From Vampirovibrio chlorellavorus (GTDB lineage Bacteria; Cyanobacteriota; Vampirovibrionia; Vampirovibrionales; Vampirovibrionaceae): a stretch of 64,000 bases of DNA. The position numbers and the translations under genes were made by a program. The notes under the pieces are model-generated. The model was not told the DNA's origin and did not search any database. It was given only the letters and a program-made list of their open reading frames with translations. The stretch spans positions 1 through 64,000 of the forward strand of contig CAIPMU010000004.1 of NCBI GenBank assembly GCA_903866275.1. The letters are read 5' to 3'. This document shows, piece by piece, positions 1 to 64,000 of this stretch; within the stretch, counting starts at the first letter, position 1, and every line of letters begins with the position of its first letter.

Positions 1-332
1 GCCTGACTCAATTTCCTGGACACAGATGGATTTCTGCTGAATTGAGCGGTTTAGGGAAAAGGAAATGAAATGGTTAATTCCCTTGTGCTAAAATTTCCCC
101 AATCTCTGCCCCAAGTGGATCTAAAAAAGGGACCCGGTCAAAATCATGCGGAAATGCAAATTCTGTGCCTTTTATGTGCAAAAATTGTGCAAATTGTAAC
201 TCTCTAATGCAAAAAGCCCCCCTGCATAGTTGCAGAGGGGCTTTTAAGCTTATATGGTGAAGCCAGAGATAAATCAGCCGTTGCCGAATAGACTTAAGGA
301 TGATTTAGTCGCCCACATCATCGAAAAAGAAA
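1..332. other. Gene-free stretch downstream of ssrA
   Basis: No convincing coding frame is seen here. It holds the terminator at 211-245 and otherwise AT-rich sequence. An upstream gene may end just outside the window. Confidence 0.5.
211..245 (-). terminator. Bidirectional rho-independent terminator, ssrA side
   Basis: A GC-rich hairpin (AAAAGCCCC left arm, GGGGCTTTT right arm, with TGCA/TGCA inside) has A/T tracts on both sides, so it can stop transcripts from either strand. It lies about 90 bases past the 3' end of the minus-strand ssrA. Confidence 0.75.
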
Positions 333-752
333 TGGTGGAGCCGGAGAGATTCGAACTCTCGTCCAGAACGTACGCCGGCAAATATCTACGAGCGTAGGAA
401 AGAATTGATGTCGGTCAGCCCAGTCCCTTTCCGCGGGCTAAAAACTGACCCAAGCGTTTAACCCCGCCGGGCTCGATCAAAGGTTTCGCAGTGGCCCTAT
501 GATCCTCGGGCTTCAGCTAGCATACATCAAGGGACCCAAGCTCTCGGCATGCTGGAGAGACTTGAGTGGCCACACTCAGTCTATTAAGTGTAACCTCTCC
601 AACTAGGCAGCTTTCGCTGCTTTGCGGGAGAAGTCTACGGCGATTACGTTGTTGTTGTTGGCAGTTAATTGCCTTGCTTGTTATTAACGGGGAACAGCAC
701 CCCGACTCGCAATTTGCTTCCGTATTCGCCCTGTCAAATCCAAATCGGCCCC
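333..752 (-). ncRNA. ssrA: Transfer-messenger RNA (tmRNA)
   Basis: Rescues stalled ribosomes by acting first as an alanyl tRNA and then as a short mRNA for a degradation tag. The 5' end GGGGCCG (752 downward) pairs with CGGCTCC just before the encoded CCA at 333-335, giving the tRNA-like acceptor stem. The T arm with GTTCGAATC is visible near 345-360. The tag reading frame lies at 662-603 and ends in TAG. The predicted tag, counting the tRNA-donated-type first Ala codon, is ANNNNVIAVDFSRKAAKAA. It shares the ANN start of cyanobacterial tags and ends in the usual small-residue degron. One-piece form, 420 nt, not the permuted two-piece form. Confidence 0.95.
603..662 (-). other. tmRNA proteolysis-tag reading frame
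   Basis: Nineteen codons plus TAG inside ssrA: ANNNNVIAVDFSRKAAKAA. The AA end is the expected ClpXP/ClpAP-type recognition end. The run of four Asn followed by VIAVDFSRK resembles the ANN-V-x-F-x-RK pattern of cyanobacterial tags but is longer. Confidence 0.85.
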
Positions 753-1056
753 AAAAAGCTGGGATTTGAACGGGCAGAAGGGCCGAAACGGCACCCACTG
801 TTCAAAGCACAGCCTTTGGGTCGGTTGGGAATGGGGGTCTGATTATCAAGGTACACAAACAGAAGAGGACTCATGCACTATAGCACATGACGCTGGCAAT
901 TGTGAGTGGTTCACTCCAGAGTGCTTAAAATACTCTAAAACCAGCAGGTTCGCAAGTCCAATGTCCCGATTATCTGCCAGAGGCCACTGATAGCACGACA
1001 TCAGCGTGACTTTGCACCCCTGCCCCCTAACTGGATAAATTCAGTATAATAAGGTC
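753..1056. other. Divergent intergenic region ssrA / membrane protein
   Basis: Contains the promoters of two divergent genes. On the plus strand a perfect TATAAT sits at 1045-1050, only six bases before the ATG at 1057, with no good -35 at normal spacing. I could not place the ssrA promoter with confidence. Confidence 0.4.
1045..1050 (+). promoter_or_regulatory. Perfect -10 box directly before a start codon
   Basis: TATAAT lies six bases upstream of the ATG at 1057. Transcription would start at or next to that ATG, so the message may be leaderless. The -35 region is not recognisable. Confidence 0.4.
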
Positions 1057-2712
1057 ATGAGAGTGAGTGCGCGTTTTAAAACGGGTGGGCTGCTGTTAGG
1101 TTCATGGCTGTTTGCCATTGCCTACACCACCACCAACGTCTTCCCGGACCCGGATTTGTGGGGACGCCTGAGCATGGGCGCGCTGATTTTCCAGAATGGG
1201 CGCTTCCCCTACCATGATGTCTTTTCCTATACGGCCCCGCATGCCCGCTGGGTGGATCACGAGTGGCTCACGGGCGTGGTGTTCTATCAAATCCTGACCC
1301 ACTTTGGGGAAGCCGGGTTTTTGGTGTTTAAATACCTGATGCTGCTGGGCATATTTGGGTTGCTGTTCCGCTTGCACCGCAAGGTGTACCGGGTATCGCC
1401 GCTGTACGCTTTTTACGCCCTGCTGCTGGTGGTGGATGCCTATGTGGTGGGCGTGTATTCGACCGTGCGTTCTCATATTTTCACGTTTCTGTTCTTTTTT
1501 ATCGAGCTCTACCTGTTGGAGCAGGTGCGTCTAGGCCAGAAATCGAGGAAAGTATTATTCTGGCTGCTGCCGCTGGGGGTAATCTGGGGCAATCTGCACG
1601 GCGGCTACGCCATGAGCCTGCTGTTACTGGGTTGCTACGGGCTGGGCGAGGTCATTCAACAACGTAAGCTTCAGGCTGGGCTTTTCCATGGGATGCTGAT
1701 GGGGCTGTCTTTTCTGCTATTGGGCCTTTTTAACCCCTATGGCTTCCAGTATTGGTCATTTTTAATCCACGCCTGGACGCTGGATCGCTCCAAAATCGGG
1801 GAGTGGAGCCCGCTTCGTTTTGATGTCTGGCTGTTTGTGCCCGCACAATTGCTGTTTATCGCAGGCACGGTGCTGCCCCCGTTGCGCTGGCAGTTCCGGG
1901 ATCGCCATGTGCCGGGTGAATGGAACCGGCTGCTTACGCCCAGTCTGGTATTATTCTGGACAGTGATCATGATGTTGCGCGCCGTGCGCTTGCAGCCCTT
2001 CGTGGCTTGGGTGCTGGTGGCCTACCTGCCCCTGTTTCTGGATCCTGCCTTTGTGCGCAGTGTAATCCCCCAGCGATTACAGCAATTCTTTCAAAAACAG
2101 GCCTCGGCCTTTTGCAATACCTTGCCCGCCTTGGTCGTAGCGTTGTCGGTGGGGATGGTGGCCTATCTGCATCACGATAGCAGCCTGCTCAAGGTCGAAT
2201 TGAAAGACGAGTTAAGCCAGAGTGACGCCATCGCCACCCGCTATCCCGTGGGTGCCTTGCAGTATCTGGAACGCTCCCCATATCACGGGAATTTACTGGT
2301 TCATTTTGGGCTGGGAGAATTTGTGCTGTGGCGGTTATACCCCCGATTCAAAGTCTCCATGGATGGCCGATACGAAGAGCTATATTCGCAGGCACAATTC
2401 TTGCAGAACCACTATTGCTATGATCAGCGCAATATTGTCAAAAATCAGGCGTCGATCAATGCCATTAATCAGGGGAAAGCTGATTTCCTGCTGATGGATA
2501 ATAAATTGCCGGTGAATAGTCTTCTGGCTTTGAGTCCCGTTTGGCAGATGATTTATAACGATGCTTACTTCATTGTTTTCGCCAGAAAGACCGCACTGAA
2601 ATCTTTTCCTGCCTATGCATCCGGTTGGCCCAGCTTGAGTCGAAAAGCAAACAGCATCGGCGATTTTATCACCGATGCTGATTTGAAGCGTTTTAAAACG
2701 TCTGAATACTAG
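1057..2712 (+). CDS. Multi-pass membrane protein, glycosyltransferase-like
   Basis: A 551-residue integral membrane protein with roughly ten hydrophobic segments and a soluble C-terminal part of about 170 residues. After the first segment there is a loop rich in acidic and aromatic residues (DPDLW..., HDVFSYTAP, WVDHEWL). Similar loops occur in GT-C/PMT-like lipid-linked sugar transferases and in related uncharacterised bacterial membrane proteins, so envelope glycan or lipid modification is possible but not shown. The start is the first ATG, right behind a TATAAT box. AAGG at 1051-1054 is too close to serve that ATG well, and GTG at 1063 is an alternative. The stop TAG shares the tetramer CTAG with the stop of convergent slyD. 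Confidence 0.7.
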   Translation: MRVSARFKTGGLLLGSWLFAIAYTTTNVFPDPDLWGRLSMGALIFQNGRFPYHDVFSYTAPHARWVDHEWLTGVVFYQILTHFGEAGFLVFKYLMLLGIFGLLFRLHRKVYRVSPLYAFYALLLVVDAYVVGVYSTVRSHIFTFLFFFIELYLLEQVRLGQKSRKVLFWLLPLGVIWGNLHGGYAMSLLLLGCYGLGEVIQQRKLQAGLFHGMLMGLSFLLLGLFNPYGFQYWSFLIHAWTLDRSKIGEWSPLRFDVWLFVPAQLLFIAGTVLPPLRWQFRDRHVPGEWNRLLTPSLVLFWTVIMMLRAVRLQPFVAWVLVAYLPLFLDPAFVRSVIPQRLQQFFQKQASAFCNTLPALVVALSVGMVAYLHHDSSLLKVELKDELSQSDAIATRYPVGALQYLERSPYHGNLLVHFGLGEFVLWRLYPRFKVSMDGRYEELYSQAQFLQNHYCYDQRNIVKNQASINAINQGKADFLLMDNKLPVNSLLALSPVWQMIYNDAYFIVFARKTALKSFPAYASGWPSLSRKANSIGDFITDADLKRFKTSEY

Positions 2713-3194
2713 TGGTGGTGCCCATTAGGGCCGTGGGGATGTCCGTGGCTCAGCTCTTCTTCCGAAGCGTCACGCACTTGCACGATTTCCACGTCGAAGT
2801 TCAGCACTTGGCCAGCCAGCGGGTGGTTGGCATCCAGGGTCACCTGATCGGCTTCAATCTGCTTGATGGTGGCCATCATTTCACCTTCAGGGGACTGCAA
2901 TTGCACCAACATGCCCACTTGGGGAGGTTGACCGCCGAATTGACCCAATGGCAAAGCGAAGATCAGTTCCGGGTTGTGTTGGCCATAGCCTTCAGCCGGT
3001 TGGACGGTTACTTGCTTGCGATCGCCGGGTTTCAAGCCTTCCAGGGCCACTTCCAGGCCGGGGATAATATTCTGGTGACCTTGCAGGTATTCCAGGGGCT
3101 CACCTTCCGAAGCATCCAGCACTTTGCCAGCATTATCGGTCAGGGTGTAATTCATGGAAACGATTTTGTTGCGGGTAATGGTATCGACTGCCAT
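2709..3194 (-). CDS. slyD: FKBP-type peptidyl-prolyl isomerase, SlyD-like
   Basis: A 161-residue cytoplasmic prolyl cis-trans isomerase and chaperone of the SlyD type. The FKBP half-domains are split by the insert-in-flap region, with the conserved G-xP-LEYL-G and IPGLE-AL-G-K-GD motifs at residues 30-60 and PAEGYG near 67-72. The tail ends in a His-rich segment (HGHPHGPNGHHH), the metal-binding tail of SlyD involved in nickel handling in other bacteria. AAAGGAG lies about ten bases before the ATG. Length is typical of short-tailed SlyD. It converges with the membrane protein gene, sharing CTAG. Confidence 0.93.
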   Translation of the reverse strand: MAVDTITRNKIVSMNYTLTDNAGKVLDASEGEPLEYLQGHQNIIPGLEVALEGLKPGDRKQVTVQPAEGYGQHNPELIFALPLGQFGGQPPQVGMLVQLQSPEGEMMATIKQIEADQVTLDANHPLAGQVLNFDVEIVQVRDASEEELSHGHPHGPNGHHH

Positions 3195-3322
3195 CTTGGA
3201 CAGACTCCTTTATCATTGAAAGTGACATCCTAACAGCCATTGCCATAGAGCGCAAGAAAATCCTGATAGTTTTGGATATACATATTAAATACCCATGAAG
3301 CCAAATCCATGAAAAGAAAGAG

Positions 3323-3357
3323 CCGTTCTTGAGTTCCTGGAGTGTGCTCAAGAACGG
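3323..3357 (-). terminator. Terminator hairpin after the 3372-4067 gene
   Basis: An 11-bp perfect inverted repeat (CCGTTCTTGAG / CTCAAGAACGG) is followed on the minus strand by CTCTTTCTTTTC. It lies just past the stop of the unknown gene ending at 3372. Confidence 0.7.
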
Positions 3358-3371
3358 AACCTCAGTTAATA

Positions 3372-4067
3372 TTAATGAACATAAGTGCGAATATAATCTT
3401 CCACTGCGCGTGACATCATGTGGCGAAATATTTGCTTTCGCAGCCAAGCCTGGTGATAACCGGACTGGTCACCGAAGATAACCTTGGCGGCGTCTGCTTT
3501 AAACATCGCATCAACGGTGAGGGAATGGCAGAAGGCTAACATGCTGTCCAGAGAGGTGAATAAACTACGCAGTAAAGGTTCGGCGGCTCCAGGCTGATAA
3601 TCTGTAATGCACTTTAACGCGTAAACCCTGAAGTTTTCGGCGTATTCATCCTGAATATCCGCCATGCGCTTCTCACTGAGGTCCCCTCGGTACAAAGAAC
3701 GGGTGGCCTCCAATAACCACCGCGATAAATCCCGAATAAGGCCCTGCTCGGTAGTGGTAAAAGGCCTTCCTTCGGACGAGGCGCGGCCTGCCCCGGCGAG
3801 CCGAATGCTATGGGCATCCAGAAAGGTTTTACGGAACATGAGTACGTTCCGGTCCACATCCACTTCAAACTCTTGGTCCAAAATATCCAGTATGGCCTGC
3901 TCGGAAAATGCAAACATCACAACGCCACAATTCTCCCGGCCCAGAATGTTTTGAAAACGTTGCAGCATTTCATCGGGTGACAGATCGAGAAAAGCCTGGG
4001 GGTTTGGTTTATCCTCCCCTTGAATTCGCGCTGCCAGAATGGCCAACTTTACCGCAAAATTTCTCAC
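3372..4067 (-). CDS. Unknown protein, about 231 residues
   Basis: I do not recognise this protein. It is soluble-looking, mostly helical, with no signal peptide or clear membrane segment and many charged residues. The longest frame begins at GTG 4091 with a strange RWWW peptide. That peptide is encoded by AGGTGGTGG, which reads better as a ribosome binding site for the GTG at 4067 (residue 9 of the longer frame). A TATAAT box (minus strand, 4105-4100) close upstream also favours the later start. Transcribed alone, with its own terminator at 3323-3357. No function can be proposed. Confidence 0.75.
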   Translation of the reverse strand: MRNFAVKLAILAARIQGEDKPNPQAFLDLSPDEMLQRFQNILGRENCGVVMFAFSEQAILDILDQEFEVDVDRNVLMFRKTFLDAHSIRLAGAGRASSEGRPFTTTEQGLIRDLSRWLLEATRSLYRGDLSEKRMADIQDEYAENFRVYALKCITDYQPGAAEPLLRSLFTSLDSMLAFCHSLTVDAMFKADAAKVIFGDQSGYHQAWLRKQIFRHMMSRAVEDYIRTYVH

Positions 4068-4099
4068 AGTCCACCACCACCTAAAACTCACTCTATTCT

Positions 4100-4105
4100 A
4101 TTATA
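4100..4105 (-). promoter_or_regulatory. -10 box of the 3372-4067 gene
   Basis: A perfect TATAAT on the minus strand. Transcription would start near 4093, giving a leader of about 25 bases to the GTG at 4067 that contains AGGTGG. No convincing -35 is visible. Confidence 0.45.
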
Positions 4106-4470
4106 AGGTATTTTTTAAATTACTGCGGTGCTTGGGGATTAGGGGCGACATCGCATTCTGGTTCCATATTTCAGGATGGATAGGGTGACATTGAACGTTT
4201 GCACTTCAGGAGTCAGTTTTACCAACCCTCTTATTAGGCAGTGTTAGATGATGCAGGGCTGTTTCAACACTCATTTAGCTGGTGGAGTCCATGCCAAATA
4301 TTTCAGACTAAACTGAGTTTAAAGTCGAAAAAGATTCGCTGAAAGATGCTTGAGTGGGTTACGACTTTAATCCGCCATCCCTGAACACACCCACGAAACA
4401 CACCAAGTCGCTTGATATACACAACCGTCAGAAATCCTAACGCTATCGTCACCCAAAGGAGAACGTGAAC
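4106..4470. other. Gene-free stretch before the EF-hand gene
   Basis: About 360 bases between divergent genes. I see no coding frame, RNA gene or strong hairpin. It must carry the promoter of the EF-hand gene, which I could not locate. Confidence 0.4.
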
Positions 4471-4989
4471 ATGTCTATTTCCGCTACATCGGGTAGTGGG
4501 TCTAGCTGGGCATTGGGCGGCCTTCAACCTCGAAAACAGCCCCCGCAGCTCACCAAAGACCAACTGACCCAACTGGACAGTCAGCTCAAGTCGGAAGGTA
4601 AGGATACCTCCAACCTGGATAAGATCATTTCCAACTTCGATAAACTGGACACCAGCAAGGACGGCAAAATCAGCATGGATGAGCTGAAGACCGGTGCCCA
4701 GCAGTTTGGCATTCAGATGCCCAAAGGCGGTGGCCATCACCACCACGCCAAAAAACCGGACAATGACGGGGATGACGCAGGAAATGCAAACAGCGTCAGC
4801 AGCAACAGCTGGGGTCCTCCCCCGGGCTTGTTGAGTTCTTCTCCCCCACCCGGTGGCGCACCACCCAGCGGCAAAGGCTTTGATCCCAATTCTTTCATGC
4901 TGAGCATGCTGGAAAAGTTTGCAGGATCCGATCCCACCACTGCAGCCCAAACGCAGGCCTCCGGCAGTTCCATTAACCTGGCTGCCTAG
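4471..4989 (+). CDS. EF-hand protein with His cluster and Pro-rich tail
   Basis: A 172-residue protein with one canonical calcium-binding EF-hand loop at residues 60-71 (D60, S62, D64, K66, S68, E71 in positions 1, 3, 5, 7, 9, 12). The rest is low complexity: a Ser/Gly-rich N terminus without a signal peptide, GGGHHHH and an acidic NDGDD patch after the EF hand, then PPPG/PPPGG segments and a Gln/Ser-rich end. The ATG at 4471 follows AAAGGAG (4455-4461) at nine bases; a GTG at 4465 is too close. Stands alone with a terminator at 5057-5104. A calcium-responsive or structural role is possible. One EF hand cannot say which. Confidence 0.8.
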   Translation: MSISATSGSGSSWALGGLQPRKQPPQLTKDQLTQLDSQLKSEGKDTSNLDKIISNFDKLDTSKDGKISMDELKTGAQQFGIQMPKGGGHHHHAKKPDNDGDDAGNANSVSSNSWGPPPGLLSSSPPPGGAPPSGKGFDPNSFMLSMLEKFAGSDPTTAAQTQASGSSINLAA

Positions 4990-5056
4990 GTTTCTGCGTT
5001 TTCAATGAATCATCGCTACATTCCTACGATACACACGATGCGATAGTTTAGGAATG

Positions 5057-5104
5057 AAAAAGCGCCATGACTCGAATGTTAAACCCATTCGGCTGGCGCT
5101 TTTT
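5057..5104 (+). terminator. Bidirectional terminator between convergent genes
   Basis: AAAAAGCGCCA pairs with TGGCGCTTTTT, and an inner stem CGAATG/CATTCG extends it. It serves the EF-hand gene on the plus strand and the TetR gene on the minus strand. Confidence 0.8.
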
Positions 5105-5161
5105 CGGTGGATATTCCGCCAAAACAACGGGGCTCCCCGAGTAATGACAGAATGAGGAAGG

Positions 5162-5809
5162 CTAATTGACCGGCGGGCACGGACGCTCCAGAGCATTTCG
5201 GGGGAGCTTAAGGCCTGACAGCAGCATATCAATCAAGGTTGTCAAAAAAGGCTGAAGCGCAAGATCGGGACGGTTTTCCATCAGCGGCGGCTTGATGCTC
5301 ATCAGGGCCATGCGAAGCATTCGAGCCTGGCTCAAGCTGTCTTCCAGCGGTAAAATCAGACCCTGAGCTGCCGCCTGATCCAGCAAATGGGCCATCAGTT
5401 TGGCCTTTTCATCGAGAGTTTGATGGAAAAAGGACTGCCCCATCACACGTCCCCGCAAATAAGGCGGCGGATGGATCGGATTCGGATCCTGAAAATGCTT
5501 TTTCATATTATGAAACGTGAACAAGGCATCTTGTAAAAGCACGTTTTGCAATGTTTTTAGAGGGCCATCGCTGCTGTTTTCAATCACCAGCCGCATTTGT
5601 TCCAGCGCCTTGGCCTGATTTCTCTGCACCACAGCCATGAGGATCTCTTCCTTGTTGGTGAAATCACTGTAGAGTGTTGCTTTGCCAATCCCGACCGCTT
5701 TGGCTATATCTTCAAGGGTGGTTTTGGCAAAGCCATAACGGTCAAAAAGTTCTTGGGCCGCATCAACGATTAATTCGGCCTGATTTTCCAGTTTTTTCTT
5801 GCGACCCAT
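5162..5809 (-). CDS. TetR/AcrR family transcriptional regulator
   Basis: A 215-residue one-component repressor-type regulator. Residues 10-56 form the TetR helix-turn-helix (ELIVDAAQELFDRYGFAKTT, then EDIAKAVGIGKATLYSDF), and the rest is a variable ligand-binding domain. A basic stretch GRKKK starts the protein. No efflux pump is adjacent; the divergent neighbour is a Spy-like gene running the same way, so its target is unknown. A short palindrome ACTGACTCAGT at 5826-5836, just upstream of the start, could be an autoregulatory site, but it is too short to be sure. Confidence 0.85.
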   Translation of the reverse strand: MGRKKKLENQAELIVDAAQELFDRYGFAKTTLEDIAKAVGIGKATLYSDFTNKEEILMAVVQRNQAKALEQMRLVIENSSDGPLKTLQNVLLQDALFTFHNMKKHFQDPNPIHPPPYLRGRVMGQSFFHQTLDEKAKLMAHLLDQAAAQGLILPLEDSLSQARMLRMALMSIKPPLMENRPDLALQPFLTTLIDMLLSGLKLPRNALERPCPPVN

Positions 5810-5992
5810 CGTTTATTGAGCACCCACTGACTCAGTTCTTGCCACAACAATACACCGGACTCCTGACTAGATAGCCCTACAACTAACTTGCCCCAGATCC
5901 CGTATCATCTTGAACCATTTTAATATTGTACTGTAGTTTCTCTCATTTGTGACAGATTTGTCAGAAAACCCTGTGAATTCCTGATAGTCATT

Positions 5993-6027
5993 AAAACCCC
6001 CATCCGGTGAACCACCGAATGGGGATT
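5993..6027 (-). terminator. Terminator after the Spy-like gene
   Basis: On the minus strand AATCCCCATTCGGTG pairs with CACCGGATGGGG (one mismatch) and runs into TTTTAA. It lies 24 bases past the stop of the Spy-like gene. Confidence 0.75.
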
Positions 6028-6050
6028 GGTGTTGCTGGCGTTTAGAATCA

Positions 6051-6623
6051 TTATTGTTGAGTAGTGCCTTGGGGTTGGATTGCTCCATTCCCATCGTGAT
6101 GTTGTTGTTTTTTATTGTGCCATTCGGTTTTCATGGCGTCCCATTTTTGGGCTTGTTCTGGCGTTAATATGGCCTTCATCTGTGTTTCCATCTTTTCGTG
6201 CTCAGCCTTTAGGTCAGCAAACTGTTGATGCATGGTTTCCCGCTTGGCTTTGATCTGTTCAGGACTGGCTCCGCTGGCTTCCATCAATTTCAGTTCCTGA
6301 TACTGAGCTCGTTTGGCTTCAAATTCAGATTGATGTGCCGTTTTAAAGTTAGTGCGAATGGTGGCCATCTGCTTTTTCTGCTCTGGAGTAAGGCCCAGTG
6401 CCTTTTCCATTTTTTCTCGCCCTTCGTGACAATGCTTTTTGCAACCGGCCTTCGATCCGCCAGTCCATTGATCATTCTTCTCGCTCATGACTGGCTTTGT
6501 CTCTTTATCCGGTGTCTTACCCATATTGTTAACAGGAGTGCTGGGTGCCGCATAGGCAAACGTGGACAAAGAGACTGCCAATACAATTACAGCAAGGCTT
6601 TGGTGTTTGATATTCATACTCAT
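6051..6623 (-). CDS. Periplasmic Spy/CpxP-like protein
   Basis: A 190-residue exported protein. Residues 1-25 are a Sec signal peptide ending at FAYA. The mature part carries two LTPEQ (LTxxQ) motifs flanking a long helical segment rich in K, E, Q and M, as in the Spy/CpxP family of periplasmic chaperones and stress-sensor modulators. A HCHEG patch after the first Cys, and a His/Gln-rich tail, could bind metal. GGAGA lies seven bases before the ATG at 6623. In enterobacteria these proteins respond to envelope stress through Cpx or Bae. No such sensor pair is adjacent here. Confidence 0.8.
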   Translation of the reverse strand: MSMNIKHQSLAVIVLAVSLSTFAYAAPSTPVNNMGKTPDKETKPVMSEKNDQWTGGSKAGCKKHCHEGREKMEKALGLTPEQKKQMATIRTNFKTAHQSEFEAKRAQYQELKLMEASGASPEQIKAKRETMHQQFADLKAEHEKMETQMKAILTPEQAQKWDAMKTEWHNKKQQHHDGNGAIQPQGTTQQ

Positions 6624-6913
6624 GAGGGATCTCCAATATTATGATAACAATGCAACAGACATAGAAATGAGGACTGACATCACGATTATTAATCACTTCA
6701 CTTGACAAAAAAAAGCAATTTGATTTCTGAATGGTAGAGACGTTTCAGTCATAAAAAATGTTCCATGCTGATTTTGGAGTCGCGAGTTTAAGCATAGCCA
6801 TTCTCTCCCACCCTGACATACTGCAATGCGCTGACTTTGGTCACAGATAACAGATTTTCCATCCATTGGGCCGGTGGCTGATAAGTTTGTGTTTCAATAC
6901 TAGGAGTTTGATC

Positions 6914-7117
6914 ATGACGCAAAGGGTCGACCGGATGGACAGCTTCTTTCACTGCGCCTACTGCTTTCAAAAGAATACCATTTTTGTGGATCCCACCGGC
7001 GGGGACACCCAGCAGTATGTGGAAGACTGTCAGGTTTGCTGCCAGCCCAATCGCCTGTATATTGCCTGGGATGAGGGCGAGGAACAGTATGTCGCCGACA
7101 GTGAGCCGGAAAGTTGA
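6914..7117 (+). CDS. Small CPXCG-type cysteine-rich protein
   Basis: A 67-residue protein of the CPXCG cysteine-rich family (Pfam Cys_rich_CPXG). Two Cys pairs, C14/C17 (here CAYC instead of CPYC) and C39/C42, likely hold one zinc ion, and the signature YVEDCQVCC matches the family well. The function of the family is unknown. The start at 6914 is set by AGGAG at 6902-6906, seven bases upstream; a longer frame from 6866 lacks such a site and would add residues the family does not have. Confidence 0.82.
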   Translation: MTQRVDRMDSFFHCAYCFQKNTIFVDPTGGDTQQYVEDCQVCCQPNRLYIAWDEGEEQYVADSEPES

Positions 7118-7171
7118 AGCATCTGATGAGAAGTAGTCAATTTGCGATCGTGCCCCTTGAACCTATAACTG

Positions 7172-8368
7172 ATGATGTCATTGTATCCAATGAATAACTT
7201 GCCACCTTTTACACTGGAACAGTATTTGTTACAGCACGAACACAAGGCAGAGCTTTCCCTGTGTAGTTCCGGTTTGGATAGCCTGACTTTAAGGGAACTC
7301 CTGGCGTTCGGAGATTCTGAAACATTGACCTTATGGGAAAAGCAGACGCTGGGATATAGTGATCCCCAGGGGGCACCCCGGTTGCGGGATGAAATCGGTC
7401 GGCTTTATGCGAGCTTGCCCGCCCGTTCACTGGGGTTATTTTCGGGTGCCGCTGAAGCCATTTTCTGTGGCCTTTCGGCGTTGCTGACTCCGCAAGATCA
7501 CGCCATCATCATCACCCCCTGTTATCAATCCCTGAAGTCTGTTCCGGCGAGTATTTGTGGAATTACAGAAATTCCATTACAAATGCGCGAACAGACATGG
7601 GAATTGGACATTCGGTCGATTGAACAGGCCATTCAACCCCACACGAGGGTGCTGGTGATGAATTTTCCCAACAATCCCACGGGAGCATTGCCATCGGACA
7701 CCCTGCGTCAGGCGCTGATTGCACTGGCACGAGCCCATGACTTGTATATTTTCTCCGATGAAGTGTATCGGGGACTGGAACTAGCGGACACACCACAATG
7801 GCCGCCTATGGTTGACGCTTACGAGAAAGGAATCAGCGTGGGCAGCCTGTCGAAGCTGTTTGCCATGCCGGGGGTGCGTTGCGGTTGGCTGGCCTGCCGG
7901 GATCAGTCCATTCTGGAGAAAGCCGTGGGGTTTAAGCATTACACCACCATCTGCAACAATGGCCCCGGTGAAATCCTAGCCCTGATGGCCCTGCGCGCCC
8001 ACGCCGAAATCATCCCCAGAAACCGGTCGGTTTTAGCGCCTCGTTTTGTACTCATGCACCAGTTTTTAGAGCGTCATCCCGCTGTGTTTGATTGGGTTGC
8101 GCCCCAAGGCGGTTGTCTCGTTTTCCCTCGCCTTATCCTTCAGGGGGATTCCTCGGGAATTGCCGAGCGGTTTGCACTGGATTTGCTGGCAGCAGAAAAA
8201 GTTCTGGTGCTGGCCGGTCAGCTTTATGACTTCCCCGGTGAGTTCCTGCGCTTGAGTTACGCCAGCAAAACCTTACCGCAAGCGTTGGAACGGCTGGAAC
8301 GGTTTATTCGCCAACATCATAAAAGCGTTTTTCAGAATGCTTCCCAGCCGCCGCCGAGTGTCTTGTAG
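7172..8368 (+). CDS. PLP-dependent aminotransferase, class I/II
   Basis: A 398-residue fold-type I aminotransferase. Seen in order: NFPNNPTG (residues 164-171), SDEVYRG (195-201) with the cofactor-binding Asp and Tyr, and SLSK with the Schiff-base lysine K228 followed by PGVRCGWL. The C-terminal small domain carries the FLRLSYA arginine motif that binds the substrate carboxylate. The substrate cannot be read from sequence. The N terminus has three candidate Met codons within seven residues. The last 37 bases overlap the convergent outer-membrane factor gene. Confidence 0.85.
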   Translation: MMSLYPMNNLPPFTLEQYLLQHEHKAELSLCSSGLDSLTLRELLAFGDSETLTLWEKQTLGYSDPQGAPRLRDEIGRLYASLPARSLGLFSGAAEAIFCGLSALLTPQDHAIIITPCYQSLKSVPASICGITEIPLQMREQTWELDIRSIEQAIQPHTRVLVMNFPNNPTGALPSDTLRQALIALARAHDLYIFSDEVYRGLELADTPQWPPMVDAYEKGISVGSLSKLFAMPGVRCGWLACRDQSILEKAVGFKHYTTICNNGPGEILALMALRAHAEIIPRNRSVLAPRFVLMHQFLERHPAVFDWVAPQGGCLVFPRLILQGDSSGIAERFALDLLAAEKVLVLAGQLYDFPGEFLRLSYASKTLPQALERLERFIRQHHKSVFQNASQPPPSVL

Positions 8369-9897
8369 AGGCGAATGGTTTGCAAGGTCGTGGCCGCTTC
8401 GCTTTGGGCCACGCGATCCTGCAGGTTCACTAGCGTCCGTTGGGCATCCAGCACGCTGAGGTAGTTGTTCAGGCCGTCATTATACAAAGTCGTGGTGAGT
8501 GCCACGGTCTGTTCATTCTGGGCCAGCGCGGCGGTCAGCTCCTGATGCTGGGCGCGGGCGGAATCGAGGGTGGACACGGCATCCTGCACGTCCCGTAAGG
8601 CATCCAGCACGCTTTGTCGAAACTGGACTTCCCGCTGGGCATAGCGAGCCTGCGCCACTTTGACGTTGGCGCGCAACTCCCGGCGCTGAAAAATAGGCCA
8701 GTTTACGGTCGGGTTCACTGTCCAGTACCGGCTGGACCACTTGTAGAGATCCTGAATTTTAATGGCTTCAAAGCCCATATTGCCGGTAAATCGCACCGTG
8801 GGATACAACTGGGCGCGGGCCGCGCTCATATCCGCACTGGTGGCCGCCAGTTCGCGTTCGGCCTGACGAATGTCCGGGCGTCTCAAAATCAGGCTAGCGG
8901 GCAAGCCTAGTCCTACCACGGGCTGCGCCACAGGTACTGCCTGAGGCGTCTCCAACTCACTCAGCAGGCTGTTGGGTTCCCGTCCGGTGAGAATGGCCAG
9001 CGCATGTGACGACGTCTCAATCGTCGCCTGCAAGGCGGGCTGATTGGCTTTGAGGCTTTCCAGTTGTGTTGCAGCCTGTGTGCTGTCCTGACGCGGGGCC
9101 AATCCAATCTGAAAGCGCTTTTGGGTCAAGTTCAGGCTTTGTTGCTGAAGGTCTATATTTTTTTGCAAAATGGCCAGCCGGGTTTGGGCTTGTCTCAGCT
9201 CCACATAGTTGCGGGCAATTTCGGAAATCACGGAGATCATCACATCGCGGCGATTTTCCAGACTGGCCTGAATCCGATCGCGAGCGGCTTCCAGTTGCCA
9301 ACGGCGATAGCCAAATAAATCCAGCTCCCACGTGGCATCAAAGCCCGTTCGGAAATCATCGGTGGGGTTGTTGATTCCGATGTTGAACGGCGGTGGGGCC
9401 CCTGGTATGTTGGCTTGGGATTGACCCATCTGGGAAAACCGGCCCAGCGGGTTGGTTCCATTGTCACTGAAACGGGTTCGGCTGTATCCGTTTGTGCTGG
9501 AGATCAGGGGCAAGAGCCGACCCACTGCTGCCGATTCCAGCGCACGGGTTTCCCGAATTCGGGCCACCGCGTTTTGCACGCTGTAGTTATTCCGAATCGC
9601 GTCTTCAATCAAGCGATTCAAGAGTGGGTCGTTAAATTGCTGCCACCAGACGATAATGGGATCTTTTAAACTGATTTGGACTTGTAGCGGCCCTTTCAGT
9701 CCAGCTTGCGCCGAATTGCCCCAGTCTGCGGGCACGGCCACAGTGGGTTCCACATAGTCCGGGCCCACCTTGCGGCGAAAGGCCCAGGCGCTGGGCGTCA
9801 TTCCGGCAACAGTCAGCGCCAGCAGCAGGCTGAGGCTCAAGGGGCCGCGCCATGATTCTAGATTGGGTTTCGGCATGCCAAGTCTTGTGCTGCGCAT
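8332..9897 (-). CDS. Outer membrane efflux factor, TolC/NodT family
   Basis: A 521-residue outer-membrane channel partner. An N-terminal signal sequence ends in AWA near residue 39, without the lipobox Cys many NodT-type proteins have. The mature start VGPDYVEP is typical of the NodT family. Two OEP repeats follow (about residues 85-280 and 300-515) with the long periplasmic helices (LPLISSTNGYSRTR, ARAQLYPTVRFTGN, YAQREVQFRQSVLDALRDVQDA). It is the last gene of the ABC efflux operon, overlapping the permease before it by one base, so the operon supplies its own outer-membrane exit. Confidence 0.9.
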   Translation of the reverse strand: MRSTRLGMPKPNLESWRGPLSLSLLLALTVAGMTPSAWAFRRKVGPDYVEPTVAVPADWGNSAQAGLKGPLQVQISLKDPIIVWWQQFNDPLLNRLIEDAIRNNYSVQNAVARIRETRALESAAVGRLLPLISSTNGYSRTRFSDNGTNPLGRFSQMGQSQANIPGAPPPFNIGINNPTDDFRTGFDATWELDLFGYRRWQLEAARDRIQASLENRRDVMISVISEIARNYVELRQAQTRLAILQKNIDLQQQSLNLTQKRFQIGLAPRQDSTQAATQLESLKANQPALQATIETSSHALAILTGREPNSLLSELETPQAVPVAQPVVGLGLPASLILRRPDIRQAERELAATSADMSAARAQLYPTVRFTGNMGFEAIKIQDLYKWSSRYWTVNPTVNWPIFQRRELRANVKVAQARYAQREVQFRQSVLDALRDVQDAVSTLDSARAQHQELTAALAQNEQTVALTTTLYNDGLNNYLSVLDAQRTLVNLQDRVAQSEAATTLQTIRLYKTLGGGWEAF

Positions 9898-11009
9898 TAT
9901 TCCAGTCTCCTTTTAAAGAACCAGCCCGCCCCAGTGAGGGTAAACAGGGCGATCACGCCCATCGGCCAGGTGTTATTCCAAATTACGTCTCCGGGCATGT
10001 CTTTCAAAAAACTGCCCTTTAAAATCACCATAAAATAGCGCAGGGGGTTGGCAAAAGTGATAATTTGCAGCCACTGCGGCATGTTCTCAATCGGCGCAGC
10101 ATAACCGGACAAGGTGATGGCCGGGTTGGAAAACAGGAACGATCCCAATACGGCTTGTTGCTGCGTTTTGGACATGGCCGAAATAAACAGACCAATGCCG
10201 GTGATGGACAGCAGGAAAACGAGCATGCTGCCATACAGCCACAAGAGCGATCCGGTAAAGGGTATATGAAAAATAAAGACCCCGGCGGCCAGCATGATGC
10301 TACCTTCAAACGCCCCTAAAATAATAGCGGGAATAGTTTTGCCGATCAAAATTTCCAGCGGTTGCAAGGGCGAAACCAGCAATTGGTCAAACGTCCCCAG
10401 CTCCCGTTCCCGCGCCACGGAGAGCGCGGTGACGTTGGTGGCGATGGTCATGGTTAAAATCCCCACCAGACTGGGCACCGTAAACCAGAAATAATCCAGG
10501 TTGGGATTGAACCAGTGTTGCGCCACCAGCGTGCTGGCGGGCTTGGCGATTTTTGCATTATGCTCGGCCAGATCCTGATTAAACTGAATCAGGATGCGAC
10601 TAATATAACCCTGCACAATTTGCGCCGCGTTAAGTCTGCGACCATCCAGAATGACTTGTACTGGCGCGCTTTGATTGGATAAAATCCGCTTCGAGAAATC
10701 TTCCCCGATGTGCAGCACCACGATGACTTTTTCCGAATCGATCAGATCCCGAATTTGCGCCGCCCCACGCAGGAACACCACATGATTAAACGTGCGCGAT
10801 CCTTCAATGCGATGAATGAGCTCCCGCGACTGCCCGCCCTGATCCTGATTCAGGATGCCGATGCTCACGTTTTTCACTTCCAGCGTCACTGCGTTGGCAA
10901 ACAACACCAGCATCAACAGCGGCGGCATGAGTAACATCATGCGCGTTTTTTTATCGCGCAAGACCGACAATAATTCTTTAATCACCAAGGCTTGAATGCG
11001 TTTGAACAT
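9897..11009 (-). CDS. ybhR: ABC-2 type permease, YbhR-like
   Basis: A 370-residue inner-membrane permease of an ABC-2 exporter. One N-terminal membrane segment (about residues 24-44), a periplasmic domain of some 130 residues (NQDQGGQSRELI..., VILDGRRLNAAQ), then five membrane segments from about residue 175 onward, with the ERELGTFDQLLVSPLQPLEI motif characteristic of this family. It lies three bases downstream of the second permease gene and overlaps the next gene by one base, so translation is coupled. Confidence 0.9.
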   Translation of the reverse strand: MFKRIQALVIKELLSVLRDKKTRMMLLMPPLLMLVLFANAVTLEVKNVSIGILNQDQGGQSRELIHRIEGSRTFNHVVFLRGAAQIRDLIDSEKVIVVLHIGEDFSKRILSNQSAPVQVILDGRRLNAAQIVQGYISRILIQFNQDLAEHNAKIAKPASTLVAQHWFNPNLDYFWFTVPSLVGILTMTIATNVTALSVARERELGTFDQLLVSPLQPLEILIGKTIPAIILGAFEGSIMLAAGVFIFHIPFTGSLLWLYGSMLVFLLSITGIGLFISAMSKTQQQAVLGSFLFSNPAITLSGYAAPIENMPQWLQIITFANPLRYFMVILKGSFLKDMPGDVIWNNTWPMGVIALFTLTGAGWFFKRRLE

Positions 11010-11012
11010 GGG

Positions 11013-12188
11013 CTAATCGAGCCTCTTCACGGTTTTGGTGGAAATGAGGAGGTACAAGAAAGCGGCGATGATTAGCATCGCCACAAAATTGGGAATTAAT
11101 AAACTCCAGATATCGCCCGCCAGAAAGATGGTGCGGAGACTGGTCACAAAATAACGCGCGGGCAACAGGGTAGTGATAAACTGCACCCAGTGGGGCATGC
11201 TGCTGATCTCATAGAGGTAGCCCGACAACAGAAAGGCGGGCAGGAACGCGCTGAGCAAGGCCGCTTGAGACGCTGCAAACTGGTTCTTGGTGGCCGAGGA
11301 AATCCACAGCCCAATGCCCAGTGCATTCAGTAAATAGAGGGCTGCGGCCAGAGAGACCACCGGCAACGAGCCGCGCAAGGGCACATGGAACCAGACGGTG
11401 AGAATGAACACGCAAAAGTACATCGTCCCCATGCCCAGAAAGAAATAAGGAATAAACTTGCTGATTAATATTTCGGTGATGCTGACCGGGGTGGAGATGA
11501 GCGCTTCCATAGTGCCCCGATCCCATTCCCGCGCCACCACCAGTGTGGTAAGCAGGGTGCCCACCAGCGTGACGATAATGGGAATCGCCCCCGGCAAGAG
11601 CGAGTCCCGACTTTCAATCTGCTGGTTAAACCACACCTTGGGCTGGGCCGTCACCAGTCCCCCTAAGCCCGAAGAAGCTGATTTCCCCGGCGTGGGGCTG
11701 GGGTGCGTTAAACCGCGTTGCACTTGCCAGTTGCTCCAGGCCCCTTGCACATAGTTTTCCACAAAGCTGGCCGTATTGGGCTCACTGCCATCCGTGATCA
11801 CCTGAATGGGAGCCACACTGTTGGGCTTCAGTAATAGCTCAGAGAAATTGACCGGCACGACCACCAACCCGCGAATTTGGCCCGCCACCAGTTGAGCCTC
11901 CAGCGCGCGGGGATCGGACGAATAGTGCACTTCAAAATATCGAGAGCCTTGCAGCGCATGCAAAAAGTCCGTGGCTTCAGGGGAGTTTTTTTCAATGGCC
12001 ACGCCTACGCGCGTTTTGGAAATGTTAAACGACACCCCATAACCAAACAGCATCAGCAAGGTGAGCGGAATAATAAAGGCGATCAAAATACTGCTGGGAT
12101 CCCGCATAATTTGCAGGGACTCTTTCCAGATTAATCCCCGCAAGCGGCGTATTGGGGCCGGCATTAAACGGCGTGCTGGCTTGCTCAT
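11013..12188 (-). CDS. ybhS: ABC-2 type permease, YbhS-like
   Basis: A 391-residue paralogue of the following permease, with the same layout: an N-terminal membrane helix, a periplasmic domain (residues 50-180) with a Pro/Ser-rich insert, and five C-terminal helices with EWDRGTMEALISTPVSITEI. The two presumably form the heterodimeric channel. The start overlaps the end of the ATPase gene by four bases (ATGA type). Confidence 0.9.
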   Translation of the reverse strand: MSKPARRLMPAPIRRLRGLIWKESLQIMRDPSSILIAFIIPLTLLMLFGYGVSFNISKTRVGVAIEKNSPEATDFLHALQGSRYFEVHYSSDPRALEAQLVAGQIRGLVVVPVNFSELLLKPNSVAPIQVITDGSEPNTASFVENYVQGAWSNWQVQRGLTHPSPTPGKSASSGLGGLVTAQPKVWFNQQIESRDSLLPGAIPIIVTLVGTLLTTLVVAREWDRGTMEALISTPVSITEILISKFIPYFFLGMGTMYFCVFILTVWFHVPLRGSLPVVSLAAALYLLNALGIGLWISSATKNQFAASQAALLSAFLPAFLLSGYLYEISSMPHWVQFITTLLPARYFVTSLRTIFLAGDIWSLLIPNFVAMLIIAAFLYLLISTKTVKRLD

Positions 12189-14008
12189 GCCACAGAATCC
12201 TTTTGCGCTTGCTGGCTGGCGTTTTTCTGATCAAAAGCTTCGATCAGGGCGATAAAGGCGTCTTCCATCGTGGGATTGGGGTGCTCGGGCGTGCTCACCT
12301 GCTCCCGCAGATCGCCGGGCTCACCCAGTGCGATGACTTGCCCGCGGTACACCAGTGCAATGCGATCGCAGTATTCCGCTTCATCCATAAAGTGAGTCGT
12401 GACCATGACCGTGACCCCCAGTTCCACCAGCCCGTTGATGTGTGTCCAGAATTCCCGCCGGGTGATGGGGTCCACGCCGGAAGTCGGCTCATCCAGAAAG
12501 AGCACTTGTGGGTTGTGCATCACGGCGCAAGCCAGCGCCAGTCGTTGCTTAAAGCCCAGTGGCAGGGCATCCGAGTTGGTATTCAGGTAGGGTTGCAGGT
12601 TAAAGGTTTCAATCATGCGTTCAATGGCATCCCGGCGGGCCTGACCGCCCAACCCATACACCCCCGAGAAAAATTCCAGATTCTGTTGCGCGCTTAAGTT
12701 GCCATACAGCGAAAACTTTTGGGCCATGTACCCAATCCGTGCGCGGGCCTTACTCGATGCCGTCTGTAAGTTCAGGCTGACCACCTTGGCGGTACCGCTG
12801 GTGGGCTTCAGCAGACCACACATCATCTTGAAGGTGGTGGATTTTCCCGCGCCATTGGGGCCCAGCAGGCCGAATATTTCTCCGGCCTGAATGGAAAAGT
12901 TAATATCGTTTGCGGCGGTAAAATCACCAAATACTTTGGTGAGATGAATGGCCTCAATCATAAAAGCGGGCGCAGGTTGTGCGGTGCTTTGGGCGGCGGT
13001 TTGAGATTGCGCTGAATGCGTTTCTGGGGTTGACGCGTTACTTGAGTCACTCAATGGCCCGGTCAATCGGGAATGGCCGCCGGGCCCGCCGCCCAGAATA
13101 TCAATAAAGGCATCTTCAAAGCGGGGCGGAGTGGGCACAAATTCTGCGTTGCCCGCTTGCGGAATTTGGGACAAGTCGGGCGTTCCGTTTTTCTCAGCGG
13201 TGACAATGCGCAGGTTGCGCCCCTGAATCACGCCATCAATCACTTGCGGCGTGTCCAGCGTTTCCGCCAGCACCCGACGCTTGGCCCCTTGCAGGTTCTG
13301 CAGGGTAAACGTGCGATCCTGCACCCTTGCCGTCAGCTCGCCGGGCGGGCCGTCAAACAGGAGCTGTCCCTCGTTGAGCAACAACACCGTGGCGCATTTT
13401 TCGGCCTCATCGAGATAGGCCGTACTCCAGATCACGGCCATACTGTCATCCATGAGGTTGTTCACCAGTTCCCAAAGCTCCCGGCGAGAGATGGGGTCCA
13501 CGCCCACGCTGGGTTCATCCAGTAGCAGCAGTTTGGGCTTTTCAATCAGGGAGCAGGCCAAGCCCAGTTTTTGTTTCATCCCGCCGGATAAATTCCCGGC
13601 CAGCCGGTTTTTAAAGCGCTTCAAATCCGTAAAAGTCAGCAGTTTTTCAAAGACTTCATCCCGCTCCCGCCCCGAGACGTTGTGCAGATCACTATAAAGG
13701 ATCAGGTTTTCCTCCACGGAAAGATCCTCATACAGGCCAAAGCGCTGGGGCATATAGCTGATGGACTGCTGAATCTGGGACGCCTCCTTCACGCTATCCT
13801 GCCCGAAGATTTGGATGGCGCCTTCGGTAGGGAGCATCAGTCCTGCCATCAGGCGGATGAGCGTGGTTTTCCCCGCGCCGTCCGGCCCCACCAGCCCGGT
13901 GATATGACCCGTTTCAATGGTCGCGGACAGCTGGGCCAGCGCCGGATTTCCAGTCGGTTTAAAGCGCTTGGTCAAGCCATTGAGCTGAACCGCCACCGTT
14001 TTGCTCAT
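12185..14008 (-). CDS. ybhF: ABC ATPase with two fused nucleotide-binding domains, YbhF-like
   Basis: A 607-residue cytoplasmic protein carrying both ATPases of the exporter. Domain 1 has Walker A GPDGAGKTT near residues 40-48, signature LSGGMKQ and Walker B LLLLDEPSVGVDP. Domain 2 begins at about M350 with Walker A GPNGAGKST, a changed signature LPLGFKQ, and Walker B VLFLDEPTSGVDP. The two are joined by a 50-residue linker (about 300-349) rich in S, T, A and Q. The degenerate second signature suggests the two ATP sites are not equal. Overlaps both neighbours by four bases. Confidence 0.92.
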   Translation of the reverse strand: MSKTVAVQLNGLTKRFKPTGNPALAQLSATIETGHITGLVGPDGAGKTTLIRLMAGLMLPTEGAIQIFGQDSVKEASQIQQSISYMPQRFGLYEDLSVEENLILYSDLHNVSGRERDEVFEKLLTFTDLKRFKNRLAGNLSGGMKQKLGLACSLIEKPKLLLLDEPSVGVDPISRRELWELVNNLMDDSMAVIWSTAYLDEAEKCATVLLLNEGQLLFDGPPGELTARVQDRTFTLQNLQGAKRRVLAETLDTPQVIDGVIQGRNLRIVTAEKNGTPDLSQIPQAGNAEFVPTPPRFEDAFIDILGGGPGGHSRLTGPLSDSSNASTPETHSAQSQTAAQSTAQPAPAFMIEAIHLTKVFGDFTAANDINFSIQAGEIFGLLGPNGAGKSTTFKMMCGLLKPTSGTAKVVSLNLQTASSKARARIGYMAQKFSLYGNLSAQQNLEFFSGVYGLGGQARRDAIERMIETFNLQPYLNTNSDALPLGFKQRLALACAVMHNPQVLFLDEPTSGVDPITRREFWTHINGLVELGVTVMVTTHFMDEAEYCDRIALVYRGQVIALGEPGDLREQVSTPEHPNPTMEDAFIALIEAFDQKNASQQAQKDSVA

Positions 14009-15036
14009 GGCCCTTGTCCTGTGACGGGCCGGGCGATGTCAGTCTGAATGCGCACCGTCACCGGCATGCCCTGACGCAGCACGTTTTGGGGATCGGTCAC
14101 CACAACCCGCATGGGATAGACCAACTCGGTTCGCAGGTTGTGGGTTTCCACGTTCTTGGGGGTAAATTCGGCCACGGGAGACATAAAGCCCACCTGCCCG
14201 TTCAAGGGATGCTTTGGGTCGGTGTCCGTATAAATGCGGGCCTTCATCCCCGGCTTGACCCGCCCCAGATCTGGCTCTTCGAGATAGGTTTGCACCCACT
14301 TGGGCGAGGTCAGGGCCAGCGTATAGACCGTCTCTCCGGGATTGACCACTGCGCCGGTTTCGCGCACGCGGGTTTGCACTATGCCATCAGATGGGGCAAA
14401 CAGCTGCACATAGTTCAGTTGCGTCTGGGCTTGCAAAATCGCCACCTGCGATGCTTTTACACTGGCTCTGGCGAGCTGGATGTCTTCTTTGACCGGACCA
14501 TGCACTGCCTCGAGTAAGGCCTGTTTGGCTACCTGCAATTGGGCGGCGGCGGCGTTGCGTTGCGACAGCGCATTTTCATAATCCTGTTTGGAAACCGCGC
14601 CCACGGAAGCGGCGGCCTGTTGTTTGTTTAACAGGGTTTGCGCGTTCGCCAATCGGACTTCACGCTCGGTCACTGTGGCACGAGCCTGGGCAATCACCTC
14701 GGCCCTTGTACCTGCCAGCAGCTTGGCCAAATTGGCCGATTGAATGCCCAGTTGGGCCTGATTCTGACTCACTGCCTGCTGGAAGGGAACCGCATCCAGT
14801 TGGCCGAGCAATTGCCCGGTTTTGACCAGCGTTCCTTCTTCGATAGGCATGCGCGTGATGCGGCCCGGAATCTGAAACCCCAGATTCACCAGCCGCACAT
14901 CCACGTTGCCATAGAGACTGAGTACGCCGTGGTCGGTTTTGACTTCCCGAGGGCGAATGCCAAAATACCAGACCGCGCCACCGGCCAAAATCAGTAGAAC
15001 CAGCAGGCGAAAGACGGGTGGTCGTTTCCCTTTCAT
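14005..15036 (-). CDS. ybhG: HlyD/AcrA-type periplasmic adaptor, YbhG-like
   Basis: A 343-residue membrane fusion protein. One N-terminal membrane anchor (about residues 9-28), a biotinyl-lipoyl-like half (GRITRMPIEEGTLVKTGQLLGQLD), a long helical hairpin (residues 95-205, rich in A, Q and V), the second lipoyl half (LFAPSDGIVQTRVRETGAVVNPG) and a beta-barrel C-terminal part. It links the inner-membrane ABC transporter to the outer-membrane factor at the end of the operon. Overlaps the regulator gene by four bases. Confidence 0.92.
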   Translation of the reverse strand: MKGKRPPVFRLLVLLILAGGAVWYFGIRPREVKTDHGVLSLYGNVDVRLVNLGFQIPGRITRMPIEEGTLVKTGQLLGQLDAVPFQQAVSQNQAQLGIQSANLAKLLAGTRAEVIAQARATVTEREVRLANAQTLLNKQQAAASVGAVSKQDYENALSQRNAAAAQLQVAKQALLEAVHGPVKEDIQLARASVKASQVAILQAQTQLNYVQLFAPSDGIVQTRVRETGAVVNPGETVYTLALTSPKWVQTYLEEPDLGRVKPGMKARIYTDTDPKHPLNGQVGFMSPVAEFTPKNVETHNLRTELVYPMRVVVTDPQNVLRQGMPVTVRIQTDIARPVTGQGP

Positions 15037-15728
15037 GAGTGAACTCCTTTCAAGCGGCTAGAGCAGGTAAAGATGGCGCGCACATGATCCTCAATGATCT
15101 GTTGAATCAGGCACACATCGCTGGGGGTTAAATCGGTTTGCGAGAGGCGTTTCAGTACGGCCTCGCGGGACAGGTGAAAAGCGATGACCTGGCCCATCAG
15201 AGCGTGGGTGCGCAAAATGACCTCTGCACTTTGGGGCGGGAGGCCTAAAATCCCGCCTACCAAAAGCCCCACCGCATCGTGGATGGGACAGATAATGCCC
15301 TCATAGATCACGTCAAAGGCATGAATGGGCGCGTTGTCATCGCTAAAGCCCAGCCGCAACCAGCTTCGGGGGGCGTTAAAGGCGATGATTTCAGCAATGA
15401 AGTGACTAAGGAACTGGCAGAGGCAGTCAATGGCCTCGGTCTGGCTGAGCTGTTGCTGTTCGGCGGTCAGGCGCAAATGATGTACCGTGGGCAAAATCTG
15501 GGCCCGGAACTGATCCACAATGGACTGAATGGTAGCCCGGTACAAGCCTTCCTTCCCGCCAAAGTGGTAAGGAATGGCGGCCAGATTGACGCCTGCTTTT
15601 TCGGCTATCATCCGCGTGGTGGCGCTCTCATAGTTGCGCTGGCTAAAAATGGACAAACTCGCCAGAAGAAGGCGTTGACGGGTATCATCCGATACTTCGG
15701 TCTGTTTTGCGGGCTTTCGAGGGGCCAT
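15033..15728 (-). CDS. cecR: TetR-family regulator of the efflux operon, CecR-like
   Basis: A regulator of about 231 residues heading the efflux operon, in the same order as the Escherichia coli cecR(ybiH)-ybhG-F-S-R locus. The HTH spans roughly residues 15-62 (LFSQRNYESATTRMIAEKAGVNLAAI..PYHFGGKEGLY), with the CecR-type C-terminal domain after it (SWLRLGF, ILRTHALMGQVIAFHLSREAVLKR). The frame can begin at ATG 15773, but that ATG lies inside the likely -10 box TATGAT. I therefore chose ATG 15728, which has GAGGA ten bases upstream and starts MAPRKPAK. Probably represses its own operon through the palindrome upstream. Confidence 0.85.
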   Translation of the reverse strand: MAPRKPAKQTEVSDDTRQRLLLASLSIFSQRNYESATTRMIAEKAGVNLAAIPYHFGGKEGLYRATIQSIVDQFRAQILPTVHHLRLTAEQQQLSQTEAIDCLCQFLSHFIAEIIAFNAPRSWLRLGFSDDNAPIHAFDVIYEGIICPIHDAVGLLVGGILGLPPQSAEVILRTHALMGQVIAFHLSREAVLKRLSQTDLTPSDVCLIQQIIEDHVRAIFTCSSRLKGVHS

Positions 15729-15768
15729 CGAGAAAAAATCCTCAATCCGGGTTTCCTGAATTGCGGAA

Positions 15769-15797
15769 ATCATAGATCAGCCTTAAAATTCAGTCAA
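15769..15797 (-). promoter_or_regulatory. Promoter of the efflux operon
   Basis: On the minus strand TTGACT (15797-15792) and TATGAT (15774-15769) are separated by exactly 17 bases. The -35 lies inside the 28-bp palindrome, and the -10 covers the upstream-most ATG of the regulator frame. Confidence 0.7.
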
Positions 15798-15813
15798 TCG
15801 ATTGACTGAATTT
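15786..15813. promoter_or_regulatory. 28-bp perfect palindrome, probable CecR-type operator
   Basis: Perfect dyad centred between 15799 and 15800 with core CAGTCAATCGATTGACTG. It overlaps the -35 box. Its position before a TetR-type regulator gene makes it the likely autoregulatory operator. Confidence 0.8.
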
Positions 15814-15877
15814 AGAAAAACAGTAACCAGACGTATTCACCCACATGGATTAACACGCTATTGCCTCTCAGAAAGGC

Positions 15878-16663
15878 TCAGACCTTGCGGCTGATGTATA
15901 GATCCTCACTGTCACTGATGCTGTAGCGTTGAATGGCGTCCGGGCCGAGCTGTTGGGCGTAGTTTTCAATCACTTCAACCTGAAAACCTACATCTCGCAG
16001 CTTATCTGCGTAATCTAGACCATACTGGCGAACATGATCCCACTGACCAAAGTGCTCGGTGCGGCCTTCGCGGGTTACAATGCTAGGATCTTCGTAAGTG
16101 ACGGACCTGTTTTTATCAATGGGCACCAGAATCACGCCCACGCCGCCGGGCTTGAGCACCCGATGCATCTCCCGCATGGCTTGCGGGGCATCGGGAATAT
16201 GCTCCAGCACATGGACGCAAAAGATGAGATCAAACTGGTTGTCGGCCAAGGGCAGATTGGTCAAGTCCATATGCTGCATGGCCCGTGGGGATTCCAGATC
16301 GATGGACAGGTAATCCACGTTGGGCAATTGTCGAAAGGCACGCTCAAACGAGGTTTCCGGGGCCACATGCAAGATTTTCATGGGCTGATCACTGATCAGC
16401 TGGGTTTCGCGCTGCAAATACAGCCACAGTAAGCGATGACGTTCCAGCGCATTACATTGGGGACATTGGGCATTTAGGCGTTTTTGCTTGTATCCAAACG
16501 GCAAAAAGCGCCGAAACTGTCCGCCACAGCAAGGGCACTGTACCTGATTCCCCTTGTACCAATGGTTGCGGTACATCGCCCGCAAGCCTGGACGAAACTG
16601 CTTGGGCACCACCGATTTCAGAATCGGTTCCATCAGGAAATAGGGTTCAAAATTGCTTAGCAT
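15878..16663 (-). CDS. SAM-dependent methyltransferase with N-terminal Cys-rich part
   Basis: A 261-residue class I methyltransferase. Residues 36-70 hold two CxxC pairs (CPCCGGQF and CPQCNALERHR), likely a zinc ribbon. The Rossmann fold follows: motif I ILHVAPETSFERAF, an acidic LSIDLES that would bind the SAM ribose, and FDLIFCVHVLEHIPDAPQAMREMHRVLKPGG in the Methyltransf_11 pattern. The target is unknown; similar proteins occur in polysaccharide and envelope loci. No neighbour on the same strand suggests a pathway. Confidence 0.82.
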   Translation of the reverse strand: MLSNFEPYFLMEPILKSVVPKQFRPGLRAMYRNHWYKGNQVQCPCCGGQFRRFLPFGYKQKRLNAQCPQCNALERHRLLWLYLQRETQLISDQPMKILHVAPETSFERAFRQLPNVDYLSIDLESPRAMQHMDLTNLPLADNQFDLIFCVHVLEHIPDAPQAMREMHRVLKPGGVGVILVPIDKNRSVTYEDPSIVTREGRTEHFGQWDHVRQYGLDYADKLRDVGFQVEVIENYAQQLGPDAIQRYSISDSEDLYISRKV

Positions 16664-16872
16664 TTCACAATCACTTTGCTATCACATCAGTATGGGACGA
16701 ACTTCTCTTGACCAACGATGGGACTGAAGATTCACCCAGACTCTGACATTATCCTATTGATCCTATCACGAAACCCAGGACAGGCTTTCCAGGTACAGAA
16801 AACTAAAAAATCAGAACAAACCGTGCGAATGAGCTTTGGCTTTGTCCTGATTGGTTGGGTTCGTTTAAAAAA

Positions 16873-16947
16873 TGGTGGGCGATACAAGATTCGAACTTGT
16901 GACCCCTTCCGTGTGAAGGAAGTGCTCTACCACTGAGCCAATCGCCC
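16873..16947 (-). tRNA. tRNA-Val (anticodon CAC)
   Basis: A full cloverleaf: acceptor GGGCGAT/ATCGCCC, D arm GCTC..GAGC, anticodon stem CTTCC/GGAAG with loop TTCACAC (anticodon CAC, reads GUG), and T arm ACAAG-TTCGAAT-CTTGT. CCA is encoded. Confidence 0.95.
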
Positions 16948-17174
16948 ATTTGAAGTGAGAACTATCCTACCTGCAAGGCAGAACCAAAGTCAAGCCAATT
17001 GACATATAGAACCTAAAAGTTGAAAAATTGAAAAAGCATTTAAAAGATCTTCTTTGGTGTCTTTTGTTTTTTTTGGTACTTTAGCCATGAAAATCGAGTG
17101 GGTTCTGACTCCTGTTTTTAAAACAGTGTTATCAAGTTCATTTTGAATCAGTGGGTACATAGAGAGGATATGTG

Positions 17175-18152
17175 ATGCTTTCATTTGACGGGGCCGTGCA
17201 AGCTTCAATGGGCTCACTGACCAATTCGTTTGGGGTGAAGCATGAACGGTCATCCAGTACGGGCCATCCATTGGTTTGTTTTCAGGGAGTAGGCGATCAG
17301 CTCATTATTTCCAGGCCCAGGATTCAAACCATAATCCCGAACGCCCCTGCCTTTGACCCCAAGAGTGCGGATAGTATTCAAACCTATCAGAAACTGTTGC
17401 GTGAGGCCCAGTCTTTGGCAAGGCCTGATGTTTCTGGAAGGCGTGTGGGGGCAATCGCGATAGGCGGTAGTGGAACGGCTTATTTCGGGGCTAACATTGA
17501 AATTAAGGGTGGGGCGCCGAGCGATGTGATTCATGCAGAGGCATCTGCTTTTGCGCTGGCCAAAGCCAATGGCGAGGCTCGTATTGTTGCCATGGTGCAA
17601 ACGCTTCAGCCTTGTGGCTCTTGTCGCCAAATTCTTGCAGAAGGCGGAAATCCCAAGATGCCTGTCCATATAGTCTCCCCTGATGGACCTGCCACAGCAA
17701 AATGGGTTCAAACCCAAACCATTGAAGCGCTGTATCCCTACAGTTACAGTTATGGGACACCCAGCAAAAATATTTTCAAGCCGCCGGTGCTCCAAGTGCC
17801 AACATTGCCCGGACAAATCCCTCATTCTGAGTTGCTACTTGCGGCAAGAAACGCCGCCCAGCTCTCTTATCTGCCCAATCCATTCCGAAAAGCATGGGCT
17901 GGATTGGCTGCTCAAACCGGGGATGGTCACATTTTCACCGGCAGGGTAATCACGGTAGCGGGTCCCAATCCTACGATTACACCCATTCAGGATTTACTCG
18001 TGCAAATGACCGTGTCGCAGCGCTCGCCGGAAGAGTTAACGGAGGCCGTCCTGGTTGAACCCAAAGACCCGGATTACTCGTTTTACAAGGGAAGTAAATC
18101 CGTTTTTAAGCTGATTTCACCTGGATTAAAATGTCAGCGTATGACCCTGTAA
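17175..18152 (+). CDS. Cytidine-deaminase-fold protein with extended N terminus
   Basis: A 325-residue zinc-dependent deaminase-like protein. The zinc site is complete: H120-A-E122 and P146-C147-GS-C150, with E122 as the expected proton shuttle. The first 65 residues match no cytidine deaminase part I know. The second half (from about residue 225, AARNAAQLSYLPNPFRKAWAG) looks like a second CDA fold that has lost its HAE and PCxxC motifs, as in the two-domain enzyme of Escherichia coli. Cytidine/deoxycytidine deamination is likely but another cytosine-type substrate is possible. GAGAGG lies about eight bases before ATG 17175. It sits between two tRNA-Val genes. Confidence 0.75.
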   Translation: MLSFDGAVQASMGSLTNSFGVKHERSSSTGHPLVCFQGVGDQLIISRPRIQTIIPNAPAFDPKSADSIQTYQKLLREAQSLARPDVSGRRVGAIAIGGSGTAYFGANIEIKGGAPSDVIHAEASAFALAKANGEARIVAMVQTLQPCGSCRQILAEGGNPKMPVHIVSPDGPATAKWVQTQTIEALYPYSYSYGTPSKNIFKPPVLQVPTLPGQIPHSELLLAARNAAQLSYLPNPFRKAWAGLAAQTGDGHIFTGRVITVAGPNPTITPIQDLLVQMTVSQRSPEELTEAVLVEPKDPDYSFYKGSKSVFKLISPGLKCQRMTL

Positions 18153-18194
18153 GACCAGGGCGTGTTCACAGTGGCAAATGGCATGAAGGAGATT

Positions 18195-18270
18195 GCCATT
18201 ACGTGCGAACGGGGGAATCCATTGTTTCAGGTCAACGGCGAGATGGATGCCTGTGTTAGCAGGCATGACA
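18195..18270. repeat. REP-like dispersed repeat element
   Basis: Two hairpin-forming ends face each other: CATTACGTGCGAACGGGGGA on the left and ATGCCTG-TGTTAG-CAGGCAT on the right. Read on the minus strand the element encodes VMPANTGIH...WIPPFARNG, the familiar peptide echo (VIPAKAGIQ...WIPAFAGMT) of a REP-like repeat scattered through many bacterial genomes. It is noncoding and lies between two genes. Confidence 0.65.
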
Positions 18271-18325
18271 GACTTCTGCTCTTGGTCATGTTGATTCGGG
18301 CCTCTCAATATAATCAACTTGACGA

Positions 18326-18865
18326 CTAATCACATTGTTCCTGCACTTTTCCGTCATCGACAATAAAACCGGTTTCCGTGCCAGTATTTTTTCGGGCATT
18401 GAGAATGTCAAAGCGCAGACGATTGACAAACTCAGTCGCAATTTCTGGCCCAAGCTTAATGTAACAGTCTCGCAGGTCGGTCACATCACTCTGTTGCTTC
18501 TGGACTTCTACCATTTCACACTCAGTGAGATAAAAATCGATACAGCCTGCCATTTCCATAATGCGATCGGCGACCAGTTTACGCTCCCACTTTTCCAATA
18601 AGCGAAGATGATTTACGGCGTCGTGATGGCATACGCTGAAATCTGTTTTACGACGTTTGAGCTTTGATTTATAGAGGGCCAGAACGTTTTCAACGCCAAT
18701 ATTACGTAATTTGGCCTCCAGTTTAAAATCCTGGACACTAATCAGAGTCAACCCCCGGGAGACTATATCTTGAATATATGTCGGAAACAGGGAAATTACT
18801 TCCAGTGCGTCAACGACTTCTCTCTCTTTGTCGTAGAACCGATTTGAAAGTTTGGTTGGAAACAT
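18326..18865 (-). CDS. Unknown helical protein, 179 residues
   Basis: I do not recognise it. It is soluble-looking and largely helical with many charged residues. There is a helix-hairpin-like stretch at residues 35-70 (VSRGLTLISVQDFKLEAKLRNIGVENVLALYK) that could be a helical DNA- or protein-binding bundle, but I see no known signature. It lies in the AT-rich segment between the two tRNA-Val genes, beside a REP-like repeat, which fits recent acquisition. No operon partner. Confidence 0.65.
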   Translation of the reverse strand: MFPTKLSNRFYDKEREVVDALEVISLFPTYIQDIVSRGLTLISVQDFKLEAKLRNIGVENVLALYKSKLKRRKTDFSVCHHDAVNHLRLLEKWERKLVADRIMEMAGCIDFYLTECEMVEVQKQQSDVTDLRDCYIKLGPEIATEFVNRLRFDILNARKNTGTETGFIVDDGKVQEQCD

Positions 18866-19295
18866 TTAATGAAACCTTAACTTAACTAGCCTCAAGGTAG
18901 TTGAATATAATTAGCATTATAAGCAAGTTGCGACTTGATCTTTGAATTGATACTCGACTGATGTTAATTATTTATTTGAACGGTAAAATTATGAATGCAG
19001 TTCGACTGACTATATATTAATTCTAGAGCAGTGTAACTGTTTTGAATATATCTGATTCATTAAACTTTATGATATATGATTTATAGCTTGATGAGCCAAG
19101 AACCTCTTGGCGAGATTAAGCACGGGAATAAATATCAATTATACGCTGCTTCCTAGAGGCCAATTGAGGAAACTACATTCATCCTAATGCACTGATACCG
19201 TTGGTGACCTATGTAAATCTTCGGTTTTCCAGTGAAAATTCTATTTTCCCAAAAAGTTATCCACAGCGCCAATTAAAAAATGGTAATGTTGAGAA
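18866..19295. other. AT-rich gene-free stretch
   Basis: About 430 bases, clearly more AT-rich than the coding regions around it. It contains one perfect DnaA-type box (TTATCCACA, 19257-19265) and no recognisable gene. Confidence 0.4.
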
Positions 19296-19330
19296 CAAAA
19301 AAGCTCAACCCCTAATAGAATTGAGCTTAA
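19296..19330 (-). terminator. Terminator after tRNA-Val (TAC)
   Basis: AAGCTCAA pairs with TTGAGCTT. On the minus strand the hairpin runs into TTTTTTG, directly downstream of the tRNA gene. Confidence 0.75.
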
Positions 19331-19338
19331 AATAACGA

Positions 19339-19414
19339 TGGTGGGCGATGACGGGCTCGAACCGCCGACATCCTCCTTGTAAGGGAGGCGCTCTACCAAC
19401 TGAGCTAATCGCCC
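19339..19414 (-). tRNA. tRNA-Val (anticodon TAC)
   Basis: Full cloverleaf: acceptor GGGCGAT/ATCGCCC, anticodon stem CCTCC/GGAGG with loop CTTACAA (anticodon TAC), and T loop TTCGAGC. CCA is encoded. It shares its acceptor stem with the tRNA-Val (CAC) 2.4 kb away on the same strand. Confidence 0.95.
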
Positions 19415-19472
19415 ATCGCTGTTGAGTTCCCTAGTTATACCTGAAGCCCGTCATTGGGTCAATGCCTTAAAA

Positions 19473-20159
19473 TCAATCCTCGGAATCACCCTCAATGTAA
19501 CCGGATGGGCGCACATCTTGGGGTAAAGTAACGCCAAGCTCAGTCATCAAATGTGTCATGGGGACATCCCATTTTTCAGGAAGGACATTTGGCACGATCA
19601 AGTTGCTAAACGTCACGCCCACCAGATCTGATAGGCCTTTCCGAATGCTGGAATCCCCTAAAAAGCGGTCATAATATCCTTTACCATAACCCAGTCTATA
19701 GCCCTGAGGATCAAAAGCCACTCCTGGTATCAGTATGAGCGCTCTGGACTCTGCTTTGAGAGAAGGGGTCCAAGGCTCAGCATTCCAATCGGGTTCATAT
19801 ATGCCGTATTGTCCGGGCTTGAGGTCCTGATCACTATCTGCCCGTCGGAAATGCATGCCCATTGAATTGCTACAGCTTTCGCTAATCCGTTTAGCATTGT
19901 TATAGCTTGAATGTTCTGGAAAAAGAACGGGTAAAAACCATTTCTTGGCAGAAAAAGACCGCCATAAGGGACGCAAATCCACTTCCCCCCTGAATGGATG
20001 ATAAAAAAGCACTTGCTCGGCTGTCTGAAAAGGCTCCCATTGAGACAATTGAGCGCAGATAGCCTCGCTGATTTCGGCCACGGGCAAGTGAACACGCTGG
20101 CTAATCGCCTGTTTTCGCAGTTGCATTTTGGTCATGGGATTATTCGGTTGATTTGTCAT
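19473..20159 (-). CDS. fthC: 5-formyltetrahydrofolate cyclo-ligase
   Basis: A 228-residue cytosolic enzyme that converts 5-formyl-THF and ATP to 5,10-methenyl-THF, recycling folate. The family signature near the C terminus is clear: IPGVAFDPQGYRLGYGKGYYDRFL (residues 150-175), containing the nucleotide-binding GYGKGYYDR loop. The N-terminal lysine region KMQLRKQAISQR and the FYHPFRGEVDLRPL strand also match. Three in-frame Met codons (residues 1, 9, 12) make the exact start uncertain. Transcribed away from the XRE gene. Confidence 0.92.
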   Translation of the reverse strand: MTNQPNNPMTKMQLRKQAISQRVHLPVAEISEAICAQLSQWEPFQTAEQVLFYHPFRGEVDLRPLWRSFSAKKWFLPVLFPEHSSYNNAKRISESCSNSMGMHFRRADSDQDLKPGQYGIYEPDWNAEPWTPSLKAESRALILIPGVAFDPQGYRLGYGKGYYDRFLGDSSIRKGLSDLVGVTFSNLIVPNVLPEKWDVPMTHLMTELGVTLPQDVRPSGYIEGDSED

Positions 20160-20233
20160 TGCAGCAAAACTTCACAAAAAATTAAAGTTTTTGACGCCAC
20201 GGCCGAATACAGGGTTAGGAGGCGTCTCATTTC

Positions 20234-20590
20234 ATGATAAACGATCGTAACCAATTTTGTTTCCGCCTGAAACAGGCACGCCAGGAGGCCAAGTTAAAGC
20301 AGGAAGCCGTTGCGCGGTATCTGCAAATCCCGATCTCAGCCGTTTCTGCTTATGAATCGGGTCATCGCAAGCTGGATGCCAATGAACTCTTTATGCTATC
20401 CAAGCTCTACAAGAAACCCATGGACTGGTTCTTCAACGATAAGCCTGACTACATGTTCATTTCGGGAGGTCAGTCTGGAGAGATTGACGATCCACTCCTG
20501 AATGAGTGTATGCAGCTCTTGAAAAAAGCTCCGAAACATTTGCGACACAGTGCAGCTTACGGGGTAATTGGGTTTCTGAGTGAGCGTTAG
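20234..20590 (+). CDS. XRE-family helix-turn-helix regulator
   Basis: A 118-residue DNA-binding protein. Residues 10-65 are a Cro/CI-type HTH (LKQARQEAKLKQEAVARYLQIPISAVSAYESGHRKLDANELFMLSKLYKKPMDWFF pattern), and the C-terminal 45 residues form a short helical part (LNECMQLLKKAPKHLRHSAAYGVIGFL) that may dimerise. AGGAGG lies about eleven bases before the ATG. Its target is unknown; the downstream pilus genes start 125 bases later and could be regulated by it or simply be neighbours. Confidence 0.85.
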   Translation: MINDRNQFCFRLKQARQEAKLKQEAVARYLQIPISAVSAYESGHRKLDANELFMLSKLYKKPMDWFFNDKPDYMFISGGQSGEIDDPLLNECMQLLKKAPKHLRHSAAYGVIGFLSER

Positions 20591-20715
20591 ACAAGCACTA
20601 TCGTTCAAATGAAGGACTTCAGGCTCTAAAATCAAAGGCGTGCTGCCTGCAGCTTAATCATATGATATATTAGTATCATTCTGAGTGAGCGTGTATAAAG
20701 AGTGGCATCCGCCTT

Positions 20716-22368
20716 ATGGCAAAATTACCCCAAATGGCAAAACAGGTGTATGTGGGATTATCAATCACGCATCAGAGCATTGAACTTGCAGTTTTTTCTC
20801 CCAAAACCCTGAGTGTAGAGTCCTCGGCCTCCGTTCCCTTGCCTGAAGGCTTATTTGACAATCAGACTGATACAATACACGATCTGATTGCTCTCAAGCA
20901 GTATATTGCCAAGGCTTTGGCAGAGTTGAAGTCCAAGCCCACCGTCTTTCATGTCTCACTGCCTGCTACGCTGCTGCGTATGGTGGAAATGCCCAAAATT
21001 GATCATTCCTCACTCCATTTATCCCTCTCCAGTGAGGCGGAACGCTACAAGACGTTTGATAATACCGAAGCGATTGTAGACTTTGTCCAAATTCCCAATC
21101 CCGCACTGTCTGGTAATATCCAACAGTTGGTTCTGGGGGCTATTCGTCGGGATGTGATGGGGTCTTATCTGCGGATCTTTAAGGAGCTCAAAATTAAAGC
21201 AGCCTCCATTTCGCTGGAGCCCGTGAATGAATTGCGCGGTTTGGCGGCATCTGGTGTGCTGGATAGCCTGGTTCAGCAGATTGGTGTTGACGCACGATGG
21301 GGTATGATTCTCGTTGAAGCTGGACGTGTCCGGTTTTCACTCTGGCAGGGCGATCGCCTGGTGGAATTTCGGGAATTGCTCATGGATACCCATCAGTTTG
21401 GCCATGCCCAGGAAAATGACATGGTGGTAGATGATCTGCTAGAAGAGATGCGTCGTACCACCAAGAATGTCATTCCCGTGCTTTGGTTAACCAGCAACAT
21501 GCCCGCCAGCATGGAGAAGGTTCTCTCTCAAAGGTTGAGTATTCCGGTTAGAAATGCGCCAATTGGTGATTCTATTGGTTTGACTCAACCCATAAAGCTA
21601 TCCACTTTGGGTGTTGCCACCACTTCCCTGGTTCCCTTTCCGTTTGCACTGGATCTGCAGTTGGGTCTTAAGAAAGGTGGCAGATCAAGTATTGCTGAAT
21701 CCGAACTCGCTCCTATCGGTGGCGGGACCTCTGCCTCAGGCGATTCTGATCTGGATGATGCGGGGAACAGTTTTGGTATTTTTATTCCCATCGGCATTGG
21801 GGTCATGGTGCTTTGCGGTCTGCTCACCGGTGTTTTGTTTCTGATGAGCATGTTTTCTGAAAAATCGTTGCCCGATTTACAAACGAAGGTGGATAACATC
21901 AATGGTGAGCTTGCATCATTGAAAGAGACAGAAAAACAACTGAGAGGCAAGGTTAACCTCAATGAGGATTTGCAGGAGGTACTCTGGCATGCCAAGGCCA
22001 GAACACAGTCATATGTTGCCCTAACGAATCAGCTAAAAGATAATATCCCAACGGATTCGGTCTGGATTCAAAATTTAAATGTCACTGGACAAAATGACAA
22101 TAGTCCATTGGAGATCACTGGCAGATCTCTCAATCATCAGGCTGTTATTGATTTTGCTCGTAGCTATGATTCCGTGCCCTACACCAGTGCTATCCTGATT
22201 GATTCAATCAAGGAAATAAAGATTGGCACCCGAAGAGTTTACGAGTTTAAAATCAGTGGCAATTTGAATTTGACTTCCATACTCACAGAAATCAAGAGTA
22301 AAAAAGAAGAGTCCTCCAGGAATTCTGAAAAAAAGCCCGTTGAGCAACCCGGAAAATCTGGCGCATAG
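20716..22368 (+). CDS. pilM: Fused PilM-PilN type IV pilus assembly protein
   Basis: A 550-residue protein joining two parts that are normally separate. Residues 10-310 are a PilM-like actin-fold domain (YVGLSITHQSIELAVF at the start, VFHVSLPATLLRMVEMP, and a repeated SISLEPVNELRG phosphate-type segment). Residues about 354-380 are one membrane helix, and the rest is a PilN-like periplasmic coiled coil plus ferredoxin-like domain (LPTDSVWIQNL, LEITGRSLNHQAVIDFARSY). In type IV pilus machines PilM in the cytoplasm grips the N-terminal tail of PilN, so the fusion makes that contact permanent. PilO follows 38 bases later. Confidence 0.8.
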   Translation: MAKLPQMAKQVYVGLSITHQSIELAVFSPKTLSVESSASVPLPEGLFDNQTDTIHDLIALKQYIAKALAELKSKPTVFHVSLPATLLRMVEMPKIDHSSLHLSLSSEAERYKTFDNTEAIVDFVQIPNPALSGNIQQLVLGAIRRDVMGSYLRIFKELKIKAASISLEPVNELRGLAASGVLDSLVQQIGVDARWGMILVEAGRVRFSLWQGDRLVEFRELLMDTHQFGHAQENDMVVDDLLEEMRRTTKNVIPVLWLTSNMPASMEKVLSQRLSIPVRNAPIGDSIGLTQPIKLSTLGVATTSLVPFPFALDLQLGLKKGGRSSIAESELAPIGGGTSASGDSDLDDAGNSFGIFIPIGIGVMVLCGLLTGVLFLMSMFSEKSLPDLQTKVDNINGELASLKETEKQLRGKVNLNEDLQEVLWHAKARTQSYVALTNQLKDNIPTDSVWIQNLNVTGQNDNSPLEITGRSLNHQAVIDFARSYDSVPYTSAILIDSIKEIKIGTRRVYEFKISGNLNLTSILTEIKSKKEESSRNSEKKPVEQPGKSGA

Positions 22369-22406
22369 TACCGGTGCATTGTAAATGTTGGAGTCGATGA
22401 CATTCC

Positions 22407-23123
22407 ATGAAAAGTAGCGAAAAAATGATCATAGGTATCTTTCTCGGCGTTGCCGGAGGGGCACTGTTTTTTTGCTTCGGCCTGCCACAATGGGATACTT
22501 ATAATGCCAATACGACCAAAACCTCCAGTTTGACTGAAGAGTTTAAGAGTGCGGAAACGGAAAAACAAGTATTAAACGCCTCTATTGCTCGTTTAAAACA
22601 TAATATTGCCTTGCCTTTGGATATTGATGTACAGAGCTTCACAACCAAGACGGAATCAAACGCGACGAAAGAATTGCTCGCTCGTGTGGCGAATCTTGCG
22701 ACTCAGTCGAACAACAAGTTTATCAGTCTAAGTCCCACAGATGTGCCTGCACTATTTACCCCGTCAGCAGAAGGTGACAAGTCGAACACTGAAAATGGCG
22801 GGGCCAGTACCGACAATAAAGATGCCAAGGCTACTACAGACGAAAAAAACACAGACTCTAAGTCGGATGATTCCTCACCGCTGATAACAAAAGGCTATGA
22901 ATTTTCGATTCGTGGCACCTATGATTCCCTGCAGGCTTTTTTACGAAATTTGGCAGCTGAGAAAATGGTATTTGACCTGTATAATTTTGAGTTGATCAAT
23001 GAAATGACTGAGAATTTGGGGAACACAGATTCTTTAGCGGAGCCTAGCTACCCCCTTCGATTAAAAGTTACCCTTCGTTTAGCCATGCAGCGGGTTGAAG
23101 AGTTGACAACCCCTGAAAAATAA
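22407..23123 (+). CDS. pilO: PilO-like type IV pilus inner-membrane protein
   Basis: A 238-residue bitopic protein: a short cytoplasmic tail, one membrane helix (residues 8-26), a coiled coil (residues 35-70) and a C-terminal ferredoxin-like domain (GYEFSIRGTYDSLQAFLRNLAAEKMVFDLYNFEL) typical of PilO. A Ser/Thr/Asp/Lys-rich insert at residues 125-160 divides the two. It would pair with the PilN half of the preceding fusion in the alignment subcomplex. Secretin, lipoprotein PilP and the motor ATPases are not in this window. Confidence 0.78.
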   Translation: MKSSEKMIIGIFLGVAGGALFFCFGLPQWDTYNANTTKTSSLTEEFKSAETEKQVLNASIARLKHNIALPLDIDVQSFTTKTESNATKELLARVANLATQSNNKFISLSPTDVPALFTPSAEGDKSNTENGGASTDNKDAKATTDEKNTDSKSDDSSPLITKGYEFSIRGTYDSLQAFLRNLAAEKMVFDLYNFELINEMTENLGNTDSLAEPSYPLRLKVTLRLAMQRVEELTTPEK

Positions 23124-23501
23124 AAAACCTGTAACATTGCTGTTACAGGGTTGGACATAGGCTGGGTTGAATCTATAGATTTTTCAATCTGTATTTAAAA
23201 CAGGCCATGAAGTATTAAAGTTGGCTGGTGTGGCTCATCTGGAGGTCAAGCGTTATGCTATGCTCTGTCCGGTTTAAATACAAACTGAAGTGATAACTGT
23301 CTCTCTATTTCTTATACTTGAATAAAAACAATCAAAATTTTGGAATTGCTAAAATCTATCCATTTATTACAAGTTGGATATAATAAATATACTTGCACTC
23401 ATTGCAATGACGCGGAATGAAGAGTCTTTGAGAATCCCATCCAACTGCGAGTAAGCACTTGTCGTTTATATGGACAAGCCATACTCTTCTGATTATCCAA
23501 A
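23124..23501. other. Gene-free stretch between convergent genes
   Basis: Holds a hairpin at 23126-23152 (CCTGTAAC/GTTACAGG), whose U-tract is on the minus side, and otherwise no coding signal. Confidence 0.4.
23126..23152 (+). terminator. Hairpin after pilO
   Basis: ACCTGTAAC pairs with GTTACAGGT just past the pilO stop. On the plus strand only TTGG follows, while the minus strand has a T run, so its use as a pilO terminator is uncertain. Confidence 0.45.
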
Positions 23502-23532
23502 AGAAAAACCACCAGAGCTTCCTCTAGTGGTA
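23502..23532 (-). terminator. Terminator after the small TPR gene
   Basis: On the minus strand ACCACTAGAG-GAAG-CTCTGGTGGT is followed by TTTTCTTTT, 27 bases past the stop at 23559. Confidence 0.75.
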
Positions 23533-23558
23533 CAAGGTGTGTCCAGTGGAGATATAAA

Positions 23559-24161
23559 CTAGGGTTGCGGAACCTCAGGGTTCTGGTCATTGTTCGCCAG
23601 AACTTCCAGGTTCAAATGGCGCGCTTTGGCACAGGCTTTACGTCGGTTCTTGAACAAACGCTCCAGGATGTGACTATAGCTGCTCAATAAAAACTGATAA
23701 TCTTCCTTTTGAAGGTGCCCTTCGGCGCTACGGAGTAAAAAACGAGCCTGACGGTATTTCTTCAGGCGCAGAAGCAAGACCACGTTTTGGTCATAAAGGC
23801 TGGGAAGCAGATAGGCCTGATGGGGTTTGATCTCCTGAAAGGCACGGGCGCAGCAATCCAGACCTTCACGGTACTTGCCAAGGACATCCAGAACTCCGGC
23901 GCTGGAAATCAGGGCTTCCACACTGTTGGGGTTCACGCTAAGGGCTTTGTTAAAGGCTTCCAGAGCCTCAGCATCTCGATTCAGGCAGTAAAGAATATCT
24001 CCCCGCAACACCAGGGCACGTGTGTCAGAGGGTTCCAGGGCCAGGGTCTTATCCACCATCCCCAGAGCCGACTCGTAATCACCTTCATAGATGAATAAAT
24101 CACCGGCCGTCTTTAAAAATCTTTCGGCAGAAATATTGAGCACTTTGGTCAGAAAATTCAT
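23559..24161 (-). CDS. Small TPR-repeat protein
   Basis: A protein of about 200 residues built from at least three tetratricopeptide repeats (residues 10-130: AGDLFIYEGDYESALGMVDKTLALEPSDTRA, LRGDILYCLNRDAEALEAFNKALSVNPNSVEA and a third), followed by a helical, basic C-terminal part. No signal peptide, so cytoplasmic. TPR arrays bind partner proteins; the partner is unknown. ATG 24161 has GAGGTG six bases upstream, better than GTG 24173. Divergent from another TPR gene at 24671. Confidence 0.8.
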   Translation of the reverse strand: MNFLTKVLNISAERFLKTAGDLFIYEGDYESALGMVDKTLALEPSDTRALVLRGDILYCLNRDAEALEAFNKALSVNPNSVEALISSAGVLDVLGKYREGLDCCARAFQEIKPHQAYLLPSLYDQNVVLLLRLKKYRQARFLLRSAEGHLQKEDYQFLLSSYSHILERLFKNRRKACAKARHLNLEVLANNDQNPEVPQP

Positions 24162-24173
24162 CTGGCACCTCAC

Positions 24174-24670
24174 TCGTCAGCGGACAGCGATTTGTTTTAT
24201 TTATCTTATCAAAGCGTGAGTATTACACTCCTAGCGCTTACAGGCAAGCTCAACCAAAATGCAGGGCTACTCTGCCTGAAAAAAGTTTAAGCGGGGAACA
24301 TCATCTATTTGTTTACTCTACAAGTGCCATAAGCAACAAAAGCCTCTACCCAACAATCAAATCAGGCAGGTAATAAATTTTAACAATCGACTCTTCTTGT
24401 AACAACTCGCAACCTGTTTTTCCAAATATAGAGGGTATAACTGGACAGTTTCTGATAATGTGAACCTGAACCGACAAGCAAAGGGCATCATTAGTATTGA
24501 ACGGCATGAAAATATACGCCAGGCGGTACTCGCTGGTTCAGGTTGATATTAGGGATAACCGAGCAGTTCCAAGATTCAGAGGAGGCAGCTTGCCGCCTGA
24601 ATAGCGGAAAATCAGGTTACAGGCCCAAGTGGCGACAGACTTTTCAAGTGGAAATTGAATTAGAAGCATC
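24174..24670. other. Divergent region with a possible structured leader
   Basis: About 500 bases between two TPR genes. It has a 10-bp perfect inverted repeat at 24463-24544 and a second GC-rich hairpin region near 24575-24605. No open frame is convincing. Confidence 0.4.
24463..24544 (+). other. 82-nt inverted-repeat element upstream of the exported TPR gene
   Basis: AACCTGAACC (24463-24472) pairs perfectly with GGTTCAGGTT (24535-24544), closing a 62-nt interior. It resembles the P1 stem of a structured RNA, but I could not match it to any riboswitch class. Confidence 0.35.
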
Positions 24671-26536
24671 ATGTTACAGCATTGGTCCTATATCTTTAGG
24701 CGAAAGATAGCCCGTACCCAGGCTTTCATACAGCTCAGCCGACGCCGGGCATCCCATTGGCGAAAATGGCCCACCGCGTTGAGTGTGGGACTTGTTGTTC
24801 TGTTGTCTGTTGGTCATACTCATTTTCCCGCCAGCGCCAACACCGTGTTGCGTGGCGCAACAACCCATACCGAGTATGTGGGAGCAACGGGAAAGCCCTA
24901 TCGTCCTCAGCAAAGTATCATCCGACAGGCGGATCAACTGGCGGAAAACTACAAATTACAGGCCGCCGAGGTCCTCTACAAACTGGCCCTAAGCCAGAAC
25001 CGTCAGAATCCGGGGGCGCTGAACGGCCTGGGGAAGATTGCCTTTTACAAAACAACGTCCTCCAACCAGAACTGGCGGGAGAAAACGGAAGCGTTACAGG
25101 CCGAGGCGATCAGTTACTTTATGGCAGCACTCCGTTACCAGCCCGGTTATGTGGAGGCTCATGTAAATCTGGCATCGGTGTACATGGAACAAAATCGCAT
25201 GGGTGAAGCTGCCGATGAGCTGCAACGTGCCTTAAGGCTGGCGCCACTCAACAGCAATGCCCTTGCTCGTCGTGGGGAATGGCTGGTTCGCAACCAGCAA
25301 CCCAATCAGGCCCTGCCAGTTCTACAGAAGGCGATTCGACTGAATTCGAAAAACGTGACAGCACATTACTATCTGGCAGTGGCTCAATCGGCCCGACATG
25401 AAGATGATGCCGCCTTGCAGAACCTCAATACGGCCCTGTGGCTTCAGCCTCATCACGGGCTGGCGCATTTGCAGATGGCGCAAATCTACGAGCGGCAGGG
25501 AAATGGTAGCGCAGCCGTGGAGCATTACAAGCAAGCCATTGCGATGGATCCGGAATTATCTTCGGCACGCACCGGGTTGGCGGAGTTATACGAAAAACGG
25601 GGCGATCGGGCTCTGGCGCAGGAGCAACTGAAGAATCTGTTTGACAGTCAGGAGCCGAATTGGGCATTAACAGATCACGTGGCACGACTGGCAATCCAGC
25701 AGGGGCAGGCGGAGCAAGCCATTAAGTTTTACCGCAAGTATCTGCAAACGCATCCTGATGATACGGTTCGAGCGAATAATGCCATTTCAGAGGCCAAAAC
25801 CCGATTGGCCACTCAAAAGCTTCGAGATTCTGATCTCATCAGTCTGGGAGAGGCTCATCGGTATGTGCAACAGGCGATCAAGTATCAGCCTAACAATGTA
25901 GAAGCGCGGATGATTAAGGCCAAGCTGGATCGGGTGATTGGGAACTCCTCCCCGCTCAAGAACAAGAATTCCGGCTTGATCGACGCCTCTTTATCTCGTT
26001 CGGTTTATCAACCGTATCAGAACTTTGAAAAGGGCGAACTGTTGCTCGCCCGTTACCAGTTCCGGGAGGCGGAACAAGCCTTCCGGGCCGCACGAAGAGC
26101 CGGAGATGGCAAACGCTCCGCATTGCAATACGGAGAGCTCTTTTTGGTCAAGGGCTTGCCGGGACTGGCAGAAGAGACGTTCAAACATGTGTTGGGGCAG
26201 ATGCCTGATAGTGCATCGGCCCAACTGGGGCTGGGCAAAGCTCGGGAAGCCCGTGAGCAGTCCCAGATTATGGTGCAGGAAGCCCGCCTGAATCATCGTA
26301 AAAATGCCCTGCCTGTTGCTAGTCTCCTATTGGAACGCGCCCTGAAGGAAAACGTGGAGAACAGTCAGGCCCATTTGTTGCTGGCCGAGATTGAAGAAAA
26401 AACGGATGACTATGCCAGCGCGGCCGATCATTATTACGCCTATCTGCAGCTAGAGCCTCTGGCGGCCAACGCCCATAGTGTCAAGCGCAGGATTGAACAA
26501 TTGAAACGCAAGGCTCAGGAAGCCAACGCCCAGTAA
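24671..26536 (+). CDS. Exported TPR-repeat protein
   Basis: A 621-residue protein with a basic N terminus, one hydrophobic segment (about residues 35-52, ALSVGLVVLLSVG) acting as signal or anchor with FPASANT after it, and some ten TPR-type repeats thereafter (for example AHVNLASVYMEQNRMGEAADELQRALRLAPLN and AHLQMAQIYERQGNGSAAVEHYKQAIAMDPE). The C-terminal 60 residues are helical and basic. It probably works as a periplasmic scaffold, perhaps in outer-membrane or pilus assembly given the nearby pilus genes, but no enzymatic motif is present. Confidence 0.8.
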   Translation: MLQHWSYIFRRKIARTQAFIQLSRRRASHWRKWPTALSVGLVVLLSVGHTHFPASANTVLRGATTHTEYVGATGKPYRPQQSIIRQADQLAENYKLQAAEVLYKLALSQNRQNPGALNGLGKIAFYKTTSSNQNWREKTEALQAEAISYFMAALRYQPGYVEAHVNLASVYMEQNRMGEAADELQRALRLAPLNSNALARRGEWLVRNQQPNQALPVLQKAIRLNSKNVTAHYYLAVAQSARHEDDAALQNLNTALWLQPHHGLAHLQMAQIYERQGNGSAAVEHYKQAIAMDPELSSARTGLAELYEKRGDRALAQEQLKNLFDSQEPNWALTDHVARLAIQQGQAEQAIKFYRKYLQTHPDDTVRANNAISEAKTRLATQKLRDSDLISLGEAHRYVQQAIKYQPNNVEARMIKAKLDRVIGNSSPLKNKNSGLIDASLSRSVYQPYQNFEKGELLLARYQFREAEQAFRAARRAGDGKRSALQYGELFLVKGLPGLAEETFKHVLGQMPDSASAQLGLGKAREAREQSQIMVQEARLNHRKNALPVASLLLERALKENVENSQAHLLLAEIEEKTDDYASAADHYYAYLQLEPLAANAHSVKRRIEQLKRKAQEANAQ

Positions 26537-26621
26537 GGGGATAAAACTTCAAGGAAGGTGAGATAGCCACATTTTCAACCTGAAACTTGGTTAGGAAGGG
26601 ATTGGGGCCTCTTGTCCAATT

Positions 26622-26649
26622 TTGGGAATATTGATGTTTGGGCTATAAT
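26622..26649 (+). promoter_or_regulatory. Candidate promoter of the radical SAM-RNase E pair
   Basis: TTGGGA (26622-26627) and a perfect TATAAT (26644-26649) are 16 bases apart, about 145 bases before the radical SAM start codon. Confidence 0.45.
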
Positions 26650-26793
26650 CCACCATGGTTTCTAGGATTGAAATCTGTTTTAGTTTGACAGCCATTTTAA
26701 ATGGACTTCGTTCAAACGACAGTCATTGAGCCTTAAGCCACTATTTCGATCAGCCAGTCTCAGGCAGAGTCTCCCGAACGAGCCCCCCCCGCC

Positions 26794-29538
26794 ATGTCCA
26801 CCCCGATTGCGGTATCCCGCACCTCACTCTCAATTGACAAGCATTATCTGGAAGCAGAAATTCTGCCTCACGTCTTCAAGCCCGCGCGCTATCTGGGGCT
26901 GGAGCAAGGGGCCTTTCGCAAATCGTTCGAACGTGCTGCCGTGCGGATGGCCGTGGCCTTCCCGGATCTCTACGAGATCGGCTTTTCCAACTATGGCCTG
27001 AAACTACTCTACTCGCTGGTGAACCGGCTGCCCAACGTGATGTGTGACCGGGTGTATGCCCCGGCCCCGGACTTTAAAGCCAAGCTGGCCGAGCATAATA
27101 TGCCCCTCTACGCGGTGGAAAGTCTGGTGCCACTCAAGCACTTTGATACCCTGGCGTTCTCCTTGCAGTACGAGCTGAACTACACCACCATTCTGGGTCT
27201 GCTGGATGCCGCCCAAATCCCCTTCCGCAGTGTGGAACGACAAACGGGCGACTGGCCCCTGTTGATTGCCGGTGGCCCCGGCAGCGCCAACCCTATGCCA
27301 CTAGCCCCCTTCTTTGACGCCTTCATCATTGGTGACGGAGAAGAAGTGCTGGTGGAAATCATCGATGTGATTGAGCAAGCCAAGCGCGAACGGGTGAACA
27401 AGCCTACGCTGCTGAAACGCTTGGGTGAACTGGAAGGCCTTTACATCCCTGGCGTGACGGCCAAAGCTTACAAGCGCATTGTGGATATTGCTGAAAACCC
27501 GGTGGAATTGGCTCCGCTGATCCCTTTGATTGGCGCGGTACACGATCGGGTGACCATTGAGGCCCGCCGGGGTTGCGATCGCATGTGCCGGTTCTGCCAG
27601 CCCTGCTTTATCAATTTGCCGGTGCGCGAGCAAAGCATAGAGAACATCAAGCAATCGGCCCTACGGGAGATCGAAAAGACAGGCTATGAGGAGTGTTCCC
27701 TTCTCTCGCTTTCTATTGCGGATTACTCTTACTTCAAACCGCTGATTCTGGAAGTGGCGGAAGCCCTGAAGGACGAGAACGTCTCGCTCAACCTGCCCAG
27801 TCAGCGGGCGGATCGCTTTAGCTTGGACGTGGCCGAAGCTGTGCAGAGCATCCGCAAGAGTACGCTCACCTTTGCTCCGGAAGCCGGAACGGCTCGCCTG
27901 CGGGATGTGATCAACAAGAACCTGACCGATGCGGAAATCATGAACGCGGTCACCACGGCTTACCGGGCCGGGTGGAACAAGGTCAAACTGTACTTTATGA
28001 TTGGCCTGCCCACGGAAACCCACGACGATCTGGACGGGATTCTGGACATTGTGAACCGCATGCAGCAAGCCTGCCTTGAAATTCGCCGTGAACCGGGGCT
28101 TTCCCGCAAAAGCATGCTGGAAATCAATGTCACGCTGTCCAATTTTGTGCCGAAGCCACATACGCCTTTTCAGTGGTTCCCGCAGGATACGATGGAGCAG
28201 CTCTACCACAAGATTGAATACCTCCGTGAGAAGTTCCGGCCTTTCCGGGGCGTGAAACTGAATTTCACCGACCCGGAGATCAGCAAGCTGGAGGCCGTTA
28301 TCTCCCGCGCGGGCGCCGAGCTGGCCGATGTCATTGAGTCGGCCTATCATAAAGGGGCTTATCTCGATGCCTGGGAGGATCTCAACAACTTTGGCCGCTG
28401 GTTTGAAGCGCTTGAGGAAAAAGGGATCCATTACGAGGCCTACACCCGCGATCGCTGTTGCGATCCGGATGAAGTATTGCCCTGGGATGTCGTCGATGTA
28501 GGTCTCACCAAGGCCTGGCTGAAAACCGAATTCACCAAAGCCACGGAAGCCAGCAGCACCACGCCTTGTTTCGAGACATGCAGTGTCTGTGGGGTGTGTG
28601 GGGCGTATAGCACCTGGCCCAAGTTTATCGAAACGCCAACCTTCAAGAACGTCAAGCGCATCGAAAACACGGAGTCTGAAGTGCCTGTGGCTCAGGAAAA
28701 CTTACCGCAGGCCAAAAAAGATCCAGTGTGCAAAGTGCGCCTGAACATCGAGAAGCGCGGCGATTTGCGCTTTATCTCGCATCTGGACTGGTTACGCATG
28801 ATGTACCGGGCGGTGTCGCGGGCCAAGTTACCGGTGGCCTATAGCCGGGGCTTTAATCCGCGCCCGAAAATTGCGTTTAGCCCGGCTTTGCCCCTGTTTA
28901 CGGAAGCTCTGAGCGAGTACATCGACATTGAGCTGACCGAACGGCTGGACAATGTAAAATTGCGACTCAACCCCTACCTGCCCGGCTTGGGACAAGTGTT
29001 GGGAGAGAAACTGCTCCCCATTGGAACCCCAAGCATTGATTCAAGTATCCACAGCGCGACATACCGGGCAACTTACTCCGTAAGCACGACTTGCGCGGAC
29101 CCCTTGAATCAAGGTATTATGTTAGAGCGGATTGCATTTTTGAAATCCCAGGACACTTTGCCAGTCGAAGTGGAAAGCTGTGGGAAATCAAAAAATCGTC
29201 GCAACCGCGACACACAACCCATGAAAAAAGTTTTAGATTTAGTACCATACCTTGAAAACCTGTCGGTTGATGGCGATAACGCTGTAACATTCACACTCCG
29301 CCGTATCAACGCCGGAAGTCCGACCACCACCGAGGGAATCAGCAAGGTATTGCCAGGAAGTTATGACCAAGACAGTTCTGATTTGCCATACAAAGCCGCT
29401 GACAGTGAGGGGAACTCTGCTGCCTTCGGTGAGCATGACAGCGGGCTAGTCACCATCAAACCCTCCTGGGTGCTAGATTTAATCAATCCAACCGTAAAAT
29501 GGTCCCTGACGCGGACCGGCATGGTGATGGTGCCGTAA
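26794..29538 (+). CDS. Radical SAM protein (TIGR03960) fused to DUF2344
   Basis: A 914-residue protein. Residues 1-240 form an N-terminal domain of the B12-binding-like type (FPDLYEIGFSNYGLKLLY, PLLIAGGPGSANPMPLAPFFDAFIIGDGEEV). The radical SAM barrel carries C261-x3-C265-x2-C268, which binds the catalytic [4Fe-4S] cluster, and GLPTET further on. A Cys-rich CSVCGVCG segment closes it near residue 600. The C-terminal 270 residues match DUF2344 (RFISHLDWLRMMYRAVSRAKLPVAYSRGFNPRPKIAFSPALPLF). The same fusion next to RNase E is standard in cyanobacteria and many Firmicutes; its substrate is unproven, with rRNA or RNase-linked modification suspected from context. There is no clear ribosome site before ATG 26794. 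Confidence 0.9.
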   Translation: MSTPIAVSRTSLSIDKHYLEAEILPHVFKPARYLGLEQGAFRKSFERAAVRMAVAFPDLYEIGFSNYGLKLLYSLVNRLPNVMCDRVYAPAPDFKAKLAEHNMPLYAVESLVPLKHFDTLAFSLQYELNYTTILGLLDAAQIPFRSVERQTGDWPLLIAGGPGSANPMPLAPFFDAFIIGDGEEVLVEIIDVIEQAKRERVNKPTLLKRLGELEGLYIPGVTAKAYKRIVDIAENPVELAPLIPLIGAVHDRVTIEARRGCDRMCRFCQPCFINLPVREQSIENIKQSALREIEKTGYEECSLLSLSIADYSYFKPLILEVAEALKDENVSLNLPSQRADRFSLDVAEAVQSIRKSTLTFAPEAGTARLRDVINKNLTDAEIMNAVTTAYRAGWNKVKLYFMIGLPTETHDDLDGILDIVNRMQQACLEIRREPGLSRKSMLEINVTLSNFVPKPHTPFQWFPQDTMEQLYHKIEYLREKFRPFRGVKLNFTDPEISKLEAVISRAGAELADVIESAYHKGAYLDAWEDLNNFGRWFEALEEKGIHYEAYTRDRCCDPDEVLPWDVVDVGLTKAWLKTEFTKATEASSTTPCFETCSVCGVCGAYSTWPKFIETPTFKNVKRIENTESEVPVAQENLPQAKKDPVCKVRLNIEKRGDLRFISHLDWLRMMYRAVSRAKLPVAYSRGFNPRPKIAFSPALPLFTEALSEYIDIELTERLDNVKLRLNPYLPGLGQVLGEKLLPIGTPSIDSSIHSATYRATYSVSTTCADPLNQGIMLERIAFLKSQDTLPVEVESCGKSKNRRNRDTQPMKKVLDLVPYLENLSVDGDNAVTFTLRRINAGSPTTTEGISKVLPGSYDQDSSDLPYKAADSEGNSAAFGEHDSGLVTIKPSWVLDLINPTVKWSLTRTGMVMVP

Positions 29539-29678
29539 AGGCTGCCGGACAGTGCTCTCCCCCTGAGCGGACAAGCCAGTGGGTACGGACAATTCAGTTA
29601 CTGAAGTTAAGCAGGTGAACCTTGCTTCCTGATGTTCAATTTTTGATACAAGTTTTTTAAATTTTAAGGATAGCACTC

Positions 29679-31952
29679 ATGGCAAAACGTAAAATTATCA
29701 TTTCGGAGTTCGACAACATCGCGGCCTTAATGGAAGAGGACCGCGCGGTTGAATTTATCATTCACCGCGGCGATATGCTGCTGGGGGATGTCTATTTGGC
29801 TACGGTGGAAAACATTCTACCCAGTATCGATGCCGCATTTGTGAACGTGGGCGGGGATAAAATGGGCTTTTTGCATTCCAGCGACGTACCGGGCAAAGGC
29901 GATCTCAAAGAACGTCTGGAGCCCAAGCAAACGCTGGTCGTGCAGATTATGAAAGAACCCACAGGTCACAAAGGCCCACGGGTGAGCACCAACATCAGCT
30001 TGCCCGGCCGCTTTTTGGTAATGATGCCCGAATCCAAGGGGATCAGCATCAGCCGCAAGATTATGGAGACCGCTGAGCGTTCCCGCCTGAAGTCCGTGGT
30101 GAGCTTGATTAAGCCGCCCGGCGTGGGGGTGATCATCCGCACGGAAGCGGCAAACCAGAAAGAATCGGATATTACCGAAGACTTTGAGACTTTGCTGGAA
30201 CGCTGGCAGAACATTGTGTCGATGGCTGACACCGCCACCTCTCCCACTCTGTTATACCGGGATCAGGATTTGCTGTACCGGGTCATCCGGGAAGCGGTGA
30301 CTGAAGACGTCACAGAAATCGTGGTGGATAGCGCCTTTGGCCAGCAACGAGCTCAGCAGCTCCTGCAAAACTGGAACATGGAAAAAGGGGTGAAGGTCAC
30401 TCATTATCAAGGCACTCAACCCATCTTGGTGGGGACCGGCGTAGATAAAGAGATCAAGCTGGCCCTGCAAACCAAGGTGCCTTTGCCCAGTGGCGGCTAT
30501 CTCTACATCCAGCCAACTGAGGCTCTGACCGTGGTCGATGTGAACTCCGGGAAGTTCACCAGCCTGCAATCGCAAGCGGAAACCATCAAGCTCACCAACC
30601 TGGAGTCTTGCAAGGAAATCGCGCGTCAGCTGCGTCTGCGTAACATTGGCGGCATGATCGTGGTGGACTTTATCGATATGGAGTCTCGCGCCAATCAGTT
30701 GACCGTACTGCAAAGCTTTGAGAATGAATTGGCTCCGGACAAGGCCAAACCGCAAATTGGTCAGCTCTCTGATTTAGGGTTGGTAGAAATGACCCGGCAC
30801 CGTCAGGGGCAATCTCTCAGTGAGATTTTTACCCGTCGTTGCACCACTTGCAGTGGCACCGGGCATGCGCCCGAAGAGTTCAGCTGGGTCCACACCGGTG
30901 GCGACGGCGAAGGCCGTGGCCGTCAATCGCGGAACAAGTTGCCGGTGCGTCAACCTAATCGGATGCAGCAGGTGCCCAAGCCCGCGGCGTCACTCAGTCA
31001 GCGCAAGGACAAACCCCGGATTGCCATCGGTAATTTGGCCGATCCCAACGGCAAAAAGGAGCCACAGTCAACGGTAACCCCGGGAAATGTGCTCCTGAAT
31101 AGTCTCTCAACGCGCAAAACTGGTCCCCAAGTGCAGGAACCGCAAGAAACTTTGACTGAACACTTTGCCGAGAAGCTCTACAAATCATTAGGGATTCGCC
31201 TGGCCAATGCCGCGAAGCTGTCCTACATGCCTCAGGCTATTAACAGTATCCTGACCCGCATTAACCCCAAGGCGAACGACATTGTGACACTGGTACACTC
31301 TATCGAGATGGCGGCCAGTATGCCCGCACCGGTTCGTGAAGCCATGAATCGGGATTACGATGACGATGAAGTGGACAGCGATGGCGATGACGATGAAGCC
31401 GAAGTGCCCGAAGAGGCACCGGAGCGTGAACCGGTTGCCGTTGCCGCTCGGGGTCGGAGTGGGCGTGGTCGTCCGCCGCAAGCTGATAGCGAAGATATAG
31501 ATGCTGAAAACGATTCGGACACCGAGGAGATCCCCACGCGTAAGGGGCAGGGCCGTTTGGATTTCAATCTGGACAGCGTTGAACTTTTCCCTGCCAATGA
31601 CGCCAATGATGATGAACCAGAAGCTGTTGTGGCAACAGAACGCCCCCGCCGCGGTCGTCAACCCAAGCGTCAGGAGGAAGAGTCCGTTGACCTCGATGTA
31701 TCGAATGCGTTGCTGCCGGATGTTGAAGCTATCGTGGAAGTTGCTGCCGACCATGAAGTGCTGCATAGTCTGAATGAAGATGACGACAATGTGGACGAGC
31801 TGGAAGACGAGACCGACGAGGACTTGGATGAGGATGATGACGAGGATCCCATCAAATCTGCTGGGAATAAAGCATCCGGCTTGCCTGCCAAGCCCCGTCG
31901 CAAGGGCCGTCCTGCCAAGCGCAGCCTTAAAAAGCCCCCTGCCAAACGCTAG
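29679..31952 (+). CDS. rne: RNase E/G family endoribonuclease
   Basis: A 757-residue single-strand RNA endonuclease that starts mRNA decay and processes rRNA. The S1 domain spans about residues 35-125, the RNase H-like and DNase I-like catalytic core follows with the metal-binding DVNSGKF (D287) and the VDFIDM acidic pair near 329-332, and the zinc-link CTTCSGTG has C388 and C391. The last 200 residues are disordered: long acidic D/E runs alternate with basic blocks GRGRPP, RRGRQPKR and RRKGRPAKR. Such tails recruit degradosome partners in other bacteria. AAGGA lies nine bases before the ATG, and a strong terminator follows. Confidence 0.93.
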   Translation: MAKRKIIISEFDNIAALMEEDRAVEFIIHRGDMLLGDVYLATVENILPSIDAAFVNVGGDKMGFLHSSDVPGKGDLKERLEPKQTLVVQIMKEPTGHKGPRVSTNISLPGRFLVMMPESKGISISRKIMETAERSRLKSVVSLIKPPGVGVIIRTEAANQKESDITEDFETLLERWQNIVSMADTATSPTLLYRDQDLLYRVIREAVTEDVTEIVVDSAFGQQRAQQLLQNWNMEKGVKVTHYQGTQPILVGTGVDKEIKLALQTKVPLPSGGYLYIQPTEALTVVDVNSGKFTSLQSQAETIKLTNLESCKEIARQLRLRNIGGMIVVDFIDMESRANQLTVLQSFENELAPDKAKPQIGQLSDLGLVEMTRHRQGQSLSEIFTRRCTTCSGTGHAPEEFSWVHTGGDGEGRGRQSRNKLPVRQPNRMQQVPKPAASLSQRKDKPRIAIGNLADPNGKKEPQSTVTPGNVLLNSLSTRKTGPQVQEPQETLTEHFAEKLYKSLGIRLANAAKLSYMPQAINSILTRINPKANDIVTLVHSIEMAASMPAPVREAMNRDYDDDEVDSDGDDDEAEVPEEAPEREPVAVAARGRSGRGRPPQADSEDIDAENDSDTEEIPTRKGQGRLDFNLDSVELFPANDANDDEPEAVVATERPRRGRQPKRQEEESVDLDVSNALLPDVEAIVEVAADHEVLHSLNEDDDNVDELEDETDEDLDEDDDEDPIKSAGNKASGLPAKPRRKGRPAKRSLKKPPAKR

Positions 31953-31978
31953 TTCACCCACGAAGCGTTATTAAGCTT

Positions 31979-32013
31979 AAAACGGCTGTCTGCATTCAAC
32001 AGACAGCCGTTTT
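31979..32013 (+). terminator. Terminator after rne
   Basis: AAAACGGCTGTCT pairs perfectly with AGACAGCCGTTTT; the T run continues on the plus strand. Confidence 0.85.
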
Positions 32014-32112
32014 ATCATGTTCTTCGATCGATGCTGGACATAGCCCGATGCATTGTATGCAGGGCGATTCATGCATACAACGCATTCGTCACAGTAACCC
32101 ACTGGCGAATGA

Positions 32113-32481
32113 CTAGAACTGGTAGGCCAGCAATCGTTCGACCACTTGTCCGCCCATAATGTGTTGTTCCACTATTTCCTGCACATCCCCTGGGGTGACG
32201 CTATGATACCAGACCCCCTCCGGGTAGATCAGCACCGCCGGTCCCACGGCACAAAGGCCAATAGAACCACAGGAGGTCACCATCACAGTACCGTCCAAAC
32301 TGCCCCGCTTACCGTACAGTAGTCCTTTTTCTGCGAGAACTTCCCAAAACTTACCCAACGTGGCCTCACTGTCGTTTTTGCTGCAGGATTTTCCAGTGCA
32401 GACAAAAATGTGCGTCTCCAAACGGGCCTTCGTGACAGGCGCCTTGAGCGCTAATTCTGTATCATCCATCATATTGTTCAT
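32113..32481 (-). CDS. Thioredoxin-like [2Fe-2S] ferredoxin
   Basis: A protein of about 122 residues with the thioredoxin-like ferredoxin fold found in NuoE/HoxE relatives and Shethna-type ferredoxins. Four Cys ligands are visible: C28 and C33 (FVCTGKSCS) and C71 and C77 (TSCGSIGLCAVGPAVLIYPEG). It would carry electrons for an unknown partner. The frame can extend to a TTG at 32520; ATG 32481 or the nearby ATGs at 32472 and 32469 are more likely starts, although none has a good ribosome site. It is transcribed away from the flavin-reductase-like gene, a possible functional neighbour. Confidence 0.85.
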   Translation of the reverse strand: MNNMMDDTELALKAPVTKARLETHIFVCTGKSCSKNDSEATLGKFWEVLAEKGLLYGKRGSLDGTVMVTSCGSIGLCAVGPAVLIYPEGVWYHSVTPGDVQEIVEQHIMGGQVVERLLAYQF

Positions 32482-32627
32482 CAGGCTGAAGATCGTACTC
32501 TGCTCGCGCCTGCTTGGCAAGATAACAGCAGGCTACCGAATTTGACCCGAAACATCTGAGCATTTAATTTTACGAGTGCTTTCTGTAAAGTAGAGTCAGC
32601 AGAGTTGAAGTTGAAGGAGTCTTCACG

Positions 32628-33116
32628 ATGGAACAAACCACTACGCAATCCAGTATCAAAGAAGCCATTGGTGCTGCAATAGGACGGATTCCCAGTGGAG
32701 TCTATGTCATCATCGCCCGTCGGGGTGAACAAAAAATTGGGATGATGGGATCCTGGGTCGCCCAGGCGGGCTTTGAACCGCCCCGTGTTTCTGTGGCCAT
32801 CTCTCCGGAGCGAGAGGTTTACAGCGCCATTCAGGAGAGTGGAAAGTTTAGCATCAACGTGCTGAGCAATGAAAATATGAACCTGATGAAAGCCTTTTCA
32901 CGATATTCCCCGGAGCAGTTTGAAGGGTTGGACTTCACTGAGACCGAACAGGGCATAGTCCTGAATGAAGCGGTTGCCGTGATGCATTGCACCTTGCAAG
33001 GTCAGTTTGAAGGGGCCGACCACCATCTCTTGATTGGCGAAGTGATTGACGGCGCTTACCTGAACCACGAACTGGCCCCGATGGTGCATCTCCGCAAGTC
33101 CGGATTCAATTATTAG
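32628..33116 (+). CDS. Flavin reductase-like (DIM6/NTAB) protein
   Basis: A 162-residue FMN-binding split-barrel protein. GRIPSGVYVIIARRG at the start, GMMGSWVAQAGFEPPRVSVAISPE with the flavin-binding Ser/Trp stretch, and FSINVLSNENMNLMKAFSR match the flavin reductase-like domain, which is also the C-terminal module of cyanobacterial flavodiiron proteins. No diiron part is present here. It probably reduces flavin or a small acceptor with NAD(P)H. AAGGAG lies eight bases before the ATG. YggU follows ten bases later. Confidence 0.87.
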   Translation: MEQTTTQSSIKEAIGAAIGRIPSGVYVIIARRGEQKIGMMGSWVAQAGFEPPRVSVAISPEREVYSAIQESGKFSINVLSNENMNLMKAFSRYSPEQFEGLDFTETEQGIVLNEAVAVMHCTLQGQFEGADHHLLIGEVIDGAYLNHELAPMVHLRKSGFNY

Positions 33117-33126
33117 TGTATCGCCG

Positions 33127-33474
33127 GTGATTACCGTATCGTGGCAAGCCAGCCAGCTGATTTTGCCTCTCAAGGTGACGCCCAAGGGGGGCCGAAACTG
33201 TATTTTGCCCTATGCTCCGGGGGACAATGCCATCCGGATAAAGGTCGCATGCCCCCCGGAAGATGGCAAAGCCAATACAGCGGTTCTTTCGTTACTGGCT
33301 GAGTTGTTGGCGTTTCCAAAATCCCGCATTGAGCTGATACAGGGCGATAAATCTCGTCAAAAACGGGTTGCTCTGAGAGAAATTACCCATTCCGAAGCCC
33401 GGTTGTTGCTGGATAAACTGGCTGTAGCGATGCAGACCACGACAGATGATGCCTTTGATGGGCAGGTGGGTTAA
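33127..33474 (+). CDS. YggU/DUF167 family protein
   Basis: A 115-residue protein of the UPF0235 (YggU) family, known by LKVTPKGGRNCI, IRIKVACPPEDGKANTAVLSLLAELL and IELIQGDKSRQKRVAL. The function is unknown; the fold is a small alpha/beta domain. The frame has no ATG near its beginning, and GTG 33127 lies ten bases after the stop of the upstream gene without a ribosome site, so it is probably translated by coupling. Confidence 0.85.
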   Translation: MITVSWQASQLILPLKVTPKGGRNCILPYAPGDNAIRIKVACPPEDGKANTAVLSLLAELLAFPKSRIELIQGDKSRQKRVALREITHSEARLLLDKLAVAMQTTTDDAFDGQVG

Positions 33475-33546
33475 AGCAGCGGAAGTCACTCTAATCGCGA
33501 AATCCTATTCTGAGACAGTCTCAATCGTTTTCAGAAGAGAAGTGAC

Positions 33547-34827
33547 TCATGGTTGCTTTGCGGGCGCCAACTGGCTGAGTAAGTCCGTGAGCGTGGTGGC
33601 TTGTTGCTCACCGCTATGCAGATGCTTCACTCTGATCGTTCCATTCTGTACTTCCGCTTCACCAATGGTGATGGCCTGACGGGCGTTCAGCTTGGCGGCG
33701 CGTTCAAACTGCTTGCCAAAGCCTTTACCGGACAGATCGACTTCGACGTGGTAACCGGAAGCGCGAAGGGCCTCTGCGACCTGAAAGGCTTCGGCAGGTT
33801 GATCATGAACGATATAAAAATCCAGTGTCCGCTTCGGCAGATCCCCCACCAGCGTGAGCAGGCGCTCCATCCCCAGTGCCCAACCGACTGCCGGGGTTTC
33901 CGGGCCCCCTAAATCTTCCACCAGACGATTATAGCGCCCGCCGCCGCACACGGCATTCTGGGCCCCTAAATTGGTGGAGGTAATTTCAAAGACGGTCTTG
34001 GTGTAATAATCCAAACCACGGACCAGATAAGGGTTTCGCTGATACGGGACTTTCAGGGCATCCAGAATTCGCACCAACTCGGCAAAGTGGGCCTGACAGT
34101 CCTCAGAGGTAAAATCTGTCTCCAGAAAGGCTTTTACTGTCGGTTGAGCATAGATTGCCTTGCAGCTGTCCTGCTTGCAATCCAGCATGCGGAGCGGGTT
34201 GGTTTGGTAGCGAGTCTGACAATCAGCGCACAGTTGGGTTAACTGCGGGGCCAACAGTGCCTTGAACCCGGTCTTGAAGCGCTCTCGGCATTCCACGGTG
34301 CCAATATTGTTGATCTGTAGCGAGAGATTGGGGAGCGCCAGTTTTTCAAACATGCGCATGGCCATCAAAATCACCTCGGCATCAGCGGCGGGCGTATCCA
34401 GTCCGAACAGTTCCACACCGAACTGATGGAATTGCCGCTGCCGTCCGGCTTGAGGCCGCTCATACCGAAACATGGGGCCCAAATAGTAAAGTTTAACCGG
34501 CTTGGGCCAGCGTCCCATACCCTGTTCGACAAAGGCACGCACCACCCCGGCGGTTCCTTCCGGTCGGAGGGAGAGCCGTCGATCACTCTTCTCGAAGGTA
34601 TACATCTCTTTGTTGACAATGTCGGTGCCCTCACCCACCCCGCGTTCAAACAACTCGGTGGCCTCAAAGATGGGGGTGCGAATCTCTTGATACCCGGCGC
34701 TTTGCAGCTGCAGGCGACAGAGCGATTCCACGTATTCCCAGCGTTCAACGTCCTCGCCACAAATGTCCTGTGTGCCTTTAGGTCGTTGAATGATGTCCTT
34801 GCGAACTTTGGCGGGTGTGCTGTTCAT
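33547..34827 (-). CDS. hisS: Histidyl-tRNA synthetase
   Basis: A 426-residue class II synthetase that charges tRNA-His. Motif 1 is GTQDICGEDVERWEYVE with ELFERGVGEGTDIV, motif 2 is FRYERPQAGRQRQFHQFGVELFG, and the histidine-specific LVRGLDYYTKTVFEIT and motif 3 VGWALGMERL follow. The C-terminal 95 residues are the anticodon-binding domain (DFYIVHDQPAEAFQVAEALRASGYHVEVD). It lies nine bases downstream of rph and is surely co-transcribed with it. Confidence 0.97.
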   Translation of the reverse strand: MNSTPAKVRKDIIQRPKGTQDICGEDVERWEYVESLCRLQLQSAGYQEIRTPIFEATELFERGVGEGTDIVNKEMYTFEKSDRRLSLRPEGTAGVVRAFVEQGMGRWPKPVKLYYLGPMFRYERPQAGRQRQFHQFGVELFGLDTPAADAEVILMAMRMFEKLALPNLSLQINNIGTVECRERFKTGFKALLAPQLTQLCADCQTRYQTNPLRMLDCKQDSCKAIYAQPTVKAFLETDFTSEDCQAHFAELVRILDALKVPYQRNPYLVRGLDYYTKTVFEITSTNLGAQNAVCGGGRYNRLVEDLGGPETPAVGWALGMERLLTLVGDLPKRTLDFYIVHDQPAEAFQVAEALRASGYHVEVDLSGKGFGKQFERAAKLNARQAITIGEAEVQNGTIRVKHLHSGEQQATTLTDLLSQLAPAKQP

Positions 34828-34836
34828 ACCGTCTCC

Positions 34837-35586
34837 CTAAATGACCGAGGCAATTTCAAGAAAATCGCCCAGTACCTCGCGCTGGAGTTCAAACAGCTTT
34901 TGGGTACCCGCGCTGGCCAAATCCACCAGACGATCCAGCTGCGCACGGGTCAAGGGCGCACGCTCACTGCTCATTTGCAGTTCAATCAAGCCACCGTCCG
35001 CATTCATCACCACATTGGCATCCACTTCCGCCGCTGAATCTTCCGCATAGTTCAGGTCCAGCAGCTCGGTGCCTTCTACCAGGCCGACACTGATAGCTGC
35101 CACGGGCTTCAGGGCTGGCAGGGTGTCTAGCAAGCCGTCCGCCTTCAGTTTGTTGAGGCAGTCGACGAGGGCAATAAAGCCGCCGGTAATGGCCGCCACA
35201 CGGGTACCGCCATCCGCCTGAATGACGTCCGCGTCAATATTGATGGTCCGAGCCCCCAGCTTGGTCAAATCTACGCTGGCCCGAAGGGTTCTGCCGATCA
35301 ATCGCTGGATTTCCGCGGTGCGACCAGACACTTTCAGACGCTCCCGCTGATTGCGGGTGTTGGTCGCGCCTGGCAACATGCCGTATTCTGCCGTCAACCA
35401 GCCGGTACTCTCCTCTTTGAGGACATAAATATGACGAGGTACACGCTCTTCGACCGTGGCGGTGACGATCACCTGCGTATCGCCCACACAAATCAGGACT
35501 GATCCGGGGGCATGTTTGGTGAAATTGCGGGTGATGGTAATGGGCCGCAACTCGTCGGCTTGTCGATGATCAGGTCTGGTGAACAT
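34837..35586 (-). CDS. rph: Ribonuclease PH
   Basis: A 249-residue phosphate-dependent 3'-exoribonuclease that trims tRNA 3' ends. The RNase PH fold is complete: RPITITRNFTKHAPGSVLI, WLTAEYGMLPGAT, the phosphate-contact GRTAEIQRLIGR, INIDADVIQADGGTRVAAITGGF and the C-terminal LLDLNYAEDSAAEVDANVVM acidic site. Full length for the family. Heads the rph-hisS operon. Confidence 0.97.
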   Translation of the reverse strand: MFTRPDHRQADELRPITITRNFTKHAPGSVLICVGDTQVIVTATVEERVPRHIYVLKEESTGWLTAEYGMLPGATNTRNQRERLKVSGRTAEIQRLIGRTLRASVDLTKLGARTINIDADVIQADGGTRVAAITGGFIALVDCLNKLKADGLLDTLPALKPVAAISVGLVEGTELLDLNYAEDSAAEVDANVVMNADGGLIELQMSSERAPLTRAQLDRLVDLASAGTQKLFELQREVLGDFLEIASVI

Positions 35587-35737
35587 GGGGGTGGGGTCCT
35601 TTACTGTATGGGGCTCGCCAGTAGGTCAATGGGTCTAGCGTGTGAGGGGATATTGAGTGGTGATACCAGTTAATTGGGATGCATAACGTCCCCGGATAAA
35701 CTCGGATACCAGTCCATCATCAGATTGACGGGTGACT

Positions 35738-36082
35738 TTAATAATCTATCGTGGTCTGGTTCGAGGCGTTTCCACCATAGGGTTCCGGAGTGCCGCCGTA
35801 AACCGGGACTGCCTGACCGGGCGCGGCGTAGGGGTCGTTGGGGCTAACGCTGGAATAAGTAGAACCATAAGGGCCATACGGATTATTCATGGATTGTGGT
35901 TCCAGAGGGGAGCCATATTGTCCGTAGGGGTTATTGATGGCGTTCGGGTCAGACGAGCTTGCCGTATTTCCCAGAAAGGTTCCATCGTTAGCATAGATAT
36001 TATACTGGGCAAAGCCGGGCGATGCCAGCAAAAAGAAGGCCAGAATTGCCAGCAATAGGCTAATCGACATGCACTTCATCAT
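35738..36082 (-). CDS. Small secreted protein with NPYGxYGS repeats
   Basis: A 114-residue exported protein. Residues 1-25 are a signal peptide ending GFA. The mature part starts YNIYANDGTFLGN and contains NPYGQYGS and NPYGPYGS, each followed by P/S-rich spacers and NN. Proteins with this FLG-N-NPYGxYGSxYS pattern are widespread in cyanobacteria and of unknown role, possibly surface-associated. AGGAG lies six bases before ATG 36082. This gene supports placing the organism near the cyanobacteria. Confidence 0.75.
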   Translation of the reverse strand: MMKCMSISLLLAILAFFLLASPGFAQYNIYANDGTFLGNTASSSDPNAINNPYGQYGSPLEPQSMNNPYGPYGSTYSSVSPNDPYAAPGQAVPVYGGTPEPYGGNASNQTTIDY

Positions 36083-36194
36083 CCGGTTCTCCTGTCAAAG
36101 GGCCACATGGTTTGGACATCCCAGACACTCTATCGGACACGACAGAGAGTGGACAGGGGTTTATGCTCGTTTTTTAAGCCTTGTTTCAGGAAGA

Positions 36195-36866
36195 TTAGAA
36201 TGACGGTGTCATGAAATGATCGGGTATCATCGGCAGCGTGGTGGTGATGGTGCCAAGCATGGGATTGTTCACGCGCACTTCCAGCGCTACCGGAAACTGA
36301 TTCGGGTGTTTTTGCAGAAAACGGTACAACTCAAACTCACCCAGCGGTAACAGAACATCTTCCCCAGAGGCAATCGCAGGCACAGTCAGCGTTCGCTGGG
36401 ACACCATTTGCCACTGGGCTGAACGATTCAGCCCTTCGAAATCAGTGAGTTGCAAGGTCGGATCGACCCGCCAGTTGCCCACTTTGGCACGGAATGTCAC
36501 GCTAAAGGGGACCCTGAGCATTGCCTTTTGACCTGTTGTATACAGATGGGCCTTTGCCTCCAGAATCGCGGGGGCTGGACCGCCTTGATACCGCCAGCGG
36601 CTGAAAGGGGTGTCCATATCGGACGCTTGATGGGCCTGCTGTACCAGCACGGCAGCAGCATTCATGGGCACCTCGCCACGATGTTCACTCTGCCATTGCG
36701 TTTTCAGCTCCAGAAACCGGGCAGCTTCATCCAGTCTGTAATAGAAGTTAATACTCTGCAATTTCAGGGAAGTTCTGGGCGCAGGGGCTTTGGCAGGGCA
36801 AAGTCCCGTGGCAAAAAGCAGCCAACTGAGTAAGAACAGACAAAAAACATTGAATCTTTGCTTCAT
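36195..36866 (-). CDS. Exported protein of unknown function
   Basis: A 223-residue protein with a hydrophobic signal segment (residues 7-25, CLFLLSWLLFATGLCPAKA). The mature part looks beta-rich with no motif I recognise. The Cys in LCPAKA does not sit in a proper lipobox. It is transcribed in the same direction as the preceding small secreted protein, 112 bases upstream of it, and may share its location in the cell envelope. Confidence 0.65.
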   Translation of the reverse strand: MKQRFNVFCLFLLSWLLFATGLCPAKAPAPRTSLKLQSINFYYRLDEAARFLELKTQWQSEHRGEVPMNAAAVLVQQAHQASDMDTPFSRWRYQGGPAPAILEAKAHLYTTGQKAMLRVPFSVTFRAKVGNWRVDPTLQLTDFEGLNRSAQWQMVSQRTLTVPAIASGEDVLLPLGEFELYRFLQKHPNQFPVALEVRVNNPMLGTITTTLPMIPDHFMTPSF

Positions 36867-37269
36867 GGCAGGAGTATAGATGCTTCAGGCTAACAGGACA
36901 GCCATCAACTGAGGGATTTTAGGAAAGCATGATGAGAAAAAATCCTGAAACCCAATGCTTTTGGGGATTTATGTTATTCCGGATTTTTTCTGAATTATGA
37001 AAAGAACACCCCCTTTTGTAATGAATCTCAACGAAGTGGTTTAGAAAGAACCCGGACTTGGTATTTTGCTAGTACGAAAAAACAAGGGAACCTGAATCAA
37101 AAAAATACTGTCCAACCCTTAAAAAAACTTTCACCTCAACGCCATCAAAGGAAAACCCAACCAGCATTCAGGGAAGAGTGACATATTGGTCTATCATCAA
37201 CTGTCATTTCAGTGGGTTCAAAACACGTGATTCTTAGGGATGTACTTAGGGAAACAACAAGAGGTCATC
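36867..37269. other. Gene-free stretch before a small membrane ORF
   Basis: About 400 AT-rich bases with several A and T runs. I see no longer coding frame and no clear hairpin. It probably carries the promoters for the two divergent genes. Confidence 0.4.
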
Positions 37270-37413
37270 ATGTTAGAGATCATACAGGAAGCCATTAATA
37301 ACTTTGATCTGTCCGATATTTTGAACACCGGCATTATTGTGAGCCTCAGTGTGTTGCTGTTGAGCACCATGAAGCTGAAATTTATCGGTCGGACCAATTA
37401 CTCACTCTACTAA
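37270..37413 (+). CDS. 47-residue single-pass membrane peptide
   Basis: A short frame beginning ATG 37270 and ending TAA 37413. GAGG with AA before it (37259-37264) lies five bases upstream, a good ribosome site. The peptide has an amphipathic acidic N-terminal helix (MLEIIQEAINNFDLSDIL), one membrane segment (residues 18-35, LNTGIIVSLSVLLLSTMKL) and a basic C-terminal tail (KFIGRTNYSLY). This is the pattern of small membrane regulators or subunits. No known family is recognised. An imperfect 13-bp hairpin follows at 37430-37468. Confidence 0.55.
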   Translation: MLEIIQEAINNFDLSDILNTGIIVSLSVLLLSTMKLKFIGRTNYSLY

Positions 37414-37429
37414 ACCACAACACCCGAAC

Positions 37430-37468
37430 GGGGTCTCATTCGGCAAGGATACAGCCCGAATGAACCCC
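37430..37468 (+). other. Hairpin downstream of the small membrane ORF
   Basis: GGGGTCTCATTCGG pairs with CCGAATGAACCCC with one bulge. No T run follows, so it may stabilise the transcript end rather than terminate. Confidence 0.4.
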
Positions 37469-37514
37469 AGTCCAGAGAGAGACAGGACAATAAAAGCGAT
37501 AAATCGAACGCGGA

Positions 37515-37772
37515 TTAAGTCTCGGGCTCATCCAGCGTGGAATCCCTCAGTGGCTGCTCTTTGAGCGATTGCAAAAATCCGTCAAAGATGATGTCATCCA
37601 GAAAACGCATGGTGGCGGCATCCTGCGCATCGGGCCACAACAGTTTCAGGGCTGCGTCCCGGTCTGTTTCAGCCAGCGCGATGAATTGGGCGTTGCTGAG
37701 CTCCAAGGTGGAATCGACAGGCTGGAGCTGTTCGTCCAGTGGCGTTTGCAGTTCTGATGAGGGTGTGGTCAT
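37515..37772 (-). CDS. Small acidic protein of unknown function
   Basis: About 85 residues, acidic and Leu/Asp/Gln-rich, with a helical middle (LSNAQFIALAETDRDAALKLLWPDAQDAATMRFLDDIIFDGFLQSL) and no signal peptide. AGGAG lies eleven bases before ATG 37772; the longer frame from 37808 has no ribosome site. No family recognised. Confidence 0.55.
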   Translation of the reverse strand: MTTPSSELQTPLDEQLQPVDSTLELSNAQFIALAETDRDAALKLLWPDAQDAATMRFLDDIIFDGFLQSLKEQPLRDSTLDEPET

Positions 37773-37894
37773 CGGCGAGAAAACTCCTGAGGCTTGCATC
37801 GATGCCATCCATACTATGCAAAAAGCCCCTGAAAGAGAAGATTTTAAAGTCCCCGGAATACCATGCCCGCCTCACGCCATCATGGAACTAACAT

Positions 37895-38332
37895 CTAAAA
37901 GGGTAGCCCAGACTCCAGATAGCCTAGCTTCCAGCCCCCTTCATCCACCATGACCAGATTCACACGCGTTTCCTGCCCGTTTTCGTAGTTGATACGCGCC
38001 TCCACCTTGGCGGTTTTTCCATTGAACTCAATGGTGTCAAAATACCCATATCGAGCAAATTCACCAGCCCGGCTCTGGCGTACAAACCGTCGCCAGAAGC
38101 GAATGACCAAATCCATCGTGTTGGTTTCAAACATCAGCTTGACTTCCGGGATACCCAACTGAGCTGCTTTGGCTGCATTGCCGCTTTGGGCGTATAAATC
38201 CTGCAAGGTCCAGTTCAGAAACTCCTGTTGGGTCTTTTTAGAAAACAAACCCCAACTCACCTGAAGCTGATGTTGCACCAGGGTTTGAAAAAACTGTCGA
38301 GCCACTTCATGGGGTTGCGTTGCTTTTTTCAT
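37895..38332 (-). CDS. Unknown protein, NTF2/DUF4878-like fold
   Basis: A 145-residue soluble protein: a helical N-terminal half (VARQFFQTLVQHQLQVSWGLFSKKTQQEFLNWTLQDLYAQ) followed by strands (YFDTIEFNGKTAKVEARINY, VNLVMVDEGGWKLGYLESG). This helix-then-sheet order with a final W-K-L strand is typical of small NTF2-like or DUF4878-like domains. The resemblance is by pattern only. No operon partner beyond the acidic small gene downstream. Confidence 0.65.
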   Translation of the reverse strand: MKKATQPHEVARQFFQTLVQHQLQVSWGLFSKKTQQEFLNWTLQDLYAQSGNAAKAAQLGIPEVKLMFETNTMDLVIRFWRRFVRQSRAGEFARYGYFDTIEFNGKTAKVEARINYENGQETRVNLVMVDEGGWKLGYLESGLPF

Positions 38333-38714
38333 AAATCCAGCAAGCTGTCCTGATTCAGTCTTATTTCGGCAATGAAGGAGGGCACTTCACGACCATCGGC
38401 ATACGGAGCAGTGAGGGTGATCTCTCATCCTCTATAGCATACGGTGTCCATGCTCTGGACAGATCCCTTATCTGTGGGAGTTCAGTTGGCGCCGACCGCA
38501 CACTGGCATTCAGGGGCTTGCCCATGACCTTTCAGGGATAGCGCATAACAGGGTAGAATACCGGGTGCGGCGCCCATCCTTGTTGAGTGTTCACATCAAA
38601 CTGGCAAGTCCGGGTTCTGTTTTGTTTTTGTTTTCACTAGAATAGCGGCATGGACGCTCAGACATGTCAGGTTAGCCGAGCCCATTGTCCCATCAGAAAT
38701 GGAATTCAATCGCT
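38333..38714. other. Region upstream of the riboflavin genes
   Basis: About 380 bases. I looked for an FMN riboswitch in front of ribE and did not find its conserved blocks. A possible -10 (TAGAAT, 38638-38643) lies about 70 bases before the ribE start. Confidence 0.4.
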
Positions 38715-39557
38715 ATGTTTACAGGCCTCATTGAAGAAGTTGGCGCAGTCTCCGCGGTTGAGGCCAGCAGTGCCGGCAGCCGGATCAGTGTCACTGCGCG
38801 AAAAATCCTGTTCGGGCTGGCTTTGGGCGATAGCATTGCGGTAGATGGCGCCTGCATGACCGTGATCGCCTTCGATGATGAGGGGTTCAGCTTTGAAGCG
38901 TCCCCTGAGAGCCTGTCCAAGACCAACCTCTCAGACTTTCAGCCCGGTCGCCGGGTCAATCTGGAACGTCCACTGACACCCACCAGCCGCATTGGCGGCC
39001 ACTACGTGACCGGGCATGTGGATGGACTGGCCACACTGGTGTCCAAAACACCCCAGGGCAACAGCCTCATTCTGGAGTTCTCCGTGAATACACCCGCATT
39101 GGCCGAGCTCCTGATTCCCAAAGGGTCCGTGACCATTCTCGGGATTAGCCTAACGGTGAACACGGTCAGCCGGGACCGCTTTACAGTGGCCATTATTCCC
39201 CATACCCTCAGCCATACCAATCTGGGCGACTACCAACCCGGTGATGCGGTCAATATCGAAACCGACCTGCTGGGGAAATACGTCCGTCGACTGCTGTTTG
39301 AACGTGGCAACTCCGACTGGCAACCAGATACTTGCACGGATGATCTGGCCGCATCCGGCGGACTGACGGAAGATCTGACGGAAACTACCTCGTCTTTTCC
39401 CCAACGGCTGCCGCTGGAGATTGGGGGTGTGCTGGATGCACCCGCATTGGTACCCGCCCTAAACATGCTGGCCCCCGCGACCCAATCGCAACGTCCCACG
39501 GTACCCACTGGGGCAACCATTCGCACCGGGAGCTGGTTTAATCACGACCCGGATTAA
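38715..39557 (+). CDS. ribE: Riboflavin synthase, alpha subunit, with C-terminal extension
   Basis: A 280-residue enzyme that dismutates two 6,7-dimethyl-8-ribityllumazines into riboflavin. The start [10 protein letters not shown] at 38715 is the standard N terminus; the frame runs on upstream but those residues are not part of the family. Two lumazine-binding barrels are clear ([27 protein letters not shown], then [17 protein letters not shown] ... [21 protein letters not shown]). The family usually ends near residue 205. Here about 75 more residues follow, rich in T, P, S and A, with no recognisable domain. Confidence 0.92.
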
Positions 39558-39658
39558 GCCAACGATTGGTTATCTTCCGCTCTCTTTTCAATCCAGCCTG
39601 CGTTTCCAGTTATGATCCCAAATCCATCGCGCTATTTACCGCAAGGAGCTTTCCTCAT

Positions 39659-40972
39659 ATGCCGAATTCAGACTATCAGGGTAACGATACCCCCGGAAAC
39701 GAATTGTCCACACCCGGCTTTAGCACGGTGGAGGAAGCCATTGCAGCCATTCGGAACGGCGAAATGGTGATCGTGGCCGATGACGAGGACCGGGAAAACG
39801 AAGGGGATTTCGTCTGCGCGGCGGATAAAGTCACCCCGGAGATCATCAACTTCATGGCCACCGAAGGTCGGGGGCTCATCTGCCTGACCCTCACCCCGGC
39901 GTTGTGCGAAAAACTCGAGCTGAACCAGATGATCAGTCAGTCCTCTGACCCTTTACGCACGGCCTTCACGGTCAGTGTGGACGCCTCCTCCAAGTTCGGT
40001 TGCACCACGGGCATTTCTGCCAGTGATCGGGCTACTACCATTCAAGTGGCGGTGGCCCCGGATGCGGTTCCCTCGGATCTACGCCGTCCCGGACATATTT
40101 TCCCCCTTCAGGCCAAACCTGGCGGTGTACTGGAACGCGTGGGCCAGACAGAGGCCAGTGTGGATCTGGCCCGTTTGGCCGGATTAACCTCTGCCGGTGT
40201 AATTTGCGAAATCTTAAACCCCGATGGGACCATGGCCCGCCGCAACGCGCTCTTTGAGATTGCGGCGAAGTTTAACATGAAGTTCATCACCGTGGCCCAA
40301 CTGATCAACTACCGCCTGAAAACCGAGAATCTGGTGGTGCGAGAAGCTGAAGCCACACTACCAACCCTGTACGGGGACTTTCAGGTTCTGGGCTATCGTA
40401 ATACCCTTGATGACTCCGAGCATTTGGCGCTGGTCAAAGGCGATGTCAGCGCGGACGATGGCCTGACCCCGCTGGTGCGAGTGCATAGTGAATGCCTGAC
40501 AGGCGATGTGCTGGCCAGCCTACGTTGCGATTGTGGGGAACAGCTCCATGCCGCCATGGCTGCCATTGAGGCCCACGGCAAAGGTGTACTGGTTTACATG
40601 CGCAGCCACGAGGGTCGAGGCATCGGCCTGCTGAACAAACTCAAGGCATACGCCCTGCAGGAAAAAGGGCTGGACACCGTCGAGGCCAATCTGGAAATGG
40701 GCTTTGCCCCGGATCTGCGTCATTACGGCGTTGGTGCCCAAATTCTACGAGATCTGGGTATTCAGGCCTTTAAACTACTCACCAATAACCCCCGGAAAAT
40801 AAGGGGATTGGACGGGTATGGCCTGCAAATTATCGACCGGGTAGGCATGCCAGCCACACCGCACGCCCACAACCAGCAATACCTTAAAACCAAGCAGCAA
40901 AAACTGGGGCACCTCCTCGACTTTCTGCCCTCTGTCTCTCAATCCACGCCACAATCCACCGAAGCCAATTAG
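39659..40972 (+). CDS. ribBA: Bifunctional DHBP synthase / GTP cyclohydrolase II
   Basis: A 437-residue enzyme making both precursors of lumazine. The N-terminal half (to about residue 215) is 3,4-dihydroxy-2-butanone-4-phosphate synthase, with the acidic [11 protein letters not shown] loop and RPGHIFPL. The C-terminal half is GTP cyclohydrolase II with the zinc ligands [24 protein letters not shown] and NNPRKI. GCAAGGAG lies about ten bases before ATG 39659. The frame continues upstream to 39566, but that start has no ribosome site. Middle gene of the rib cluster. Confidence 0.95.
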
Positions 40973-40988
40973 AAGGAGATTCCGCCGT

Positions 40989-41480
40989 ATGTCCCCGCAA
41001 GTGTTTGAAGGTAAACTGATCGGCACCGGCCTGAAAATTGGCATTGTGGTGTCCCGCTTCAACGATGTGATCACAAAAAACCTGTTGCAAGGCGCGATTG
41101 GCGCATTAACCGCTCACGATGTCCCGGAGGATCAAATCAGTGTGGCCTGGGTGCCGGGAGCATTCGAATTGCCTCTGGTCGCCAGCAAAATGGCCCTCTC
41201 CGGGCAATTCGACGCGATCATCACGCTGGGTTGCGTGATCCGTGGCGCGACCACCCATTACGATTACGTTTGCAACGAAGCCGCCAAAGGGATTGCCAGG
41301 GCCAGCGAAAAGAGCGGCATTCCAGTCATCTTTGGTGTTGTGACCACCGAGACCATTGAACAGGCGATCGAGCGTTCCGGCTGCAAGGCGGGTAACAAAG
41401 GCGTTGATGCGGCATTGGCAGCCATTGAAAGTGTCAATCTGCTGAAGCAGCTGAAAGCCGAGCAGGCCATTCTGGCCTGA
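40989..41480 (+). CDS. ribH: 6,7-dimethyl-8-ribityllumazine synthase
   Basis: A 163-residue enzyme condensing the two ribBA products into lumazine, the substrate of RibE. Signature pieces: [64 protein letters not shown] with the catalytic His, and [25 protein letters not shown] is nine bases before the ATG, 16 bases after ribBA. Confidence 0.96.
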
Positions 41481-41683
41481 GCCCACTAAAGATAGCAATC
41501 TACACCCGTTGCAGATCTACATCTGGTTGTCTGATCTGTGCTTAATATGGATTGCTTCAACTTTTCGCATCATGTCCTATACGAAAACCGACGAGTAGCG
41601 TTACAATATTAAGATGCGCTTCAGTTTGAAAATCTCAACGGTGGCGCACGCAGTAGTGTTGGCCAGCAGATAGAGACGTTCGA

Positions 41684-42943
41684 GTGAAAGCATCCGTCCC
41701 GAATTCCAATCGTGTGAGTCCGATGACCAAACGAACCCGCATCAACAGAGTTCACCCGTCACTCATTTACCGGCAACAGAAGATTCGTCAGCGTCGCCTG
41801 GCGGTATTGGCTTTTGTGGCGTTGCTAGTGCTGGTGTTCAGCGGTATGGCCATTTGGGGAGTTTGCCAGACCATTCCACGTTTCATCACTCCCATTAGTC
41901 TGGACTCCGCTGACTTTGAGAATTTACTCACCCGTGATTTCGGGTTAAATGAGACACCCAGCCTGTTGTATTACAATACGCTGGATTATGCGCTGATGGA
42001 CCACAAGCCTTTGGGGAATCTGGAGAGCAAACTGGCTCCCATTCCCTCGGTGGGCGAGGATATGCTGCTGAAAAACCGGTTAAAACAACTGTTTGCCGAG
42101 TACCCGGCGGATCGGTTTATCCCGCACCTCTACTTTTACAATCCGCAGGATGGACAGTCGGTGGAAATCAACGGGTACGATCCTGTGCCCGCTGCCAGCG
42201 TGATCAAGTTGCCTATTTTGCTGGATTACCTGATGACTGTGGATAAAGGCCTGGTCACTGAAGACACCCCCTTGCTTTACGCCGATTTCCACCGGGCTGG
42301 CGGCTCTGGCGATTTACAGTACAAACCGTCCGGGCAGGGCTTGTTCGCCAACGACGTCGCCGGGCAGATGATTCGCATCAGCGACAACACCTGCACCAAT
42401 ATGATGATCTCCCATATGGGTGGGCTGGATGCGGTGAATGAACGCCTGAGCGATCTTGGCCTGTTGAATACACGCATTCGCAATATGTTGCCGGATCTGG
42501 AAGGTACCAACACCATTTCTCCTTACGAAATGGTGACCATCATGAACAATATCGATCACGGCCCCATTATCTCTGAACTGTCGCGGCAAAACGGACTGGA
42601 TATTCTCAAGAGTACGCACAACCGGCATCTGTTGGTAGCCCCCTTGCCGCAGGATGTGGTTGTGGCTCACAAGACCGGGGATATTGGTACCGCATTGGGT
42701 GATTCTGGCGCAGTCTACTTGCCGGATGGCCGCAAATATTTCATTTCCATGCAGGTGGAGCGCCCTTATAATGACTATACGGCCCGCGATATGGTACAAC
42801 GCGCTTCTCGTCTGATTTATGACTATGTCAATGCTCAAACCGTGACCGCCGCAACCGCAGGGGTGAGTCCAGCCGGGGCCATTCCTGCCCGTGACGAATC
42901 GACGCTGGTTGAGCCATTGCCCGCATCCTCGAACGTGAATTGA
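41684..42943 (+). CDS. Membrane-anchored class A beta-lactamase-fold serine hydrolase
   Basis: A 419-residue protein with a basic cytoplasmic N terminus, one membrane segment (about residues 38-60) and an extracytoplasmic hydrolase domain. The penicillin-binding-type motifs are complete: S172-VI-K175, S233-D-N235 and K330-T-G332. A glutamate in DLEGTNTISP could be the class A general base. Relatives are D-Ala-D-Ala-type peptidases or beta-lactamase-like proteins of unknown substrate, and the membrane anchor argues for a wall-related role rather than resistance. GTG 41684 and ATG 41723 are both possible starts. Confidence 0.82.
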   Translation: MKASVPNSNRVSPMTKRTRINRVHPSLIYRQQKIRQRRLAVLAFVALLVLVFSGMAIWGVCQTIPRFITPISLDSADFENLLTRDFGLNETPSLLYYNTLDYALMDHKPLGNLESKLAPIPSVGEDMLLKNRLKQLFAEYPADRFIPHLYFYNPQDGQSVEINGYDPVPAASVIKLPILLDYLMTVDKGLVTEDTPLLYADFHRAGGSGDLQYKPSGQGLFANDVAGQMIRISDNTCTNMMISHMGGLDAVNERLSDLGLLNTRIRNMLPDLEGTNTISPYEMVTIMNNIDHGPIISELSRQNGLDILKSTHNRHLLVAPLPQDVVVAHKTGDIGTALGDSGAVYLPDGRKYFISMQVERPYNDYTARDMVQRASRLIYDYVNAQTVTAATAGVSPAGAIPARDESTLVEPLPASSNVN

Positions 42944-42950
42944 ACCCCAG

Positions 42951-42976
42951 GCCCCACGGCAGAATTGCCGCAGGGC
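42951..42976 (+). terminator. Weak terminator-like hairpin
   Basis: GCCC-CA-CGGCA pairs with TGCCG-CA-GGGC, eight bases after the hydrolase stop; GTGGTTT follows. Confidence 0.35.
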
Positions 42977-43004
42977 TCGTGGTTTAAATTGCACTTTGCA
43001 GGAA

Positions 43005-43379
43005 TTAACGGGGTAGAGCGTATCGTTCAGGCAGGCCAAACAGCAGTGCCGAAGCGGTGATGGCCAGGTGAAGCACGTTGTCTGCCATATTCATGGGCAT
43101 CCCGAAGACCACATGGTTGGGCAACACAAAGCCCAGGATGGTCACGATCCCATAAATGGCAGCAAACGCCAGCGTAGCTCGTCGCGCCAATTCCCACCGG
43201 TTACTGAGGCCAGCCCCCAGTAGAACCACCCCGGAGAGTAGGTGAATGATATTGTGTGCCGGATTCACCATAAAGATACCGAACAACAGATGTTCCGGTT
43301 CAATGGCAGGCACGAAACCCAGGATCCCAATCACCAGAAAAATAAGCCCCATGACTTTGGCATAATTCAAAATCATCAT
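43005..43379 (-). CDS. DUF4383 membrane protein
   Basis: A 124-residue protein with four membrane segments. MMILNYAKVMGLIFLVIGILGFVP, then NPAHNIIHLLSGVVLLGAG and NMADNVLHLAITASALLFGL carry the paired N-x-x-H-L motifs of the DUF4383 family, whose function is unknown. The start at 43379 is fixed by GGGAGGA five bases upstream; the frame continues to 43448 but without such a site. Confidence 0.8.
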   Translation of the reverse strand: MMILNYAKVMGLIFLVIGILGFVPAIEPEHLLFGIFMVNPAHNIIHLLSGVVLLGAGLSNRWELARRATLAFAAIYGIVTILGFVLPNHVVFGMPMNMADNVLHLAITASALLFGLPERYALPR

Positions 43380-43696
43380 GATTTCCTCCCAATTATTACG
43401 GTGTTCACATCGTTCCAACGGGATTACAGGATAGCTCACAGCGCCCAAGCCTCACCAACAGAAAGGATCAGCGTGTGGGGGAGATTGAGGCGTAATTAAT
43501 GATAGATGCCTAACAGCATAACAAAATTGCACCCCACCCCATATTCTCCAATCGTCTATAAAAGGCAGCCAACTCGTTGCACATGGGGCATGTTTTCTGC
43601 ACCAATTACGCGGTGAGCACTTTGATAATACTGATGTCACTGAGGTGCGATTTGCTCAGTATTAAAATCCATTTTTGATTTGGAGCAGTATTCATG

Positions 43697-45043
43697 TCAT
43701 TCCTTTGAATCGATTGTTTTGGATTCAGCACCCATGGCCGCGAAATAATTCTGGCAGGCCAAATCCAGCAGGGCTTCTGTCATTCGTGGTAATTCTCGAC
43801 GATAGGCTGCCGTGTTGAGAATCTGCTCCAGCAGATCGCGCGGCTGGCAGCCTCGAAATGGCCGCTTTCCCCGGTAATGGGTGTTCACCAGATACTCAAA
43901 CGCGGTCGCCTCAAAGGGGATGTTGTATTTTTGGCACAGCTTTTCAAAGATCTGCCGGAATTCAGCCTGAGTGGGGTCCTTGACATGGATTTTATAGGGG
44001 ATTCGACGCAGAAAAGCGTCATCCACCAGCGATTTTGGATCGAGGTTGGTGGAAAAGATGATGAGTTCGTCAAAGGGTACAGCAATTTTCTGGCCATTGG
44101 GCAATACCAGAAAGTCTACACGTTTTTCCAGCGGCACAATCCAGCGATTCAGCAGATCGATGTGCGAGACACGCTGCCGCCCGAAGTCATCAATCAGAAA
44201 CACCCCGCCGTTGGCCTTCATCTGCAGGGGGGCCTCCGAGATACGCAAAATCGGATTGTACTTGATTTCCAGTGACTCCATGGTCAGTTCCCCGCCCACC
44301 ATTACCACCGGGCGACGAATCTCGATCCAGCGTGGATCATATTTGGCGATCAGGGAAGGGATTTCCTGGGACTCGGTGGGCTCATGATTCTGTGGATCGT
44401 ATAACTGGAGAATCTGACCTTCCACATAGATGGCCTTGGGAATATAAATGTTGTTGCTAAAGCACTGGGCCAGCTTTTCTGCGATCGTGGTCTTGCCGTT
44501 ACCCGGCTCGCCATACAAAAACAGCCCTCGCCCGGAATTCACTGCCGGACCAATGGTTTCAAACAGGTCGACATCAAAGACCAGATCCTGAAAGGCTTTG
44601 CTGAGTACCGCATAATCGGGTTTTTCATTGCGAATCGATTGCGCCTGAATTCCTCGAAGATAATCTTCAAAAGGGACCGGAGCAGCGCCCGCATAGGCCG
44701 ATATTTCTCGCGCCAGCATCGCCTTTTCCTGGCCGCTTTCCGTGAGCATGTAAATAAAATCGCCCACACCGGAGTTGCTTTTGTGAAACAGAAACAGGCG
44801 GTTTTTCAGGTCACACAGTATGGGCTCAACCACCCCAAAATGCAAACAGAGCTCAGCGGCGATGTCCCGCCCGGTCAGAGCACCTTTGGCCAGTAAAACT
44901 TTAAAAATCAACTCCTCAATGAGCACCTGGGTGAGACCGGTATCCTCCAGTGTTTTGGCCACGGGGGGCGTAAAGCGTCCGGCGGTTTGATGTATCGCCG
45001 GGAAGACTTGGGTCACTTGCTCATGGAAAGACGGTAACGACAT
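43697..45043 (-). CDS. AAA+ ATPase next to a Tad-like module
   Basis: A protein of about 448 residues. Residues 30-115 look like a winged helix, then an AAA+ domain with Walker A GEPGNGKT (K184), Walker B GGVFLIDDFGRQ, sensor 1 IIFSTNLDP and the Arg-finger DDAFLRRIPYKI. LLNRWIVPLEKRVDFL lies between. I recognise this as a widespread but functionally uncharacterised AAA+ family. It is not a TadA secretion ATPase (no Asp or His boxes of that kind). AGGA is six bases before ATG 45043, better than ATG 45058. It is transcribed divergently from the Tad-like genes and could share their regulation. Confidence 0.8.
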   Translation of the reverse strand: MSLPSFHEQVTQVFPAIHQTAGRFTPPVAKTLEDTGLTQVLIEELIFKVLLAKGALTGRDIAAELCLHFGVVEPILCDLKNRLFLFHKSNSGVGDFIYMLTESGQEKAMLAREISAYAGAAPVPFEDYLRGIQAQSIRNEKPDYAVLSKAFQDLVFDVDLFETIGPAVNSGRGLFLYGEPGNGKTTIAEKLAQCFSNNIYIPKAIYVEGQILQLYDPQNHEPTESQEIPSLIAKYDPRWIEIRRPVVMVGGELTMESLEIKYNPILRISEAPLQMKANGGVFLIDDFGRQRVSHIDLLNRWIVPLEKRVDFLVLPNGQKIAVPFDELIIFSTNLDPKSLVDDAFLRRIPYKIHVKDPTQAEFRQIFEKLCQKYNIPFEATAFEYLVNTHYRGKRPFRGCQPRDLLEQILNTAAYRRELPRMTEALLDLACQNYFAAMGAESKTIDSKE

Positions 45044-45058
45044 ATAACATCCTATCAT

Positions 45059-45415
45059 TCAATTCAAATGATTCCATTTAAAATAGCGCTGTCGATACTG
45101 ATTCAGAGCCTGCCTTGTGTATTTTGATTGAATGCGGCGCAACATCAAGCCCAAGTGTATTGCTCATCATCCGACATCCCAATGAATCTGTTACTCAATA
45201 TACTTGGGTTGTTATGCCCCATAACGCCAGTTTGAAAACCATTCTTTAAGTGCATGTAACATTCCTAGAGAAACAGGTTTAATGAGGTCTCTGGAATGGG
45301 TATATATGCATTAGCCTTTAGGATTCAGCAAGTAGTGAAGTGATGATCAGGCCTGTGGTTTTTAACCCCCTCAGAACTGACGTTGTGGTTTTTATTAAGT
45401 ATTGAGGAAGCCTTT
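45059..45415. other. Divergent promoter region of the Tad-like module
   Basis: About 350 AT-rich bases between the AAA+ gene and the TadG-like gene. It must hold both promoters. I see no coding frame, and no -35/-10 pair strong enough to mark. Confidence 0.4.
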
Positions 45416-46774
45416 ATGGGAATTTTGATCCGTGTATCCTCCAATGGAGGCGCATTGAACCTGTTAAGCGTGGCGCTGGTTGTACTGGGCCTCAGTGCCT
45501 CTGTTTTTGCTATTGACTTGCCAGTTTACTTTAATGCACGCAACCAATTGCAAACTTCTGTGGATGCCGCAGCTTTAGCCGGGGCGGCCAGCTTGCCGGT
45601 CAGTACCGCCAAGGCTCAGGCCGATGCCTATCAGGTGGCCGCGTTGAACCCTATTGGCAAAATCAGTATTCAACCTACTGATTTAAGCTATATTTCCACT
45701 CAAAGCAAGTTCACCGTCACCGGGAAGGTCGAAGTCCCTACCTTTGTCGGCAAACTACTCTGTGCTTTTTCCGGGAAAATGGGCACCCACTTTGATGATG
45801 GAACGGGAACCACCACGGGCGCTACCGGGACTACCAGTACCGGAACTGCCACGGTCAGTACGCAAGGCTGTAACACCATGACGGTGGTGGCCTCTTCCTC
45901 TGCAGCACCTGCTGCACGCGACACCATTCTGGTCATTGACACGTCCAGTTCCATGGATGATCTGGGGCACAACCGCCCGCTGGCCGATGTGGAAGCGGCA
46001 GCAAACAACTACATCGCCACCATTGCCGCCCTCAACAACACGTCTGTGGATCGCATTGCGCTGGTGACCTTTAACCAGACCGGCACCCTGCAAGTACCCC
46101 TTACCGCGCAAACGGATTCTCCCGGTTTTGCCAAGGTAAAAAGCGCCGTGAGTTCCATACGACTTTTCAGCGGGATTGGCTGGAACACGAACTACGAAGC
46201 CGGTCTTCATACCGCACTGGATGAAATGCAAAAAAATGGCCGCCAGAATGCGGAAAAAACCATTATCTTCATGACTGACGGAATGCCAAACCTGCCTGCA
46301 CCGGCCAGTTATTACCTGTATAACAAAAATGAACCCTACCGCAAATGCTCCGATTCGGTGAACAACTCAGCGGTCGTCAAGGCACTTTGTGTGGTCAAAA
46401 ACGGGCAAAAAGTCTGCCCCACCCTGCCCAACACCGCCATCACCACGAGTATGATTTCCAGTACGGATTTTCAGTGCGCCACCAACTATGTCAATACCAT
46501 GCAGGAGCTCACCAACTCGCAAACCGATCGGGCCAAAACGATGGATGTGACCATTGATACGATCGTTATCAACGATACCAACAATTACGACAACGCCACG
46601 GAAATTCTGCGCCGCATGATCAAGGATGAAACCTGGTCTCCGGATCAGCTGGCCTATATGGCTACTACCACCAAGGGACAGCAATACTCGGCTCTAAACT
46701 ATGATGCAACGGCCATTAAAAACATCTATCAGGCCATCTCACAAAATATCCGCATCAAGTTAACCGCGCAATAA
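45416..46774 (+). CDS. TadG-like pilus protein with von Willebrand A domain
   Basis: A 452-residue membrane-anchored protein. The N terminus LNLLSVALVVLGLSASVFAIDLPVYFNARNQLQTSVDAAALAGA is the TadG/TadE-type anchor with the DAAALAGA motif. A Thr/Gly-rich stretch (residues 130-160) leads to a VWA domain whose MIDAS metal site is intact: D175-x-S177-x-S179 and, further on, IFMTDGMPN. VWA domains of this kind mediate adhesion or pilus assembly. GAGGAAG lies six bases before ATG 45416. First of three co-oriented genes. Confidence 0.82.
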   Translation: MGILIRVSSNGGALNLLSVALVVLGLSASVFAIDLPVYFNARNQLQTSVDAAALAGAASLPVSTAKAQADAYQVAALNPIGKISIQPTDLSYISTQSKFTVTGKVEVPTFVGKLLCAFSGKMGTHFDDGTGTTTGATGTTSTGTATVSTQGCNTMTVVASSSAAPAARDTILVIDTSSSMDDLGHNRPLADVEAAANNYIATIAALNNTSVDRIALVTFNQTGTLQVPLTAQTDSPGFAKVKSAVSSIRLFSGIGWNTNYEAGLHTALDEMQKNGRQNAEKTIIFMTDGMPNLPAPASYYLYNKNEPYRKCSDSVNNSAVVKALCVVKNGQKVCPTLPNTAITTSMISSTDFQCATNYVNTMQELTNSQTDRAKTMDVTIDTIVINDTNNYDNATEILRRMIKDETWSPDQLAYMATTTKGQQYSALNYDATAIKNIYQAISQNIRIKLTAQ

Positions 46775-46812
46775 TACCGATTCAGCCTCAAACGATACAG
46801 GAGGTCCCCTCG

Positions 46813-47037
46813 ATGTCATCGATCAAAAAACAAGCCGCAAGCCTGGGTCTGATCATTGCACTAGCTGCTTGCCTGACCTGCGGGAACCAGGGCTGGGCGA
46901 CGGACAACTTGTCCCAAAGCACCACCCTGCATGGGTTTATCCCCACCGGAATTATCAGCAGTGTACTCGATGACATCCCCGAGTGTGAAGATTCCGACGG
47001 GGACGGCGAGTGCGACGTCAATCCACCTTCGGAGTAA
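46813..47037 (+). CDS. Tiny secreted acidic protein
   Basis: A 74-residue exported protein lying between the two Tad-like genes. A signal peptide (residues 1-30, ending GWA) precedes a short mature part ending in an acidic tail (ECEDSDGDGECDVNPPSE), whose DSDGDGECD resembles a calcium-binding loop. LAACLTC contains a possible lipobox, but the WA-TD cleavage fits better. AGGAGGT is eight bases before the ATG. No family recognised. Confidence 0.65.
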   Translation: MSSIKKQAASLGLIIALAACLTCGNQGWATDNLSQSTTLHGFIPTGIISSVLDDIPECEDSDGDGECDVNPPSE

Positions 47038-47143
47038 GCCGAACAAATTCCGCCAGAGCCATTCCGCTCCCCTCAAAGTCTAAAAATCAGGTAAACTGTT
47101 TCTGGAGTTAGTTGCATCAAATGCTGCGGGGAACAGGTACTCT

Positions 47144-48277
47144 GTGTTGAGGTTCTATATCGGTTTGCAAACAAAGCCACTCGGACGGCCCCGCCAGGCC
47201 GGGTATCAGGTCATGCAAATCTTTGGGATGATCCTGATAGGCATCATGATGTCTGCTTTGGCCATTGATTTTGGGTATTATTACGCCACCAGCAACACCA
47301 TTCGCACCGCCGCCGATAGCGCGGCGCTGGCCGCAGTGGGGGAACTGGTGCGAGATAATGCCGGTGTTCCGGCTACCCGGCTCCGGCATGCAAGAATTCA
47401 GGCACAGGTTTACCTGCATCAGAATCAGCCCAATTTGGACCTGCAATCGGAAGATCTCGTCTTTGGCTATATCAATCCGGCCAGCAAGACTTACCACCGC
47501 AATACCTTTGCCACCCCCACCGCGGATCCGAATTTTGCACAAACCGATGGCTTTAACGCGGTTTGGGTGAAGATACGCAAGACCCTGGATAGCCCCAACG
47601 GGCCATTAAAACCCATTGTGGGCAATCTGATCGGCATTCACGGCATGGCCCTGGAAGCCACCTCGGTGGCCCTGGTCGATCAGGCAATTCAGGAAATGAA
47701 TAAGGCCGGGGTTCGTCCGCTGGCGGCCTGTGAGGCTCATCTGGCCCAGGCCATGCAGGATGGCATTCTGGAAAATAACACGGTACGGTTTTATGGCGAC
47801 CATGTCACGTTAGACGGGGCGGACAACCTCAGCGCTTGCCCAAACAAGGGAACCGGAAACTGGAGCTTTCTGGATTTAACCGGCTGCGAGAGCGGAAAGC
47901 CAGACGCCTCAGTGATGCGGGACTGGATGGGTGGCGGCTATAGCGGCACTGTTCAGTCGCAGCAATGCCACAACACCCGATCCGGAGAGTTTATCACCAG
48001 TTTGGGGGAAAGCATGAACAGCCTGATCGCCCGTCGATTAGTCTTTCCCATTCCGCTCTACCGGAGCTGGAGCGGGAGTGGTACCACAGGACAAGTTATG
48101 GTCACGGGGTTTACCGGATTTCAAATTACCGGATACAACAATAATCGGGGCGCAGACAGTTACATTGAAGGTCATTTTGCCCGCTATATCTGTAAACAGG
48201 GTTGCCACTCCCGTACAACAGCAAGCAGTACAGTCCCCGGCTCCGTCGTCAAATTGCGTCTGGCCTCGCGCTCCTAG
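47144..48277 (+). CDS. TadE/TadG-like surface protein (DUF2134-type)
   Basis: A 377-residue protein with the same N-terminal anchor type as the TadG-like gene: IFGMILIGIMMSALAIDFGYYYATSNTIRTAADSAALAAVGEL, followed by a long extracytoplasmic domain with eight Cys that can pair. The anchor type is used by pseudopilins and TadE/F/G minor pilins of Flp pili. No VWA motif. The GTG start at 47144 has only a weak ribosome site; M24 is the alternative. Third gene of the module. Confidence 0.8.
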   Translation: MLRFYIGLQTKPLGRPRQAGYQVMQIFGMILIGIMMSALAIDFGYYYATSNTIRTAADSAALAAVGELVRDNAGVPATRLRHARIQAQVYLHQNQPNLDLQSEDLVFGYINPASKTYHRNTFATPTADPNFAQTDGFNAVWVKIRKTLDSPNGPLKPIVGNLIGIHGMALEATSVALVDQAIQEMNKAGVRPLAACEAHLAQAMQDGILENNTVRFYGDHVTLDGADNLSACPNKGTGNWSFLDLTGCESGKPDASVMRDWMGGGYSGTVQSQQCHNTRSGEFITSLGESMNSLIARRLVFPIPLYRSWSGSGTTGQVMVTGFTGFQITGYNNNRGADSYIEGHFARYICKQGCHSRTTASSTVPGSVVKLRLASRS

Positions 48278-48326
48278 CTAAAGCACGATCAGGCTTGTTG
48301 AATCAATTTGAACGGTTGCGAGCTGT

Positions 48327-49532
48327 CTAGTGACTCCGACGGCAAAGGACATGATAGATGGCTTTGGCCACCGGCACGCCATCCAGAATGTATTCGGCGG
48401 ACAATTCGCCTTCCAGTGTCTGGTCGTCTACATAAGACACCATCAGACTCTCGTTGCGCTTCCAGAGGGTATTGGTTTCGTAGTGATAACTGGTATTGAT
48501 AATCGTCATGCTGCCATAAATCCGCTCCGGTAACTCGGAAATGCGGAAGAGACGAACCCGTTCGGATTCGATGTTGATGCCAAAGTTATCATAGAGCACT
48601 TCGACCAGACTGCCGGTTTCCATCCAGTCGCCACAGAATTTCGTGGCATCGAAAGGAGTGGTCAGCGAAGCAATGCGCTCTTCCATCTGCTGAACATGAT
48701 GTTTCATCATGTCATTGCGCTGCTTTTCCTGCTGAACTTCCTCCTGCCTGGCCTGAATCATTTTTTCGCTGTCCAGCAGTTGCTTGTGCAGGCGTGATTT
48801 TTCTTCCAGCAATTTGAACTTTTCGTTCTCATTCTGATTCTTGCGCAGTTCATTAATCTGCCCGGCCATCTCTCTCACCTTGTTATGAAACAGGCTGTTG
48901 GCACTGTAAAGGTGAGAGTTCAGCTTTTCGGTTTCCAGTAATTTTTTGTAGAGCTGATCTTTTTCACGGTTCAGGCGGTTGACCAGATTGATCACGTTGG
49001 CCGCACCGTCTCCCAACTGATCACCACGCAAATTGGGGCGCTTTGGAATGGCCGCATAAGGACTTTTATTCAAAGTTTTGGCGGAAGCCACAGGGGCAGA
49101 TGGTTGTTGCGACTGTGGCGCCTGCGGTTGGGTAAAACCGGCGGGTCGTTGCGAGACCGAATTCACCGAAGGCACTTCAGGCATTGATGGATTCGGAGAC
49201 AGAGGCGGCGCAAGAGGTATGCTATCCAGCGCAGGGCCACCCACTGAAGCCATTACAGGAACCGGGGATGCTATCTGAGGACGAGACGCCTCGATAGGGG
49301 GCAGGTTGATGATTTCCAAAATCTCAGTAATGGTTCTGCCCAGCGCCAGGTGCTTTTTAATATTTTTAAAAAGATTCACATGGTGGGGACTGTATTGCTT
49401 ACGGCCGTACTCGTCTACTGGAATTTCCAGTTGAAGGGCTTTTTCCCAGTCCAACAGGTCAGATTCCTGAATATCGTATTTTTTCAAGGCTTCCAGAGCG
49501 GTATCTACGGTATACAAAGGCAGGCTCCCCAT
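48327..49532 (-). CDS. MerR-like HTH protein with coiled coil
   Basis: A 401-residue protein of unusual build. Residues 8-75 look like a MerR-type winged helix (LYTVDTALEALKKYDIQESDLLDWEKALQLEIPVDEYGRKQYSPHHVNLFKNIKKH). A Pro/Ser/Gln-rich linker (about 85-150) leads to a long coiled coil (about 165-290, heptad-like runs of E, K, L and Q), and a compact C-terminal domain (FCGDWMETGSLVEVLYDNFG ... YHYETNTLWKRNESLMVSYVDD) that I do not recognise. The -10 TATAAT and GGGAG before ATG 49532 define the start. It converges with the Tad-like genes. Confidence 0.7.
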   Translation of the reverse strand: MGSLPLYTVDTALEALKKYDIQESDLLDWEKALQLEIPVDEYGRKQYSPHHVNLFKNIKKHLALGRTITEILEIINLPPIEASRPQIASPVPVMASVGGPALDSIPLAPPLSPNPSMPEVPSVNSVSQRPAGFTQPQAPQSQQPSAPVASAKTLNKSPYAAIPKRPNLRGDQLGDGAANVINLVNRLNREKDQLYKKLLETEKLNSHLYSANSLFHNKVREMAGQINELRKNQNENEKFKLLEEKSRLHKQLLDSEKMIQARQEEVQQEKQRNDMMKHHVQQMEERIASLTTPFDATKFCGDWMETGSLVEVLYDNFGINIESERVRLFRISELPERIYGSMTIINTSYHYETNTLWKRNESLMVSYVDDQTLEGELSAEYILDGVPVAKAIYHVLCRRSH

Positions 49533-49556
49533 TAAATGCTGTGCTCCCACTATCCT

Positions 49557-49584
49557 ATTATAAGGGAATTCGCCCTTCTGTAAA
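49557..49584 (-). promoter_or_regulatory. Promoter of the MerR-like gene
   Basis: On the minus strand TTTACA (49584-49579) and a perfect TATAAT (49562-49557) are 16 bases apart. An inverted repeat TGTTAC/GTAACA at 49585-49600 lies directly upstream and may be a regulator site. Confidence 0.6.
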
Positions 49585-49644
49585 TGTTACACGCGTAACA
49601 TCATACAAACAGAGGAAGCAGATCCCTGAAAGGGGAAGTGAGCG

Positions 49645-50763
49645 TTACTTGATTGGGTTGATAAACGTGTTATTGACATCATTAATCAGGATAAAGCCGA
49701 TCAGGGCCAGCATGCCCAGAAAGCCAAGCTGGGTGACTTTTTCCCGAAAATTCTGATTCACCGGTGAACCTTTGAGCGCCTCAATCAGCAGGAAAAAGAC
49801 GTGTCCCCCGTCCAGCGCGGGAATCGGTAGCAGGTTCATCACCGCGAGAATGATACTGATAATCGAGGTCAGCATCAGGCCAGTTTGAATGCCGTTCTGA
49901 TTGATCAGTTCGGCCCCCTGGTCCACGATACGAATGGGGCCAGCAAGCTCGTTGAGGGCCATTTTACCTGAAAACAACTTTCCGAAAGCCTCAAATTGCT
50001 TTTCAATGACATTGCCGAGAAAGGAGGTAGTTCTACTGGCCCCATCCAGCGGATCGCTAATGGGGTCGTACTTCTGGATTGCAGCCAGTTTAATACCTAC
50101 CCTGCCTTCAGCGTTGGGAGTGATCTGCAGCGTTTCCACTTTCCCTTTTCGTTGAACAAGCAAGGGAATCTGCTGGTTTTTATAAGCTTTAAACAAGCCC
50201 TGGACTTGTTTTGCCATCGATTCATAATTTTTGCCTGCCACGGTAACGTTGGCCACCTGCTTGATTTCATCGCCTTTTTCAAGGCCTGCGAGAGCAGCGG
50301 GAGCGCTGGCGCTCAATACATCACCCACGAGGACTTTCTTTTCAGCTTCTGTGGTGGGATAACCCCAATTCATAAACACAAAAAACAACAGCACCCAGCC
50401 CAAAATGGCATTGACAGTGACGCCAGCCAGCATGACGGCCAAACGCGCGCCCAAGCTGGCATTTTCAAACCGCTCCGGGGATTCCGGGGGCAGCGGGTTT
50501 TCCGGATCATCATCCGGGAAGGCCACATAGCCACCAAAAAGACAGGCGTGGATACAGTATTCGACATCACCAATTTTTTTGGACCAGAGGGTCGGTCCAA
50601 AGGGCAGGCCAAAGCCAAACCGTTCCACTTTAATGCCACAACGCCGGGCAACCAGAAAATGGCCCATTTCGTGAGCAATAATCAGGACGCTGATAAAAAT
50701 CAGCATGGTCAGGATGGAACCAATCCGGGACAGATCGGGAATTGCCATCATTTCATAGAACAT
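49645..50763 (-). CDS. rseP: Site-2 intramembrane metalloprotease, RseP type
   Basis: A 372-residue inner-membrane protease that cuts anti-sigma factors or other membrane substrates. The zinc site H31-E32-xx-H35 lies in the first membrane segment (LIIAHEMGHFLVAR), a PDZ domain (about residues 160-240, GLEKGDEIKQVANVTVAG) occupies the periplasm, and the third zinc ligand sits in LLPIPALDGGHVFFLLIE. GAGGCG precedes the ATG. Its partner anti-sigma factor is not in this window. Confidence 0.93.
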   Translation of the reverse strand: MFYEMMAIPDLSRIGSILTMLIFISVLIIAHEMGHFLVARRCGIKVERFGFGLPFGPTLWSKKIGDVEYCIHACLFGGYVAFPDDDPENPLPPESPERFENASLGARLAVMLAGVTVNAILGWVLLFFVFMNWGYPTTEAEKKVLVGDVLSASAPAALAGLEKGDEIKQVANVTVAGKNYESMAKQVQGLFKAYKNQQIPLLVQRKGKVETLQITPNAEGRVGIKLAAIQKYDPISDPLDGASRTTSFLGNVIEKQFEAFGKLFSGKMALNELAGPIRIVDQGAELINQNGIQTGLMLTSIISIILAVMNLLPIPALDGGHVFFLLIEALKGSPVNQNFREKVTQLGFLGMLALIGFILINDVNNTFINPIK

Positions 50764-50910
50764 GGTCCAAGCGCCTCATTTCAAATGGAGGTATGCATTT
50801 TCAGAATAGATCCACACACCTTGCCCTATTCTAGCAAAGCATTGCCATAGTCCCAAACCCTTTTAAGAATTCACGAACGGATTATCCCCCGCTTCAAGCG
50901 CGAGGCCAAA

Positions 50911-52056
50911 TCATTGACCACCCCAAAGGGCATCCAGCAAGCGCTGAATCACCCAGGCACTCGCGGCAAAACTGATGGCCATCGTGATCATGCCAGAATG
51001 CCAGAGTCGAGGCCAAAAGCCCGGATAGGCATGCGGCCTCAGGCGATATTGCTCCAATAACTCACGCCCCGCTTTCAAGCCACTTTCCAGTTGGGCATCC
51101 GTTGGAACCTGGGTGGTAAAGTGCGTCTGTAGCCAAATGCCTACACGTTGCCAGTTCTTCCAGACCAGAGCCAGCCCTCCCAGGCCATAGAGCCATTGTC
51201 CCAGTGGATTCATGGCGTGACCGCTGGTATACAGAAACAGTCCCACCAACTGCAGTCCGGCTAACAGCACCATTAAATTGGTCCCACAGCGAGGATGCGC
51301 GCGGGATTGTTGTCGGACTACCGGCAAGGTCACAGGGAGATCTCGCTCAATGGCGTTGATGGTCATATGTTCTGCCGCATGAAGCCCGGACATGGGGGAC
51401 AGGCGAAGAAGCATCAGCAGGGTACACAACATCAATCCCGTATCTATAGTTAACTGGAGTCCCTCTCCCATGTGGGCCAACACGGGAAATACAGCCGTCA
51501 GGGCGCTATAAACAACCAAAATCCAGAGATCCAGAACATGCGCCACCACCCCGAAGAGCAATCCGGTGGCAATCAATCCCTGCCATCCGGCCCCGGCAGT
51601 ATAGGCGCCCGAGGTCATGTAAACCCCCAAGGGGGTGGCTAACCCACCAATACGCACGGGGCGTGGATGACCGCTCATAAAATCAATCAGGCGCTGACGA
51701 CTGGCGCAGAATCCGGTATAACGCCCTTGAAAATCCACCAGCGGTATATAAGCACAAGGGTGCTGGGCAAAATGCATCTGAGCATGGGCAAGTGTGCTTC
51801 CGGCTACCAGCCTGGGGAAATCCGAGAGCAGTTGGCCAATGGGAACTTCAGGATCGGGTTCAGCCGACATGGCCAGCACTCCTATCAGTCGTTTTCGGGC
51901 ATCCACCACCGGCTGAATGGGGAATCCATCGCAGGGTTGGCCCGACTTGGCGAGCGTTCCGGGCTTGCGAACCGCGCGAACCGGTTCACCCAGAACAGAA
52001 ACAGGCAAATCGGCGTATAATGCAGTCGCTGTGGCGAAAGGCTCAGTCGAGCTCAT
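50911..52056 (-). CDS. CBS-domain / DUF1385 membrane protein
   Basis: A protein of about 381 residues with two parts. The N-terminal 140 residues look like a pair of CBS-type modules (PIQPVVDARKRLIGVLAMS and CAYIPLVDFQGRYTGFC), which usually bind adenine nucleotides. The rest is DUF1385: membrane segments and the signature GLHAAEHMTINAIERDLPV ... QSRAHPRCGTNLM with conserved His, Glu, His and Cys that suggest a metal site. The function of DUF1385 is unknown; the added CBS pair suggests nucleotide control. AGGA is about ten bases before ATG 52056; the frame reaches back to ATG 52101 without a ribosome site. Confidence 0.78.
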   Translation of the reverse strand: MSSTEPFATATALYADLPVSVLGEPVRAVRKPGTLAKSGQPCDGFPIQPVVDARKRLIGVLAMSAEPDPEVPIGQLLSDFPRLVAGSTLAHAQMHFAQHPCAYIPLVDFQGRYTGFCASRQRLIDFMSGHPRPVRIGGLATPLGVYMTSGAYTAGAGWQGLIATGLLFGVVAHVLDLWILVVYSALTAVFPVLAHMGEGLQLTIDTGLMLCTLLMLLRLSPMSGLHAAEHMTINAIERDLPVTLPVVRQQSRAHPRCGTNLMVLLAGLQLVGLFLYTSGHAMNPLGQWLYGLGGLALVWKNWQRVGIWLQTHFTTQVPTDAQLESGLKAGRELLEQYRLRPHAYPGFWPRLWHSGMITMAISFAASAWVIQRLLDALWGGQ

Positions 52057-52234
52057 CAGGGATGACATCCTAACGGAAAATCCAAAGAGGAGCCCCGGCA
52101 TGACACTGAAACCGGCAAACTGGACCAGATTCAGTGCATCACGGGCGATACCTCATTATAGGGCCTTTTTCAGAAACAGCTATCTCAAGGCGAACGATAC
52201 GTTCAAAGCTGCATTATTCAGCGCGCTGACTTCC

Positions 52235-52468
52235 CTAACCCACTTTCAGGTTGGCATCCGCAATCAGCCGATTAAAATAGCTCATATGCCGCGGTGGTCC
52301 TTCCACACGAATGTTGAAGGCCTGAATCTCGTGATTTTCTGCGTAAATGGGATCAATGGCACTGATGGCGACCTTTTGCACTTTTTGAACATATTTGTTC
52401 AGCAAGCCAATTTTCGGGCTCACCCGCAAATGCTCGGTCACAAAATGATCTGGTACGTTAACTTCCAT
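52235..52468 (-). CDS. Small protein of unknown function, 77 residues
   Basis: A short frame with a good ribosome site (AGGTG eight bases before ATG 52468). The sequence is mixed alpha/beta with an aromatic-basic middle, no signal peptide and no motif. It stands alone. Real expression is likely but not proven. Confidence 0.5.
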   Translation of the reverse strand: MEVNVPDHFVTEHLRVSPKIGLLNKYVQKVQKVAISAIDPIYAENHEIQAFNIRVEGPPRHMSYFNRLIADANLKVG

Positions 52469-52900
52469 GGGTCACACACCTATTGACTGTGGTTTTTGGG
52501 TCACTAGACTGGGCTACACACTGCATCGTTTTTGAATTTATGGTCTTACATCGGTTTTCGGCAAGTCAGCAGAATCAATCAGTTGTGCTGAGGATTGCCA
52601 GGATTTAAATGGATAGGGTCGAAAAATGGGATGAAAATTGGGAAATTTAAAATAACCAACTAACCGGTATCATGCTTACATCGTATAAATTTGGGTGCTT
52701 AAACCTAGTAAAAAGTAATAACCATTCCCTTGGGCTTGGGGTTTTCATTACTACTACTAACAATAGCAGTTCAAGCCTCTGCATACATTATACTAACAGA
52801 CGATTTTTTGGGTTTATCTTGTTACAAAACGAAACGCAATGTTACATAACTTTGTGCATGAACCGATGTGACCCGGATAGATCAGGGCAGCACCATCCAG
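52469..52900. other. Gene-free stretch before the transaldolase terminator
   Basis: About 430 AT-rich bases with short repeats of ACT near 52750. No coding frame or RNA gene recognised. Confidence 0.4.
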
Positions 52901-52942
52901 AAAAAGAGAACACCCACCCAACAACAGCGGGCGGGTGTTCTC
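52901..52942 (-). terminator. Terminator after the transaldolase gene
   Basis: GAGAACACCCACCC pairs with GGGCGGGTGTTCTC. On the minus strand it runs into TTTTTCT, 22 bases past the transaldolase stop. Confidence 0.8.
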
Positions 52943-52963
52943 GTTGACCAGAAAAGCTGGAAA

Positions 52964-53626
52964 TCAAACGGCCAATGGGGCGTTCAGTTTTTCCCAATCT
53001 GCCTTAAAGGCTGCCATCCCTTTTTCCGTTAGGGGATGGTCGTACATTTGCTTCAGCACCTTGAAGGGAATGGTGGAAATATCAGCACCGGCGGCGGCGG
53101 CCTGTGTCACGTGTAACGGATGACGAATGCTGGCAGCCAGAATCTGGCTATCGAACCCATGCAGGCGCATCAGGTCCACCGATTCGGCAATGATCTGCAT
53201 GCCGTCAAACCCAATATCATCCAGACGTCCCACAAAGGAACTGATCAGCGTTGCTCCTGCGTTGGCAGCCAGAAGCACCTGATTAGTGGAGAACACCAGG
53301 GTAACGTTGGTCGGGATATTGTTCTGACTGAACCATTTCACCGCCTTCATCCCTTCCAGACAGAAGGGCACCTTGACGTAGATATTATGCGCCCAGGTTG
53401 CAAATTCCTTGCCCTCGGCGATCATGCCTTCGGCGGTTTCGCTCACCACCTCCATACTCACCGGACCCTCTGGCACCAGTGCGCAGATTTCGCGAATGAC
53501 GCCTTTGACATCCCCGCTACCATTCTTGGCCAGAAGGGTGGGGTTGGTGGTCACCCCGGAAATCACACCCCAGGAAGCGGCTTCCCGGATTTCTTTCAAA
53601 TCGGCTGTATCAACAAATAGTTTCAT
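52964..53626 (-). CDS. tal: Transaldolase, small TalC/FSA-type
   Basis: A 220-residue class I aldolase of the pentose phosphate pathway that moves a dihydroxyacetone unit between sugar phosphates. MKLFVDTADLKEIREAA, GVTTNPTLLAK, the Schiff-base lysine K85 in NIYVKVPF, and LISSFVGRLDDIG near residue 140 are all present. The small, decamer-forming group (about 215 residues) is meant, in which some members act as fructose-6-phosphate aldolases. The start at 53626 is chosen because MKLFVDTADL is the standard N terminus; the frame continues to 53719. Confidence 0.92.
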   Translation of the reverse strand: MKLFVDTADLKEIREAASWGVISGVTTNPTLLAKNGSGDVKGVIREICALVPEGPVSMEVVSETAEGMIAEGKEFATWAHNIYVKVPFCLEGMKAVKWFSQNNIPTNVTLVFSTNQVLLAANAGATLISSFVGRLDDIGFDGMQIIAESVDLMRLHGFDSQILAASIRHPLHVTQAAAAGADISTIPFKVLKQMYDHPLTEKGMAAFKADWEKLNAPLAV

Positions 53627-54028
53627 CGTGGCTGGGTCCCTGTTCTCTACTGAAAATTCTGAGTACGGAATGGATTGTCCAAGGCATTCAAAGGGGCAAG
53701 AAACCGGAAACACCCCCAAACTGACCGTTCAGGCGGCCAGTGTTTGCAGGACATAGCATACCCCAATCCTGCAGCCCTGCAAAGCCTACACCCACTCTTA
53801 AAATGGAGATTGCCGTTCATCAGGCAGAGCGCAGATGGAACCATGCAAAGCCAGTATAAAATATCACCCGGTACCTATTGTCCGGTTAAAAAACAATCAA
53901 TTGGGCTAGTGTATCAGGAGGATGCCAGAAAGCACGTTCCCGCGGACAATGGAAAGGTGTTCAAACGCATTCAGCCGCCTGAATGGTCGCGCTTGAACGA
54001 TTGGGATTTCAAGGGAAGTGAGGGATGC
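53627..54028. other. Divergent gene-free stretch
   Basis: About 400 bases between the transaldolase and aspartyl protease starts. An open frame runs through it into the protease gene on the plus strand but has no coding character and no start signal. No hairpin stands out. Confidence 0.4.
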
Positions 54029-54646
54029 ATGCTCCGATTTCGTCACATGGGCTGGTTATTGCTGACCTGTCTCTGGCTTTGCAACGTGAGCATAGCCCCT
54101 GCCCTCGACGTGAGCCTGTCTTCCACTAACGATGTAGGGGAAGCGACCCAGTTCTTCAAAGAAGTGGCGTTGAAATCCAAAAATCCGGTCATCGCACAAA
54201 TGGCCCGAGACAGCCTGTTACAACTGCAAACCATCAAAACGGTTCCCGTCAGTTCAAAACATCAGGCCACCGCCGAAGTGGCGCTACTACCCCAGTACGA
54301 TCATACCTTTGTGGTGCCTGCCACCGTCAATCGGCAGTACCTAGCCACCTTTCTCATCGATACCGGAGCCAGCTATACCGTTATTACGCCCAAAATGGCC
54401 AAAACCCTTGGCATTACAATCAGCGCAGATAGCCCGACTGTACCCGTTACAACAGCCAATGGCATCTTGCACGCGCCGGTCGTTCGACTTAAGCATGTTT
54501 CACTGGGGGGCTTACAAGTAGATAACGTTGATGCCGTGGTGACCGAACTGGGGGACTCGCCTCAACTGTCCGGTCTTCTCGGCATGAGCTTTTTTCAGGG
54601 GATGGATCTTTCCTTCAAGCAGGATCGTCTGGTCATTAGTCATTAG
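54029..54646 (+). CDS. Exported retropepsin-like aspartyl protease
   Basis: A 205-residue protein with a signal or anchor segment (residues 8-26) and a single pepsin-half domain of the clan AA, TIGR02281-like type. The catalytic D111-T-G113 sits in FLIDTGASYTVI, and the later flap and GLLGMSFFQGMDLSFKQDRLVI match the retropepsin fold, which works as a homodimer. A helical stretch (residues 35-70) lies between. GTGAGGG is four bases before ATG 54029. Its substrate is probably periplasmic. Confidence 0.82.
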   Translation: MLRFRHMGWLLLTCLWLCNVSIAPALDVSLSSTNDVGEATQFFKEVALKSKNPVIAQMARDSLLQLQTIKTVPVSSKHQATAEVALLPQYDHTFVVPATVNRQYLATFLIDTGASYTVITPKMAKTLGITISADSPTVPVTTANGILHAPVVRLKHVSLGGLQVDNVDAVVTELGDSPQLSGLLGMSFFQGMDLSFKQDRLVISH

Positions 54647-54907
54647 TTTCAAATAACACTTATCCATGAACAGCTTCAACCTGTCAGGCTTTCATTACCA
54701 AGACAGTGGATACTGATTGTGGTAAAAACCTGAAAAAACGACAGGGAAACAGTGTCCGCTCAGCTGAACAGTATAAATCTTGTCCCCAAAAGTGTCGGCA
54801 AGAACATGTACAATCGTGCAAAAAAAATAATTATAACCATATGTTCATGCAGGGCTAAGTTTATATGGTCAAAACATCTCTTTTATAGTTAAATTATGCA
54901 ATAGATT

Positions 54908-57900
54908 ATGTTTAACTCATTCGCCACAGAAATTAAAACTCAACACATCCTGATCATTGAGGATAGCCCCTCCCAGAGGCTATCTGTTCGGGATTATTTG
55001 GGCATTGATGATGAAATCAGCTATAAGATTGAAGTCCAGTCAGCGCACTCAGATATTCTGGATAAACTTCAGGACCATCCTGCTGATTGTTTGATTCTGG
55101 ATATAGAGTCCATTGCCGATGCAGCAGCCTTCTGGCAGACCCAGTGGCAGGAACTAGGATTATCGAAACGGATGGCGCTGGTTGTACTGGCCAACCCGTT
55201 ACATCGGGACACCATTCACACATGGCTCCATGCAGGCGCTATCGACTGGATCGATACATCGGCATTGTCACCGGTCTATGTGCAACATGTGGTACGCTCT
55301 GCACTGGAAAAACACGTGTTGCTGAGGGAACGTGAGGTTTCTCAGCAAAATCAGGAAATTGCTACTCGACAACTGGATAATCTGAATCGATTAATTCTGG
55401 AACGGGAGGCGTTGTTTCGGCGCATAGCGGATTCTTCCCCATCAGGTTGGTGGATTACAGACCCCGAGGGCAAAATTACCTTTGTCAATCAAGCCTGGAA
55501 AAGCATAACCGGCCTGAATGAGACAGACAGTCTAGGGACTGCCTGGAAACAATTGATCCATCCCGAGCAACAGCAATCCATGATGGAACTATGGCAGCAA
55601 ACCACAGAACGCAAGCAATGCATCGAGACCCACTGCCGACTCCGGTTTCAGGATGGCTATTATCACTGGTGTCTTATCAAGGCTCTGCCGTGGTTTTTAA
55701 GTACCGGAGAATTCGCAGGCTACAACGTCTTCATTCTGGACGTCAACGAGCGAATTGAAATTGAGCAAGCGTTAAAAGCCAATGAAACCCGTTGGCACAT
55801 GTTGGCCAACCTGATGCCTGCGATGGTCTGGATAGCGGACCTGAATGGCTCGGTTGAATTCTATAATGAGCAATCCTATCGCTATACCGGTTTGAGTAAA
55901 GCAGAAGCGCTTGGGAGCGGATGGAAGCAAGTGCTCCATCCCGAAGATCTGCCACGTTTCAATGAAACCTGGCAAAAGGCCTATCAGCAGCAAGCCGCCT
56001 ATGAAATTGAGCTTCGGTATCGCCGCTACGATGGGGAGTATCGTTGGTTCATCACGCGCGCCGTCCCTCGGTTTTCGGAACAGGGCGAATTATTGCAGTA
56101 TTATGGCACCAGTATTGATGTTCATGATCGCCATTTGGCGGAAGACGCCCTGCGGCAGAGCGAGCAACACTTGCGCCGATTACTGGAATCCAACCTGATT
56201 GGGATTTTTACCTGGCGTCTGGATGGCCAGATTCTGGATTGCAACGAAGCCTTTCTGGAAATTGTGGGAGCAACTCGAAAACAGCTCGACGCCGGACAGT
56301 TGAACTGGCAAACACTGACCCCGCCCCAATGGGTGGCGAATGACCAGATTCCCCTCAGCCAGCTGAGTAACACCGGTATTTGCGAACCCTTCGAAAAACA
56401 ATACCTCTTGCCTGATGGTGCTCTGGTCGATGTACTCATCAAGGCGGCCATGCTGGATGGTTCATCAGAGGAAGGGGTAGCCTTCGTCATGGACATAACC
56501 GAACGCAAGAAGAGTGAGCAGCAACTGGCCAGTCATGGTCGTCAACAGGAAGTCATTGCCCAACTCAGCCAGGTTGGTCTGGAGAACGTTGATCTACACG
56601 AATTTATGCAACTCACCCTGCACGTCCTCACAGAGACACTCGGACATCCCTTCAGTAAAGTGATTCGGCTCCAGCCTGACAATCAATCCTTTAAGCTAGA
56701 GGTTAGCACCGGTTGGCCCCTGGAACTTCAGAGTCTCCTGAATCCTGATCAGCAAACTGATGAGTTGATGAAATTTCTGCTGAATCAAAACCAGCCCTTT
56801 GTGTATTCCAGCCACTTAAATGAGTGTTATTTCAGCAAGAATCCTGCACTCTCTCGACTCGGTATCCGGAGCGGCATTTCAGTCAGCATATCCATCAAGG
56901 GCAAGCCTTGGGGGATTCTCACAGCCTATACTCAATCAGATCACACCTATAACGACAGTGATATTAACTTTGTACAGGGTGTTGTGAATATTCTGGCGTC
57001 ATTCATTGAACGTCGGGAAGCCTTTGAGGCACTTCGCAGGAGCGAAAGCAACCTGAAACGGCTCATTGATTCCAATATCATTGGCATCATCTATTGGGAT
57101 TTAAACGGAAGCATTATCAACTGCAACGACGCTTTTCTGGAGATGCTGGGCTATACGCGCTTGGACCTGACATCAGGGCATCTTAACTGGCAACATTTAA
57201 CCCCGCCGGAATGGCAACGTATTGATGAAGAAGGGGTCCAGGCCATTCATAGAACAGGTACTGTGCAACCCATGCAAAAGCAGTACTTCCACAAGAATGG
57301 TCACCGGGTGGATGTGATTCTGGGTGGTTATCGCTTTGAAGGCTCTGAAATGCAAGGCATATCTTATGTCCTGGATATTAGCCGCCAAAAACAGGTTGAA
57401 CGAGATCTTCAGGCCAGCGAGGCTCGATTCCGGCAAGTGCTTGAATCGAACATGATCGGTATTGTCTTCAGTCGGTTAGATGGCACTATCCTGAATGCCA
57501 ACGACGCCTTTCTGCAGATGATAGGGTATACACAGTCTGATTTAGAACAACATCAACTGAACTGGCGATCGTTAACCTCCCCTGAATATGTTGATGTAGA
57601 CATTGATATTGCCAATACGCTCGCAGTGGGGAAAAATGCCCCTCTGCATGAGAAGCAATACATTCACAGGACAGGGCACCGGGTGGACGTTATCCTGGGG
57701 GTCGGTAAACTGTCGGATGAACCTGCTGAATTTGTGGCATTTGTACTGGACGTTTCCGAGAAAAAGCAAATCGAACGCGCCTTGGCCGAAAGCGAAGAGC
57801 GATTTCGCTCCATGGCGGATGCATCTCCGATTATGATTATGCTGTGCGATCATCAGGATAAACTGGTTTACTACAATCAAGCCATGACAGAATTTACAGG

Positions 57901-58933
57901 CAAAACACTGGAAGAGGCCAAACAGCATGGTTGGGAATCTGCCTTACTGGCTGAAGATCTGAGTTCATTTCTGGAAATGCGAAAACTGGCGTCGGTAAAA
58001 CGGCAAGTCGAACGACAAGAGCTCCGCATGATTGGTCACGATGGCCATCCACGCTGGATTTTAATGTCCTGCGTAGCCCGATATACCGACAATTCATACA
58101 TCGGTTCAATGTGCTCCATGATTGACATTCACGACCGTAAGGTCATGGAAATTGAATTAAGATGTGCCAAAGAGCAGGCGGAAACGGCCAATCGCAAGAA
58201 GAGCGAATTTCTGGCCATGATGTCTCATGAATTAAGAACCCCATTAAACGCCATTATCGGCTATTCCCGGATGATTGAAAATGGTATGGCGGGCCCTATC
58301 GTAGAACGTCAACGTCAGTATCTGCAAAATGTGGGAATTAGTGGACATCACTTACTGAACCTGATCAACGACCTTCTGGATGTTTCCAAGGTTGAAGCGG
58401 GCAAAATGCAGCTGGATCTGTGTCGATTCTCTCTGGCTCCCCTGGTGACTGAAGTAAAACGGATGATGCAAGAACTGGCGAAACAACATGAATTATCCTT
58501 GTATTTTGAAACTGATCCGGAACTGGATGAGATTGAAGCAGACCCAGGGCGCTTCCGGCAAATATTATTAAATTTAATCAGTAACGCGATTAAATTTAAT
58601 AAGCCGCATGGTTCAGTTTGGGTTCGTCTGACTCGCGCAGCAAACGAACAAACTTTAATTGGAGAAGTGAAGGATACAGGCATTGGATTGCCCGAAGCCA
58701 AGCTCCCGGAGCTGTTTAAAAAATTCTATCAAGTGGATAATTCTGCTGCAAGACAGCATGAGGGGACTGGTCTCGGATTGGCTCTTACAAAAGACTTGAT
58801 TGAACTTCATCGTGGTGAGATATTAGTGGAAAGCACAGAGGGCCTTGGCACAACCTTTCGATTTCATATTCCACTGAATTTAATCTCAAAATATCCGCCA
58901 GTGGAGCAATCGACAACCGTGACTCAGGAGTAG
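54908..58933 (+). CDS. Hybrid sensor histidine kinase with REC, six PAS and GAF
   Basis: A 1341-residue soluble sensor kinase. In order: a receiver-like domain (residues 1-130; D17-D18-type acidic start and LILDIE, but the usual Thr/Ser and Lys switch residues are not seen), PAS1 (about 165), PAS2 (289), PAS3 (414), a GAF domain (548-702), PAS4 (706), PAS5 (834), PAS6 (958), then the HisKA dimerisation helix with phospho-acceptor H1107 in SHELRTP and a HATPase with DTGIGL near 1256 and GTGLGL near 1287. PAS3, PAS4 and PAS5 resemble each other closely (IGIF-W-LDG-I-D-CN-AFLE), so they arose by duplication. There is no membrane segment, so the signal is internal. It lies seven bases before its response-regulator partner. 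Confidence 0.92.
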   Translation: MFNSFATEIKTQHILIIEDSPSQRLSVRDYLGIDDEISYKIEVQSAHSDILDKLQDHPADCLILDIESIADAAAFWQTQWQELGLSKRMALVVLANPLHRDTIHTWLHAGAIDWIDTSALSPVYVQHVVRSALEKHVLLREREVSQQNQEIATRQLDNLNRLILEREALFRRIADSSPSGWWITDPEGKITFVNQAWKSITGLNETDSLGTAWKQLIHPEQQQSMMELWQQTTERKQCIETHCRLRFQDGYYHWCLIKALPWFLSTGEFAGYNVFILDVNERIEIEQALKANETRWHMLANLMPAMVWIADLNGSVEFYNEQSYRYTGLSKAEALGSGWKQVLHPEDLPRFNETWQKAYQQQAAYEIELRYRRYDGEYRWFITRAVPRFSEQGELLQYYGTSIDVHDRHLAEDALRQSEQHLRRLLESNLIGIFTWRLDGQILDCNEAFLEIVGATRKQLDAGQLNWQTLTPPQWVANDQIPLSQLSNTGICEPFEKQYLLPDGALVDVLIKAAMLDGSSEEGVAFVMDITERKKSEQQLASHGRQQEVIAQLSQVGLENVDLHEFMQLTLHVLTETLGHPFSKVIRLQPDNQSFKLEVSTGWPLELQSLLNPDQQTDELMKFLLNQNQPFVYSSHLNECYFSKNPALSRLGIRSGISVSISIKGKPWGILTAYTQSDHTYNDSDINFVQGVVNILASFIERREAFEALRRSESNLKRLIDSNIIGIIYWDLNGSIINCNDAFLEMLGYTRLDLTSGHLNWQHLTPPEWQRIDEEGVQAIHRTGTVQPMQKQYFHKNGHRVDVILGGYRFEGSEMQGISYVLDISRQKQVERDLQASEARFRQVLESNMIGIVFSRLDGTILNANDAFLQMIGYTQSDLEQHQLNWRSLTSPEYVDVDIDIANTLAVGKNAPLHEKQYIHRTGHRVDVILGVGKLSDEPAEFVAFVLDVSEKKQIERALAESEERFRSMADASPIMIMLCDHQDKLVYYNQAMTEFTGKTLEEAKQHGWESALLAEDLSSFLEMRKLASVKRQVERQELRMIGHDGHPRWILMSCVARYTDNSYIGSMCSMIDIHDRKVMEIELRCAKEQAETANRKKSEFLAMMSHELRTPLNAIIGYSRMIENGMAGPIVERQRQYLQNVGISGHHLLNLINDLLDVSKVEAGKMQLDLCRFSLAPLVTEVKRMMQELAKQHELSLYFETDPELDEIEADPGRFRQILLNLISNAIKFNKPHGSVWVRLTRAANEQTLIGEVKDTGIGLPEAKLPELFKKFYQVDNSAARQHEGTGLGLALTKDLIELHRGEILVESTEGLGTTFRFHIPLNLISKYPPVEQSTTVTQE

Positions 58934-58939
58934 TTCTTT

Positions 58940-60184
58940 ATGGCCAATAAATCAACAATACTGCTTATTGAAGATAATCAATTTAATATGGCAATGGCCA
59001 GAGATCTACTTCATCTGGCTGGATTCGACACAATTGAAGCTGAAGATGCGGATAGGGGTCTACAGCTGGCGAAAGCCCTTCACCCGGATTTGATTTTAAT
59101 GGATATGCATTTGCCAGTACTGGATGGTTATGAAGCTACCCGGCGAATTAAAACCATGCCTGAAACTGAAAAAATTCCGGTTGTCGCCTTCACCGCCCTC
59201 GCGATGGAGGATGAACAGCAGAAGGCTTTTCAAAGCGGCTGCAGTGGCCTCATTAGCAAGCCCATTGATGTTGATACATTTGCTCAGAGTGTTGCCAGCT
59301 ACTTGCTAGCGGATATGTCTGGTCGATTAAAAATCGGCAAGGATACATTAAAATCAGAAAGTCAGTCATCGAGCGAGCCAAGATCTCAGGCCTGCGAGGC
59401 CCATGATTTGCAGCAGAATGATCTGTCAGAAAGAAACGCTCACCTTCTTCAGGAACGTGAGCGGGATCTGGAGACGTTTTTATATCGGGTTTCGCACGAT
59501 TTGCAGTCTCCCCTGCGTAAGATTCGCCAATTCAGTAAATTTTTGAAAGAGGGCGCCAAGACGGAATTAACCGCTGAAAACTATCAACTGCTCGTTGCTC
59601 TGGATCGTTCGGCAGAACAGATGTATGACTTATTATCCGATCTGCTGCAACTGGCCCGTATTCAATCCGCGGAGACAAATCCTGGGAACTTTAAACTAAT
59701 TCAGGCAGTCCAGGCAGCCATGCAAATCAATCTCTCCGCCATTGAAGCCCTAGAGGCCCAATTTGATCTCAATCAGCTAGATCCCGAGCTATCGATTGAA
59801 GGCAATTACGGGCAATGGGTTCAGCTGTTCAGCCAGCTATTCCAAAATTCACTGAAATTCCATGCCCCGAATAATAGACCGTACATTGCACTAGAAAGTC
59901 ACTCCCTTGCGAATCATCCACACTGGATTTCCTTAAGTATTCGAGACAACGGCATTGGTTTACGGCAGGATCAGGCAGATAAGATTTTTGAACCCATGCA
60001 GCGCCTACACGGCGTATCTAAATACAGTGGTACAGGACTTGGGCTGGCCATCGTGAAAAAAATTGTGGATGTGCATCACGGCAGTATCCGGGTTGTCAGC
60101 CAGCCAGAACAAGGTGCAACCTTTGTGGTGGAGGTTCCGCTCAAAACCGAGAACGCAATCCCATCTATTCCTTGCCAAGTTTAA
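58940..60184 (+). CDS. Response regulator-histidine kinase hybrid
   Basis: A 414-residue protein with a complete receiver domain (residues 6-120; E11-D12, phospho-acceptor D55, switch T85, K107), a helical linker, and a kinase core of the bacteriophytochrome/CikA-like type: H186 in RVSHDLQSPL, then the HATPase with SIRDNGIGL and GTGLGLAIV. Receiver before kinase is reversed from the usual hybrid order. Co-transcribed with the sensor kinase seven bases upstream, it can take phosphate from it and pass it on. No output domain (DNA-binding, GGDEF) is present. Confidence 0.9.
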   Translation: MANKSTILLIEDNQFNMAMARDLLHLAGFDTIEAEDADRGLQLAKALHPDLILMDMHLPVLDGYEATRRIKTMPETEKIPVVAFTALAMEDEQQKAFQSGCSGLISKPIDVDTFAQSVASYLLADMSGRLKIGKDTLKSESQSSSEPRSQACEAHDLQQNDLSERNAHLLQERERDLETFLYRVSHDLQSPLRKIRQFSKFLKEGAKTELTAENYQLLVALDRSAEQMYDLLSDLLQLARIQSAETNPGNFKLIQAVQAAMQINLSAIEALEAQFDLNQLDPELSIEGNYGQWVQLFSQLFQNSLKFHAPNNRPYIALESHSLANHPHWISLSIRDNGIGLRQDQADKIFEPMQRLHGVSKYSGTGLGLAIVKKIVDVHHGSIRVVSQPEQGATFVVEVPLKTENAIPSIPCQV

Positions 60185-60211
60185 ACCACATCCGGGTATA
60201 GGCTATTGTTC

Positions 60212-60238
60212 AAAAATCCAGATTACTTGAAATCTGGA
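60212..60238 (-). terminator. Terminator after the 60247-60552 gene
   Basis: TCCAGATT pairs with AATCTGGA. On the minus strand it runs into TTTTTG, nine bases past the stop of the minus gene. Confidence 0.65.
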
Positions 60239-60246
60239 GGAGCATC

Positions 60247-60552
60247 CTACTCTGCAGGTAAGCTATTACCATCATCTTTCTCTTCTTCCAGAACCTTTAG
60301 AGCCTCCAGTAGAACCGGAGCCCCAAACTCATCAATAGCCTTCCAGGCCTTGAGGCGGTTCGTGGATAAGTGCACATGCTCGGATTTACCGAGACGCTCC
60401 AGCATATCGTCAGACAAGGCGCGATTGGCACGCTTGTATGCCCGGTACTGGGCTGGGTCGATACCAGCCTCCAGGAGTATGCGATGCTTTTTGAGCCCTT
60501 TGATGCGTTCTATTTCCAGAAACAGGGCTTCTATCCTGTCAAACAAAGTCAT
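60247..60552 (-). CDS. Small helical protein of unknown function, 101 residues
   Basis: A 101-residue, entirely helical, charged protein (FDRIEALFLEIERIKGLKKHRILLEAGIDPAQYRAYKRANRALSDDMLERLGKSEHVHLS...). The order of short helices in residues 15-60 faintly resembles an XRE-type HTH, without a clear recognition helix. GAGAAGG lies fourteen bases before the ATG. It converges with the kinase operon and could belong with it or be independent. Confidence 0.6.
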   Translation of the reverse strand: MTLFDRIEALFLEIERIKGLKKHRILLEAGIDPAQYRAYKRANRALSDDMLERLGKSEHVHLSTNRLKAWKAIDEFGAPVLLEALKVLEEEKDDGNSLPAE

Positions 60553-61035
60553 AGTTTGTCGAAGGACCTTCTCTCTTTGATTACTGTTGCAAATTGGGGG
60601 TAATGTACATTTTTATTATGGTCTACTCTGAAGAGAAAAACGAGGTCAGCACTGGACAGGATAACTATGTCCCTCCCTTTCACCCTGCACCATCTCGATT
60701 TACAAGTTTTAGTTTCCAATAATGCAAAGTCACATAGTTGTTTTGGCTACAGAACTTAGGGTAATCCCAAGTCAATTGGAGATAAAATACCATTTCAAAT
60801 GTATTAAACTTAAAAAACAAAATCAAAAAAGTCTATTAGCCACATAGGGAATAGAAAAAAATATGAAATGAGATAACAATACCCCCGAAAAGCACATTAA
60901 ATTGCAAAATTGTCATTTTCCAACCATCACCAAATTAATATTCACACCGTAAAGTCCCTGTAGCGCTTGAATGATAGCGAACAGAACCTGATACAATTTT
61001 TTAGTGGAAAGTCTGGTTTATCAAATATTGGCACT
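60553..61035. other. AT-rich gene-free stretch
   Basis: About 480 bases of AT-rich sequence with several A runs and no open frame. No RNA gene recognised. Confidence 0.4.
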
Positions 61036-61068
61036 AAAAAGGTCAAATCTGGTTGATTTGACCTTTTT
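61036..61068 (-). terminator. Bidirectional terminator after the Gly-rich protein gene
   Basis: A perfect 14-bp stem (AAAAAGGTCAAATC / GATTTGACCTTTTT) with a five-base loop and A/T tracts on both sides. Confidence 0.85.
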
Positions 61069-61099
61069 GGTTTTATGAAAAAAAGTGGCGCTTATTTTT

Positions 61100-63148
61100 C
61101 TAGGGTTGAGGTGGTAGAACGCTGGTTTTATTGCCTTCTGCAATTTCTTTCAGCATTTGAACCACCACATCACCGGCCTGTAGTTTACCGTCGCTGATGC
61201 GATCCAATAGCGCCTGAGCGATGGTTGCATCGACCCCGGAACGCTCCAGCAAGCCTTTGGCCTCCTGCTCGGAAGCACCCGCAGGTCTACCAGATGCCAG
61301 CAGTCGAGTATATTCACGCAGCGCCAGACTCAGAATTTCCTGAGTGACGGAGCTGTAGGTTTTGGCGAGAAACATTTTGCTTTGTCCCAGGGCCAGCATC
61401 AACGGGGGAACCTGATTGTTCACCGGTTCGTTAAACACGGGCCGGTTCTGCTGGAAAAGCCCGTTCAGGTCGCTCAAGAGATTGATGGGGCCACCGGGAG
61501 GAGTCGGAACATCCGGCGGAACGATAGGCCCGCCACCATCCGAGCAACCCGTGGCACAAAAGCCAACATGGGTAAAGTCGTAAACGCCAATATCACCGTG
61601 ATTACCGTCATCTCCGTTAGAGGCATTCCCGAGGGTCTGCGAGAAGCCATGACCCGCGAGGCCACCGAGGCCACCTTCCTGAGACAGTAATCCCACCGGA
61701 CCGGTCACAGGGGCGCTACCGCCAGTAAAGTCGATGTTGCCACCGTCACTGCCATTGCCACCATCAGCGCCAAAGGCCCATGAATGTTGAGCTGCGGTAT
61801 TGGTGGCAATCGCATCGCCGCCATTCCCGCCATTACCACCAATAGAAAAGATAGAACCGTTGTTGTGGAAGACGGTGCCATACTGGAAGTCAATATTGCC
61901 GCCGTCGCCACCGTTACCACCATCCTTACCCACAGCATTTTCCTCGACGTGTGAGGAAGGTGTTGTTGTAACGGACGTCGTACTGTATGTGGTGGGTGCA
62001 TCCGGATTGTGCACAGTGGACGGCTGACCATCGGTGGTGGGCGCATCCGGGTTGGGCAAAGTAGACAGCTCACCATAAGTGGTGGGGGCATCGCCACCCT
62101 GACCACCGTTATTGGCGATTGTGCCATTGTTTTCGATGCCACACTTGGCGGTTAGAGAAATATAGCCACCATCGCCGCCGTTACCACCGTCATCGGTGCC
62201 ACCTTCACCATCTGCGCCGGTCTGGCCGTTTCCGCCGTTGGTCACAATCGCACCGTCATTTCCGAGACGAATCCAGCCGTCGTAATTGTTCACACGCAGA
62301 CTGGCATCCCGAGCGACCAGATTGGCCTGATGATCACTCATAAAACTGGCGCTGCTCAATAGGGCACTATCCACCGCAGTGGAGTCGCCTTTTGCCAGGA
62401 GGGTAATTGTGCCGCCATCACTGCCGTTGCCGCTCGGCGTGGTGGCATTCACCCCGTTGGCCACCAGAATGCCTTCCAGATTGATCAGGCCGCCTTCAAT
62501 GCGAATCAGGGTGGTGTCGTAGTTGCCCACAATTTTACCGCTGGCATCCACAATTGAGCCTGGCTGGAAATCGAATACCCCATGGCTGCTGGCGTTGCCC
62601 AACTCGATAATACCGCCGCTGCCGCCGTGTCCTTGGGCGGTAATAGAACCGGCAGGGCCCAAGGTCATCGCGCCGACGTTAAACTGAATATGGCCGCCAT
62701 TGATCCCGCTGGCGTAAACTTGACCGTTTTGATAAAGATACGCGGCATCTACGGAAATGTGCCCACCGTTCCCAATATAGGCGCCACCACTGGATAGTGC
62801 GTCTGCATCGATCTTTCCATCAATACGAACCACCTGTCCGGGGGCGGAAAAATGCAGCCAGCCACCATTCCCGGTTAGGCTCCCGGTGGGGTCGGCGCTG
62901 TTGCTCACTTCCCGGCCAATCACCGTTGTGCTGGGTCCAATATATAGCCCGGTGCCTGCGGTGTTGGTAAAGGTGGTCTTATCGCCGGGGGTGTTGTAGT
63001 AAGTACCGCCGGCTACATTTTGGCCATTATTGGTGGAGTTCACATCACCGGGGTTGGCCAGGACAAGCCCCGAAGAGGCCAGTAAACTAACACTGATTGC
63101 CAATGAGGCAGGAGCCAACAAGCGTTTTAAAGATTGACGTGTGAGCAT
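61100..63148 (-). CDS. Exported Gly-rich repeat protein, adhesin-like
   Basis: A 682-residue exported protein. Residues 1-32 are a signal peptide (ending VLA). The central 500 residues are built of G/N/D-rich blocks (GGNGGDGGNIDF, GGNGGDGGYISL, GGHISVDA, GGHIQF, GGTITLLA) with the short strands and turns of a right-handed beta-helix, like filamentous haemagglutinin and other surface adhesins. A repeat DAPTT...NP of 15 residues occurs at residues 350-390. The last 140 residues are helical (YSSVTQEILSLALREYTRLL and SGVDATIAQALLDRI). Exact function unknown; no secretion partner is adjacent. Confidence 0.75.
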   Translation of the reverse strand: MLTRQSLKRLLAPASLAISVSLLASSGLVLANPGDVNSTNNGQNVAGGTYYNTPGDKTTFTNTAGTGLYIGPSTTVIGREVSNSADPTGSLTGNGGWLHFSAPGQVVRIDGKIDADALSSGGAYIGNGGHISVDAAYLYQNGQVYASGINGGHIQFNVGAMTLGPAGSITAQGHGGSGGIIELGNASSHGVFDFQPGSIVDASGKIVGNYDTTLIRIEGGLINLEGILVANGVNATTPSGNGSDGGTITLLAKGDSTAVDSALLSSASFMSDHQANLVARDASLRVNNYDGWIRLGNDGAIVTNGGNGQTGADGEGGTDDGGNGGDGGYISLTAKCGIENNGTIANNGGQGGDAPTTYGELSTLPNPDAPTTDGQPSTVHNPDAPTTYSTTSVTTTPSSHVEENAVGKDGGNGGDGGNIDFQYGTVFHNNGSIFSIGGNGGNGGDAIATNTAAQHSWAFGADGGNGSDGGNIDFTGGSAPVTGPVGLLSQEGGLGGLAGHGFSQTLGNASNGDDGNHGDIGVYDFTHVGFCATGCSDGGGPIVPPDVPTPPGGPINLLSDLNGLFQQNRPVFNEPVNNQVPPLMLALGQSKMFLAKTYSSVTQEILSLALREYTRLLASGRPAGASEQEAKGLLERSGVDATIAQALLDRISDGKLQAGDVVVQMLKEIAEGNKTSVLPPQP
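61986..62092. repeat. 45-bp in-frame tandem repeat inside the Gly-rich gene
   Basis: About two and a third copies of a 45-bp unit coding for DAPTTxxxxSTxxNP on the minus strand. The copies differ at several bases. The length keeps frame, so copy number can vary without breaking the protein. Confidence 0.65.
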
Positions 63149-63844
63149 GGGGGTGAAATAACCTCCTAAATGAAAGTAAAAGTAAGCTTCAAACGGTAAA
63201 TAACTTCTAAAAAGCCAATGTGAACAGGATTTGGAGTCGTTGGATCTGACTAGAAAGATGACTCAGCCAAGGAAAATCTCAAGCGGCACTCTAACGTGAT
63301 ATATACTCTTCGCTGTTTGTGAACCTCAACATGTTTGCTGGATACTCTACCCTAAAGGTGCAAAAAAATCTAAAATTGCCTCGTCCACAAACAATCTTTT
63401 TCATGGGGTCAGTCTGCTGGCCCAAAGAAGCGGCATGAGTTGGCGCACGTCGCCCCTGGCATGCCTGTGTTTAAGGGCAACTCCTCCAGGACTCTTCTTT
63501 AAATCTCTCATCGTCAACCCGGCAGATTTCAGAAAAATTACTGTTGAGTGTGGACTCACTCATGCTATTTCTGGTATGACTTTACAAGAATTTGGTTTCA
63601 CAAGCAGAGATCTTGTATTTATTAGTTTATAAGAACAACTAACAGTAGTACAATATCAGTAAGAGGCAAGAAATTTAGAAATCAGGTCTGACTGTCACGC
63701 GACGACCACTAGAACCTTCATATTCAGTTTAAAAGTTCAGACAGCCAGAACCCTATTCCCCAAACCCAGGATTCTCAGGGGCAACAATCTCGGAGTCGCA
63801 CCGCTTTACCGTTTTATCAACGCCATAGGTAGATGATTATTCTT
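63149..63844. other. Gene-free stretch between two exported-protein genes
   Basis: About 700 bases with no convincing coding frame. A 65-codon frame on the plus strand (63435-63632) has no ribosome site and no protein-like composition. The divergent promoters of both flanking exported-protein genes should lie here. Confidence 0.4.
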
Positions 63845-64000
63845 ATGAAACGATTGACACGCTCACCGAATGTTTCGCTGTCGGCCTTGCTTGGGCTTGG
63901 CATTGGTCTGGGTCTTACTATTGGAATCTCCAGCCCGAGCTGGTCCCAGGTGATCCCCACACAGGCCAACCCCGGCTTACTGACGCCGAACCCCAGCAAC
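63845..64000 (+). CDS. Exported protein, 5' part only (runs off the window)
   Basis: An open frame of 52 codons from ATG 63845 to the window end without a stop. The peptide is a clean signal sequence: MKRLTR, a hydrophobic core SLSALLGLGIGLGLTIGI, then SSPSWSQ with a likely cleavage point, and a mature start rich in P, N, T and Q (VIPTQANPGLLTPNPSN). ATG 63833 in the same frame is an alternative start. The identity of the mature protein cannot be told. Confidence 0.7.
   Translation, partial: MKRLTRSPNVSLSALLGLGIGLGLTIGISSPSWSQVIPTQANPGLLTPNPSN

Follow-up and report, generated by a model that had tools for sequence, protein, structure and literature searches.

The genes at positions 43,697 to 48,277 of the window, by which we mean the whole stretch of 64,000 nucleotides analysed here (positions 1-64000 of contig C4 in the 3.0 Mb Vampirovibrio chlorellavorus genome G000), probably form a detached accessory and tip module of a Tad (Flp, type IVc) pilus, together with a cytosolic accessory AAA+ ATPase that would act in assembly or remodelling. 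We put the probability of this reading at roughly 0.6. The AAA+ protein looks like an unrecognised accessory Tad ATPase, because it is found inside the tad operons of many unrelated bacteria.

The locus and its Tad-domain proteins

The four-gene set described in the initial annotation is present, with open reading frames and domains that match. The gene on the minus strand (43697..45058) encodes the AAA+ ATPase of 453 aa with an N-terminal winged-helix domain, as judged from the ORF, its homologues and an AlphaFold model. It is divergent from the VWA-Tad gene on the plus strand (45383..46774), and the intergenic region between them (45059..45382) would, from the coordinates, hold both promoters. 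The ORF call of the VWA-Tad gene opens at 45383, and the ATG at 45416 is the likelier start. The same strand carries a gene for a secreted acidic protein of 74 aa (46813..47037), identified by its ORF and by motif searches, and another for a second TadG-like protein of 377 aa (47144..48277), which has a Tad domain and a weak Tad_C match in Pfam and is without VWA. The adjoining minus-strand gene for a MerR-HTH and coiled-coil protein (48327..49550; Pfam, synteny) is probably not part of the module; it keeps its syntenic place beside the Tad genes within the genus and family, in G003, G004, G007 and G009. On the other side, near the AAA+ gene (41684-43448), are genes for a protein of beta-lactamase fold (PF13354) and for a DUF4383 membrane protein, which remain neighbours in G001, G003 and G004. 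The window also contains a tmRNA gene (333-752) with the tag AVDFSRKAAKAA.

The VWA-Tad protein matches VWA_2 (4e-13) and Tad PF13400 (5e-6) in Pfam, and the second TadG-like protein matches PF13400 (2e-6). The PF13400 scores of the two proteins, 27.3 and 28.2 bits, lie above the Pfam cut-off of 22.3, and a single N-terminal membrane helix is predicted in each. The MIDAS residues of the VWA domain (D186-x-S188-x-S190, T269 and D299) are intact, and are invariant in an alignment of eight homologous sequences. The earlier description of two TadE/G-type anchors, one of them with an intact VWA metal site, is thus borne out. Since a PF13400 search of the host genome returned only these two proteins, the TadG-type proteins of the genome are located in the window.

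Two tad loci occur on other contigs of the host genome, C16 and C14. The core of the C16 locus is complete, comprising two Flp-like pilins, a TadE-like protein, CpaB, CpaC, CpaE, TadA, TadB and TadC; TadA, CpaC, CpaB, TadB, TadC and the ATPase domain of CpaE are confirmed by Pfam, while Flp and TadE are named by sequence and position only. The C14 locus, which is without pilins, encodes CpaB, CpaC, CpaE, TadA, TadB and TadC. As the initial annotation had it, the ATPase nearest to the window proteins is not TadA, and tadA is present in both tad loci. In two relatives of the same order, a VWA-TadG homologue lies inside the tad operon itself: in G010 (L076) VWA-TadG and TadG are followed by TadE, CpaB, CpaC and CpaE, and in G012 (L081) the order is TadE-CpaB-CpaC-tiny-VWA, where tiny denotes the small acidic protein. 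The same parts are united in a tad operon of Phycisphaerae (L233), which encodes CpaB, VWA-TadG, CpaE, TadA, TadB, TadC and AAA+. With two tad loci in the genome and homologues within the operons of G010 and G012, both window Tad-domain proteins belong with a Tad machine.

The small secreted protein is a recurrent companion of VWA-TadG. Small secreted acidic ORFs directly adjoin VWA-TadG in G002, G007, G009, G010, G012 and G014, and the tail C-x-D-x-[DT]-x-[DS]-x-x-C-[DE] is common to the window protein (where it reads C-x-D-x-D-G-D-G-x-C-D) and those of G002, G010, G012 and G014. When 58 whole genomes were searched with a DNA pattern of this motif, exactly four matches were obtained, namely the tiny genes of the window, G002, G012 and G014, all of them beside a VWA-TadG gene, and a reversed-control pattern gave none in the same genomes; the tail is therefore not a chance resemblance. 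The strict motif also occurs five times in the 7,772 small ORFs from the loci retrieved, always beside VWA-TadG, yet this expression was fitted to these very sequences, so that the DNA pattern is the fairer test. The protein matches no Pfam family. By eye, its loop CEDSDGDGECD fits the DxDxDG calcium loop of EF-hand or thrombospondin type 3 repeats, and from this pattern the protein may bind calcium. The secreted protein with a calcium-loop-like tail that was proposed earlier has accordingly gained in standing, as the motif recurs in these genomes only beside VWA-TadG.

Three congeneric genomes have no VWA-TadG at the locus (L067 of G003, L068 of G004 and L069 of G001), where the AAA+ and TadG-like genes are still divergent neighbours and both the VWA-TadG and tiny genes are gone from the locus; the tip part has therefore been lost or swapped within one genus. 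In G007 (L071 7815-10265) and G009 (L072 6515-9163), a large acyl-CoA dehydrogenase-like gene separates the AAA+ gene from the VWA/tiny pair.

An unnamed AAA+ family and its linkage to Tad systems

In the AAA+ protein, the Walker A and Walker B (DDFGRQ) motifs, sensor 1 and the paired arginines are intact and conserved. The hallmarks of its proposed family, that is, Walker B DD[FL]GRQ, FS[TS]N sensor 1, RR finger, winged helix, and linkage to or co-occurrence with Tad, were all found in it. Its AlphaFold model has a mean pLDDT of 83.9 and values mostly above 94 in the winged-helix start, with which weak TrmB/HTH matches of its relatives agree, so that the winged helix recognised in the initial annotation holds up. 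The protein has no membrane helix and is predicted to be cytosolic. The window protein stays below the cut-off of every Pfam family, and neither Pfam nor NCBIfam has an entry that covers the AAA+ family, whose plasmid members are annotated as 'AAA family ATPase', 'ATP-binding protein' or 'hypothetical'. Searches with phmmer and profiles against the PDB picked up spastin/p97-type proteins, chiefly through their Walker and arginine-finger stretches, and left the family unplaced. The folds closest to the model are those of Pyrococcus Q8U0N8 (PDB 8p49), the ATPase domain of an archaeal Lon (4zpx) and BchI (1g8p), although at 13-16% identity and with no shared family or known shared role; NtrC-type proteins (NtrX, FleQ, NtrC1), RuvB, dynein and NorQ come lower in the search.

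Several candidate identities were rejected. MoxR membership is excluded by PF07726 (AAA_3), which matches 0/42 homologues and scored a true MoxR at 210 bits in the same library, and identity with TadA/CpaF or another T2SSE ATPase by PF00437, which gives no match in the window protein. Likewise, the anti-phage ATPase IetA/IteA reached 31.8 bits against an NCBIfam cut-off of 510, with partial AAA stretches only, and no subtilase (the IetS partner) was seen beside the AAA+ gene.

The family nearly always occurs together with TadA. Within the class, the AAA+ gene is conserved in 27 of 58 relatives, and TadA is present in 27/27 of these genomes versus 9/31 of those lacking it (Fisher 4e-9, a value that ignores kinship). 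AAA+ never occurs in families of the class without TadA, and it is absent from the TadA-bearing family f8, for which reason we regard it as accessory. In Phycisphaerae, 23 of 198 genomes carry it, and TadA is found in 23/23 of them versus 99/175 of the rest (6e-6, again ignoring kinship). A phylum-wide sample returned the window genome alone. Among 50 assorted AAA+ genomes TadA is present in 48, the other two being MAGs in which it was not detected. In three Deltaproteobacteria/Desulfobacterales MAGs (L113, L114 and L115; TadA not detected in L113 and L114), the AAA+ proteins are nearest to the Vampirovibrionales branch of the tree, a pattern which may reflect an interphylum transfer together with loss of Tad, or else MAGs that are incomplete.

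In numerous loci the two are linked directly. On plasmids, all 15 sampled AAA+ loci, from four proteobacterial orders and mainly rhizobial, are in or beside a complete tad operon. For example, the AAA+ gene is directly behind tadC in Rhizobium, Ensifer and Sinorhizobium, about 2 kb behind it in Pseudorhodobacter, convergent with it in Salipiger, and just before cpaB in Burkholderia, Paraburkholderia and Photobacterium (behind the genes for pilin and prepilin peptidase in records that annotate them). A locus of Desulfobacterales (L121) encodes AAA+, prepilin peptidase, CpaB, CpaC, TadE-like, TadG, CpaE, TadA, TadB and TadC. In four Phycisphaerae loci (L136, L120, L233 and L236) the gene lies about 43-142 bp behind tadC, and in one of Vampirovibrionales (L117) it lies one gene before CpaE-TadA-TadB-TadC. 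In addition, the AAA+ gene is present twice in two Phycisphaerae genomes that have a pair of tad loci, and one of the copies is directly behind tadC. In the AAA+ tree the Tad-linked copies are on separate branches, the four Phycisphaerae copies forming one clade. The conservation of AAA+ next to Tad-domain genes, on which the initial annotation had staked its proposal, is therefore real: the arrangement persists within the genus and family, and the AAA+ gene recurs in the tad operons of other phyla. To dismiss the AAA+ gene on the ground that TadA exists elsewhere in the genome is ruled out by its position inside tad operons. We found no mention of the AAA+ family in Tad systems in the open-licence literature.

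Many chromosomal copies are placed differently. No tad core gene is directly beside AAA+ in 76 of the best 80 genome loci, and most of the Planctomycetes and Obscuribacterales loci are away from tad genes. In Obscuribacterales-type relatives (L194 4474-9432, L199, L200, L201 and L202) the AAA+ gene comes after genes for DUF58 and a TgpA-type transglutaminase, on the same strand and often within about 300 bp, with a true MoxR gene about 4 kb upstream in some (L158). From this DUF58-transglutaminase context, the role of the AAA+ protein may be wider than Tad. In Planctomycetes (e.g., L137 8461-9642 and L142 11594-14896), an FHA-EAL protein is encoded nearby in 11 loci, mostly on the opposite strand, and in 10 loci the gene directly downstream encodes a large Ser/Thr kinase that has a tubulin-like domain.

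Competing explanations

The main rival to an assembly or remodelling role is that the AAA+ protein is a DNA-binding regulator of tad genes, whose winged helix would sit on tad promoters while ATP drives promoter opening or oligomerisation. A cytosolic protein with an N-terminal winged helix would suit this role, and so would the divergent orientation of AAA+ and Tad genes in the window genus, an arrangement common for regulators; the fold search also includes the sigma-54 activators NtrX, FleQ and NtrC1. Activators of this type contact sigma-54 through the GAFTGA loop. However, the winged-helix domain has a net charge of about -1 over 42 homologues and its recognition-helix region is neither conserved nor basic, which is weak evidence against DNA binding, and the AAA+ gene mostly stands within the tad operon or at its end, which is less usual for regulators. 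We consider the regulator unlikely, though it deserves to be taken more seriously than the remaining rivals.

Were the protein instead an unrelated, chaperone-like housekeeping ATPase, its position beside the Tad genes of the window would be incidental. In favour of this, the bulk of the chromosomal copies in Planctomycetes and Obscuribacterales lie away from tad genes. This explanation is already strongly disfavoured by the AAA+ genes within complete tad operons of four proteobacterial orders, Desulfobacterales, Phycisphaerae and Vampirovibrionales, by their confinement to TadA-bearing genomes in the two classes surveyed, and by the second copy that accompanies a second tad locus. Still less probable is the model of the initial annotation, in which AAA+ and VWA proteins make up a MoxR-like surface assembly system of their own, separate from the Flp pilus. 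The two genes do adjoin in the window and in G002, and are near each other in G007 and G009, and the broad fold neighbourhood takes in Mg-chelatase BchI and NorQ; yet all 42 homologues are without a match to the MoxR family, and three genomes of the genus retain AAA+ and TadG without VWA. Since the VWA domain is predicted to be outside the cytoplasm and the AAA+ protein in the cytosol, direct contact of the MoxR-VWA kind is unlikely. Distinctness from the Flp pilus fails because VWA-TadG occurs in the tad operons of relatives and its architecture matches that of CpaL; moreover, AAA+ is found in ordinary tad operons, and the host genome has two tad loci, including a complete tad operon for which the window proteins would be ordinary TadE/G. 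What survives of that model is that AAA+ and surface proteins go together, the AAA+ protein being a conserved partner of such a surface system, but not its 'MoxR type'.

Known systems and the proposed mechanism

The nearest counterpart of the VWA protein is CpaL of Caulobacter crescentus, a minor pilin fused to a VWA domain and proposed to sit at the tip of the Tad pilus (PMC12607857). By domain layout alone, the two share an N-terminal pilin-like/Tad anchor, a C-terminal VWA with a DxSxS...T...D MIDAS and an association with Tad (PMC12607857), and with an intact MIDAS after a pilin-type N-terminus the window protein can be classed as a putative CpaL-like VWA minor pilin. Unlike CpaL (about 626 aa), it has 463 aa, the beta-barrel insertion of CpaL is not seen in it, and a conserved tiny calcium-loop protein is encoded beside it. 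It also resembles the TadG/KilN tip minor pilins of the Myxococcus Kil system and other Tad pili, in which a large TadG minor pilin carries a modular C-terminal domain at the tip (PMC12075869). Unlike those of Kil, the window genes are away from the core tad loci; the predatory function is that of the Kil system. The MoxR AAA+/VWA systems (RavA-ViaA, NorQ-NorD) are similar in that AAA+ and VWA genes are close and in a distant structural neighbourhood (BchI, NorQ), but differ in that the window AAA+ is not MoxR by Pfam, its VWA partner is across the membrane, and the association is with Tad.

For the AAA+ protein, ExeA/GspA is best taken as a working precedent, not as a relative. This accessory AAA-type ATPase acts beside the main assembly ATPase and is needed to build the type II secretion machine (PMC4098917). 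ExeA has a peptidoglycan-interacting part and a partner, ExeB, whereas the window protein is without a membrane helix or detected partner, and no close sequence relationship was seen between the two.

We propose that both Tad-domain proteins are TadG-type minor pilins, of which VWA-TadG would be the CpaL-like pilus-tip protein, its MIDAS metal site binding a surface or a partner. The 74-aa protein would serve it as a dedicated partner and probably bind calcium at the pilus tip, and the two would form the metal-dependent tip of a pilus built by the C16 or C14 machinery, with the core machine (TadA, TadB, TadC, CpaB, CpaC, CpaE, Flp and TadE) coming from these loci elsewhere in the genome. The AAA+ protein would be a cytosolic accessory ATPase of an unnamed family found time and again with Tad systems. 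Its ring would most likely dock via the winged helix onto a Tad component of the cytosol or inner membrane and spend ATP on assembling, remodelling or recycling the Tad machine or the minor-pilin complex, comparable to ExeA/GspA in type II secretion.

A wider proposal, for and against which we see about equal odds, is that the unnamed family is a widespread, dedicated second Tad ATPase, encoded in tad operons from Vampirovibrionales and Planctomycetes to Alpha-, Beta- and Gammaproteobacteria, which governs assembly or dynamics, either of the whole pilus or of its tip, and that a calcium-loop microprotein works with the VWA tip protein in Vampirovibrionales. Extension and retraction of Tad pili are attributed to one ATPase, TadA/CpaF. 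If the proposal is true, a conserved second ATPase in the tad operons of many phyla would be a candidate regulator or assembly factor of Tad pili. The attachment of Vampirovibrio to algae is poorly understood, and the small protein with the calcium loop, encoded next to the VWA tip protein, would be a candidate metal-dependent tip partner in the Vampirovibrio-related lineage.
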